Positions 1-40,127 of a stretch of DNA of 40,127 nt are shown piece after piece; the first letter of the stretch is position 1, and the number at the start of each line of letters is the position of its first letter. The stretch spans positions 1-40,127 of the forward strand of contig JAKSKU010000022.1 in assembly GCA_024401565.1 (NCBI GenBank), given 5' to 3'. The DNA comes from Paludibacteraceae bacterium. GTDB lineage: Bacteria > Bacteroidota > Bacteroidia > Bacteroidales > Paludibacteraceae. Below the pieces are notes generated by a model. The model worked only from the letters and a program-made list of their open reading frames with translations, was not told the origin of the DNA and did no database searches. Both the position numbers and the translations under genes were made by a program.

Positions 1-62
1 CAGTTGGTTAGAGTATCAGATTGTGGTCCTGAGGGTCGAGGGTTCGATCCCCTTCACCCACC
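1..62 (+). tRNA. tRNA-His (GTG), 5' end cut off by the window
   Basis: The sequence begins inside the D-arm (CAGTTGGTTAGAG). The anticodon loop TTGTGGT (positions 21-27) holds anticodon GTG. The T-arm is GAGGG/TTCGATC/CCCTT (38-54) and the 3' acceptor strand CACCCAC ends at 61. Position 62 is C, the discriminator base typical of tRNA-His. The anticodon stem has one A-C mismatch at its loop end. CCA is probably not encoded; the following C-A is read as flanking sequence. A strong terminator follows at once. Confidence 0.88.
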
Positions 63-67
63 CAGAG

Positions 68-101
68 AAAGAGATTGTTCGCAAGAGCAATCTCTTTTTT
101 T
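68..101 (+). terminator. Rho-independent terminator after tRNA-His
   Basis: A 13-bp stem (68-80 with 85-97, one G-U pair) closes on a GCAA tetraloop and runs into a T-tract that ends at 101. It should end the tRNA transcript. Confidence 0.85.
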
Positions 102-193
102 GTTGAACACTATTGGAGCATACATTTTTAGTTTTGTTAAGAATTCTGGAAATAAAAAGTGCGAAAAAATGTATTTCTTTAAAAAACACAAAT

Positions 194-201
194 TATATTT
201 G
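194..201 (+). promoter_or_regulatory. -7 box upstream of the small lipoprotein gene
   Basis: TATATTTG matches the Bacteroidetes primary-sigma -7 consensus TAnnTTTG. No good TTTG lies 19 bp upstream, so the -33 element is weak. The expected transcript start is about 75 nt before the ATG at 281. Confidence 0.5.
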
Positions 202-280
202 CAATGCGACGTCAGGAAACGAAGTCGGTATCGGCATTGAGCCATGCAAACTATTGTCAAACGACTAAACTCTTACTGAT

Positions 281-697
281 ATGAAAACATGGATTAAAGC
301 AACAATATTTGCACTGCTAGCGCTATTCGCTTCATCGTGCACACTCCAAATCGGTTCGTACTACGAGGAAGACGACTATGACATCTATGGAACGACATGG
401 TCTAAAATAATAGAATCGTCAACCTACCGATACTTTGAGTGCTATGATTTCTACGAGAACGGCACATACACCTATTGGTATTACGAGAACGATAAAAACG
501 TCAGAGTTCCCAAATACGATATAATGGAAGGACATTTCGAACTTCGCAAATACGGTTGGGAAAGAGAGATCAAGTTTTGGGGAATATGGGGAAGCGACAC
601 ATACAATTTGGATGAATTGCTTCACGGCATGAGCGACATGAACTCGCCGTCCTCAATTTCATTCTACAAAAGACTTATAGATGATCTTTCTTATTAA
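281..697 (+). CDS. Small predicted lipoprotein of unknown function
   Basis: A 138-aa protein with a hydrophobic N-terminus that ends in a lipobox-like LFASSC, so Cys20 is the likely lipidation site and the mature protein is about 119 aa and anchored in a membrane. Just after the cysteine comes an acidic/aromatic stretch (YYEEDDYD), which may act as a surface-export signal as in other Bacteroidetes lipoproteins (inference). The rest is rich in Tyr, Trp and charged residues, with a spacing (YFECYDFYENGTYTYW) that resembles short beta-strand lipocalin-like folds. I recognise no family. It has its own -7 box and terminator, so it is probably monocistronic. Confidence 0.75.
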   Translation: MKTWIKATIFALLALFASSCTLQIGSYYEEDDYDIYGTTWSKIIESSTYRYFECYDFYENGTYTYWYYENDKNVRVPKYDIMEGHFELRKYGWEREIKFWGIWGSDTYNLDELLHGMSDMNSPSSISFYKRLIDDLSY

Positions 698-714
698 AAT
701 TCACGAATGACATG

Positions 715-746
715 AAAGGAGACGCAATCAACAGTGTCTCCTTTTT
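715..746 (+). terminator. Terminator of the lipoprotein gene (GGAGAC stem)
   Basis: AAAGGAGAC (715-723) pairs with GTCTCCTTT (735-743), followed by T residues. The same stem recurs after the giant T9SS gene and after map. Confidence 0.8.
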
Positions 747-757
747 CACGCTAAAGT

Positions 758-788
758 TTTGCCAAATGCTTTTTTGTTTATAATTTTG
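758..788 (+). promoter_or_regulatory. Promoter of the giant RCC1/T9SS gene
   Basis: TTTG (758-761), a 19-bp spacer and TAATTTTG (781-788) match the full Bacteroidetes promoter consensus. The two TTTG elements lie inside a 9-bp inverted repeat, TTTGCCAAA (758-766) and TTTGGCAAA (785-793). The predicted transcript start is about 50 nt before the ATG at 844. Confidence 0.7.
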
Positions 789-843
789 GCAAATATTAGG
801 TAAACTGTCTATATTAGTTATAATAGGGTATTAAAGTTCTGAT

Positions 844-3800
844 ATGAAAAAAGGATTATATACATTATTTTTGCTATTAGGAATAATAGTTGATGCGTTT
901 TCTCAGAGTATGCTTATATCAGGAGGAAACGACCATGCAGTTGCTCTTTGTAGCAAAGGTCAAATATTTGCGTGGGGTTACAATAATGGAAATAGATTAG
1001 GTTTGAAAGCACCTTACAGCGGGCAGGAATTTGTCACCACGCCTCAGAAAGTTGATATTCCAATCGGGCTGACATTTTCCCAAGTGACTGCAGGATCAGG
1101 ATCCTCTAATATTGCCTTAGCTTGTACAGGAGTAGTATATGCCTGGGGTGACAATGCAGTTGGAACTGCAGGACAGCCTATCACTAAAAAAGTTATAGAC
1201 AAGCCAATGCCAGTACCTTGTGGCGAAGCTACAGATCATGGTTTTGATATAGATGGTGTAACTCCTGGGCAATACTTGGGAGGAGTAAAAATGGTTGCAG
1301 GAACGACATCGGCAGGTATTGCATTGTTGGATGATGGCAAAGCTGTTATGTGGGGAGGAAACGGTCGATGGGAATCAGGTCCAACATTCCCACTATTCAA
1401 AACCGAAGTCAATGACTATCCAGTATATATCAAAGACAAAAATGGCGATCCAATAGAAAACATTATTCATATTTCAGGAGGTGACAACAACGTTCTTTTG
1501 ATCGTAGGAGATTCAAAAGACGCATCAGTAGGTATTGCTTACTCCTTGGGATCTGCGAATGGACGTGGCGTTGCAGCATCAACATCAGCAGACCCATTGG
1601 GAAGAACATACTATGCAGCTCCTGTTGAAATCCTTGACGATGCTGCTTTTGCAACAGGCACAGTCTCTTCAACAGGCAAATATCTAGAAAAAGTAAAGAC
1701 AACTGGCATCAGTGATAAGGGAGGATTTGCTGTAGATGAAAATACGGGTTACTTGTACGGTTGGGGTCCAAATGGATGGAATGGATGTATCGGTTTGGAA
1801 AAACAATCTGACGATTATACCTATGCTGCAAAAGTACTTTCTGGAGAATATTCCACTATTTCTGGAGAAGCATACATGACCAACGTTCACCAAGTAATTG
1901 GAGGTAACGGATATGGAGCATGTGTCACAGAAGACCACTATATGTTGTATTGGGGAGTGCACACTCCTAATCAAAAATCGGGAGGAGTTGTTCCAAATTC
2001 TACATGGGCAAATAAAACAGGTTTTAATGGAACTGTAATAGACCCAGGCCCCGTATTTGCCAATTACTGTAAAGGAGAAAAAGATCCAACTAAAGAGGTC
2101 AGAGTAGACGATGCCATGGCCATCGGACGAGGAGACCTGTTTGGTTTCATGGTAAACATGGATGGCGATTTCTATGTTTGGGGTAATTCATTAGCACCAG
2201 GAGATGATATGCCTATTACTGGAGTCGGAGCACTTGGTCTAGGTTTTGTCGGCAAAAATGATGATCCACAAGGCACAGGATACAGAACCTGTCTTTCTAA
2301 AATCACTCTTGATTGTGATCCCCAGGATGAGTGTCCAAAAGTATTCATGATTGGTCCACGTTACAAATGTCCAGGCGAGGCAGACTCTCTATATTGTGGA
2401 TTCACTCCAACTACAAGATCTGTACGCAACTATTATTTCAGATGGAGCTTAAATGGGGTTGTTAAAAACAAATCTACACTTCAAGAGGCTCAAGATGTAG
2501 CAAATGGCATTGCTTCTGCAGCTGTTAAAGACAATGTCACTAAAGACCCATGGAACAATTGGATTGTAGAAGTAAAAGATCCTGGAAAATACTCTGTAGA
2601 AATTTTCTACGTAGGTAACAACGTACCATGTACAAACTGTGAAACTGCAGAGGGAGAAATCGAAGTGATTGACATGGATATGCCTATCGACATAGACACT
2701 CTTGAATCTTGTGTTTTAGACACTTTGAAACCATCAAGCTCCGACAAGATCGAATTCCAGGCGAAGGTTAACGACAAAATCTACAAGGCAACAGACAATG
2801 TGACTTTTGCTGTCTTTGCCACTCCTACTAGTACTGACACACTAAAGGACATTGATGGCAATAGTATTATCATCAATACGACAGGAAACGGAGGAGATAT
2901 TAATTTCAAAGTCTTTGGAGACAAAATTGACAGATCATTAGGAGTAGAGCCAAGACCTGGAATAGATACACTATACCATGTTTGGATTGAAGACATAACG
3001 AAATTTAACACTCAACTAATAGATCAAACAAATTCAAAATCTACAAACAATGGTGAAAGATGTTTGATATTAAAATTATTTTCAACATCTGAACTTACTT
3101 CATTCTCTGTATATGCAGAAGGAAACACAAATAATGAGGCCACAATAACAATCACTCCTGTCGTATATATGGCAGGAAAAGTGAAAGACGGAAACTATAC
3201 CCTTGGTGCACCATTGTGGACAGGAGATGCTCAACCTTTCACTATTGAAAAAGGAGAAAATGATGGTGGAACACAAATCACTAAAAAAATAGAATGTGTA
3301 GTTAAATGTGGTGTCCAACTTCCCGGAAATCCGGCTAGAGGTACAGAATATGTGCTATCTGCTATCATCAAATTTAGGGAAAATGGAAACTATTTCCTAA
3401 ATACTCTTCCAGCAGCCACAAACATGTATTTTGGAACTCCAATTGACGACTCTAAAGGATACGGAGTTCAAGCAGTAGGAACATTTGCCGCTAATGGCAC
3501 AGGTGGAGGATACAGCAATACGGATGGAGTACCTTTTTACAATATTAATTTTGGAAAGATGACTGACTACGACTGTGGTCGTATACCATTGTCTGCTCGT
3601 TATTATTGTCCGCCATGTAACAATCCGGACAAATTGGAGATCGTCAGCACTAGTCATACCATAAAGAGCGACGTCGATCCAAAATACAAGAAAGTTGTAG
3701 AACTTTGTAAGGAGAGTGCCCCTTTAGACTTGGATATCGAGCCATTGGTTGGAAAAACTGATCCAGCTGCAACATTTGACATTCTATGGTATGATGAGGA

Positions 3801-6800
3801 CCCACAGAAAAATGCGTCAGCGACTCCAATAAAGTCTGATGAGTCAGGTACAGCAACAACACTTCCATACACTACTGATTGGGCAACTGTGGCTGGAGCC
3901 GCAAATATCACTGAAGATGTCGAGAAAGTATACTATGTATATGTGCATGACCATGAAAAGGTAGGATGTTCTAACTACGACTCTATCAAAGTCATTGCTC
4001 ATCCAGTTCCTGCTGACACTCTTGTCTGGGACACTTTCTGTTTGACTTCTCCTATAACAGAACCTGATTTCACTAAGACTGCACTAGGAAATTCGATCAC
4101 TTGGACTACTGATCCAACAGGAACGTTCGCGACATTAACAGATACAAAATCATTTGTTTATACTGTCACAGATGCTGTAACTGGCTGTATAAGCGAGCCT
4201 CATACATATACTGTGACAGTCAACAAGACAGATGTCCCTCAAGTGGATAATGCACCGTCTACAACAGTAGACCCTACTGCTTACTTCGATTTGAACTCCA
4301 CACGTCAGGGTCCTCTTGCCGCAGGATTCTCTCTACGATGGTATGACGACAGTCAAGTTCTTCTTACATCGTCAGAGACCAACATCTCCAGAGCGAATGA
4401 GGGTTCATTGACATTCTATGTTGAAATGTATAATGAGGAGACGCAGTGTGCCAGTGAAAAGGTGGAGGTTGTCTTGACTATCAATGACGCTTTACCACCT
4501 GATGTACACGATGAATCATTATGTATCGACGACGTGATTGATCTTGCTAATTATGTAACAATCAACAAGAAAACAGGAGAATCTGACAGCGATTACGAAT
4601 TGCTATGGTATACTGATTCTGACGCTCCTAAGGGAACAGGAACAGAGACCTCTAGTTTCCAAACTACATTTACAGCAACAGCAGCAAATGCAGGCACTCC
4701 TTATGAAGTCTGGGTAAGCCAGAAAAACGTAAGTACAAATGCAGAAAGTGAGAAAAAGAAAATCACGATAACTGTTCACAAAGTTGCAACTCTTGATTTG
4801 ACTGCCAACACAACAACATACTGTGTCTATGAAACAGCAAATGCTTTCACAGCCACAGAAAATAATGACGGAGACTTCACAGGAAAAAAATGGAGCACAA
4901 GCAAGAGAAATGATCATGAACTTTCATCACCTCAGGACAACTTGTCTCCTACAATACAAAGAGGCGCACCTACTGCGTACTACGTATTGCCTTATTTCGA
5001 AAATCCAAGAACATACAACTATGCAAGCGACATCTGCTATGGAACTGTTCAGGAAATTAACGTGACAGTAAACTATACTGAAATACCAAATCCTGAAAAG
5101 CCAACTGTTTATGTTCAGTATTTGCAGGCTCAGGGTGACGCCAATGGAGGCCGCTATAACAAGATTACAGTTCAAGATCCATTATCGGTAACTCCAGACA
5201 ACAGCACTGATTATGAGTTGGTATGGTACAACGAATCTGGAACAGAAATTCCAGAACCAGCGCCAACCTATAATGCTACAGAGCCAGCCGGAAAGAGAGA
5301 GGAGAAATTCCAGGTCGCTCAACGCAACAAAATAACAGGTTGTATAAGTGAAAAGAAGGATGTGATTGCGGTAATCTCCACATTCCCAATGCCAACTACC
5401 CAAGCTCTTTCTTTCTGTCAGGAATCTGACGAGTTGAAGAGTTCATACATTCTAACAGCAGATATTAACACAGCAGGAGGCATCCCAGCAACAGAATACA
5501 CACTTGTTTGGTACAAAGAGGATCCTGAAGTTAATCCAGGAGCTGCTGAATATGCATTTATCGATTTGAATGCAGAGAATTTGACATACAACTATGCATC
5601 AGTACTAGAAAAAGATACCATCTACTATGTACGTCAAAGACATGCTAGAGGAGATAGTCCCGCATCTCCATTAGTTGTCACTATATTCTCTAAACCAAGA
5701 CTACTTACTGACAATCCAGATCCGATATGTCTTGGAGATCAGATCGACATTAGAGATTACTACAGTATCTCTAATAAAATCAACAACAAAAATTATGACA
5801 ACGAGTATTTGAGCGGTACCGGAGGAAACGACCCTATCGCTAAAAAACATGGAGAGTACAGAACAAGAGCTTACTTCACTCTAAGTTCAGGAGAGACATG
5901 TTACTCCGACTGGGCAATATTCAATGTCACTGTCAACGAGCTTTCTGTCAAGATCGACGGAGAACAGACAACATGTCCTGGCATCAGCAAAGAACTGACA
6001 GCAGTGTTGGACACGAACCATATGTTTACTGATGTTGCCAAATACACTTGGAATGGTGTGCAAAGCAACAACCAGACTTTCACTTCGCCAACAGCCACAA
6101 ACGGACAGATAACAGTAACTCTAGATGTTGAGATGGGAGCCTGCAGAGCAACAGCTCCAGCTCACACAATCAACGTGGTCAACCCTGGATTGAACGGAGA
6201 CATCACATTCACCGAGCGAGGCAATACAAAGAATGGCACAAAGGCAGTGACACAATTTGTAGAGTTTGAAGGATGTGGTACGACATTGAATTTCGAATTG
6301 AACGTCGACCACACAGAAGACGCATTCACATATAAGAATTTGAGCAACAACAATGTCACAAATTCAACATTCGAGAGTGGAAAGGCATTCCTTACATTCG
6401 ACGGAAGCATCGATGCTGGAATGTATGAGATCACTTACACTAATGTTTGTGAAACATCTTTCGTCCTTAATATCGAAGACAGATCTCATAGTCTGCTTGG
6501 ATTCGCCACAAGCCCTGAGGTATGTGAAGGTGATCCTTGGGAGATCACAATTAAAGAAGACGACGGTGTGAAGATTAAAGACTTCAACTTCAATCCTAGC
6601 AAGCACACTATCAGATGGAAGGTAGGATCAACTCCTTTGCCACAGTTCGACAACTCTATTTATCTTAAGATACCGTCAACTACATCGGCAGATAATGGAT
6701 TCTACAGTTACACTGTGACATCAGCAGGATGCGTATATACAGAAAATGTCCCTAAAAACAAAGATTTCATCTCAAGACCAATAGTCACTATCGACAGCGC

Positions 6801-8391
6801 GTCTCTTGAGAACAATGGAGTATTTGAAGTTGTGCGCGGAAGAAACAAGGATTTGACAATACCGCTATTAAATCCGACATCTGCTGCTGACTTAGCGAAA
6901 CTGAATATTGTATGGAATGAGCTTAAAGGCAACTCATACGAGGCTATTGCCGGAGAGACATCAAGCACTTATTCTGTTTCAAACGTAGATGAAGACCACT
7001 ACTACAAGGTTAATTTTGCCGGAGGAAAGAGAAGTGGCGACCATGATTTCTGTGGAACATCAATCGAGGTTTCCCTTAAGGTTGACGCCGAGCTTGCCAT
7101 CAAGACGGAGGTAGTTGGAGACGACAGAAACAAAAAGACTGACATGTGTATCGGTGAGGAGAACGTTGGTATTCTTATCGACACTACAGGAACAGGAACC
7201 CTTCTTCATCCAGACAAGTTGAAATTCAGACTAGAGGAGCTTATCCCAGGCAAAGAAGCAAAGAAATTAGATTGGGTTGAGGAGAATGGCAAGCTATTCG
7301 CGGAGATCAACCCTTCTAAGTCGGCAGGCTATAGAGTGATCTATGAATATACAGTAGGCAATCAGAAGAAACTCACTAAAGACACAATCACTGTGCATCC
7401 TGCTTATGAAATTGAATGGGATAAAAACGTTCGCTTGTGCGACGGCAGTGAAGGCTTCGTCCAGATCACAAAGATCGCGCCAAGCGAGGTGACTGTAGAT
7501 TGGGAAGACGACGACTGCTTGATCAGCGGATCCAACAGTGGAGCTAATGTCAAAGCTATATACGAGGGCAAAGACACTAAAGAGTTCATACTTGTAGCAT
7601 CCAACGGAGGAATCTGCGACGACAAGAGAATCCCAGTGTCTGTCAAGATCGACAAGAAGATCGAGGGCGAAATCAAGGCTCCAGACATCGTATGTGAAGG
7701 CAATGTCGCTTCATTGACAGCTAATTATGACGCTGACATATTCCTATGGAAAGCAGACGATGATTTGAGCGACGGATTACCAAAAATAGGAAAGACTGCC
7801 CAGGTGACATCAAAACCAGGTTACGCCCACTTTATTGTAGTAATGCAGAGAGGTGCATGTAGCGACTCTTCTGATGTTTATGTGGAAGTGACTGAAAAGC
7901 CTAAGTTTGAGGCCATAGACTCGTTGTCTTATAAATCAGTGAACATTGTATTGCAGGGCAACACAGGTACTGCTCCATACAAATATATTGTAGACGACAA
8001 CTACGAAGACGACATCAACAGCTCTATAAAGGTTGATTTGGACTATGGACAGCACAAGGTTACCGTCATCGACACTGCAGGTTGTGTGATCGACACAATG
8101 ATCACAATCAACTTCCCTAGCTTCAACATTCCAATTGTGGTCTCACCAAACGGAGACAACCACAATGATGCGTTTACGGTGCCTGTGTTGAGAGACGCAT
8201 ATCCAGACGCGACAATCAGAATCTTCGACCGTTGGGGTAAGAAGTTGGCCGACTACAAGGCTGGCGACGGCATCGACTGGGACGGAACATACAACGGTGT
8301 GGCTATGCCAACTACCGACTACTGGTATGAGATTGAAATCAAGGAGATCAAAAAGACCTACAGTGGTCACTTCACTTTGATTCGTCAATAA
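844..8391 (+). CDS. Giant secreted RCC1-propeller/Ig-like protein with T9SS type B sorting domain
   Basis: A 2515-aa protein. An N-terminal signal peptide (about 1-21, ending AFSQS) is followed by roughly seven RCC1-like blades up to about residue 490 (for example HAVALCSKGQIFAWG, SNIALACTGVVYAWG, GDFYVWG), probably one seven-bladed propeller. Residues about 500-2420 are a long run of beta-rich modules with recurring 'LxWY' strands and paired cysteines, like the PKD/Ig-like repeats of gliding-motility and adhesin proteins. The last 90 residues (VVSPNGDNHNDAF, IRIFDRWGKKL, W-DGTYNG, YWYEI) are a textbook gliding-motility C-terminal (CHU_C) domain, the type B sorting signal of T9SS. The protein is therefore expected to cross the outer membrane and stay on or leave the surface. 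The role is probably adhesion or a scaffold; no catalytic motif was seen. It is monocistronic, with its own promoter and terminator. Confidence 0.9.
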   Translation: MKKGLYTLFLLLGIIVDAFSQSMLISGGNDHAVALCSKGQIFAWGYNNGNRLGLKAPYSGQEFVTTPQKVDIPIGLTFSQVTAGSGSSNIALACTGVVYAWGDNAVGTAGQPITKKVIDKPMPVPCGEATDHGFDIDGVTPGQYLGGVKMVAGTTSAGIALLDDGKAVMWGGNGRWESGPTFPLFKTEVNDYPVYIKDKNGDPIENIIHISGGDNNVLLIVGDSKDASVGIAYSLGSANGRGVAASTSADPLGRTYYAAPVEILDDAAFATGTVSSTGKYLEKVKTTGISDKGGFAVDENTGYLYGWGPNGWNGCIGLEKQSDDYTYAAKVLSGEYSTISGEAYMTNVHQVIGGNGYGACVTEDHYMLYWGVHTPNQKSGGVVPNSTWANKTGFNGTVIDPGPVFANYCKGEKDPTKEVRVDDAMAIGRGDLFGFMVNMDGDFYVWGNSLAPGDDMPITGVGALGLGFVGKNDDPQGTGYRTCLSKITLDCDPQDECPKVFMIGPRYKCPGEADSLYCGFTPTTRSVRNYYFRWSLNGVVKNKSTLQEAQDVANGIASAAVKDNVTKDPWNNWIVEVKDPGKYSVEIFYVGNNVPCTNCETAEGEIEVIDMDMPIDIDTLESCVLDTLKPSSSDKIEFQAKVNDKIYKATDNVTFAVFATPTSTDTLKDIDGNSIIINTTGNGGDINFKVFGDKIDRSLGVEPRPGIDTLYHVWIEDITKFNTQLIDQTNSKSTNNGERCLILKLFSTSELTSFSVYAEGNTNNEATITITPVVYMAGKVKDGNYTLGAPLWTGDAQPFTIEKGENDGGTQITKKIECVVKCGVQLPGNPARGTEYVLSAIIKFRENGNYFLNTLPAATNMYFGTPIDDSKGYGVQAVGTFAANGTGGGYSNTDGVPFYNINFGKMTDYDCGRIPLSARYYCPPCNNPDKLEIVSTSHTIKSDVDPKYKKVVELCKESAPLDLDIEPLVGKTDPAATFDILWYDEDPQKNASATPIKSDESGTATTLPYTTDWATVAGAANITEDVEKVYYVYVHDHEKVGCSNYDSIKVIAHPVPADTLVWDTFCLTSPITEPDFTKTALGNSITWTTDPTGTFATLTDTKSFVYTVTDAVTGCISEPHTYTVTVNKTDVPQVDNAPSTTVDPTAYFDLNSTRQGPLAAGFSLRWYDDSQVLLTSSETNISRANEGSLTFYVEMYNEETQCASEKVEVVLTINDALPPDVHDESLCIDDVIDLANYVTINKKTGESDSDYELLWYTDSDAPKGTGTETSSFQTTFTATAANAGTPYEVWVSQKNVSTNAESEKKKITITVHKVATLDLTANTTTYCVYETANAFTATENNDGDFTGKKWSTSKRNDHELSSPQDNLSPTIQRGAPTAYYVLPYFENPRTYNYASDICYGTVQEINVTVNYTEIPNPEKPTVYVQYLQAQGDANGGRYNKITVQDPLSVTPDNSTDYELVWYNESGTEIPEPAPTYNATEPAGKREEKFQVAQRNKITGCISEKKDVIAVISTFPMPTTQALSFCQESDELKSSYILTADINTAGGIPATEYTLVWYKEDPEVNPGAAEYAFIDLNAENLTYNYASVLEKDTIYYVRQRHARGDSPASPLVVTIFSKPRLLTDNPDPICLGDQIDIRDYYSISNKINNKNYDNEYLSGTGGNDPIAKKHGEYRTRAYFTLSSGETCYSDWAIFNVTVNELSVKIDGEQTTCPGISKELTAVLDTNHMFTDVAKYTWNGVQSNNQTFTSPTATNGQITVTLDVEMGACRATAPAHTINVVNPGLNGDITFTERGNTKNGTKAVTQFVEFEGCGTTLNFELNVDHTEDAFTYKNLSNNNVTNSTFESGKAFLTFDGSIDAGMYEITYTNVCETSFVLNIEDRSHSLLGFATSPEVCEGDPWEITIKEDDGVKIKDFNFNPSKHTIRWKVGSTPLPQFDNSIYLKIPSTTSADNGFYSYTVTSAGCVYTENVPKNKDFISRPIVTIDSASLENNGVFEVVRGRNKDLTIPLLNPTSAADLAKLNIVWNELKGNSYEAIAGETSSTYSVSNVDEDHYYKVNFAGGKRSGDHDFCGTSIEVSLKVDAELAIKTEVVGDDRNKKTDMCIGEENVGILIDTTGTGTLLHPDKLKFRLEELIPGKEAKKLDWVEENGKLFAEINPSKSAGYRVIYEYTVGNQKKLTKDTITVHPAYEIEWDKNVRLCDGSEGFVQITKIAPSEVTVDWEDDDCLISGSNSGANVKAIYEGKDTKEFILVASNGGICDDKRIPVSVKIDKKIEGEIKAPDIVCEGNVASLTANYDADIFLWKADDDLSDGLPKIGKTAQVTSKPGYAHFIVVMQRGACSDSSDVYVEVTEKPKFEAIDSLSYKSVNIVLQGNTGTAPYKYIVDDNYEDDINSSIKVDLDYGQHKVTVIDTAGCVIDTMITINFPSFNIPIVVSPNGDNHNDAFTVPVLRDAYPDATIRIFDRWGKKLADYKAGDGIDWDGTYNGVAMPTTDYWYEIEIKEIKKTYSGHFTLIRQ

Positions 8392-8398
8392 CAAAATC

Positions 8399-8427
8399 AA
8401 AAAGGAGACGGCAACGTCTCCTTTTTA
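8399..8427 (+). terminator. Terminator of the giant T9SS gene
   Basis: A perfect 12-bp stem AAAAAGGAGACG / CGTCTCCTTTTT around a GCAA tetraloop, 8 bp after the stop codon. It shares its stem sequence with the terminators at 715 and 26680. Confidence 0.9.
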
Positions 8428-8492
8428 AATGCAAAATGAGAAATGCTGAATGCTGAATTAATTTCGCATTTAGCGTTCCTCATTTCTAATTT
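8428..8492. repeat. Imperfect palindrome of the AATGC-word family
   Basis: AAATGAGAAATGCTGAATGC is followed, after a short AT spacer, by the near-inverse GCATTTAGCGTTCCTCATTT (four mismatches). Similar words occur at 9244-9275, 18264-18350, 19486-19505, 22590-22625, 33161-33195 and 36205-36235. Confidence 0.6.
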
Positions 8493-8500
8493 TTATTATC

Positions 8501-9244
8501 GTGCAGATTCATCTAATAGAAAAAGAGAGCCTCAGCAGCACCAACGACACTTTGGCAGAATTGCTAAGAATGGTGCCTGATATGGAAGAAGGGACAGTGG
8601 TAAGAGCCATAGAGCAAACGGCAGGGAAAGGTCAGATTGGCAACCATTGGGAGTCGGAAGCGAAGAAGAACATCACCATAAGTCTGCTTCTCCGCCCTGA
8701 TTTCCTTTCCATTGTCGACCACTTCTACATATCAATCGCAGTGTCGCTCGGCATCACCGATTATCTGCAGTCGAAAGATGTCGAAGACGTCCGCATCAAA
8801 TGGCCTAACGATATATATGTCGGCAAAAACAAAATCTGCGGTGTGCTTATCGAGAACTCCATCATCGGCCACATAATCGACAGTTCTATTATCGGCATTG
8901 GTATAAACATCAACCAAGAGAAGTTTATCAGCAACGCTCCAAACCCGATCTCTCTGACCAACATCACTGGCCATACTTACGATATAAAGGATGAGATACG
9001 CCAGTTGTGCAATGCCCTACTCCGCCGTTATGCCATGCTTGCAAACGGCAACCAAGAGGTGTTGAGAGAAGAGTACATAGCCCGAATGTATCGCTACAAT
9101 GAGATGGCAGAGTATAAACTGCCGTCTACAGATACCATTTTCAAAGCCAAAATCACCGACGTCGCCCCAGAAGGCAGGCTGATTATGGAGAGCGACAGCG
9201 GCAAAGTGATGAAGTTCGCCTTCAAAGAGGTTGTGTTTTGTTGA
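8501..9244 (+). CDS. birA: Biotin--[acetyl-CoA-carboxylase] ligase
   Basis: A 247-aa protein-biotin ligase that activates biotin with ATP and attaches it to a lysine of biotin carrier proteins. It has the catalytic domain only, with no N-terminal DNA-binding helix-turn-helix, so it is a monofunctional BirA. Visible motifs are SSTND (13-17), the biotinyl-AMP loop TAGKGQIGNHWES (in place of the usual GRGRxGR), KWPNDIYVGKNKICGVLIE in the centre, and GIGININQ. The start is GTG at 8501, which fits the family N-terminus; the upstream gap is only repeat DNA. The next gene, ruvX/yqgF, follows after 69 bp with its own -7 box. Confidence 0.92.
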   Translation: MQIHLIEKESLSSTNDTLAELLRMVPDMEEGTVVRAIEQTAGKGQIGNHWESEAKKNITISLLLRPDFLSIVDHFYISIAVSLGITDYLQSKDVEDVRIKWPNDIYVGKNKICGVLIENSIIGHIIDSSIIGIGININQEKFISNAPNPISLTNITGHTYDIKDEIRQLCNALLRRYAMLANGNQEVLREEYIARMYRYNEMAEYKLPSTDTIFKAKITDVAPEGRLIMESDSGKVMKFAFKEVVFC

Positions 9245-9287
9245 TTCATAATTCCCGATGCATAATGCATAATTAGCAAGAAAATAT

Positions 9288-9295
9288 TACTTTTG
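9288..9295 (+). promoter_or_regulatory. -7 box for the ruvX-def-DUF1599 run
   Basis: TACTTTTG fits TAnnTTTG. It overlaps the TTG at 9293, which argues that translation begins at the ATG at 9314 and not at that TTG. Confidence 0.55.
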
Positions 9296-9313
9296 CCTTT
9301 CGAATCATACAGC

Positions 9314-9742
9314 ATGGGAAGAATACTCGCAATTGACTATGGACAGAAACGTATAGGCATCGCAGCCACAGATCCGGAGCAGATTATCGCTAACGGACTG
9401 GACACCGTTTCGCCAAATGAAATATTTCAGTTCCTGACAGACTATTTCGCCAAGGAGAAAGTAGACAAGGTGGTGATCGGGAAGCCACAGAACATGAACG
9501 GAGAAGCGTCTGCCTCGATGAAATATATCGAGCCATTCGTAAGAGGCTTCAAAAAGAAGTTTCCCGACATGCCTATAGAATTCCACGACGAAAGATTCAC
9601 ATCCGTACTTGCCAACCGAGCAATATTGGAAAGCGGTGTGAAAAAGAAAGAACGCCGTGAAAACAAAAAACTGGTTGACAAAGTCAGCGCTGTGATAATA
9701 CTGCAGTCTTACCTTGAAAGCCAACGAATGAGATTCCTATAA
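9314..9742 (+). CDS. ruvX: Putative pre-16S rRNA nuclease / Holliday junction resolvase-like (YqgF/RuvX)
   Basis: A 142-aa RNase H-fold protein of the YqgF family, which in E. coli is implicated in maturing the 5' end of 16S rRNA. The N-terminus MGRILAIDYGQKRIGIA carries the first catalytic Asp (D8) and the family's DxGxxRIG motif. The central strand VVIGKPQNMNG and the motif FHDERFTS supply the other acidic residues. The C-terminal VDKVSAVIILQSYL is also typical. The ATG at 9314 is preferred over the upstream TTG because a -7 box covers the latter. The def gene starts 11 bp downstream, so the two are probably co-transcribed. Confidence 0.92.
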   Translation: MGRILAIDYGQKRIGIAATDPEQIIANGLDTVSPNEIFQFLTDYFAKEKVDKVVIGKPQNMNGEASASMKYIEPFVRGFKKKFPDMPIEFHDERFTSVLANRAILESGVKKKERRENKKLVDKVSAVIILQSYLESQRMRFL

Positions 9743-9753
9743 TAAAATATAAA

Positions 9754-10305
9754 ATGATATATCCTATCACTGTGTACGGGTTGCCCGTACTTAAGAAAGA
9801 AGCGTCAGAAATAACACCCGACTACCCTAACCTATCAACGGTAATCGAGGATATGTATAAAACATTGACTAATGCAGAAGGCGTTGGCCTGGCAGCGCCA
9901 CAGGTCAACCTATCTATCAAACTATTTATTGTAGACTTGACTTGCTTGGCGGATGACGATCCTATCTATAAGGATTTCAAAAAGACATTCATCAACCCAG
10001 AAATCACTTTCTACAGCGAGGATGAGGAGAAGGGAGAAGAGGGATGCTTGAGCCTGCCTGGCATTTCAGAGCCAGTGAAGCGTTCAAAAAAGATCCGCAT
10101 CAAATATCAGGACGAGAAGTTCGAGTGGCATGACGAGGAGTATGAAAACTTCTTCGCACGCGTCATCCAGCACGAATATGATCACTTGTTGGGCAAAGTA
10201 TTCATCGACCGTATATCTCCAATCCGCCGTCAGATGAACCGCAGCAAGATAAGCGCAATGCTAAAAGGCAAGGTTAAGTGTAGATACAACGTCAAGACTG
10301 TATAA
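9754..10305 (+). CDS. def: Peptide deformylase
   Basis: A 183-aa metalloenzyme that removes the formyl group from the N-terminal Met of new proteins. All three family motifs are present: GVGLAAPQ (43-50), EGCLS with metal ligand Cys98, and HEYDH (140-144) with two His ligands and the catalytic Glu. Length is normal. It lies 11 bp after ruvX and 2 bp before the DUF1599 gene, a tight three-gene run. Its functional partner, methionine aminopeptidase, is at 26768-27628 in this window. Confidence 0.96.
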   Translation: MIYPITVYGLPVLKKEASEITPDYPNLSTVIEDMYKTLTNAEGVGLAAPQVNLSIKLFIVDLTCLADDDPIYKDFKKTFINPEITFYSEDEEKGEEGCLSLPGISEPVKRSKKIRIKYQDEKFEWHDEEYENFFARVIQHEYDHLLGKVFIDRISPIRRQMNRSKISAMLKGKVKCRYNVKTV

Positions 10306-10307
10306 TC

Positions 10308-10859
10308 ATGGCATGCAACACTGAAGCTCAATTCGACAAAGCTATCCAGACTTGCCGCGACGTGTATTCCAAGAAACTTAAAGACTACGGCGCGGCATGG
10401 AGAATCATGCGTCCTTGCTCCATCACAGACCAGATCTTCATCAAAGCCAATCGTATCCGCACTTTGGAGACAAAAGGCGAACACTTAGTAGACGAAGGCA
10501 TACAGCCAGAATTGATAGGCATTGTCAACTATGCCATCATGGGTATGATCCAGTTGAGCAAAGGTTATGCCGACGGTGATGACGTCACAGTTGACGAGGC
10601 ACTTGCTCTATACGATGAGTATATGCAGAAAACACGCACTTTGATGATCGCCAAAAACCACGACTACGACGAAGCGTGGAGAAGCATGCGCACAACTTCA
10701 TATACTGATCTTATCTTAATGAAGATTTACCGTACTAAGCAAATTGAAAGCAACGACGGCAAAACCATCATTTCCGAAGGTATCGAAGCCAACTATATGG
10801 ATATGGTGAACTACGCAATGTTTGGTCTGATCAAAATAGACGAAGCAGAGAAACGTTGA
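10308..10859 (+). CDS. DUF1599 domain protein (two internal repeats)
   Basis: A 183-aa soluble protein matching the Bacteroidetes DUF1599 family by recall. It consists of two homologous halves: residues about 20-80 (YSKKLKDYGAAWRIMR ... VDEGI ... VNYAIMGMIQL) and about 110-180 (KNHDYDEAWRSMR ... ISEGI ... VNYAMFGLIKI). Each half has the D-Y-x-x-A-W-R-x-M-R motif and a conserved I-x-EGI/VNYA segment. The function is not known. The all-alpha, acidic pattern is reminiscent of MazG-like nucleotide pyrophosphohydrolases, but that is only a guess. It begins 2 bp after def and precedes the DoxX-like gene, an order often seen in Bacteroidales (recalled). Confidence 0.8.
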   Translation: MACNTEAQFDKAIQTCRDVYSKKLKDYGAAWRIMRPCSITDQIFIKANRIRTLETKGEHLVDEGIQPELIGIVNYAIMGMIQLSKGYADGDDVTVDEALALYDEYMQKTRTLMIAKNHDYDEAWRSMRTTSYTDLILMKIYRTKQIESNDGKTIISEGIEANYMDMVNYAMFGLIKIDEAEKR

Positions 10860-10925
10860 TTGGCTATACGCCAACGACCCATGCATGTCGACCTTATTTA
10901 CTAATTACTAATCGGGGCTATCTCG

Positions 10926-12098
10926 ATGAAAGCAAAACTGTCAGTCCTTATCAAAAAACTTAAAAATACGACGCTACGCAAAACATCAGTTTTTGTGTCG
11001 CGTCTTATTATTGGATTGCTGTGCCTCATCCCCGGATACCAATCTATTGTAGACCCCGTCGGATCCAACATTCTTTGCGACAGATACCTGCATTGTCTGG
11101 GATTAGACATTCTGCTACCCCTGTCGTACATCATCTCCGTCAGCATATCATCCCTTCAATTCGTTATTGGTGTGTGTATGACGCTTGGCGCAAAAATCAA
11201 GTGGACATCAATAATGGCCACTATATTCCTGATAGCGCAAATTGTTGCGTCGGCCACTACCCTACACCAATGCCCCGACATCTACGACGGAATCAACTAC
11301 ATATTCAGTGCACATAAACTTGGCAGCTCGATAGCCCACAATGCAATATTGCTGGCATTGGCGGCTCTGGTGTTAATATGGAGAAACCATAATATCGCGC
11401 TCTACACCAAGCGTACAGAGTGGCTTATCTCCATATATGGTTTCGCATTTTCAGTGGTGATGGCTATCCACTGCTATTTCTCACTGCCGATTCTCGACCT
11501 TACCGTCTGCCCAAAAGGCGAGCCAATCAAAAATCTTATCGAATATGCGGATTCTCATAAGATTGAGATAGACGACACATCAAAATCAGCCATTCTGCAC
11601 GACGGCTATAATCTTCTGTTGATTAGTCCGGACATAACGCAGGCTAGCACAACCTACAGAAAAAAACTCAATAAGCTATACACTTACTGCAAAATAAACA
11701 AGTATAGTTTCTCCATGCTCACCACAGCCGATCCCGAGAGTCGTGAGGTGGAAGAATATATCATAGAAACATCAGGCGCGGAATATCCGTTTCTCTATAT
11801 AAACTCAAAACTGACAGACGCGTGTGTCCGTTCGAATCCAGAACTCTTCATTGTGAAAGACGGTATTGTGAAAGAGAAATTCTCAAGCTACCAGATCCCG
11901 ACATACGAAGAGCCATTGGAAGATGTGTTTGCAGCAGAAGCAGAAGAAAGCGGATGGAGCGACCTAACAAAAAGTATCTTATATTTTATAACTCCCCTAT
12001 TAGTCATTCTCATATACGACTACTTGATAGAATTATTCAAACTGATTTTCCGATTCTTGTCAGACAAATGGAAACGCAGAAAAAGAGTGAACGCGTAA
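10926..12098 (+). CDS. DoxX-like integral membrane protein
   Basis: A 390-aa protein with a DoxX/MauE-like N-terminal domain. There are about five hydrophobic segments (roughly residues 24-40, 62-85, 92-112, 132-150 and 165-185), including the RLIIGLLCLIPGYQSIVDP first helix typical of Bacteroidales DoxX proteins. Residues about 200-340 form a soluble domain of thioredoxin-like shape (SFSMLTTADPE, YPFLYINSKL, NPELFIVKDGIV) without a CxxC. One more transmembrane helix (about 353-372, ILYFITPLLVILIYDYL) and a basic tail end the protein. Family members are thought to act in redox or respiratory-linked processes, but the role is unproven. In Bacteroides a gene of this type lies next to tpiA (recalled); here tpiA is about 9.6 kb away. 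Confidence 0.78.
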   Translation: MKAKLSVLIKKLKNTTLRKTSVFVSRLIIGLLCLIPGYQSIVDPVGSNILCDRYLHCLGLDILLPLSYIISVSISSLQFVIGVCMTLGAKIKWTSIMATIFLIAQIVASATTLHQCPDIYDGINYIFSAHKLGSSIAHNAILLALAALVLIWRNHNIALYTKRTEWLISIYGFAFSVVMAIHCYFSLPILDLTVCPKGEPIKNLIEYADSHKIEIDDTSKSAILHDGYNLLLISPDITQASTTYRKKLNKLYTYCKINKYSFSMLTTADPESREVEEYIIETSGAEYPFLYINSKLTDACVRSNPELFIVKDGIVKEKFSSYQIPTYEEPLEDVFAAEAEESGWSDLTKSILYFITPLLVILIYDYLIELFKLIFRFLSDKWKRRKRVNA

Positions 12099-12271
12099 TC
12101 GCCCCAAAAAGCGTGTATTGGGCGACTCGTAAATAATTGCAAATAATAATCTCTTTTTCTTTAGCTCTGAGTCTCTGTGTTTGTTTAATTACGTTCGTCT
12201 TTTGCAATCTGCAAATTCGACTGCCCAAATTTATCAGTCATTATATAGGACAGAGCATTAAAAAATAGGAG

Positions 12272-12405
12272 AATATAGCAGTTGTCAAAAATAAGGATTG
12301 TTAAGGGCCCATGTCTGATTTTTGGGCTCTTGTTCCTCCTTCAACGCGAGCCAGGAGGGCGAGCGTATGAAAATAAGCGTGTTTGGACAACTCGTATATA
12401 ATTGT
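12272..12405. repeat. MITE-like element, copy A (full length)
   Basis: The left end AATATAGCAGTTGTCAAAA and the right end TTTGGACAACTCGTATATAA are near-exact inverse copies of each other. The interior has the conserved blocks GAGGATTGTTAAGGGC (here ATAAGGATTGTTAAGGGC), CGCGAGCC and GGGCGAGCGTAT, which recur in copy B and in inverted form in copy C. It has no ORF. It lies between two convergent genes. Confidence 0.75.
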
Positions 12406-12466
12406 AAATATACCCTAAAAACGCTATAAAACAACAAAACCAGCCCTTATTATAGTCATAACCACA

Positions 12467-12505
12467 ACAAAACGCCCCGAAAGTCGTAACGACTTTCAGG
12501 GCGTT
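12467..12505 (-). terminator. Terminator of the GH8 gene
   Basis: A 16-bp stem (12471-12486 with 12490-12505, one mismatch or G-U) with a TAA loop. On the minus strand it is followed by TTTTGTT. It lies just past the stop codon of the detached sorting domain (12532), which shows that the gene's natural 3' end is here and not at 12651. Confidence 0.85.
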
Positions 12506-12531
12506 GATATGCTTCTAAAGAGATCCAAGGA

Positions 12532-12702
12532 TTACTCCTTGATCAACTTCTGTGATTCGCCAGCTGCTGTCTTAAGCATATATACTCCGGCAGGAAGTTT
12601 GGCTCCAACCTTAGATCCAGCAACAGCGTTGCCTTCATCTACCTTGCTACCTATGACGCTATAAATCTCGTATTCGCAATCTCTAAGGATTGTCCATGCG
12701 TC
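12532..12702 (-). pseudogene. Detached T9SS type A sorting domain of the GH8 gene (frameshifted)
   Basis: In the frame that differs by one base from the GH8 ORF, the minus strand encodes 56 residues. They begin DAWTILRDCEYEIYSVIGSK and continue VDEGNAV, KVGAKLPAGVYMLK and end QKLIKE-stop. This is a classic Por-secretion C-terminal sorting domain (TIGR04183 type). The in-frame GH8 ORF reads VAPNPTK up to the junction and then diverges into TRFIAS-stop, so adding one base in the AAA run at 12703-12705 would join the two into the expected PNPTKD... sequence. Confidence 0.88.
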
Positions 12703-15700
12703 TTTGTTGGATTAGGAGCAACAATGTCAAGATTCTTGTTAGACGCAAGATTGCTTACACCCTGTAATTCATCAACTTTGATTGTAGAATGAGATGCTTC
12801 AGTGTAATTTCTATCATCACTAATGACAGATACGTTCTCGATATCTCCTAAAGAAGCTTCTTCTGACACTTTTGTCTTGAATGATATCTTGTACTCTTTG
12901 TTGGCTGGCATCGAAGGTGATCTCCAAGTGATCAAATCTCTACCATCAGAAAGCTTTTCAACCTCTAGTTTCGCCAATTTCTTTAATGGACAGTCGCTTG
13001 TGAACTCTACAAATTCAAGTCCAAATGGAATAGTGTCGTATACTATTACATCAGTCACGTCATAACCGACGATTGGCAAGTTTCCTTGGATTAGTCGCCA
13101 TGTATTTCCATCCCATTCCTCTACAGCAAGATTTGTATAGCCAAACTCTGCTTCCTGGCAAAGAGAAGGAATATATTGGAGGATCTCTTCTGTGTTTTCT
13201 GCATCTCCATATGTTGAATATCGTGGAGAAACTGGAAAATGAAGATCATCTTGCTGATCAACGCATTTATCACTGTACGAATAGTCATCTGTGTTTATGC
13301 TGTAATCTAGATTCCACAAATACACATATGCTCTTAATGGCATTGTCTCTCCTTCGTGGATACGTGTATTCGATCCAAAATAATTATCCAAATGAGCTGT
13401 TGGTGCGGCCAATGCATCGCAAAATTGCAAATTTATTTTGTATAAGGCTCCAGTTTCGCCATCTCCATAACTAATTGTATCTATAGATGTTTTGATCTTC
13501 TCTTGGCTTCCAAGAGGCTCATATATTCCAACTGATACTCTTTTGATATCAGACGAGAAGTAAGATACTCGATAGTTTCCATAATTAATGAGTGGCTCTG
13601 CCGCATCGTGGAACAAACCTATGTTTAGTGCTGTTTCTTCATTCATGGAAGCAGATATGTTTACATCTTTACGTCCTCCTACCAAGTATGACTTTCTGTC
13701 GTCGACGTTGCTAAACGTGATTGTGTATTCAACCTCGTCGTCGATATTCACATTGCTCTTGTCTGTCTCAGTTGTGATTTTCAATTGGTTTGGCTCTGGC
13801 ACAACAGTGATTGAGTTCACCTCATAAGTGGCTGTGACATTGTTTGGATAAATATCGGCAGTTATTTCCTTACCGTCATAAGAAAGAGTAGAGATTGTGT
13901 TGTAAACGCCAGCCGCATCTTCCTTAGCCTTGATTTTGTATGACACACTGCCTTGAGTTTTGTCTAAGTGGTCGTATATTCTTCCTCCGACTATATCTAT
14001 AGAGAATGTGATAGTGTTTTCTGTTGGATCGTATACACCACCGTTGTCAGCAGATACAAATTCGAAACCATCAGGAATTTTCTCTATGATCTCAAATTCT
14101 TTAGAATATTCTGAACCGTAATTACGATAACTTAAAATATTAGTTACGATATCGCCTGGGTGGCAGGTGTTCTTTCCTCCCTCTACTGATTTATATAGAC
14201 GAAGATTTACGTCAGACTTCATATCTGAAGGAGCTGGTAGGTTTCCTGTCGCAGTCAGCATACCTAACAATCTAAACCAACCGTCAAAGTATGTAGGCAC
14301 GCTGTCTTCTCTTAAATCCCACTCGATTTGACATTGACGGTATAGTTTTGCCGTCAAATCCAAATCTTCTGCACCGACTGCTGATGCTGCTGATACGCCA
14401 GGGATCCAATTAAATGTGAAGTAGATATTTCCATTGGATGAACCATCAGATTTCATATCCCATGACAAAACGCTTGGCCCGTCGAAAGGAATGTGAAGAA
14501 AATCCACACAGTCTTCTCCAGTCCACTTTTGAGGTGCTGCACAATATGCTGCAGCTCGTTTGCATACGGTCTGTTCATAAGTGTTTGGTTTATCTTCTAC
14601 TTGATGAGTCTCTGGATTCCAAGTGAAATTTGGATTTCCATGCCAAATATAATTCAAAGAAGTTCTCCATACACTGCGAAATCTTCCACCTTGGTTTCCT
14701 GACTTGAGAGTAACTGTGTTGTCGTCGTTGATTGTGTATTCTTCTGCGTATGGGAGGTACTTGTCGTCCTGCTCAAGCCAGTTGCCCATAATCCAATCTG
14801 AAGATGCTGTGGCTCTAAGGAACTGTCTTTTAAGCCATTCCTTGTCTGATTCTGTGTTGATCTCATCTAAAAGTTTATAAAACTCGTAATAGTAGGCTGG
14901 AGCAAGATAATCAGCATGACTGTAGGAAGGTGTACCTGCGTACTCTGGGATCAATGTCACTCCATCATATTCAGTTTTGTTCTCAGTAGCCCAATCAGTC
15001 ACTTCTACCCAAGTGTTTCCATTTTTAGGATAACCATCCAAACCGATGTTCCCAGATGTCACTCTCGTCGGAGTTTCATTCTTGAATCGTTCATTGTAAA
15101 TTTCGGCTAAGCCCGATACAACATCAATCAACTCTTTCTTGTATGAAATAGCATCTCCATTGAATGCAGTATGTCCACTGTCGTCACCCCATTGCTTCCA
15201 CGCAATATAAAGGGCAAGTGCGATATCCCAATCTCCATCTGCTGCGGAAGAGTTTATTAGCTGGTCTCCCAAATTGTTGTATCCATATTCGGATTCACCT
15301 ACAGGTTCGCCATCAAGATATCTTACTTGGTTAGCTCGTCTAATATCATGGATTCTCATCCATAGTCCATCAAATGAGATTTTGTCTCCCATGTATGCTG
15401 CTGCTAGAAGGGAGTATCCGTCTCCTTCCGAGCAATCGTAAGGGCATCCAATATTTCCTCGAATATACTTTACGCCGTCGCACTCCTCTCCTGAATATTC
15501 CCACTCATTGGCAAACAGCTGATATGCTCCACGAATATCTTTCTCCATTTCTGCATGAGAGATTCCCTCATATTGCTTCATTCCAAGATTGACTCCCATC
15601 TTGTAGGACTTAAACTGAGGAAACGGGTATGCAGGCATCCCTGAATTGATATTCACAGGCACTTTAGCCAACACAGACACTGCGAAACACAACCCTGCGA

Positions 15701-15734
15701 ATAATCCCATTAAATGTTTCTTTCTTCTAAACAT
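12651..15734 (-). CDS. Secreted glycoside hydrolase family 8 protein with DUF11-like modules, 3' frameshift
   Basis: 1027 aa as read. A signal peptide (about 1-23, LFAGLCFAVSVLA) is followed by a GH8 catalytic domain (about 40-510). The motif CSEGDGYSLLAAAYMGD places the general acid at Glu103. SSAADGDWDIALALYIAW (161-178) fits the GH8 signature with Asp165, apart from Ala for Ser/Thr. GH8 enzymes cleave beta-1,4 linkages in cellulose, mixed-linkage glucan, chitosan or xylan; the substrate cannot be read from sequence. Residues about 525-650 form a DUF11-like module (SYRNYGSEYSKEFEIIEKIPDGFEF), and further beta-rich modules follow, with a second DUF11-like one at about 880-980. The chain ends with an abrupt TRFIAS because of a frameshift that removes the T9SS sorting tail. 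The start ATG is 19 nt downstream of a -7 box. Confidence 0.88.
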   Translation of the reverse strand: MFRRKKHLMGLFAGLCFAVSVLAKVPVNINSGMPAYPFPQFKSYKMGVNLGMKQYEGISHAEMEKDIRGAYQLFANEWEYSGEECDGVKYIRGNIGCPYDCSEGDGYSLLAAAYMGDKISFDGLWMRIHDIRRANQVRYLDGEPVGESEYGYNNLGDQLINSSAADGDWDIALALYIAWKQWGDDSGHTAFNGDAISYKKELIDVVSGLAEIYNERFKNETPTRVTSGNIGLDGYPKNGNTWVEVTDWATENKTEYDGVTLIPEYAGTPSYSHADYLAPAYYYEFYKLLDEINTESDKEWLKRQFLRATASSDWIMGNWLEQDDKYLPYAEEYTINDDNTVTLKSGNQGGRFRSVWRTSLNYIWHGNPNFTWNPETHQVEDKPNTYEQTVCKRAAAYCAAPQKWTGEDCVDFLHIPFDGPSVLSWDMKSDGSSNGNIYFTFNWIPGVSAASAVGAEDLDLTAKLYRQCQIEWDLREDSVPTYFDGWFRLLGMLTATGNLPAPSDMKSDVNLRLYKSVEGGKNTCHPGDIVTNILSYRNYGSEYSKEFEIIEKIPDGFEFVSADNGGVYDPTENTITFSIDIVGGRIYDHLDKTQGSVSYKIKAKEDAAGVYNTISTLSYDGKEITADIYPNNVTATYEVNSITVVPEPNQLKITTETDKSNVNIDDEVEYTITFSNVDDRKSYLVGGRKDVNISASMNEETALNIGLFHDAAEPLINYGNYRVSYFSSDIKRVSVGIYEPLGSQEKIKTSIDTISYGDGETGALYKINLQFCDALAAPTAHLDNYFGSNTRIHEGETMPLRAYVYLWNLDYSINTDDYSYSDKCVDQQDDLHFPVSPRYSTYGDAENTEEILQYIPSLCQEAEFGYTNLAVEEWDGNTWRLIQGNLPIVGYDVTDVIVYDTIPFGLEFVEFTSDCPLKKLAKLEVEKLSDGRDLITWRSPSMPANKEYKISFKTKVSEEASLGDIENVSVISDDRNYTEASHSTIKVDELQGVSNLASNKNLDIVAPNPTKTHGQSLEIANTRFIAS

Positions 15735-15752
15735 ATTCTATTTCATTTTTTG

Positions 15753-15760
15753 CAAAATTA
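15753..15760 (-). promoter_or_regulatory. -7 box of the GH8 gene
   Basis: On the minus strand the sequence is TAATTTTG, a match to TAnnTTTG, with the ATG at 15734 only 19 nt downstream. No clear TTTG was found at the -33 position. Confidence 0.5.
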
Positions 15761-15967
15761 TAAAAAATCCTCCACTCGACTCCCATACAAGCTGCAACAA
15801 TTGAAAGCACATTGCAAACATTTGTTAAATTGCAAGTTACGCCTAAAACAATAAAAATCCACAAACAAAGACCAAGTGCCAAACGGGTAATTAAAAGTAT
15901 GACATCACAAAATATCACAAATCATTTTGATATTTCATTCCTATTTCCCATATTTACGAAAAGATTT

Positions 15968-16026
15968 GGTATTTACATACGAGTCGTCTAAATACGTTTA
16001 TTCTCATTATAGGCATATAAATTACC
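15968..16026. repeat. Short MITE-like derivative, copy D
   Basis: 59 bp bounded by GGTATTTACATACGAG and its approximate inverse TATAAATTACC. The left arm continues TCGTCTAAATACGTTTATT, matching the terminal sequence of the longer copies, but the interior is missing. Confidence 0.6.
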
Positions 16027-16042
16027 TAAGGAGAAGGACAAA

Positions 16043-16078
16043 ACAAAAAAGAGATGCAATTTTCATCACATCTCTTGA
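16043..16078 (-). terminator. Terminator of the tRNA-Asn cluster
   Basis: On the minus strand, AAGAGATG pairs with CATCTCTT (16049-16056 with 16069-16076) and is followed by a run of T. Confidence 0.85.
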
Positions 16079-16088
16079 TTTATTTAGG

Positions 16089-16162
16089 CGCTTCTTCTAA
16101 GGCTTGAACTTAGGACCCCATGATTAACAGTCATGTGCTCTAACCAACTGAGCTAAAGAAGC
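16089..16162 (-). tRNA. tRNA-Asn (GTT), third in transcription order
   Basis: The acceptor stem GCTTCTT/AAGAAGC, D-arm GCTCAGTTGGTTAGAGC, anticodon loop CTGTTAA (anticodon GTT) and T-arm CTAAG-TTCAAGC-CTTAG are all intact. The discriminator is G. CCA is not encoded. It is identical to the two upstream copies. Confidence 0.96.
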
Positions 16163-16198
16163 ATTCCGAAACTGTTTTACATCGGTTTCACGATGTTG

Positions 16199-16272
16199 CG
16201 CTTCTTCTAAGGCTTGAACTTAGGACCCCATGATTAACAGTCATGTGCTCTAACCAACTGAGCTAAAGAAGC
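16199..16272 (-). tRNA. tRNA-Asn (GTT), second copy
   Basis: Identical in all 74 nt to the neighbouring copies and part of the same 110-bp tandem unit. The 36-nt spacer is also identical. Confidence 0.96.
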
Positions 16273-16308
16273 ATTCCGAAACTGTTTTACATCGGTTTCA
16301 CGATGTTG

Positions 16309-16382
16309 CGCTTCTTCTAAGGCTTGAACTTAGGACCCCATGATTAACAGTCATGTGCTCTAACCAACTGAGCTAAAGAAGC
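16309..16382 (-). tRNA. tRNA-Asn (GTT), first in transcription order
   Basis: Identical to the other two copies. It lies nearest the minus-strand -7 box at 16422-16429 and so leads the cluster. Confidence 0.96.
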
Positions 16383-16421
16383 ATTTTATGTTGTGCAACC
16401 CTCTTCTTGCGAATTGCGATG

Positions 16422-16452
16422 CAAAAGTAGTGTTTTTTTGAAACAAAACAAT
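16422..16452 (-). promoter_or_regulatory. Promoter of the tRNA-Asn cluster
   Basis: The minus strand reads ATTG, 19 bp, TACTTTTG (-7 box 16422-16429). It overlaps the plus-strand -7 box of the PfkB gene, so this is a compact divergent promoter region. Confidence 0.55.
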
Positions 16453-16459
16453 ATATTTG
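16452..16459 (+). promoter_or_regulatory. -7 box of the PfkB kinase gene
   Basis: TATATTTG, 31 nt before the ATG at 16491. The -33 position is a T-rich tract without a clear TTTG at the usual distance. Confidence 0.5.
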
Positions 16460-16490
16460 CTAAAAAAATAACGAAAAAAGTGAGAAAATA

Positions 16491-17468
16491 ATGAAAATAT
16501 TAGGAATAGGCAACTCATTGGTGGATATGTTGTGTCGATTACCCAATGAGAACGTCATAGAAAAATACAATCTTCCCAAGGGAGGAATGCAATTAATCGA
16601 CGATAATTTGGCCCTACAGATCTCAAACGACATCAAGCATCTGGAGTGTCAGTTTGTGGCTGGTGGTTCGGCTGCCAACACAACAAGTGGTCTTGCCAAC
16701 CTTGGAGCAGAGACAAGTTTCCTTGGCAAAATCGGAAATGACGAGGTTGGAAATTACTTCGAGGCAGACCTTGTAAAGTCTGGCATCGAGGCACAGATGA
16801 TCCGTTCGTCTCTTCCTACAGGCCGTTGCATATCGCTTATCTCTCCAGACAGCGAACGCACAATGTGCACTTGTCTTGGTGCGACGGGAACATTCTCGGC
16901 AGAGGATATCAAACCTGAATATTTCAAAGGTGCTGACGTCTGCCACATCGGCGGCTATCTTGTACAAAACCATGATTTGATAGAGAAGGTGATGCAGACA
17001 GCAAAAGAAGCCGGTGTGAAAGTGTCGCTCGACTTGGCTAGCTACAACGTGGTGGAAGAGAACTTCGACTTCATGCACCATCTTGCCAAAAACTATGTCG
17101 ACATCGCTTTTGCAAATGAGGATGAGGGTCACGCATTCACAAAATGCGAGGATTTGAAACGTGCTTGCGAGATCATGTCGGAAGATATCGAGGTGGCAAT
17201 CGTAAAATGCGGAGCCAAGGGTGTATGGACAAAGCGTGGAGACGAGATTGCTTTCGTCGAAGGTTTGAAAGGCAGAAACTGCATCGACACCACTGGAGCC
17301 GGAGATTTGTTCGCGTCGGGCTATCTATATGGACTGCTTTCGACTAACGACATCACCGTCGCCGCCAAATATGGAGCGATCGTGGGTGGCAACATCGTAG
17401 AGCACATCGGCACAAAGATGCCGGCAGAAGTATGGGCTAACATCAAAACTGCTTTCTCCAAAATCTAA
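16491..17468 (+). CDS. PfkB-family carbohydrate/nucleoside kinase
   Basis: A 325-aa ribokinase-fold kinase. Family signature 1 is at GGSAANTTSGLANLGAETSF (58-77) followed by GKIGNDEVG. Signature 2, DTTGAGDLFASGYLYGL, begins at 266, with Asp272 as catalytic base and GAGD as the anion hole. The N-terminus GIGNSLVDMLCRLP and the overall length resemble the adenosine kinase-like branch of Bacteroidetes PfkB proteins, but the substrate cannot be assigned. The HAD phosphatase begins 9 bp after its stop, so the two are likely co-transcribed and may act on related sugar or nucleoside phosphates. Confidence 0.9.
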   Translation: MKILGIGNSLVDMLCRLPNENVIEKYNLPKGGMQLIDDNLALQISNDIKHLECQFVAGGSAANTTSGLANLGAETSFLGKIGNDEVGNYFEADLVKSGIEAQMIRSSLPTGRCISLISPDSERTMCTCLGATGTFSAEDIKPEYFKGADVCHIGGYLVQNHDLIEKVMQTAKEAGVKVSLDLASYNVVEENFDFMHHLAKNYVDIAFANEDEGHAFTKCEDLKRACEIMSEDIEVAIVKCGAKGVWTKRGDEIAFVEGLKGRNCIDTTGAGDLFASGYLYGLLSTNDITVAAKYGAIVGGNIVEHIGTKMPAEVWANIKTAFSKI

Positions 17469-17477
17469 GCATTGGAT

Positions 17478-18263
17478 ATGATCAAAGCAGCATTTTTCGA
17501 TATTGACGGAACATTAGTAAGCTTCAATACACATCAGATTCCAGCTTCAACGTTGGACGCACTAAAGCGTCTGCGTGAGGCTGGGGTACGTCTGTTTATC
17601 GCCAGCGGACGCCACATCGCCAGCATGGACAAGGTGACACCTCACGCTGACCTCTTCGACGGCTACGTGATGGTGAACGGTGGACTCTGCACCTATGGCG
17701 ACAAAGTGGTGCACAGCGTCACCATGTCGAAGAAAGATGTGAAACTTTGGCTTGACTATATAAAAGAAGAACCACGCTCCACATGTTTTGTGATGAAAGA
17801 TGAGATTGTGATCAACTTCATCGACGAGCAGATGGAGAAGGTGTTTGAAATACTTGATTTTCCCGTTCCGCCGGCTGTCGATCTCAACAAATATGCAGAT
17901 TCCGACGTCTATCAGTTGATTATTTCATTTACAGCAGAGGAAGATTCAAAAATTTTACCTATCTTTCCAAAGTGTTACGCGCCACGTTGGAGTCCGCTAT
18001 TCAGCGACATTATTCCAAACGGAGTGAACAAGATGGTCGGAATAGAAAAGATGATCGAGCATCTTGGCGTCAAAAGCGATGAGGTAGCTGCGTTTGGCGA
18101 CGGTGGCAACGACATCGAGATGATCGGATCTGTGGGAATGGGAATCGCAATGGGCAATGCCTGTGATGAATTAAAGGCGGTGGCGAAATTCACCACAGAC
18201 GACGTCGACAACGACGGCATAGCGAAAGCCGTCGAAAGATTGTGTAGAGAAGGATTTGTTTAA
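17478..18263 (+). CDS. HAD-superfamily Cof-type sugar-phosphate phosphatase
   Basis: A 261-aa HAD hydrolase of the IIB (Cof/YbiV) type. Motif I is FFDIDGTLVSF with nucleophile Asp8 and Asp10. Motif II lies in LFIASGR. The cap domain covers about 85-180. Motif IV is FGDGGNDIEMI (206-216), which binds Mg. Relatives dephosphorylate sugar phosphates or FMN; the substrate is unknown. The start is set at the ATG at 17478; an upstream TTG at 17472 is in frame but adds only two residues. It lies 9 bp after the PfkB kinase gene. Confidence 0.9.
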   Translation: MIKAAFFDIDGTLVSFNTHQIPASTLDALKRLREAGVRLFIASGRHIASMDKVTPHADLFDGYVMVNGGLCTYGDKVVHSVTMSKKDVKLWLDYIKEEPRSTCFVMKDEIVINFIDEQMEKVFEILDFPVPPAVDLNKYADSDVYQLIISFTAEEDSKILPIFPKCYAPRWSPLFSDIIPNGVNKMVGIEKMIEHLGVKSDEVAAFGDGGNDIEMIGSVGMGIAMGNACDELKAVAKFTTDDVDNDGIAKAVERLCREGFV

Positions 18264-18350
18264 TTAATAATTAAGAGTTAATAATTAATAATTCGGGGGC
18301 GATAATTTAGCATTTCGCATTTCGCATTCCGCATTTATAATTTGAAATTG
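18264..18350. repeat. AT-rich intergenic word repeat
   Basis: Runs of TAATTAATAATTAAGAG and AATAATTAATAATTC are followed by GCATTTCGCATTTCGCATTC. This is the same A/T-rich word family found in several other gaps of the window. Confidence 0.55.
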
Positions 18351-18352
18351 AT

Positions 18353-18673
18353 ATGGCAAAAGTAATTACAGACGACACTTTCACTAGTGAGCTAAACGAG
18401 AATAAGGTAATGGTTGTAGAGATCGGAGCTCCAGGTTGTGGCCCATGCAAGGCGTTGAGCAAAACAATGGAGGAGATCGAGCCGTCGTATGCCGGCAAAG
18501 TGGCCTTCTTCAATGGCGACATGGGAAGCGGAGACGTGGACGACCTTTGCATGGAATACTACGTGATGAGCGCGCCCACTCTACTTTTCTTCAAAGATGG
18601 AGAATTGTCGGAAAAAATGATAGGAGCAGCCAAGAAAGCCGACATTGAAGCGAAATTGAATTCATTGATTTAA
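18353..18673 (+). CDS. Thioredoxin-like protein with GCGPC active site
   Basis: A 106-aa thioredoxin-fold protein. The active-site pair is Cys29 and Cys32 in APGCGPCK, and the cis-proline loop is SAPTLLFF (Pro75). Both are needed for dithiol-disulfide exchange. The Trp that normally precedes the first cysteine (WCGPC) is Gly here, and the segment NGDMGSGDVDDL replaces the usual VDVDE.. strand, so this is a divergent paralogue and not the main thioredoxin. There is no signal peptide, so it is cytoplasmic. It lies between repeat-filled gaps, probably monocistronic. Confidence 0.88.
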   Translation: MAKVITDDTFTSELNENKVMVVEIGAPGCGPCKALSKTMEEIEPSYAGKVAFFNGDMGSGDVDDLCMEYYVMSAPTLLFFKDGELSEKMIGAAKKADIEAKLNSLI

Positions 18674-18698
18674 TAATACAATTCAACAAACAACAATC

Positions 18699-18765
18699 GG
18701 GCGGGTTCAAAATCCGCCCCTGCGATCGGCATATCAGAACGTAGGGGCAGGTTTCAGACCTGCCC
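18699..18765. repeat. Two GC-rich REP-like palindromes
   Basis: Palindrome 1 is GGGCGGGTTCAAAATCCGCC (18699-18718). Palindrome 2 has arms GGGCAGGT (18745-18752) and ACCTGCCC (18758-18765). The two share the layout GGGC-RG-GT..ACCTGCCC and stand out from the AT-rich surroundings. Confidence 0.65.
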
Positions 18766-18789
18766 GTATTTAATCTCATAATATCAAGA

Positions 18790-19494
18790 ATGGGAAAGAA
18801 ACGATTAGTTGTGCTCACAGGAGCAGGCATAAGCGCAGAGAGCGGAATCAGCACATTCCGTGATTCCGACGGATTGTGGGAGAAACACTCTGTGGAAGAG
18901 ATATGTACGCATGAAGCGTTGTATCGCAATTACGACATGGTGGTGCAGTTCTACAACGACAGATTCTCTCAGCTTGCCACCGTCGAGCCAAACGCAGCTC
19001 ATAAAGCATTGAAGACTCTGGAAGACAAGTTTGACGTGCAGATCATCACACAGAACGTCGACAACCTACACGAAAGAGCCGGAAGCAGCAACATCATCCA
19101 CCTTCATGGCGAACTCACGAAAGTGTGCTCAATGAAGAATGAGAGCTTGATCGTCGACAGAAGCACATTGGACAATCCATTGATTTCCGGCACAGACAAA
19201 GCACCGGACGGCGGACAATGGCGTCCGTTCATCGTTTTCTTCAACGAGGCAGTACCGATGATAGAGCCAGCCATTGAATTAATGCAGACAGCCGACATCG
19301 TGCTAATCATAGGCACATCGCTACAGGTATATCCAGCGGCAGGGCTTTCAATGTATGCCCCACGCAACGCCGAGATGTATTTGATTGATCCGAAACCCAA
19401 CACAGCAGGATTCAACCGCTCGATCAACGTGATCGCAAAAGGTGCGTCGGAAGGAATGAAGGAGTTTATGGAAATCATGGATTCAAAATGCTAA
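18790..19494 (+). CDS. NAD-dependent protein deacylase (sirtuin)
   Basis: A 234-aa Sir2-family enzyme that removes acyl groups from lysines using NAD. The Rossmann motif is LTGAGISAESGI (9-20), followed by TFRDSDGLW. TQNVDNLHERAG (87-98) and the catalytic His106 in HLHG are present, and GTSLQVYPAAGL lines the NAD site. Tyr55 and Arg58 (FYNDRF) match the Y-x-x-R pair that makes SIRT5/CobB-type enzymes accept succinyl or malonyl lysine. The usual two CxxC pairs of the zinc ribbon are absent; only Cys113 lies in that segment. Gap DNA with REP-like palindromes precedes it. Confidence 0.9.
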   Translation: MGKKRLVVLTGAGISAESGISTFRDSDGLWEKHSVEEICTHEALYRNYDMVVQFYNDRFSQLATVEPNAAHKALKTLEDKFDVQIITQNVDNLHERAGSSNIIHLHGELTKVCSMKNESLIVDRSTLDNPLISGTDKAPDGGQWRPFIVFFNEAVPMIEPAIELMQTADIVLIIGTSLQVYPAAGLSMYAPRNAEMYLIDPKPNTAGFNRSINVIAKGASEGMKEFMEIMDSKC

Positions 19495-19582
19495 ATGCAA
19501 AATCTCAGTTTTATATATGGTGCAAACAAAGCTGACATCAAAGCTATTTTCGAGTAAATAACGTCACTTATCATCAAAAAAG

Positions 19583-19613
19583 TTTGTTCTATCGATAAAA
19601 TATTATATTTTTG
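19583..19613 (+). promoter_or_regulatory. Promoter of the GH9 gene
   Basis: TTTG (19583-19586), a 19-bp spacer and TATTTTTG (19606-19613) match the full consensus. The ATG at 19630 is 16 nt after the -7 box. Confidence 0.75.
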
Positions 19614-19629
19614 TCAAAAACAAACTACA

Positions 19630-21381
19630 ATGAAAAAAAGTACAACTTTTATATGTGTTGGATTGTTGGCGTCGGCAATGAGTTGCCAGGCAAAAGGTGA
19701 CGCCAAGATACACGTTTCACAAGTCGGATACGTACCAGGCCACGATAAGAAGGCAATGGTAGTGCCTACCGACAAAGTAGACTCTTTTTATTTGCACGAT
19801 GCAGCTACCAGCAAAATATGCTACCGTGGCAAGCTATCATCTCCGGCATATTGGAAAGAGAGTGGAGAAAAGCTACAGTGGGCAGATTTCTCGTCGTTCA
19901 ATGAAAAAGGCAATTATTATGTTAGTGTAGACGGCAACAAGTCGTACACATTCACCATATCGCCAAACGCTTACGACGACCTGACACTTTGGGCTCACAA
20001 GACATTCTACTTGTGGAGATGCGGCATCGACTGCACAGAAGAGTTCTCCACATTCCACGGACAGAGCTACGCCCACAAAGCCGGACACCCCGACATCAAC
20101 GTGTTGGTACACTCGTCTGCGGCGAGCCAAGGCAGAAAAGCATGGTCGAGCATACAGTCGCCAGGCGGATGGTATGACGCCGGTGACTATGGAAAATACA
20201 CCGTCAACTCAGCCATTTCCTTGGAATCAATGCTAATGGGAGCGGAAGCATTCCCGTCATTCTATAAAAATTTCGACATGGAGATTCCGGAGAGCAACAA
20301 CAACACAATGGACGTGCTCGACGAGGCGATGTACAATCTCAAATGGATGTTGACCATGATCGACACTACAGACGGATGCGTTGCTCACAAAGTGACAACA
20401 AAGCGTTTTGTATCAATGTGTTTGCCAGCGGAGACTGACGCTCAACGCTACATGATTGGAAAGAGCACCGGCACTAACCTTTCGTTTGCGGCAATCATGG
20501 CAAAAGCATCGCGTCTGTACAAGAACAATCCCGACTATCCGGAGTTTTCAGAGAAGGCATTGCGTTATGCAAAACAGGCGATGGAATGGGCCGACAAGAA
20601 TCCAGACATCGTGTTCCACAACCCAGATTCGATAGGCACAGGCGGATACACCGTAAGACTTATCGACCACCACAAACTATGGGCCTCAACCGAGATGTTT
20701 CTTGCCACAAACGACCCTAAGTATCTGAAAGCAGAAGACCTTGACAAGATAAAGTATGATGTGCCTACATGGCAGGCGGCAGCCACATTCGCAATCATGT
20801 CGTTAGCCGTTGCCAACGAGAAAGGCATGTTGAGCGGAGAGATCAAGAAAAAGACGGAGATTCATCTAGAGAAACTTGCTTCTACCCTATACAAGCGCAT
20901 GGAGAAGTCACCAGGCCGATTGCCGTTGGCAAGACTTGAATGGGGAAGCAACGGATGCATGTCAAACGCAGGATGTATCTTGCTGCTAGCATACAAGCAG
21001 ACAGGAGACGCCAAATACCTTAAGGCAGCCCAAGACATCACTTCTTATATTCTGGGAAGAAACGCCACAGGATACTGTTTCGTGACTGGATTCGGAGAGA
21101 AATCACCGATGTTCATCCACGACCGCAGAAGTACAGGAGACGGCATTGCAGTGCCAGTGCCTGGATTGCTTGCCGGAGGACCTACACTTGATGCGATCAC
21201 AGACTGTGACACATACGTCTACAATTACGATCATCCAAAGAGCGAGTACCCTACACGCAAGTTCCCGGCAAGAGCTTACAACGACGAAATCTGCAGCTAC
21301 TCTACAAATGAAGTCGCTATCAACTGGGGAGCACCGTTTGCAATGCTTTTGGCAGGAATCAACGAATCAATAAAGAAATAA
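19630..21381 (+). CDS. Glycoside hydrolase family 9 cellulase, secreted
   Basis: A 583-aa endoglucanase-type enzyme that cleaves beta-1,4-glucan by inversion. The signal sequence ends ASAMSC; Cys19 could be lipidated (weak lipobox), otherwise signal peptidase I applies. Residues about 25-110 are the N-terminal Ig-like domain of GH9 enzymes (VSQVGYVPGHDKKAMV). The (alpha/alpha)6 catalytic domain follows: WYDAGDYGKY carries Asp183 and Asp186 (catalytic base), and STNEVAINWGAP carries the acid Glu561. There is no T9SS sorting tail and no carbohydrate-binding module. It has its own promoter and terminator. It is the second beta-glucanase of the window after the GH8 gene. Confidence 0.93.
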   Translation: MKKSTTFICVGLLASAMSCQAKGDAKIHVSQVGYVPGHDKKAMVVPTDKVDSFYLHDAATSKICYRGKLSSPAYWKESGEKLQWADFSSFNEKGNYYVSVDGNKSYTFTISPNAYDDLTLWAHKTFYLWRCGIDCTEEFSTFHGQSYAHKAGHPDINVLVHSSAASQGRKAWSSIQSPGGWYDAGDYGKYTVNSAISLESMLMGAEAFPSFYKNFDMEIPESNNNTMDVLDEAMYNLKWMLTMIDTTDGCVAHKVTTKRFVSMCLPAETDAQRYMIGKSTGTNLSFAAIMAKASRLYKNNPDYPEFSEKALRYAKQAMEWADKNPDIVFHNPDSIGTGGYTVRLIDHHKLWASTEMFLATNDPKYLKAEDLDKIKYDVPTWQAAATFAIMSLAVANEKGMLSGEIKKKTEIHLEKLASTLYKRMEKSPGRLPLARLEWGSNGCMSNAGCILLLAYKQTGDAKYLKAAQDITSYILGRNATGYCFVTGFGEKSPMFIHDRRSTGDGIAVPVPGLLAGGPTLDAITDCDTYVYNYDHPKSEYPTRKFPARAYNDEICSYSTNEVAINWGAPFAMLLAGINESIKK

Positions 21382-21422
21382 GTTAATCTACTAACAGTAA
21401 ATTGGCTACAACGTTTAATGAG

Positions 21423-21450
21423 ACCGCGGACGAAAGTCTGCGGTTTTTTA
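21423..21450 (+). terminator. Terminator of the GH9 gene
   Basis: ACCGCGGAC (21423-21431), a GAAA tetraloop and GTCTGCGGT (21436-21444) form a 9-bp stem followed by TTTTT. Confidence 0.9.
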
Positions 21451-21490
21451 TCAATAAATTAAAAAAGCTCTGTCATAATTTGGCGAATCG

Positions 21491-21518
21491 GATTTGAGGA
21501 TAGCAAAGGGCGGAACAA
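21491..21518. repeat. Possible decayed MITE-like fragment, copy G
   Basis: GATTTGAGGATAGCAAAGGG followed by CGGAAC resembles the interior block TGAGGATTGTTAAGGGCGGAAC of copy B. No terminal repeat was recognised. Confidence 0.3.
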
Positions 21519-21627
21519 GTCGTGTTTGTAGGTGTATTGTCTTTGTCGATAAATAGAGAATATCAGTCAAAAAAGAGTAATGAGCGAAAAACTAATAAAA
21601 AGGCCTATAAAACTGACATAAATATAT

Positions 21628-21635
21628 TATATTTG
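21628..21635 (+). promoter_or_regulatory. -7 box of tpiA
   Basis: TATATTTG, 42 nt before the ATG at 21678. The -33 region is AT-rich without a clear TTTG. Confidence 0.5.
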
Positions 21636-21677
21636 CATTCAAATTTGAATAAACATTATATTTAAATATAAACAAAA

Positions 21678-22433
21678 ATGAGAAAGAAAATCGTAGCAGG
21701 AAACTGGAAGATGAATACTACTCTTCAGGAGGGTATCGCTCTAGCAAACGACTTGAAGGCAGCATTGGCAGGTAAGACTCCAAAGTGTGATGTAGTAGTT
21801 TGTACTCCATACATTTCAGTAGCAGCAGTAGCTGAGACAGTTAAGGGTTCAGTTATCGGTGTTGGTGCTGAGGATTGTTCAGCAAACGAGAAGGGTGCTT
21901 TCACAGGTGAGGTTTCTGCAAGCATGGTTGCTTCTACAGGAGCTAAGTACTGTATCCTTGGACACTCAGAGCGTCGTCAGTACCACGGTGAGGACAACGC
22001 ACTTCTAATCAAGAAGCTTAACTTGGCTTTGGCTAACGGTCTAACTCCAATCTTCTGTGTAGGTGAGGTTAAGGAAGAGCGTGAGGCTAACACATTCAAG
22101 TCAGTTATCGAGGGTCAGATGGCAGCTGTTTACACTCTATCTGCAGCAGATTTCGCTAAGGTTGTTATCGCATACGAGCCAGTTTGGGCTATCGGTACTG
22201 GTCTAACAGCTACTTCAGCTCAGGCACAGGAGGTTCACGCTTCTATCCGTGCTTCTATCGCTGCTAAGTACGACAAGGCAACTGCAGAGAACACTTCAAT
22301 CCTTTACGGTGGTTCTTGCAAGGGTAGCAACGCTCCTGAGTTGTTCGCTCAGCCAGATATCGACGGTGGTTTGATCGGTGGTGCAGCTCTTAAGGCAGCT
22401 GATTTCATGCAGATCATCGAGGCTTGGAAGTAA
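21678..22433 (+). CDS. tpiA: Triose-phosphate isomerase
   Basis: A 251-aa glycolytic enzyme interconverting dihydroxyacetone phosphate and glyceraldehyde 3-phosphate. Catalytic residues are all in place: Lys11 in NWKMN, His96 in LGHSERR and Glu167 in [11 protein letters not shown]. The C-terminal phosphate loop [11 protein letters not shown] is intact. Codon use is strongly biased to GGT, GCT, GTT, AAG and ATC, unlike the flanking genes, as expected for a highly expressed gene. It has its own -7 box and terminator. Confidence 0.98.
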
Positions 22434-22457
22434 TCTTCTAAAGACGATTTGAAAAAC

Positions 22458-22490
22458 AAAAGGGTTCGACGAAAGTCGAGCCCTTTTTTA
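22458..22490 (+). terminator. Terminator of tpiA
   Basis: AAAGGGTTCGAC, a GAAA tetraloop and GTCGAGCCCTTT form a stem with one G-U pair, followed by T residues. Confidence 0.9.
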
Positions 22491-22629
22491 TTGTTTTGGC
22501 ATTGTTCTAATTTATGGCTGAAAATAGCCACAGAGACACGGAGTTTAAGAGAACCCGGAACAATCTCATTTCTTTGCCTGCGAGTTATGCCCTATTCCGC
22601 ATTTCGCATTTCTAATTCAGCATTTAAAC

Positions 22630-25600
22630 TTATCTCTGCGACGGTACTTTTCCAAAGAATTGCTTATACTTTCTTGTGAAATATGCAGGATCAGAGAATC
22701 CAACTCTATATGCCACATCAGCCACAGAAATACGCTCTGTTGTCAACAATGAGTGCGCCATGTTCAAACGATAATCTGTGATGACCTCAAGCGGTGTTTT
22801 TCCTGTCAAAACCTTGACCTTTCTTGTCAGAGTGGACTGGCTGACCGCAGACTCCCTAGCCAACACCTCAATGCTGAAATCAGAGTCGGAATAGTTTTCC
22901 TCGATAACTTTTATCACCCTGCTCAAGAACGGATCCATCTCATCTGCCTTTTCTATGGCACCAGGCTCAACTATCGTAGACAAAATCCTGTTCTGTGTAT
23001 TTCTCTTGACGTTGATGATACTCTGCAGTTTGAGCAACAACTCCTTCTGGCTGAATGGCTTTGTAATATAATCCACTGCTCCCGTCTCCAATCCCTCAAG
23101 ACGCATTTCCGCCTCTGAACGCGCAGAAACGAACAGCAATGGTATATGGCTCGTCTCTGTAGACGATTGCAACGACTTATTCAAAGTGAAACCATCCATA
23201 ATAGGCATCTCCACGTCGCTGACAATCACATCCGGCTGCTCACTCTTTGCCATAGTCAACGCCGCTGATCCGTCTTTAGCCGTAAGCACCGTCGCATACG
23301 GATCAAGCATGGCAACAATACTCTTCAACACCATCTCGTCGTCATCAGTGACTAGGATCACACTATCATTCAACGCAGAATCCTCCTGTGGCACATAAGC
23401 CGCCTCATGCTCTTTATCTGCAACCACCTTATTGTCTACCTTAACATTAGACTTTTTGAAATATAGAGTTATGGATGTGCCAGAACCTTCTTTACTCTCC
23501 ACCGTAATCTTGCCATTCATCTGCTTCATGTACTCCTGGCAAAGGGCAAAACCAAGGCCTGTTCCTTTCTCTCCTGTAGTACCCTCAGTAGACTCATGTT
23601 TGGCATCCGACAACAGATTCTCCAACTGGGCTGGAGTCATGCCGACACCATTATCTGTAATCTTCAACTGCAACTCACTCGACAACTCACTGCCATCTAC
23701 CTTAATCATTCCTCCAGACTGAGTGAACTTGATCGCATTGTTAAGAAGATTTCTCACCACAACATCAAGCTGACGGACATCTGCCTTCGCGCAATACGCA
23801 TAATCAATATTTGTTGTCACTTCGATATTCTTGGCGACAAGCAGTTCGTTAAGCAGACGTATCTCGTTCTCAACCGACTGTTTCAAATCCACATCCGACA
23901 AACGCACCGCAAACTGGTTGGTTTTAGACTGTGCCCAAGCCAACAGTTTCTGCATCTCTCCCTGCAATGTGGCGGCAGTGTTTCTGATTTCAACAAGTGA
24001 ACTCTTTTTTATGTTGACCATCTCTTGCGACAAAACACCGTCTAAAGAGGCCACAATTCCAAACATCGGATTTCTCAAATCATGGGCGATGACGGATATC
24101 AATCTGTCTTTCTCCTTCAACGCGACATTCAACTCCTCTGTACGCTCGTCCACTTTCTGGCGCAACTCGCGCTTCTGAGCCTCCTGCTGACGCATTTTAG
24201 TACGGTAGACAAATAGAATGATCAATGCCACAACCGCAAACTCAAGCAAGTAGCACCACCACGCTTTCCACCATGGAGGCAACACTTTCAATGGCAAAGA
24301 CAACGTCTGCACCGCAGTAAGAGAAGTTGGCGATTTAGCCTCAACCTCCAGTATATAGTCACCTTCCGGAATATAGTTAAACGTTATTTTTCTCGTTTTG
24401 TCCATCTCTCTCCAATCGTCGTTCAATCCCTTCAGACGGTAGCTCAACGCGGTTCCTCCCATCTGGGTATAGTCTACCAAATCAATATCGATTGTAATAT
24501 CAGTCTGGTTGTGATCCAAAGTCAACTCACTGACATTGTAAAGAGTGTGCTGCTTCTGACGCGAGATATACAGCGTTGAGAAATCCATATACTTGATACT
24601 CTTCGACACCTGAATCTCCCCAGGAGAGAAACATAGGTATCCGGCATTCGTTCCCATATAGACATGGCCGTCTTTCGACAAATAGCCAGAACGCGAATAG
24701 AACAGATACTTCGACATGTTGCCATAGTAGCCAGGAAGAGAGCCAGTGGTGTTTGCCACAGGATCGTAATACAGAACCTTGCCTAGACCACCAAACCATA
24801 CCTTGCCCTTTCCATCCGAGCATACGACACGGAATTCACACTGCGGCATGACATCAAGTTTCTTGCACTCGGAACCATCGGAAGCGATACGCAACACTCC
24901 CTCGTTTGTACCAACATATAAGTTGCAATGTTCATCGCAGTCAATATCATATAATGATAGCGGGCATACCGATTTTATAGTAGCCAAATCCTCCATCATA
25001 GCCTTAAAGACACCGTTTTCTTCTCGCCAGATAGTATTTGTAGTCAGAATCCAACGAATTCCATTTTTTTCAATGATCTTGTAGATCCACTTGTTTGGCA
25101 TCTTTGCAAGCGAATCGTCGGCAAGAATTCTCTTTCTCCACTTGCCGTTGGCGTCAGTCACATAAAGGCCATCACCAGCCGATCCGCAATACTTGTCGCC
25201 ATTCGCCAACTGGCATACACTGAATATATTGTTAGTCGGAGTAAACTCATCCATCTTGACCGGTTGGCTGACACCAGTGTTCAGGTTGAGCGACTGCAAA
25301 CCGTCACCCCAAGTGGCAAGCAACATGTTTCCGTTCTTGTCTCTGTCGATGCTCAACACATTGTTGCATCCTACCTTATACTGTCTGAATGTATTTGCCG
25401 TCTTCTTAAACACACCGGAACCGTCGGTTGCCACAATCAAGTTGCCCTCCATATCCTCTGTGAAACCGGAGCAAACATGGCTAGAGAATCCCTGTTCTGA
25501 AGAGAAAGATATGCCACGCACCTGCTGGCTATGGTAGCACCAAATACCACTGTTCTGCGTCGACACCCATATATCGCCATTGAAATCTTCCATGACAGTA

Positions 25601-26517
25601 TATAGTTTCTTCATCGTCTCTCCATTATTCTCGTATGGGCGAAGATTCACAAAATCAGGATGTTCAGCACTGATATTATCAGTATACCAAAGGCCGTCTC
25701 CATCAGAAGAGAACCAACATCTTCCGCTTTTATCCTGAATGATTCTCGTTGTATTGCTGAAAGGAAGTTTAACCACACGCGGTTGAGTGTGATAATCGCG
25801 GAAAATCCAAAGTTGGTTAGAGAAAGTAGACGCTGCTATATCTCCATTGTTGAGTGGAAACAAAGAGTTGACCTCCTTATCAGAGCCATCTCCAGCGTAT
25901 TCCATAAGCATACCGCCATTACGACCATAGACGCGAACGCCATTCACCAGACCAGTCCAATAATTGCGATTCTTATCCACGTAAAATGAACGCATGAACG
26001 CGCCAGTCAGAGCATTATAAGCAGGATGTTCGGAAGAAAACTCATGTTTGCTCTCATTATAGATGTACATTCCTCCATTAGTGAATGCGTAGACGGTGCC
26101 GTCAGTGTCGGTAAAGACACCATGTGTTGTCTTATAATATGTTTTGTTGAAATCAGAAGGCATCATATCCGTCACCCTATCCGTGGTAGGATCATACTCC
26201 ACAAGCAAACCATTCATACCACCAGCGACAATCTTGCCTTTTCCTATATGAGAGACAAACAAGAAGTTATCTCTCGGTATTTCAGGATAGTTTTCTTTTG
26301 AAAAATGACGGAAATTGTTTCCATCAAAACGATCAAGTCCAAACTCAGTGGCAATCCAGATGAAGCCACGATCGTCTTGCGTGATGGACTCTGACTTGTT
26401 TGTCATCATACCGTCATCAGTAGAGAAATGGGAGAAGTGGGCATACTCCACACTGCTGGCGAATGCGGATATCACACTCGACAACATAATAGTGACTGTT
26501 AACATAAAGTTTTTCAT
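22630..26517 (-). CDS. Hybrid two-component system regulator (propeller sensor, kinase, receiver, AraC)
   Basis: A 1295-aa single-chain signalling protein. A signal peptide or membrane segment (1-20) is followed by a periplasmic two-bladed propeller sensor of Reg_prop repeats (DDRGFIWIATEFGLDRFDG and many similar 'GDIWVSTQNSGIW' strands), a Y_Y_Y domain (about 660-745), and one transmembrane helix (about 755-775). The cytoplasmic part has a HisKA domain with phospho-acceptor His812 (VIAHDLRNP), a HATPase domain (NLLNNAIKF, GVGMTP, GTGLGFAL), a receiver with phospho-acceptor Asp1101 (VIVSDVEMPIMDGF), and a C-terminal AraC-type HTH (about 1205-1295). In Bacteroides such proteins sense oligosaccharides and switch on polysaccharide-use genes, so the GH8 and GH9 genes are candidate targets (inference). 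The start is the ATG at 26517, right before the signal sequence; an in-frame TTG lies upstream. Confidence 0.94.
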   Translation of the reverse strand: MKNFMLTVTIMLSSVISAFASSVEYAHFSHFSTDDGMMTNKSESITQDDRGFIWIATEFGLDRFDGNNFRHFSKENYPEIPRDNFLFVSHIGKGKIVAGGMNGLLVEYDPTTDRVTDMMPSDFNKTYYKTTHGVFTDTDGTVYAFTNGGMYIYNESKHEFSSEHPAYNALTGAFMRSFYVDKNRNYWTGLVNGVRVYGRNGGMLMEYAGDGSDKEVNSLFPLNNGDIAASTFSNQLWIFRDYHTQPRVVKLPFSNTTRIIQDKSGRCWFSSDGDGLWYTDNISAEHPDFVNLRPYENNGETMKKLYTVMEDFNGDIWVSTQNSGIWCYHSQQVRGISFSSEQGFSSHVCSGFTEDMEGNLIVATDGSGVFKKTANTFRQYKVGCNNVLSIDRDKNGNMLLATWGDGLQSLNLNTGVSQPVKMDEFTPTNNIFSVCQLANGDKYCGSAGDGLYVTDANGKWRKRILADDSLAKMPNKWIYKIIEKNGIRWILTTNTIWREENGVFKAMMEDLATIKSVCPLSLYDIDCDEHCNLYVGTNEGVLRIASDGSECKKLDVMPQCEFRVVCSDGKGKVWFGGLGKVLYYDPVANTTGSLPGYYGNMSKYLFYSRSGYLSKDGHVYMGTNAGYLCFSPGEIQVSKSIKYMDFSTLYISRQKQHTLYNVSELTLDHNQTDITIDIDLVDYTQMGGTALSYRLKGLNDDWREMDKTRKITFNYIPEGDYILEVEAKSPTSLTAVQTLSLPLKVLPPWWKAWWCYLLEFAVVALIILFVYRTKMRQQEAQKRELRQKVDERTEELNVALKEKDRLISVIAHDLRNPMFGIVASLDGVLSQEMVNIKKSSLVEIRNTAATLQGEMQKLLAWAQSKTNQFAVRLSDVDLKQSVENEIRLLNELLVAKNIEVTTNIDYAYCAKADVRQLDVVVRNLLNNAIKFTQSGGMIKVDGSELSSELQLKITDNGVGMTPAQLENLLSDAKHESTEGTTGEKGTGLGFALCQEYMKQMNGKITVESKEGSGTSITLYFKKSNVKVDNKVVADKEHEAAYVPQEDSALNDSVILVTDDDEMVLKSIVAMLDPYATVLTAKDGSAALTMAKSEQPDVIVSDVEMPIMDGFTLNKSLQSSTETSHIPLLFVSARSEAEMRLEGLETGAVDYITKPFSQKELLLKLQSIINVKRNTQNRILSTIVEPGAIEKADEMDPFLSRVIKVIEENYSDSDFSIEVLARESAVSQSTLTRKVKVLTGKTPLEVITDYRLNMAHSLLTTERISVADVAYRVGFSDPAYFTRKYKQFFGKVPSQR

Positions 26518-26637
26518 TTTCGCTCCAGATTTTCTACATTTTTGACGCAACGAATTTATACTTTTTCAAGAAATAAAAAAAGCAATGTTAATAAATTATA
26601 AAAAATGTTCATTGCGTAAGGTCTAATAAAAGTCGGA

Positions 26638-26659
26638 TTTATATAGGAGTTGTCCGAAC
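26638..26659. repeat. MITE-like end fragment, copy E
   Basis: TTTATATAGGAGTTGTCCGA matches the terminal inverted repeat of copies A-C (ATTATATAGCAGTTGTCC), but no partner end was seen nearby. Confidence 0.45.
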
Positions 26660-26679
26660 CATAACTTTGGCAAACAACA

Positions 26680-26709
26680 AAAGGAGACGCGAACAATCAC
26701 GTCTCCTTT
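26680..26709 (-). terminator. Terminator of map (GGAGAC stem)
   Basis: AAAGGAGACG (26680-26689) pairs with CGTCTCCTTT (26700-26709). On the minus strand it is followed by T-rich sequence, and it lies 58 bp past the stop of map. Confidence 0.75.
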
Positions 26710-26727
26710 ATCTTTCTTGAGCCAAGC

Positions 26728-26766
26728 CTCCTGAAACCAGAAACCTGAAACTTGAATCCTGAAACC
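26728..26766. repeat. CCTGAAAC word repeat
   Basis: The words CCTGAAACC, CCTGAAACTTG and CCTGAAACC occur in quick succession next to the map stop codon. It is a low-complexity intergenic word cluster of unknown role. Confidence 0.45.
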
Positions 26767-26767
26767 T

Positions 26768-27628
26768 TTAATAAGTCAAGATCTCCAATCCGTCCTCTCT
26801 CATCACGAAAGTATGCTCCCATTGTGCAGATGGCAACAAATCGGCCGTACGGACAGTCCAACCGTCTTTCTTATCGAATGTGACGTTGCGGACACCCATG
26901 TTGATCATTGGCTCGATAGTGAAGACCATTCCTGGCACAATCAACATTCCTGACATCTTCTTGCCGTAGTGACAAACCTCAGGCTCCATGTGGAATTTCA
27001 AACCAACTCCGTGTCCACACAACTCTCTCACTACTGAGTAACCGTTAGCTTTGGCATGCTTCTCGATAGCGTTACCAAAATCGCCAACGAATGTGAATGG
27101 CTTACAGATGTCGATAGCCAAATCAAGACACTCTTTTGCCACGTCGACAAGACGCTTTTTCTCAGGTGTTGTCTCTCCGATGATAAACATACGTGAAGCG
27201 TCGGCATAATAGCCGTCAAGGATTGTTGTGCAGTCCACATTGACGATATCTCCCTCTTTCAACACTTCATTTGTGCTTGGAATACCGTGGCAAACAACCT
27301 CGTTTCTCGACACACAAACACTCTTAGGGAAACCTTCATAGTTCAAGCAGGCTGGAATAGCTCCGTGGTCGATTGTGTACTGATAAACGATGTCGTCAAT
27401 CTCCTGTGTAGTCATACCTGGGCGGATGGCTGCAGCCACTGCGTCAAGCACACCTGTGTTCACCACTCCACTTCTGCGGATTCCTTCAATCTGCTCCTCG
27501 TTAAGAACCAACTCGTTCTTCGGGCACAAGAATCCACGATTCTGGAAATTCAAAATCTTGCGGTCGAACTCTGTGGGTTCAACTCCCTTTGGCACTTTCC
27601 AGTTTAATGTCTTTCTTCCGAAAATCAT
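26768..27628 (-). CDS. map: Methionine aminopeptidase, type I
   Basis: A 286-aa dinuclear metallopeptidase that removes the initiator Met after deformylation. Metal ligands are visible in VNVDCTTILDGYYADASRMF (two Asp), GHGVGLKFH (His), VFTIEPM (Glu) and WEHTFV (Glu). The substrate-binding His lies in VVCHGIPS. There is an extra N-terminal segment of about 40 residues (MIFGRKTLNWKVP...) compared with the E. coli enzyme, as in other Bacteroidetes homologues. No clear -7 box was found close to the start. The GAGACG palindrome cluster separates it from the polyamine gene upstream. Confidence 0.95.
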   Translation of the reverse strand: MIFGRKTLNWKVPKGVEPTEFDRKILNFQNRGFLCPKNELVLNEEQIEGIRRSGVVNTGVLDAVAAAIRPGMTTQEIDDIVYQYTIDHGAIPACLNYEGFPKSVCVSRNEVVCHGIPSTNEVLKEGDIVNVDCTTILDGYYADASRMFIIGETTPEKKRLVDVAKECLDLAIDICKPFTFVGDFGNAIEKHAKANGYSVVRELCGHGVGLKFHMEPEVCHYGKKMSGMLIVPGMVFTIEPMINMGVRNVTFDKKDGWTVRTADLLPSAQWEHTFVMREDGLEILTY

Positions 27629-27657
27629 CTCTTTTTCTTGTCTAATTTGTTTGTTTT

Positions 27658-27800
27658 GAGACGCCGCACGACTCGTCTCTACGTTTGTTTTGAGACGCCA
27701 CGTCTCTACGAATGCATTAAAACAAATAGAGAGACGCGTGTATGCACGTCTCTACAATTTGAATGTATTAAATAGAGACGCGGCACGCCACGTCTCTACG
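27658..27800. repeat. Cluster of four GAGACG palindromes
   Basis: Four short palindromes share the arms GAGACG and CGTCTC(TACG): 27658-27683, 27692-27710, 27731-27754 and 27773-27800. The interiors (CCGCACGACT, CCA, CGTGTATGCA, CGGCACGCCA) differ. A fifth copy lies at 36131-36158. They fill the whole gap between map and the dehydrogenase gene. Confidence 0.8.
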
Positions 27801-27810
27801 GATTGTCAAA

Positions 27811-29016
27811 TTACAACTCCAAATCGCCGTTAAGCACCTCAAACCAAGGTAGACCCTGCTTGTTAAGCTGCTCCATGAACGGATCTGGATCAAACTCCTC
27901 TACGTTCCAAACACCGGCTTTCTTCCATTTGCCAGTCAAGAACATCATACCGCCGATCATTGCTGGCACACCAGTTGTATAGCTTACTCCCTGCATTCCA
28001 GTCTCAAGGTATGACTCGTGGTGGCTACAGTTGTTGTAAACGTAGTATGTCAACTCCTTACCGTCCTTGCCAATACCCTTGATACGGCATCCGATTGATG
28101 TCTCTCCCTCGTAGTTCTCTCCAAGATCCTTTGGATTAGGAAGGACAGCCTTCAAGAACTGCAATGGAACGATCTTAACACCGTTGTACTCCACCTCGTC
28201 GATTCTTGCCATACCGATGTTCTGAATCACACGCAAGTGAGTTAGATACTCCTGACCGAAAGTCATCCAGAAACGTGCACGCTTGATAGTTGGGAAGTTC
28301 TTAACCAACGACTCCAACTCCTCATGGTACATCAAATACGACTCCTTTGGTCCGATGTTAGGATATGTAAGAGGCTTGTGGATCTCAAGTGCTCCTGTCT
28401 CAACCCACTTTCCATCCTGGTAGTAGCGACCCTTCTGAGTGATCTCACGGATGTTGATCTCTGGGTTGAAGTTAGTTGCGAATGCCTTGTGGTGGTTACC
28501 GGCGTTACAGTCAACGATATCAAGGTAGTTCATCTCCTTGAAGTGATGTTTAGCTGCGTAAGCTGTGTAGACACCAGACACACCTGGATCGAAACCGCAA
28601 CCAAGGATTGCAGTCAAGCCCGCGTCTTCAAATCTTTTCTTGTAAGCCCACTGCCAGCTGTACTCGAAATGAGCCTCATCCTTTGGCTCGTAGTTAGCAG
28701 TGTCGAGATAGTTCACTCCGCAGATCAAGCAGGCATCCATGATAGCCAAATCCTGGTAAGGAAGAGCAACGTTGATAACCAACTCTGGATTGTGACGCTT
28801 GAATAGAGCTACAATCTCATCTACATTGTCAGCATCGACGCTATCCGTCTCAAACTGCACTCCATACTTCGATTTAAGCGTCTGGGCTAACGCGTCGCAC
28901 TTTGATTTTGTGCGGCTTGCTAGCGTCACACTCTCAAACACTGAAATGTTTTGCGCTACTTTGTGAGCAACAACTGTGCCGACTCCGCCGACACCAATGA
29001 TGACAACTTTTGACAT
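27811..29016 (-). CDS. Carboxynorspermidine/carboxyspermidine dehydrogenase (saccharopine dehydrogenase family)
   Basis: A 401-aa NAD(P)H-dependent reductase. The N-terminal nucleotide-binding motif is VVIIGVGGVGTVVAHKVA (4-21). The family motif GCGFDPGVSGVYTAYA and the long C-terminal substrate domain (IDEVEYNGVKIVPLQFLKAVLP, SIGCRIKGIGKDG) match the Bacteroidetes enzyme. It joins a diamine with aspartate semialdehyde to give carboxy(nor)spermidine, the first step of the alternative spermidine route, which is finished by a decarboxylase that is not in this window. True saccharopine dehydrogenase is less likely because bacteria of this order make lysine by other routes. It has its own consensus promoter and a palindrome in the leader. 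Confidence 0.88.
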   Translation of the reverse strand: MSKVVIIGVGGVGTVVAHKVAQNISVFESVTLASRTKSKCDALAQTLKSKYGVQFETDSVDADNVDEIVALFKRHNPELVINVALPYQDLAIMDACLICGVNYLDTANYEPKDEAHFEYSWQWAYKKRFEDAGLTAILGCGFDPGVSGVYTAYAAKHHFKEMNYLDIVDCNAGNHHKAFATNFNPEINIREITQKGRYYQDGKWVETGALEIHKPLTYPNIGPKESYLMYHEELESLVKNFPTIKRARFWMTFGQEYLTHLRVIQNIGMARIDEVEYNGVKIVPLQFLKAVLPNPKDLGENYEGETSIGCRIKGIGKDGKELTYYVYNNCSHHESYLETGMQGVSYTTGVPAMIGGMMFLTGKWKKAGVWNVEEFDPDPFMEQLNKQGLPWFEVLNGDLEL

Positions 29017-29044
29017 TTAGTTAAAGCTATTAAGTTATTACTAT

Positions 29045-29058
29045 CTCACAAGTGTGAG
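29045..29058. promoter_or_regulatory. Perfect palindrome in the dehydrogenase leader (possible operator)
   Basis: CTCACAAGTGTGAG is a perfect 14-bp palindrome. It lies about 5 to 18 nt downstream of the predicted transcript start and 29 nt before the ATG, a good place for a repressor site or a small leader hairpin. Confidence 0.45.
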
Positions 29059-29069
29059 GTTATATAGTA

Positions 29070-29101
29070 CAAAAATATTTTTTTTAGAAATCTACTACAA
29101 A
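29070..29101 (-). promoter_or_regulatory. Promoter of the carboxy(nor)spermidine dehydrogenase gene
   Basis: On the minus strand TTTG (29098-29101), a 20-bp spacer and TATTTTTG (29070-29077) match the Bacteroidetes consensus. Confidence 0.65.
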
Positions 29102-29650
29102 TTATACGGCAAATTTTTCAGGGTATTTTGCAGTAACACCTTTATAATACTCTTTGATTTCTGCCATATCAGCATCGGCGTCTCCTGTAGGGTAGAATAA
29201 CTTCTTTAGTCCGACCTCTTTTTTGCCGTAATCGAAGTAAACTAATGAGATTGCTATGTTTGCGTTTTGAGCTATATAATAGAATCCTCTTTTCCAGTTG
29301 GCATTAGCACTACGAGTACCTTCAGGAGTGATCGCAAGGTGGAAATGGTCTGAATTATTGCACGCCTCCACAAGTTGATCGACAGTGGACACTCGTTTGC
29401 TTCTGTCGACAGGAATTCCTCCTGCAGCCTTGAAGAAAAGGTTGAATGGGAAAATGAACCAATCTTTTTTTATCATAAATTGTTTCTTTGTCCCACCTAT
29501 GGCCGGATATGCGAAATAACCTACGAAGAAATCCCAGTTGCTTGTGTGCGGCGCGACGCAGAACACACATTTCTCTGGCAAATCGACTTCTTTCGCGATT
29601 GTCCATCCAAACAGTTTTAGAACAGCTTTACAAAATTTCTCTTTGAACAT
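29102..29650 (-). CDS. 1-acyl-glycerol-3-phosphate acyltransferase-like protein (PlsC family)
   Basis: A 182-aa acyltransferase-fold protein. Motif I is HTSNWD (35-40), the catalytic HX4D. The segment GGIPVDRSKR matches motif II, and PEGTRS (109-114) is motif III. It lacks a strong N-terminal transmembrane helix and is shorter than typical PlsC (about 240 aa), as in the 'acyltransferase' short form common in Bacteroidetes. The reaction is transfer of an acyl chain to a lysophosphatidic acid or related lipid; the exact acceptor is unknown. Its -7 box is at 29722-29729. Confidence 0.85.
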   Translation of the reverse strand: MFKEKFCKAVLKLFGWTIAKEVDLPEKCVFCVAPHTSNWDFFVGYFAYPAIGGTKKQFMIKKDWFIFPFNLFFKAAGGIPVDRSKRVSTVDQLVEACNNSDHFHLAITPEGTRSANANWKRGFYYIAQNANIAISLVYFDYGKKEVGLKKLFYPTGDADADMAEIKEYYKGVTAKYPEKFAV

Positions 29651-29721
29651 AATTTGTCAATAAATTAAGGGAAACAATGTTATTCATAACGAATTCCCTC
29701 GATTTGATAATTTTGAGTGCA

Positions 29722-29729
29722 CAAAAGTA
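29722..29729 (-). promoter_or_regulatory. -7 box of the PlsC-like gene
   Basis: On the minus strand the sequence is TACTTTTG. It lies about 70 nt before the ATG at 29650. No clear -33 element was found. Confidence 0.45.
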
Positions 29730-29816
29730 CGGCTTTTATTTTGAATATCGCACCTTATATAATGGATTGTAATATTTTCTTAACTTTATTTATGATTGAC
29801 GGAATTATGCCATACA

Positions 29817-30686
29817 TCATTTGGCTTTTACAGGGCGCACCGTCATTCCATAAAATCTTTTATCATTGCCGACCTGTAATCTGGAATTATCGAAATACAA
29901 GCAGTACGAATAATAAACACTTGGCGACGCGGAGGCTGACCAATACATGGCAAATCGTCCTTTATCGAAAAGATCATCTCCACGACGATCACCAGAAGCC
30001 GGCATGAATATGGATTTTCCATTTACAAGGCTCTTGAAATAGACGCCTCCTACCAATGTAGAATCATCAACAACGACAGTCAGCCATCTTGAGACTGTCT
30101 TGTCCGACAGTTCCAAAAATTCACTGCTTGTAGGCATTCTGTATCCATCTCCCCACTTGACACTTGCGACATCATAAGCAGAGGCAAGATTATATCTATC
30201 GTCACACACACCAGTGGCTCTTAATGGAAACGTATCCAAAGTAAGAACCTCACAGCTGTCTTCCACATAGCTGTCCACTTGTCGCGTCGATCCCCAAGAA
30301 TAATAGTCGCCACTCTCATAGCATTCGTTAGCTCCAACATTGAAATTTGCCCATTTCACCGACAGACCAAGATCGACCAATGTGTCTGAAGTGATTCCCA
30401 ACATCGACAAATCTTTTTTCTTGACTATGCCCATACTTTGGTTTGTAGTAAAATCCAGGAATGTTGCCTTCAATGAATCCAACTCTCTTCTCAAATTGAA
30501 AATCTCAGCCGCCATATCATTAAATCCGCGCATTCTGACAACGTCAGGATTAATGAATGTGGCACTATCAAGTTTTTCCACAGGATAGTATTCCACAGAA
30601 CCGTCTTTCATGACTACATAAAACGAATTTCCAGCACTAACAACAACGGAAACGAATAGGACTAATGCAAAAAATATTTTTTTCAT
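29817..30686 (-). CDS. Secreted FISUMP-like (Fibrobacter major paralogous domain) protein
   Basis: A 289-aa protein. A signal peptide (about 1-19, FALVLFVSVVVSAG) is followed by a small N-terminal part (FYVVMKDGSVEYYPVEKLDSATF) of the kind found in many Bacteroidetes surface proteins. A short coiled coil spans about 57-80 (AAEIFNLRRELDSLKATF). From about residue 105 it has the FISUMP/C-type-lectin-like domain: VDLGLSVKWANFNVGA, GDYYSWGST, WGDGYRMPTSSEF and YYSYCLYFDNSRLQV. These domains are thought to bind carbohydrate or protein ligands outside the cell; no enzyme activity is implied. The start is the ATG at 30686; an upstream in-frame TTG adds two residues. No T9SS tail is seen. Confidence 0.82.
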   Translation of the reverse strand: MKKIFFALVLFVSVVVSAGNSFYVVMKDGSVEYYPVEKLDSATFINPDVVRMRGFNDMAAEIFNLRRELDSLKATFLDFTTNQSMGIVKKKDLSMLGITSDTLVDLGLSVKWANFNVGANECYESGDYYSWGSTRQVDSYVEDSCEVLTLDTFPLRATGVCDDRYNLASAYDVASVKWGDGYRMPTSSEFLELSDKTVSRWLTVVVDDSTLVGGVYFKSLVNGKSIFMPASGDRRGDDLFDKGRFAMYWSASASPSVYYSYCLYFDNSRLQVGNDKRFYGMTVRPVKAK

Positions 30687-30807
30687 ATCCAAATCATATT
30701 TATAGGATTTCTAACATACAGATGCGTCATGCCTCGAAGATACGCCTATAAGATTATCTTTAGACGCTACAATTATCATAGAGACGCAACAATGTGACGC
30801 TTCTAAT

Positions 30808-31356
30808 TTAATCTTCAAACTTCAATTTGTCTTCTTCCCAGTCTTTATATCTTTGAGATAGAAGATTAAGCCATTTCGCCAACTGCTGGATGGCATCCAT
30901 CGTATCTTTCGAGACCTCTTTACCGGAGATTTTCAGCATCGTAGTGCCATAAAGGGCGGTAAGTGCCAATTCTACATCATTCACCTCTGCCCCACTCTTA
31001 TTTTTCGCTCTAAACTCCTGCAGCACAGGTAAGATTTGGAAGAACAAGGCATTGTATGAAATTTGCTCAGGAGTCTGAAGCAGCTTCATGTGAAGGTCGT
31101 TCACATCGTCGACAACATTCATAATAAACTGAAGGTGGCCAAACGACTGTTTCTGCTCGTTCACCATACCTGAGATCATATTGTCGTACCACTCACGAAT
31201 GGCTTTCTTATCCACGTCGTCAGCATAACGCGAAATTATATTCTGATCTATTTTTTCAATATCAAGGCCAAAGGCTCTGATGATATCCTCAATCTGCCAG
31301 ATATATAAAACGTACTGCGATATACTGCTGGTTCTCAACTGTTTTGCTGCAATCAT
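30808..31356 (-). CDS. DUF4924 family protein
   Basis: A 182-aa soluble, mostly helical protein. The N-terminus (AAKQLRTSSISQYVLYIWQIEDIIRAFGLD) and the segment QSFGHLQFIMNVVDDVNDLH match the DUF4924 family of Bacteroidetes by recall. The function is unknown. It is encoded on the same strand as hslR-pth-rplY, but a MITE-like copy (31380-31476) sits between it and hslR, so co-transcription with them is uncertain. Confidence 0.75.
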   Translation of the reverse strand: MIAAKQLRTSSISQYVLYIWQIEDIIRAFGLDIEKIDQNIISRYADDVDKKAIREWYDNMISGMVNEQKQSFGHLQFIMNVVDDVNDLHMKLLQTPEQISYNALFFQILPVLQEFRAKNKSGAEVNDVELALTALYGTTMLKISGKEVSKDTMDAIQQLAKWLNLLSQRYKDWEEDKLKFED

Positions 31357-31379
31357 AGCTTTGTATCAAAAAAACAAGG

Positions 31380-31476
31380 TAATTATATACGTGTTGTCCA
31401 AACACGCTTATTTTTTATACGCTCTCCCTACGGGCTAGCATGGAGGATGGAGCAAGGGCTATCGCCCTTTGTAATC
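31380..31476. repeat. MITE-like element, copy C (one end missing)
   Basis: It starts GGTAATTATATACGTGTTGT and continues CCAAACACGCTTATTTTT and ATACGCTC, the inverse of the right end of copies A and B. The interior has a GGGC..GCCC hairpin (AAGGGCTATCGCCCTT, 31454-31469) and the block GTAATCCTT. The other terminal repeat is absent. It lies between the DUF4924 gene and the hslR stop codon. Confidence 0.7.
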
Positions 31477-31483
31477 CTTTAAG

Positions 31484-31924
31484 CTAATCGTCATCATCAA
31501 GATCTAGATCCCAGTCCCAATCGTCACTGATAAACTGAGGCTCTGTGTACTCATTGATATCACGACGGTCCTTCTTCGTAGGGCGTCCGGCACCACGGTC
31601 TCTCTGTCCATTCGACGTGTAGCGGCTCAACTCCAGCATTTCAATCTGATCTTGAGGAGTGACATTCTCCATGAATTCAGGAACGAGTTTGGCTCCCATA
31701 CGGTTTTCACTCAACGCGAGCACCTTGAAAGAGTAAGTGATAGGAGCACGCTTGATTTGGATGACATCCCCCACTCTGACATTCCTAGATGCTTTCTGGG
31801 AATTGCCACCAATCATGACATGACCTTTCTTGCAAGCCTCAGCCGCCAACGTGCGCGTCTTGAATAATCTCACGGCCCACATCCATTTGTCGATGCGCAC
31901 CTCCTCCTTTACCTCTTTAGCCAT
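31484..31924 (-). CDS. hslR: S4-domain RNA-binding protein, HslR/Hsp15 type
   Basis: A 146-aa protein with an N-terminal S4 domain (about 10-70: RIDKWMWAVRLFKTRTLAAEACKKG..V.IGG..). In E. coli Hsp15 binds stalled 50S subunits that carry peptidyl-tRNA. The C-terminal tail has a basic part (RGAGRPTKKDRRD) and ends in an acidic run (DWDWDLDLDDDD). The ATG overlaps the pth stop by one base (shared at 31924), so pth and hslR are translationally coupled. The grouping with pth, which also clears stalled peptidyl-tRNA, fits a ribosome-rescue theme. Confidence 0.92.
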   Translation of the reverse strand: MAKEVKEEVRIDKWMWAVRLFKTRTLAAEACKKGHVMIGGNSQKASRNVRVGDVIQIKRAPITYSFKVLALSENRMGAKLVPEFMENVTPQDQIEMLELSRYTSNGQRDRGAGRPTKKDRRDINEYTEPQFISDDWDWDLDLDDDD

Positions 31925-32487
31925 TATTTATTGTTGAATTGGTTCATTGTGATATCAAGACCAGCAAGCATGAAGGAAGCGATAGCCTCACCTGCTATCT
32001 TTTTTCTTTCGGGCATAGCAGCCATATCTTCATCTCCAAACTTACCAAGCACAAAATCCACCTGTTTCCCCTTTGGAAAGTCGTTGCCGATACCGAATTT
32101 CAAACGAGCATACTTCTCTGTGCCAAGAAGTTCCTGGATATTTTTCAGACCGTTATGGCCACCTGCGCTACCACTTCCCTTGATTCGGATTTTTCCGAAA
32201 GGAAGAGATAGATCATCCACAATGACAAAGATATGGTCTACATCTATTTTTTCTTTCTGAGCCCAATAGCGTACTGCATTTCCGCTTAGGTTCATATATG
32301 TGTTAGGCTTCAACAGGATAAACTCCTTGTTTTTAACGCGTCCTTCCGCAACTGCGCCGTAACGCTCATCCTTAAAAACAAGATTGGACGCTTCGGCAAA
32401 AGCGTCCAATACCATAAATCCAATGTTGTGCCTTGTGTTGGCATACTCGTCTCCGATGTTGCCAAGCCCAACAATCAGATATTTCAT
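31924..32487 (-). CDS. pth: Peptidyl-tRNA hydrolase
   Basis: A 187-aa esterase that frees tRNA from peptidyl-tRNA dropped by ribosomes. The N-terminus has [18 protein letters not shown] with the catalytic His20 and Asn10. The motif [15 protein letters not shown] and the Asp of [14 protein letters not shown] are present, as is [12 protein letters not shown]. Length is normal. It starts 2 bp after rplY and overlaps hslR by one base, forming a tight rplY-pth-hslR operon. Confidence 0.97.
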
Positions 32488-32489
32488 TA

Positions 32490-33047
32490 TTAATTAGCTC
32501 TTGAACCACGTGTTGCCTTAACTGTAGCAACAACGTTGATAGGGTTGTTCAAAACCTCAAGATTCTCGTATGAAAGAGCACCAACCTGGATTGTCTTACC
32601 AATACCTAGGCTCTCAACGTTAACGATCAATCTGTCTGGGAAGTTAGTGTAAAGACCCTTAACACGAAGTTTTCTCATCTGCTGAACCAACTTACCTCCT
32701 AGCTTAACACCCTCAGCAAGACCCTCAAGCTTAACTGGGATCTCGATTACTGCTGGCTTGTTAGCTGTGATTTCAAGGAAGTCGATGTGAAGGATGTTAT
32801 CCTTAACTGGGTGAACCTGAAGGTCCTTCAAGATAGCTGTAACTGTCTTACCAGCGATAGTCAACTCAACGATGTAAACATTTGGAGAGTAGATAAGCTT
32901 TCTAACATCACCCTCTTTTACAGAGAAATGCTTTGTCTCTGCACCACCGTAAAGTACACATGGGATAAGACCGTTTGCACGAGTCTCCTTTGTAGCCTTC
33001 TTGCCTAGATCTGCACGAAGCTCACCTGAAAGTTGAAATTTTTCCAT
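32490..33047 (-). CDS. rplY: 50S ribosomal protein L25 / general stress protein Ctc
   Basis: A 185-aa long-form L25 of the CTC type that binds 5S rRNA. The N-terminal L25 domain spans about 1-92 ([36 protein letters not shown]), and the C-terminal TL5-like beta domain spans about 95-180 ([18 protein letters not shown]). Codons are biased like those of a highly expressed gene. It is first in the rplY-pth-hslR operon, with a consensus promoter about 100 bp upstream and a leader hairpin. Confidence 0.95.
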
Positions 33048-33075
33048 TTCTTTAATAAAATTTTAAGTATACTCA

Positions 33076-33094
33076 GGATTGGAATACCCAATCC
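33076..33094 (-). promoter_or_regulatory. Leader hairpin upstream of rplY
   Basis: On the transcript strand GGATTGG, a 5-nt loop (GTATT) and CCAATCC form a perfect 7-bp hairpin. It lies about 45 nt after the predicted start and about 30 nt before the ATG. It could be an autoregulatory site or chance. Confidence 0.35.
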
Positions 33095-33143
33095 CCCATA
33101 ATACTCCTCAATGATTTTTTGCCGAAAATCAAGAAAAGCGGTG

Positions 33144-33174
33144 CAAAGATAGTGAGAAAAATGCTAAATGCAAA
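33144..33174 (-). promoter_or_regulatory. Promoter of the rplY-pth-hslR operon
   Basis: On the minus strand TTTG (33171-33174), a 19-bp spacer and TATCTTTG (33144-33151) match the full consensus. The -33 box lies inside an AATGCTAAATGCAAAATT repeat word. Confidence 0.75.
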
Positions 33175-33264
33175 ATTAAGAATGCTAAATGATTCCAAAA
33201 TATCACCACTTTTAGGATATCGATCTCATTTATCCTAGGTATCACATTTACCGTCAATCCATGG

Positions 33265-34359
33265 CTACATATCCTCCGAGGACCTGAATATCACTTTGTT
33301 TTTTGATTGGAACGACGTGAGCTGGTTGCCGGACATCTCCTGTAGAGCCATCTTGGTGTACTGCTTGTCGTCGAGCGATTTCAACACAAACTCTATAGTC
33401 AGGTTTTTGAATGTCATTCCTGTGCTGCGGGCCTGGATGAAATCTCTGAAATACTGTTGGTCGTTTTCTCCAAGTGAGTGGCCGAAAAACGTCACTTTAT
33501 CGCCGTCGCCCAACGTCAGCAACGAGTCGATGATGGCTGGAGGATTGAAATTGTCGTCCATCGCTTTCTGGAGAAACTTATAGGAATTGTCGGTCTCGTT
33601 ATACTCCTTTGTACCGATCACAATCGTGTCTTCCTTCAGATTTCCGTGCACATATTGCACATTGGCTTTTTCTGGCCACGGAACGAAGGTATAATTGAAT
33701 GTAAACACCTCCACTGTGTCGTAATTGTCCATGTCGAAAATGGCGTTAAGGCGACGTCGCAATTCATCATCATTCGCATGAGAAAACGGCTGGTCGAGAA
33801 GGTAGCCGCGCAGACCATCCTTGATTTTATAGAAGGCTGCCTTGTCTCTTATCTCTTTAGTCTCGGCGTAGACAGGATCCTTGATGTAATAGTACTTTAG
33901 ATCGTCGGTCTGGATAAGCAACCCTTTCTCCACCATCTTCATCAAAAACTCCCGCGTCTTCTTGGCGAAGATCTCGCGCTTCTCAATTTCAGGATTGTTA
34001 AATAAGACGTAGATATCGCCATCATTGTTGGAAGGCACGTAGAGAAAATTGCATATTTCCTCAGCGCTTACCGAGCAGTTACGCCCCTTAATATAAGCAA
34101 GAATCTTATGCTCCTCAGACGAGATCGGATCCTGGATATCCTCGTTGATTTGGGCATAATTGTAAAGCTCGGTCTCAAAGTCGAACCATTTCACCTCGCT
34201 CAATCCCCTCGTCGGCTGCCACTGGTTGAGATAGTCGATCAAAGGTGCAGGATAGTCCTTAGGGCAATAGATATCGCTCTTATAGAAATCGCTGTACTTG
34301 GTTCTTCTGCCAAGAAACAGATCGAATCCGTTACCTATGATAATGACGTGGCGAGGCAT
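33265..34359 (-). CDS. AbiH-type abortive-infection protein
   Basis: A 364-aa protein whose N-terminus, MPRHVIIIGNGFDLFLGRRT, followed by KYSDF, is the hallmark of the AbiH family, described in lactococci as phage abortive infection proteins and now found widely. The GNGFD motif (9-13) and the C-terminal FFGHSLGENDQQYFRDF are both conserved in the family; the mechanism is not settled. The ATG at 34359 is preferred over an upstream in-frame TTG because family members begin right at this motif. A 52-aa ORF ends 28 bp upstream, probably in one transcript. It lies in a repeat-rich block with an AAA ATPase between housekeeping genes rplY and uvrA, which suggests an acquired defence locus (inference). 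Confidence 0.85.
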   Translation of the reverse strand: MPRHVIIIGNGFDLFLGRRTKYSDFYKSDIYCPKDYPAPLIDYLNQWQPTRGLSEVKWFDFETELYNYAQINEDIQDPISSEEHKILAYIKGRNCSVSAEEICNFLYVPSNNDGDIYVLFNNPEIEKREIFAKKTREFLMKMVEKGLLIQTDDLKYYYIKDPVYAETKEIRDKAAFYKIKDGLRGYLLDQPFSHANDDELRRRLNAIFDMDNYDTVEVFTFNYTFVPWPEKANVQYVHGNLKEDTIVIGTKEYNETDNSYKFLQKAMDDNFNPPAIIDSLLTLGDGDKVTFFGHSLGENDQQYFRDFIQARSTGMTFKNLTIEFVLKSLDDKQYTKMALQEMSGNQLTSFQSKNKVIFRSSEDM

Positions 34360-34387
34360 GGGTTTTATGTAAAGACGCAAGGACGTT

Positions 34388-34546
34388 TTATCTATTCAAC
34401 AATTCTTTAGCTGGTATCTCCACAATCTTTCCGTCTTTGTCGGAAAGAATAAGAGTCTCGTTGTTTGCTGCTTTTTTCTCCAAAAATTCTTTTTCCGCAA
34501 TTTTTAGGGCAGCTTTTATTTTCTCTAATATTTTATTTTCTTCCAT
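34388..34546 (-). CDS. Small 52-aa protein upstream of AbiH
   Basis: The minus strand encodes a 52-aa protein from an ATG at 34546 to a TAA at 34388. It has a charged helical first half (MEENKILEKIKAALKIAEKE) and a second half (TLILSDKDGKIVEIPAKELL) that looks like a short beta-hairpin ('LSDKDGKIVEIP'). Sense codons look normal for this genome. It ends 28 bp before the AbiH ATG, so the pair is probably one transcript. By layout it could be an antitoxin, a regulator or an accessory subunit. I do not recognise the family. Confidence 0.65.
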   Translation of the reverse strand: MEENKILEKIKAALKIAEKEFLEKKAANNETLILSDKDGKIVEIPAKELLNR

Positions 34547-34592
34547 AATCCATTATTTTTTGAAGTTTAGTGTCATTCAAAATCATATGGAG

Positions 34593-34717
34593 ATTATATA
34601 GCAGTTGTCCAAAATGAGGATTGTTAAGGGCGGAACGCCCTAACTCCCCCAAAACGCGAGCCCGTAAGGGCGAGCGTATAAAGAAAAAGCGTGTGTTGGA
34701 TAACTTGTATATAATTG
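34593..34717. repeat. MITE-like element, copy B (full length)
   Basis: 125 bp. The left end ATTATATAGCAGTTGTCCAA and the right end TTGGATAACTTGTATATAAT form terminal inverted repeats. The interior has two hairpins: GGGCGGAACGCCC (34628-34640) and CGAGCCCGTAAGGGCGAGCG. It lies in the gap upstream of the small ORF/AbiH pair, between the -7 box at 34731 and the ORF start. Confidence 0.75.
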
Positions 34718-34730
34718 CCAATATTATATG

Positions 34731-34738
34731 CAAAGATA
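34731..34738 (-). promoter_or_regulatory. -7 box upstream of the small ORF and AbiH
   Basis: On the minus strand the sequence is TATCTTTG. Transcription from here would pass through MITE-like copy B before reaching the small ORF at 34546. No -33 element is clear. Confidence 0.4.
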
Positions 34739-34794
34739 GGAATTAATTCGTAATTCCCTCGTAATCCATTTCAAGGAAACTTCACGTTTGTGAT

Positions 34795-35922
34795 TTAATC
34801 AATTCCAAGGAATTTTTCGAAATTATCTCTGTGTATGATTTCAAATGTGGAGTTGGAATAAGCGTTAGCGAATGATGGCGGGAATGAGGCTTTTGCAGTT
34901 GGATTCCACTTAAATTCATAGCAATGCAAATTGCCGTCATACTCTTCTAAATAGTCGATCTCTGTTTGATCTTTAGTTCTCCAAAAGTACTTGTTGGCAT
35001 ACGAGTTTGTATAATCAGTGAATTTGATTCTTTCAGAAATAAGAAAGTTTTCCCATAGAGCTCCTATATCATTCCTATTCTCTATTGAAGCGTAATTGGA
35101 GATCAAAGCGTTTCTCACTCCATTGTCGTAGAAGTAGATCTTTTTGGATGTCTTAAGTTCGTTTCTTAGATTACGACTGAATGAGTTTATCCTGAAAATG
35201 ATATAACACTGCTCTAAAAGATTAATATACGACTCTACAGTTTTTGAATCCAATCCTAACAAATTCGCTAATTCATTGTATGACACTTGTGAACCGACTT
35301 GAAATGCAAGTGCTTGAAGTAATTTCACTAATTTGTCAGATTTCTTGATTTGCGACATTGCCAGAATGTCTTTATACAGATAACTATCTGTTAGTTGCTT
35401 CAATAAATCTATTTCATTTCCTTCATTTGTGACAATTTCGGGATAATATCCGTAAACAAGTCGTTGAGGTAATAAACGAAGCTCTTTGATTAATCCGTGA
35501 TGATCAACCATTTCTTTAAATGATATTGGGTACATTTTTATTTCCCACTTTCTTCCTGTTAAAGGCTCGTTTATTTTGTTTGAGATATCCAAAGAAGAAC
35601 TGCCTGTGGCTATGATTTGGACGTCGTTTAAATTGTCTGTAATCAATTTAAGTTTCAAACCTATGTTTTCTATTCTTTGGGCTTCATCAATTACTATAAT
35701 TTTTTTATTGCCAATTATAGAACGCCATCTGTCGGAAGAAATATTAGAGAGCATAGATTGAACATCAAATTCGTCTCCATTAAGTCTAAGTATTGAAGTT
35801 TCGTCCTTGAACATCTCATTTAATAAAGTCGTTTTCCCTATTTGTCGACACCCAATTAGAATTATGGCTTTACCTTTTCCGGTGAGAACATCGATTTTGT
35901 TTTTAAGTATTCTTTGTATCAT
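34795..35922 (-). CDS. AAA family ATPase with DUF4143-type C-terminus
   Basis: A 375-aa protein. The Walker A motif is GCRQIGKTT (24-32) and Walker B is IIVIDEAQRI, followed by a sensor-like TGSSSLDIS. Beyond about 190 comes a winged-helix region (VSYNELANLLGLDSKTVESYINLLEQCYIIF) and then the DUF4143 nuclease-like region (YFYDNGVRNALI, GALWENFLISERIK, WRTKDQTEIDYLEE). The last element, with E-x-D and a later E-F-K-W, resembles a PD-(D/E)xK fold. The role of the family is unknown; many copies per Bacteroidales genome are usual. The start is the ATG at 35922, 26 nt after a perfect promoter; the longer frame reads through 32-bp repeats. The gene is visibly more AT-rich than uvrA, a possible sign of transfer. 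Confidence 0.9.
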   Translation of the reverse strand: MIQRILKNKIDVLTGKGKAIILIGCRQIGKTTLLNEMFKDETSILRLNGDEFDVQSMLSNISSDRWRSIIGNKKIIVIDEAQRIENIGLKLKLITDNLNDVQIIATGSSSLDISNKINEPLTGRKWEIKMYPISFKEMVDHHGLIKELRLLPQRLVYGYYPEIVTNEGNEIDLLKQLTDSYLYKDILAMSQIKKSDKLVKLLQALAFQVGSQVSYNELANLLGLDSKTVESYINLLEQCYIIFRINSFSRNLRNELKTSKKIYFYDNGVRNALISNYASIENRNDIGALWENFLISERIKFTDYTNSYANKYFWRTKDQTEIDYLEEYDGNLHCYEFKWNPTAKASFPPSFANAYSNSTFEIIHRDNFEKFLGID

Positions 35923-35948
35923 ATTGAAATATAGATTGTTTAATATTG

Positions 35949-35979
35949 CAAAAGTATATATAAAATAAGAATTGACAAA
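35949..35979 (-). promoter_or_regulatory. Promoter of the AAA ATPase gene
   Basis: On the minus strand TTTG (35976-35979), a 19-bp spacer and TACTTTTG (35949-35956) match the consensus exactly. The -33 box is 3 bp from the first 32-bp repeat. Confidence 0.8.
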
Positions 35980-35982
35980 ATT

Positions 35983-36110
35983 GATTCCGAAAATATCGCA
36001 ACTTTTTTGGATTTGATTCCGAAAATATCGCAACTTTTTTGGATTTGATTCCGAAAATATCGCAACTTTTTTGGATTTAATTCCGAAAATATCGCAACTT
36101 TTTTGGATTT
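35983..36110. repeat. Four tandem 32-bp repeats, array 1
   Basis: Units start at 35983, 36015, 36047 and 36079. Each reads GATTCCGAAAATATCGCAAC followed by TTTTTTGGATTT, with a single change in the last unit (AATTCCG). There are no spacers. The array lies just upstream of the ATPase promoter, so it could be a multi-site operator. Confidence 0.95.
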
Positions 36111-36130
36111 ACTATTCAATACCAATAAAA

Positions 36131-36158
36131 TAGAGACGCCGCACGCGACGTCTCTACG
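36131..36158. repeat. GAGACG palindrome, fifth copy
   Basis: TAGAGACG and CGTCTCTA arms flank an interior of GC-rich sequence (CCGCACGCGA). It belongs to the same family as the cluster at 27658-27800 and may double as a terminator for uvrA. Confidence 0.7.
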
Positions 36159-36233
36159 AATGTGTCCCATCGTTGGAATCCTCCCAAGATGGTATGTACC
36201 GACAATTACGAATTATGAATTACGCATTACGAA

Positions 36234-39047
36234 TTAAAAGATCAGTCCATCGTTGGCAAACTTTGCTTTCAAGCATTTTGCTGTGAATGATTCTTTATTC
36301 ATGACAAGCTCCTCTGGTGTGCCGGCAAACACAAGTTCACCTCCCTTGTCTCCTCCGTCCGGACCGATATCTATGACGTGGTCCGCACATTTGATCACAT
36401 CCATGTTATGCTCAATGATGACGACGGTGTGTCCCTTCTCAATCAAAGCGTTAAAAGCTTTAAGCAGTGTCTTGATGTCGTGGAAGTGGAGTCCTGTTGT
36501 CGGCTCGTCGAAGATGAAGATTGTTGGTTGTGTCTTCTCTTCTGCCAAGATTGCAGCAAGCTTCACGCGCTGGCTCTCTCCTCCTGATAGTGTGGATGAG
36601 GCTTGACCAAGTTTGATATAGCCCAAACCGACGTCTTGCAACGATTTCAATCTCTTGACAATCTTCTTCTCCGTCGACTCCATCTTCTCCGAGAAGAATT
36701 CCACTGCCTGGTTGATGGTCATCTCAAGCACGTCGTAGATGTTCTTGCCACGGTAGCGAACCTCCAAAATATCCTGCTTGAAACGCATTCCTTTACAGCT
36801 CTCGCATGGCAAAACCAAGTCGGCCATAAACTGCATCTCGATGGTTGTTGTTCCCTCTCCCTGACATTCGTCGCATCGTCCGCCTTCTGTGTTGAATGAG
36901 AAGTGTGCACTGCGATAGCCCATCTGTTTTGATAACTGCTGGTCGGCGTATAGTTTACGGATCTCGTCGTAAGCTTTGACGTATGTCACTGGATTTGAAC
37001 GAGATGATTTTCCAATTGGATTCTGGTCTACAAAGTTGACATTCTTCACCAAATCTGTGGCTCCGGAAAGTGATGAGTACAAACCTGGTTTCTCTTCCGA
37101 CTCGTCCAACTCTCTCTTCAATGCAAGGTAGAAAATGTCTCTTACCAATGATGATTTTCCTGAACCACTCGGACCAGTGACGACGGTCATGACGTTGAGT
37201 GGAAATTTCACGTCGAAGCCTTTCAAGTTGTGCTGCAACGCTCCTTTGATCTCAATATAATTGTTCCAAGGTCGACGGTACTGCGGCACGGCTATCTTCT
37301 CTGTTCCGTTGAGATAATCGATAGTGTAGGAGTGCAGTTCTGCGTTCTGCTTTGCCTTTTTGGCATCCTCAGGCGATCCCTCGAACACCACTTTACCACC
37401 GTTGCGTCCTGATTCCGGACCGATGTCGATGATATAGTCGGCAGCACGCATGATCTCTTCGTCGTGCTCTACCACAACCACTGTGTTTCCTAATTTCTGC
37501 AAACTACGTAGCACGGATACCAAGCGTTCAGTATCGCGGCTGTGCAGACCAATACTTGGCTCGTCGAGGATGTATAATGAACCGACAAGACTTGATCCTA
37601 ACGATGTCACAAGGTTGATACGTTGGCTCTCTCCACCCGAAAGTGAGTTGGACAGACGATTCAATGTCAAATAGCCGAGTCCCACGTCGACAAGGAAATT
37701 CAATCGGTTCTTGATTTCGATAAGCAGACGTTTTGCTACCAACTCCTCATGCTCGGTAAGCTGGATATTGTCGAAGAACGGTTTCAATTCCGACACTGGC
37801 ATATCCACCAATTCTGTGATGCTCTTTCCTGCCACCTTCACCCATGAGGCGTTCTCCTTCAAACGAGTGCCACCACACTTAGGGCAGATTGTCTTGCCAC
37901 GATAGCGTGCAAGCATCACACGGTATTGAATCTTATATTGCTGGCTCTCAACGAATTTGAAGAACTCGTCGATTCCATGAGTAAGCTGTGTGCCATGCCA
38001 TAATTTCTTCTTCTCTTCAGCTGTAAGTTGGAAATATGGCTTGTGGATAGGGAATTTGATTGCCTCCGCGTGGAAGATAAAATCCTGAAGCCATTCGCCC
38101 ATCTTCTCTCCACGCCAGCATATCACTGCTCCCTGATAAACAGACAAGGTCTTGTCTGGCACTACCAAGTCTTCGTCTATTCCGACGACGCGACCGAATC
38201 CTTCGCAGACAGGGCATGCTCCGTAAGGGGAGTTGAAACTGAACATCAACTCAGTTGGCTCGTCGAAAGTGATTCCGTCAGCCTCGAATTTAGTGCTGAA
38301 CTGCTTCAGTGATTCCCCGTCTGGAGTATAAACCAAAATTTGGCAAGAAGAACCGTCGCCCTGCCATAAAGCAGTCTGAACGGAATCAGAGACACGGTTT
38401 TTTGTTTCATTGTCGTGACGCACCACATAACGGTCCACCACAATATATGCGACCTTGCATGACTTTGCCATATCTGCGGTGAAATCGGTGATCTTCGTCA
38501 CCGCACCGTCGATAAGCAGACGTGCAAAACCCTCTAATTTAGCTTTCTCCACCGTCTCCTCAAGATTTTCTTTTGGAAGAGACGACAAGATCATACCTTT
38601 TGTACCGTCTTCAAAAGAGAGGATATAATCCACGATGTCCGACACCTGATGACGCTTCACCTCCTCGCCTGAGATAGGAGAGAAAGTTCTGCCGACACGG
38701 GCGAACAACAGTTTGATATATTCGTAGATTTCAGTAGAAGTGCCGACGGTAGAGCGTGGATTTCGAGTGCTTACCTTCTGCTCGATAGCGATAGCTGGAG
38801 GAAGGCCCTTGATATAGTCAACCTCAGGTTTGCTCATTCTGCCCAAGAACTGGCGGGCATACGACGAAAGACTCTCCACATAACGGCGCTGACCTTCAGC
38901 GTAGAGAGTGTCGAAAGCGAGTGACGACTTGCCCGAACCAGAAAGGCCGGTGATCACCACCAGTTTATTGCGAGGTATTTTGATATCTATGTCCTTAAGG
39001 TTGTGCACTTTAGCACCCTTAATGGATATGAATCCACTGTCTGCCAT
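36234..39047 (-). CDS. uvrA: Excinuclease ABC subunit A
   Basis: A 937-aa DNA-damage recognition ATPase of nucleotide excision repair that loads UvrB. The first Walker A is GLSGSGKSS (34-42) and the second GPSGSGKSS. Both ABC signatures, LSGGESQR, are present. The zinc-binding cysteines are at [24 protein letters not shown] and CESCKGMR. The start is the ATG at 39047 ([20 protein letters not shown]), which fits the family; the longer open frame runs upstream through a repeat array and is not coding. Length is normal. A -7 box is at 39083-39090. Confidence 0.98.
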
Positions 39048-39082
39048 AACTAAACTATACTTTGAAAGTGTAAAGGTACAAA

Positions 39083-39090
39083 CAAATTTA
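39083..39090 (-). promoter_or_regulatory. -7 box of uvrA
   Basis: On the minus strand the sequence is TAAATTTG, 35 nt before the ATG. No TTTG was seen at the usual -33 distance. The second 32-bp repeat array begins about 40 bp further upstream. Confidence 0.45.
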
Positions 39091-39131
39091 CTGACTTTGA
39101 CTATAATGAAGCTGGATTTTAGGAAGGGAGT

Positions 39132-39255
39132 GTTTAGATTTTGGCGTAAAATTGAAAGTGGGAGTTTTAAAAATGGCGTAAATTTAAAACCCAAAGTTTA
39201 GATTTTGGCGTAAAATTGAAAGCGAGAGTTTTAAAAATGGCGTAAATTTAAAACT
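39132..39255. repeat. Four 32-bp units, array 2 (two alternating types)
   Basis: The core TGGCGTAAA occurs at 39142, 39174, 39206 and 39238, exactly 32 bp apart. Odd units read GTTTAGATTTTGGCGTAAAA, and even units read GTTTTAAAAATGGCGTAAAT, so the larger period is 64 bp. The array begins right after the histidine phosphatase stop codon and lies upstream of uvrA. Confidence 0.9.
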
Positions 39256-39867
39256 CTACACCAGCCCGTTAAGATGCTCTGTGTCGTTCCACATCGCTAT
39301 GCTCCAGACTCCAGCCTCACGACGGATGTCGCAAAGGCAAGTGCTTTGTGGCTTAGGTTGGTTGGATGCGTCCTTCATATCCCAACGTTTCAAATAGACA
39401 TAAAGAGAACGTAGCACCACGCCGTGAGTGACGATTAGAACGGTTTGGTTGGGATGTCTGTCTGCAATCTCGTTGATGGCTTTGGAAGCACGACGCATCA
39501 CGTCGCCCACAGCCTCACGCTCATCAGAATTAGAAGTGATATCCCAGAAATGCTCCATGGCATCCGGGTAGAGACGGTAGCCTTCCTCGAAATTCAACCC
39601 CTCAAGTTTGCCAAGAGAGATTTCTTTCAATTCGTCGACGGGAATAATCTCGAATCCACGATTGCCAACCACCAGTTTGGCGGTGTCCAGTGCACGTTGC
39701 AGGGAACTGCTGTAGACGGCGTCGATATGTATGCCAGCCAGACGCTCACCAAGTTTGATGGCCTGCTGTTCACCCATCGGAGTCAGGTTGGAATTGTTTT
39801 GACCTTGGAATCTGTGAGCCACATTCCATTCAGTCTGGCCATGACGGCAAAGAAGAAGACGAACCAT
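39256..39867 (-). CDS. Histidine phosphatase family protein (phosphoglycerate mutase-like)
   Basis: A 203-aa phosphatase of branch 1. The N-terminal LLCRHGQTEWN holds the phospho-acceptor His9 in the RHG motif, and the second catalytic His148 lies in LIVTHGVVLRS. YSSSLQRALDTA and the acidic ELKEISLGKLEG are also conserved. Homologues act as alpha-ribazole phosphatases, as general sugar phosphatases or as cofactor-dependent mutases; the substrate cannot be set here. The stop codon abuts repeat array 2. The rpmF terminator lies upstream, so it has its own transcript. Confidence 0.9.
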   Translation of the reverse strand: MVRLLLCRHGQTEWNVAHRFQGQNNSNLTPMGEQQAIKLGERLAGIHIDAVYSSSLQRALDTAKLVVGNRGFEIIPVDELKEISLGKLEGLNFEEGYRLYPDAMEHFWDITSNSDEREAVGDVMRRASKAINEIADRHPNQTVLIVTHGVVLRSLYVYLKRWDMKDASNQPKPQSTCLCDIRREAGVWSIAMWNDTEHLNGLV

Positions 39868-39884
39868 AATAAATTAAATTAAAC

Positions 39885-39913
39885 AATAAAACCCCGAGAA
39901 AAACTCTCGGGGT
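39885..39913 (-). terminator. Terminator of rpmF
   Basis: ACCCCGAGA (39891-39899) pairs with TCTCGGGGT (39905-39913). On the minus strand the stem is followed by TTTTATTG. It ends rpmF transcription before the histidine phosphatase. Confidence 0.85.
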
Positions 39914-39938
39914 ATTTATTTTCGATAAGCAAAAGTTA

Positions 39939-40124
39939 TTACTCCTCTACTGCTTTTTCGATTGCTACCTTACCACGGTAGTAACCACACTCACCACATA
40001 CAGTGTGGAAGATGTGCAATGAACCACAGTTAGGACATACAGCAAGTGTTGGTGCTACTGCCTTGTAGTGAGTTCTTCTCTTTGCTCCTCTTGTCTTTCC
40101 CTGACGTCTCTTAGGATGTGCCAT
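39939..40124 (-). CDS. rpmF: 50S ribosomal protein L32
   Basis: A complete 61-aa small basic ribosomal protein. The N-terminus MAHPKRRQGKTRGAKRRTHY matches L32. Two cysteine pairs (CPNC and CGEC) form the zinc-binding version of the protein. The ATG is 4 bp from the window edge, so the promoter and any upstream co-transcribed gene (often a DUF177 gene) lie outside. Confidence 0.97.
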   Translation of the reverse strand: MAHPKRRQGKTRGAKRRTHYKAVAPTLAVCPNCGSLHIFHTVCGECGYYRGKVAIEKAVEE

Positions 40125-40127
40125 TTT

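Follow-up and report, generated by a model that had tools for sequence, protein, structure and literature searches.

The two tandem arrays in the window (the whole stretch of 40,127 nucleotides that was analysed) are probably private operators, each of which would be bound by its own AAA_14-DUF4143 ATPase-nuclease of the PDC-S01 type and would autoregulate the gene of that ATPase. This reading is drawn from sequence, in which arrays are associated with ATPase genes, the unit spacing is fixed, the units contain a dyad, the arrays are phased with the promoter, an array base covaries with a protein residue, and the ATPase ATP2 is absent beside array 2 and survives as a remnant in a close relative. 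Array 1 would serve the intact ATPase gene P0003, and array 2 would have served the deleted ATP2. The features of the region are as follows.

33265..34380, minus strand: AbiH-family abortive-infection gene, adjoining P0003 (Pfam)
34795..35922, minus strand: P0003, a 375-aa AAA_14 + DUF4143 ATPase (Pfam, PADLOC, alignment)
35949..35956, minus strand: putative Bacteroidota -7 promoter box of P0003, TACTTTTG, between array 1 and the start codon
35981..36110, minus strand: array 1, the proposed P0003 operator array (TRF, self-offset, unit alignment)
36234..39047, minus strand: uvrA, a bystander between arrays 1 and 2 (locus comparison)
39041..39108, minus strand: flank at the join where ATP2 is missing, with 93% homology to the genome G085
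39132..39255, minus strand: array 2, with four TTTACGCC cores, the proposed orphan array of the missing ATP2
39256..39867, minus strand: histidine phosphatase (HisPhos) gene (Pfam, locus comparison)

The two arrays, P0003 and the missing ATP2

Array 1 consists of about four 32-bp dyad units, and its minus-strand unit is cgatattttcGGAATCAAATCCaaaaaagttg. TRF determined a period of 32 bp with 4.1 copies, 98% matches and a score of 253, and self-alignment at offset 32 scores 96.8, whereas the highest of 99 dinucleotide-shuffled versions reaches 12.4. The dyad of array 1 on its own is not above its shuffle null (p = 0.28). In array 2 the TTTACGCC core occurs four times at a step of exactly 32 bp; TRF, which places the array at 39132-39254, scores a 64-bp unit in 1.9 copies (96%) above a 32-bp unit in 3.5 copies (70%), and array 2 is therefore better called two 64-bp units, each made of two diverged 32-bp halves. 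The sequence-only reading had described both arrays as four contiguous 32-bp units. TRF, the self-offset shuffles and the core spacing confirm that both arrays are real, and the description is correct for array 1 and for the 32-bp core spacing of array 2. Each array matches the host genome once (2.18-Mb assembly, 78% complete), and a dispersed repeat family of the REP/RAYT type was rejected on this basis.

The start codon of P0003 (35922, minus strand) is located 58 bp past the end of array 1. The protein scores 103.9 bits against Pfam AAA_14 (cut-off 27) and 141.1 bits against DUF4143 (cut-off 28.1). It is by profile a member of PADLOC PDC-S01 (phage defence candidate, single gene 01; AAA_14 + DUF4143), scoring 551.7 bits with PDLC04789, and the PDC-S01 profiles match all of the ATPases tested, P0003 and six others. 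P0003 features a putative wHTH, with an HTH_36 match only below the Pfam cut-off, and a PD-(D/E)XK-like C-terminus, a motif assigned by eye, in which E291, E321, D323, E336 and K338 are invariant among 13 aligned members. Because these residues are invariant, a P0003-type protein may also cut nucleic acid. A PDB search with the P0003 sequence alone gave no match, and a search with the clade alignment gave weak matches only, mostly over the ATP-binding region. The archaeal Walker-type ATPase PDB 2qen, which we take to belong to the MNS clade, is a weak, non-significant profile match of this kind (E 0.15, over the ATP-binding region), and we know of no array for archaeal Walker-type ATPases such as this one.

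Array 1 DNA matches 19 of 300 family genomes, host included. TRF finds the 32-bp period in 16 of 27 array-1 loci, a count that includes the host's locus and counts two places twice. A P0003 homologue with 49-63% identity is present in 9 of the 26 non-host loci (one place counted twice) and a weaker homologue in 3 of the 26, where short flanks were searched; no P0003 homologue was found within the short flanks of the remaining non-host loci. Of P0003, the genome G117 retains just a C-terminal remnant that contains stops. Additionally, array-1-type arrays precede AbiH, with no P0003-type ATPase, in two genomes of the same genus, G085 (L040:12027-12106) and G019 (L057, upstream of 7332), which is a possible operator capture by AbiH. 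Two other kinds of repeat occur in the window: diverged 7-bp units (AATTACG, TAATTAA) run at 36204-36236, between uvrA and array 1, and at 18261-18293, and three tRNA-Asn (GTT) genes at 16088-16385 form a 110-bp tandem array with 2.7 copies and 100% matches.

Array 2 DNA matches 10 of 300 family genomes, host included. In 4 of 9 larger loci (L040, L042-L049) a 416-aa DUF4143 ATPase, ATP2, lies behind the array and is 27-28% identical to P0003. The gene order in G085, of the same genus, is HisPhos - array - ATP2 - uvrA. An ATPase is absent between array 2 and uvrA in the window, and the flank at 39041..39108 matches G085 sequence that begins 24 bp past the ATP2 stop codon. No match to ATP2 at E<=1e-100 was found elsewhere in the host genome, with 5 of 28 candidates scored. 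G117, which has 96-97% nucleotide identity to the window over uvrA and HisPhos, retains ATP2 residues 362-415 of 416; these 54 C-terminal residues abut the array and are 96% identical to those of G085. In G019, G048 and G110, HisPhos immediately precedes uvrA and both the array and the ATPase are absent; the array-2 cores are also not found at the HisPhos-uvrA site in G068 and G099.

The locus comparison therefore resolves this site into three states, which are empty, full and array left behind, and the decay series reveals that arrays outlast gene loss there. Array 2 is best explained as the persisting array of a second PDC-S01 member, ATP2, that appears to have been deleted since. The sequence-only reading had placed both arrays upstream of a minus-strand gene, and this stands, except that the proper gene of array 2 would be the missing ATPase and not uvrA. 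As a partner of either array uvrA was rejected, since it has no upstream array in G019, G048 and G110 and an ATPase intervenes in G085. In L256 and L257 (G099 and G036), similar two- or three-unit arrays flank ATP2 on both sides, and paired arrays of this kind could recombine and delete the gene.

Arrays upstream of related ATPase genes

The presence of an array was scored as the best ungapped self-alignment at offsets 18-90 within 300 bp upstream of a gene, compared with dinucleotide shuffles. When 13 aligned P0003-clade proteins were used to scan 84,980 species genomes, at least 589 relatives were confirmed, and the best-scoring 80 of these, a non-random sample, were used as P0003-clade loci. 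Among these best 80 of at least 589, all in named genomes, the best upstream offset is 32 in 58 loci, and the array is significant in 54, with 48 of the 54 at offset 32. ATP2 relatives have a significant upstream array in 23 of 24 testable cases (22 at 32 and one at 64), and GCGTAA or TTACGC is found in the 300 bp upstream of 23 of the 24. The fetched host loci contain 27 distinct ATPase ORFs of >=200 aa, two of which are pieces of an apparently split gene, and 22 of the 25 testable ORFs have a significant upstream array. One genome carries some twenty ATPase paralogues whose unit sequences differ. In G085 the array is significant at 18 of 19 ATPases, where one divergent pair shares one array that is counted twice; this pair (L116, on C17) features a single 33-bp array between two divergently transcribed ATPases, common to both. 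The recurrence before DUF4143-type ATPases that the sequence-only reading had named as a check is thereby observed in the P0003 clade, among the ATP2 relatives, in the host and in G085.

The 40 significant arrays of the host and G085 have an offset of 32 or 33 in 27 cases, and the others are 23, 41, 64-66, 72, 74 and 83. A uniform unit length, on which the sequence-only reading had staked its class of arrays, is seen within the P0003 and ATP2 clades, but the length differs between clades.

Controls consisted of 184 non-ATPase neighbour genes from 131 loci fetched by ATPase. None of these is significant at 32, 2 of the 184 have 32 as the best offset, and 23 reach p<=0.01 at scattered offsets, two of them at 33, so the offset test is liberal. 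This set replaced an earlier one (20 of 142 significant), which was dropped because five of its positives were ATPase-like (three by match, two by eye) and many of its loci had been fetched for arrays. In AT-rich intergenic DNA, repeats such as those that precede control genes at other offsets could arise by chance or by neutral tandem duplication; however, a best offset of exactly 32 in 58 of the best 80 relatives versus 2 of 184 controls, together with the covariation between residue and base described below, leaves this explanation with a probability close to nil.

The top PF13635 matches across the phylum are mostly without arrays, 4 of 30 being significant, with offsets 36, 22, 32 and 76; in the distant genome G411 the count is 5 of 9. 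Some DUF4143 clades are therefore without arrays, the host L091 type among them. Two relatives were found on viral contigs, neither with a significant array.

Several single loci were also recorded. In L093 (host C3:49500-55500), three successive ATPase genes have upstream offsets of 32, 23 and then 63, the last measured on a short stretch of 141 bp. In L196 a contig labelled Lokiarchaeota, which may be mis-binned bacterial DNA, carries a P0003-type ATPase that has a 32-bp array. At L092:4601-4684 (host C13) a 33-bp array is located before a non-ATPase gene, by eye a probable helicase, that adjoins an ATPase, and it is possibly a further orphan array.

Unit anatomy, promoter register and base-residue covariation

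The anatomy of the unit was determined from 61 P0003-clade arrays chosen for offset 32, and the approximate unit is taacttttttGGAATCAAATCCaaaaaagtta. In 48 of the 61 a distance of 15.5-16 bp separates the two best dyad centres, and the dyad exceeds its own shuffle null in 27 of the 61, array 1 of the window not being among them. From the spacing of the dyad centres, the half-site seems to flip its orientation with each 16-bp step and so to return to the same orientation after 32 bp.

The consensus of the Bacteroidota -7 box is TAnnTTTG. Of the 61 P0003-clade loci, 48 have this motif within their last 70 bp, versus 4.8 expected, and in 34 of the 61 a box starts no earlier than 3 bp before the array end. 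Phases of 18-20 on the 32-bp period account for 28 of these 34 boxes (Rayleigh test, p about 3e-9), and five of the six off-phase boxes (8, 9, 29, 30 and 31) are about one or two helical turns off. The boxes also cluster at a 10.5-bp period (p about 1e-11), a result that depends on the 32-bp phase result. The P0003 box of the window starts 34 bp upstream of the ATG and is one of these five, at phase 30 of 32, so that it is an exception to a fixed array-promoter register that holds for the clade. Among the 13 loci of ATP2 relatives with a plus-strand last core, the box follows that core at exactly 32 bp in 8; in the other five it is at 54-55 bp in four and there is no box in one. About 20 bp separate the -7 box from the last dyad centre upstream of it, which falls on the spacer and the -33 region.

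The register bears on two other roles for the arrays. In the first, the ATPase or another factor would turn the promoter on from the array, which is consistent with arrays that lie just upstream of the promoter box and in phase with it; however, the position of the last dyad centre over the spacer and -33 region would fit occlusion better, and activation is accordingly improbable. In the second, the array would be less an operator than a substrate on which the ATPase-nuclease works: the protein would assemble there as a poised sensor, or the array would mark the home site of the module in a selfish or defensive cycle, and the overlap with the promoter would be secondary. An AAA domain and the invariant D323, E336 and K338 in 13 members exceed the needs of a plain repressor, arrays occur on both sides of the ATP2 genes in L256 and L257, and arrays persist after gene loss. 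Against this, arrays are mostly upstream (10 of 81 downstream regions of ATPases are significant, two at offset 32) and are in register with the promoter box, and a substrate role is considered unlikely.

Covariation between the unit and the ATPase was determined in a subset of the same arrays. The template cut-off removed 7 of the 61 and left 54; 5 more were set aside because their two half-sites did not share one base, which left 49. Protein column 227 is the start of the putative recognition helix (GLDS-K-TVEKY), and the half-site base follows its residue. G occurs with Lys in 37 of 37 arrays, C with Glu (3) or Gln (4) in 7 of 7, T with Asn (3) or Ile (1) in 4 of 4, and A with Gln in 1 of 1. 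Column 227 has a z of 19.3 and the next-best column 8.7; this outlier is informative because all columns share one phylogeny. Lys-G and Glu/Gln-C contact preferences are known, and the pattern at residue 227 agrees with them.

A hold-out scan covered 40 loci, many with weak or non-significant arrays and seven with other residues, and it is partly dependent because a template with fixed neighbours was used. Of the 14 Lys loci, 11 have G, two have G in a mixture and one has C. The other classes are noisy: of 10 Glu loci, three have C, three more have C in a mixture, one has G, one has A/T and two gave no base; of 6 Gln loci, three have C, one is mixed, one has A and one gave no base; and of 3 Asn loci, one has T and two have T in a mixture. 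On a tree built without the helix columns, residue class requires 13 changes and the base 14. In a strict phylogenetic pair test nearly all pairs are in the expected direction, with just 1-2 supported pairs per contrast, too few for significance. The sequence-only reading had named covariation of unit sequence with the ATPase as a check, and column 227 upholds this, more noisily in the hold-out. Its broader suggestion, that different DNA-binding proteins read modular operator arrays of one class, gains support from recurrence and covariation together. Its alternative, a replication or recombination array, gained no support from any observation made here.

Dyad units could also fold as RNA, and a transcribed array might then form hairpins or an attenuator. 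However, in the 34 of 61 loci with the box at or beyond the array 3' end the array would not be transcribed from that box, the covarying partner is a residue of a putative DNA-binding helix, and no Rfam match was found at the arrays, all of which make an RNA role very improbable.

Proposed control and relation to known systems

In the private-operator reading, the winged helix of each ATPase would read a 16-bp half-site that alternates in orientation, and same-way half-sites would recur every 32 bp, about three helical turns. ATPase oligomers would bind the array physically and occupy it cooperatively, up to the promoter with its -7 box in register, and the filled array would keep transcription of the ATPase gene low. 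Repression is likelier than activation because the last dyad centre covers the spacer and the -33 region, and release of the array would occur during phage infection.

PDC-S01 is described in PMC12988326 as an ATPase fused to a PD-(D/E)XK domain and as the fourth most common defence across prokaryotes, with 9,986 archaeal and 29,494 bacterial cases; experiments are pending for most PDCs (PMC12988326). PMC13356809 reports PDC-S01 as the most frequent individual locus in rumen genomes. The term 'tandem repeat' is absent from the main text of PMC12988326, and the three occurrences of 'repeat' in PMC13356809 are all within CRISPR's name. The literature searched, with most subscription papers and bioRxiv preprints outside its reach, holds no report of arrays at PDC-S01 genes and, in the portions available, none of what PDC-S01 members recognise. 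To PDC-S01 as described, the present analysis adds the upstream array, its phasing with the promoter and the code at residue 227.

The proposed arrangement has likenesses to several known systems. Lambda CI and plasmid iteron repressors are autorepressors with tandem cooperative operators. As in these, repeated and helically phased sites are here proposed to overlap the promoter of the regulator itself; however, the regulator is a predicted AAA ATPase-nuclease with some twenty paralogues in one genome and differing units. CRISPR arrays likewise feature short direct repeats near a candidate defence gene. A CRISPR array was rejected, since the units are contiguous and without spacers, and unlike CRISPR repeats those at PDC-S01 genes abut a promoter. 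Phased cooperative operators and autoregulation are known, and what appears to be new is their use, through a readable code and private sites, by a large paralogous family of ATPase-nucleases.

A bolder proposal, which is conceivable but doubtful, is that a private array and its ATPase-nuclease form a widespread modular DNA-addressed sentinel. Paralogues would polymerise on their own arrays by way of a residue-to-base code, and the array would be both address and trigger, beyond an operator. Orphan arrays, such as array 2 and those before AbiH in G019 and G085, may then put other genes under control of the family in trans.

The private-operator reading would explain how one architecture occurs in arrays that are unrelated in sequence. 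The arrays left behind allow lost ATPase genes to be recognised. Additionally, a private site at constant spacing and in register with the promoter, together with a one-residue code, would provide an immediate and cheap assay of PDC-S01 binding and control.
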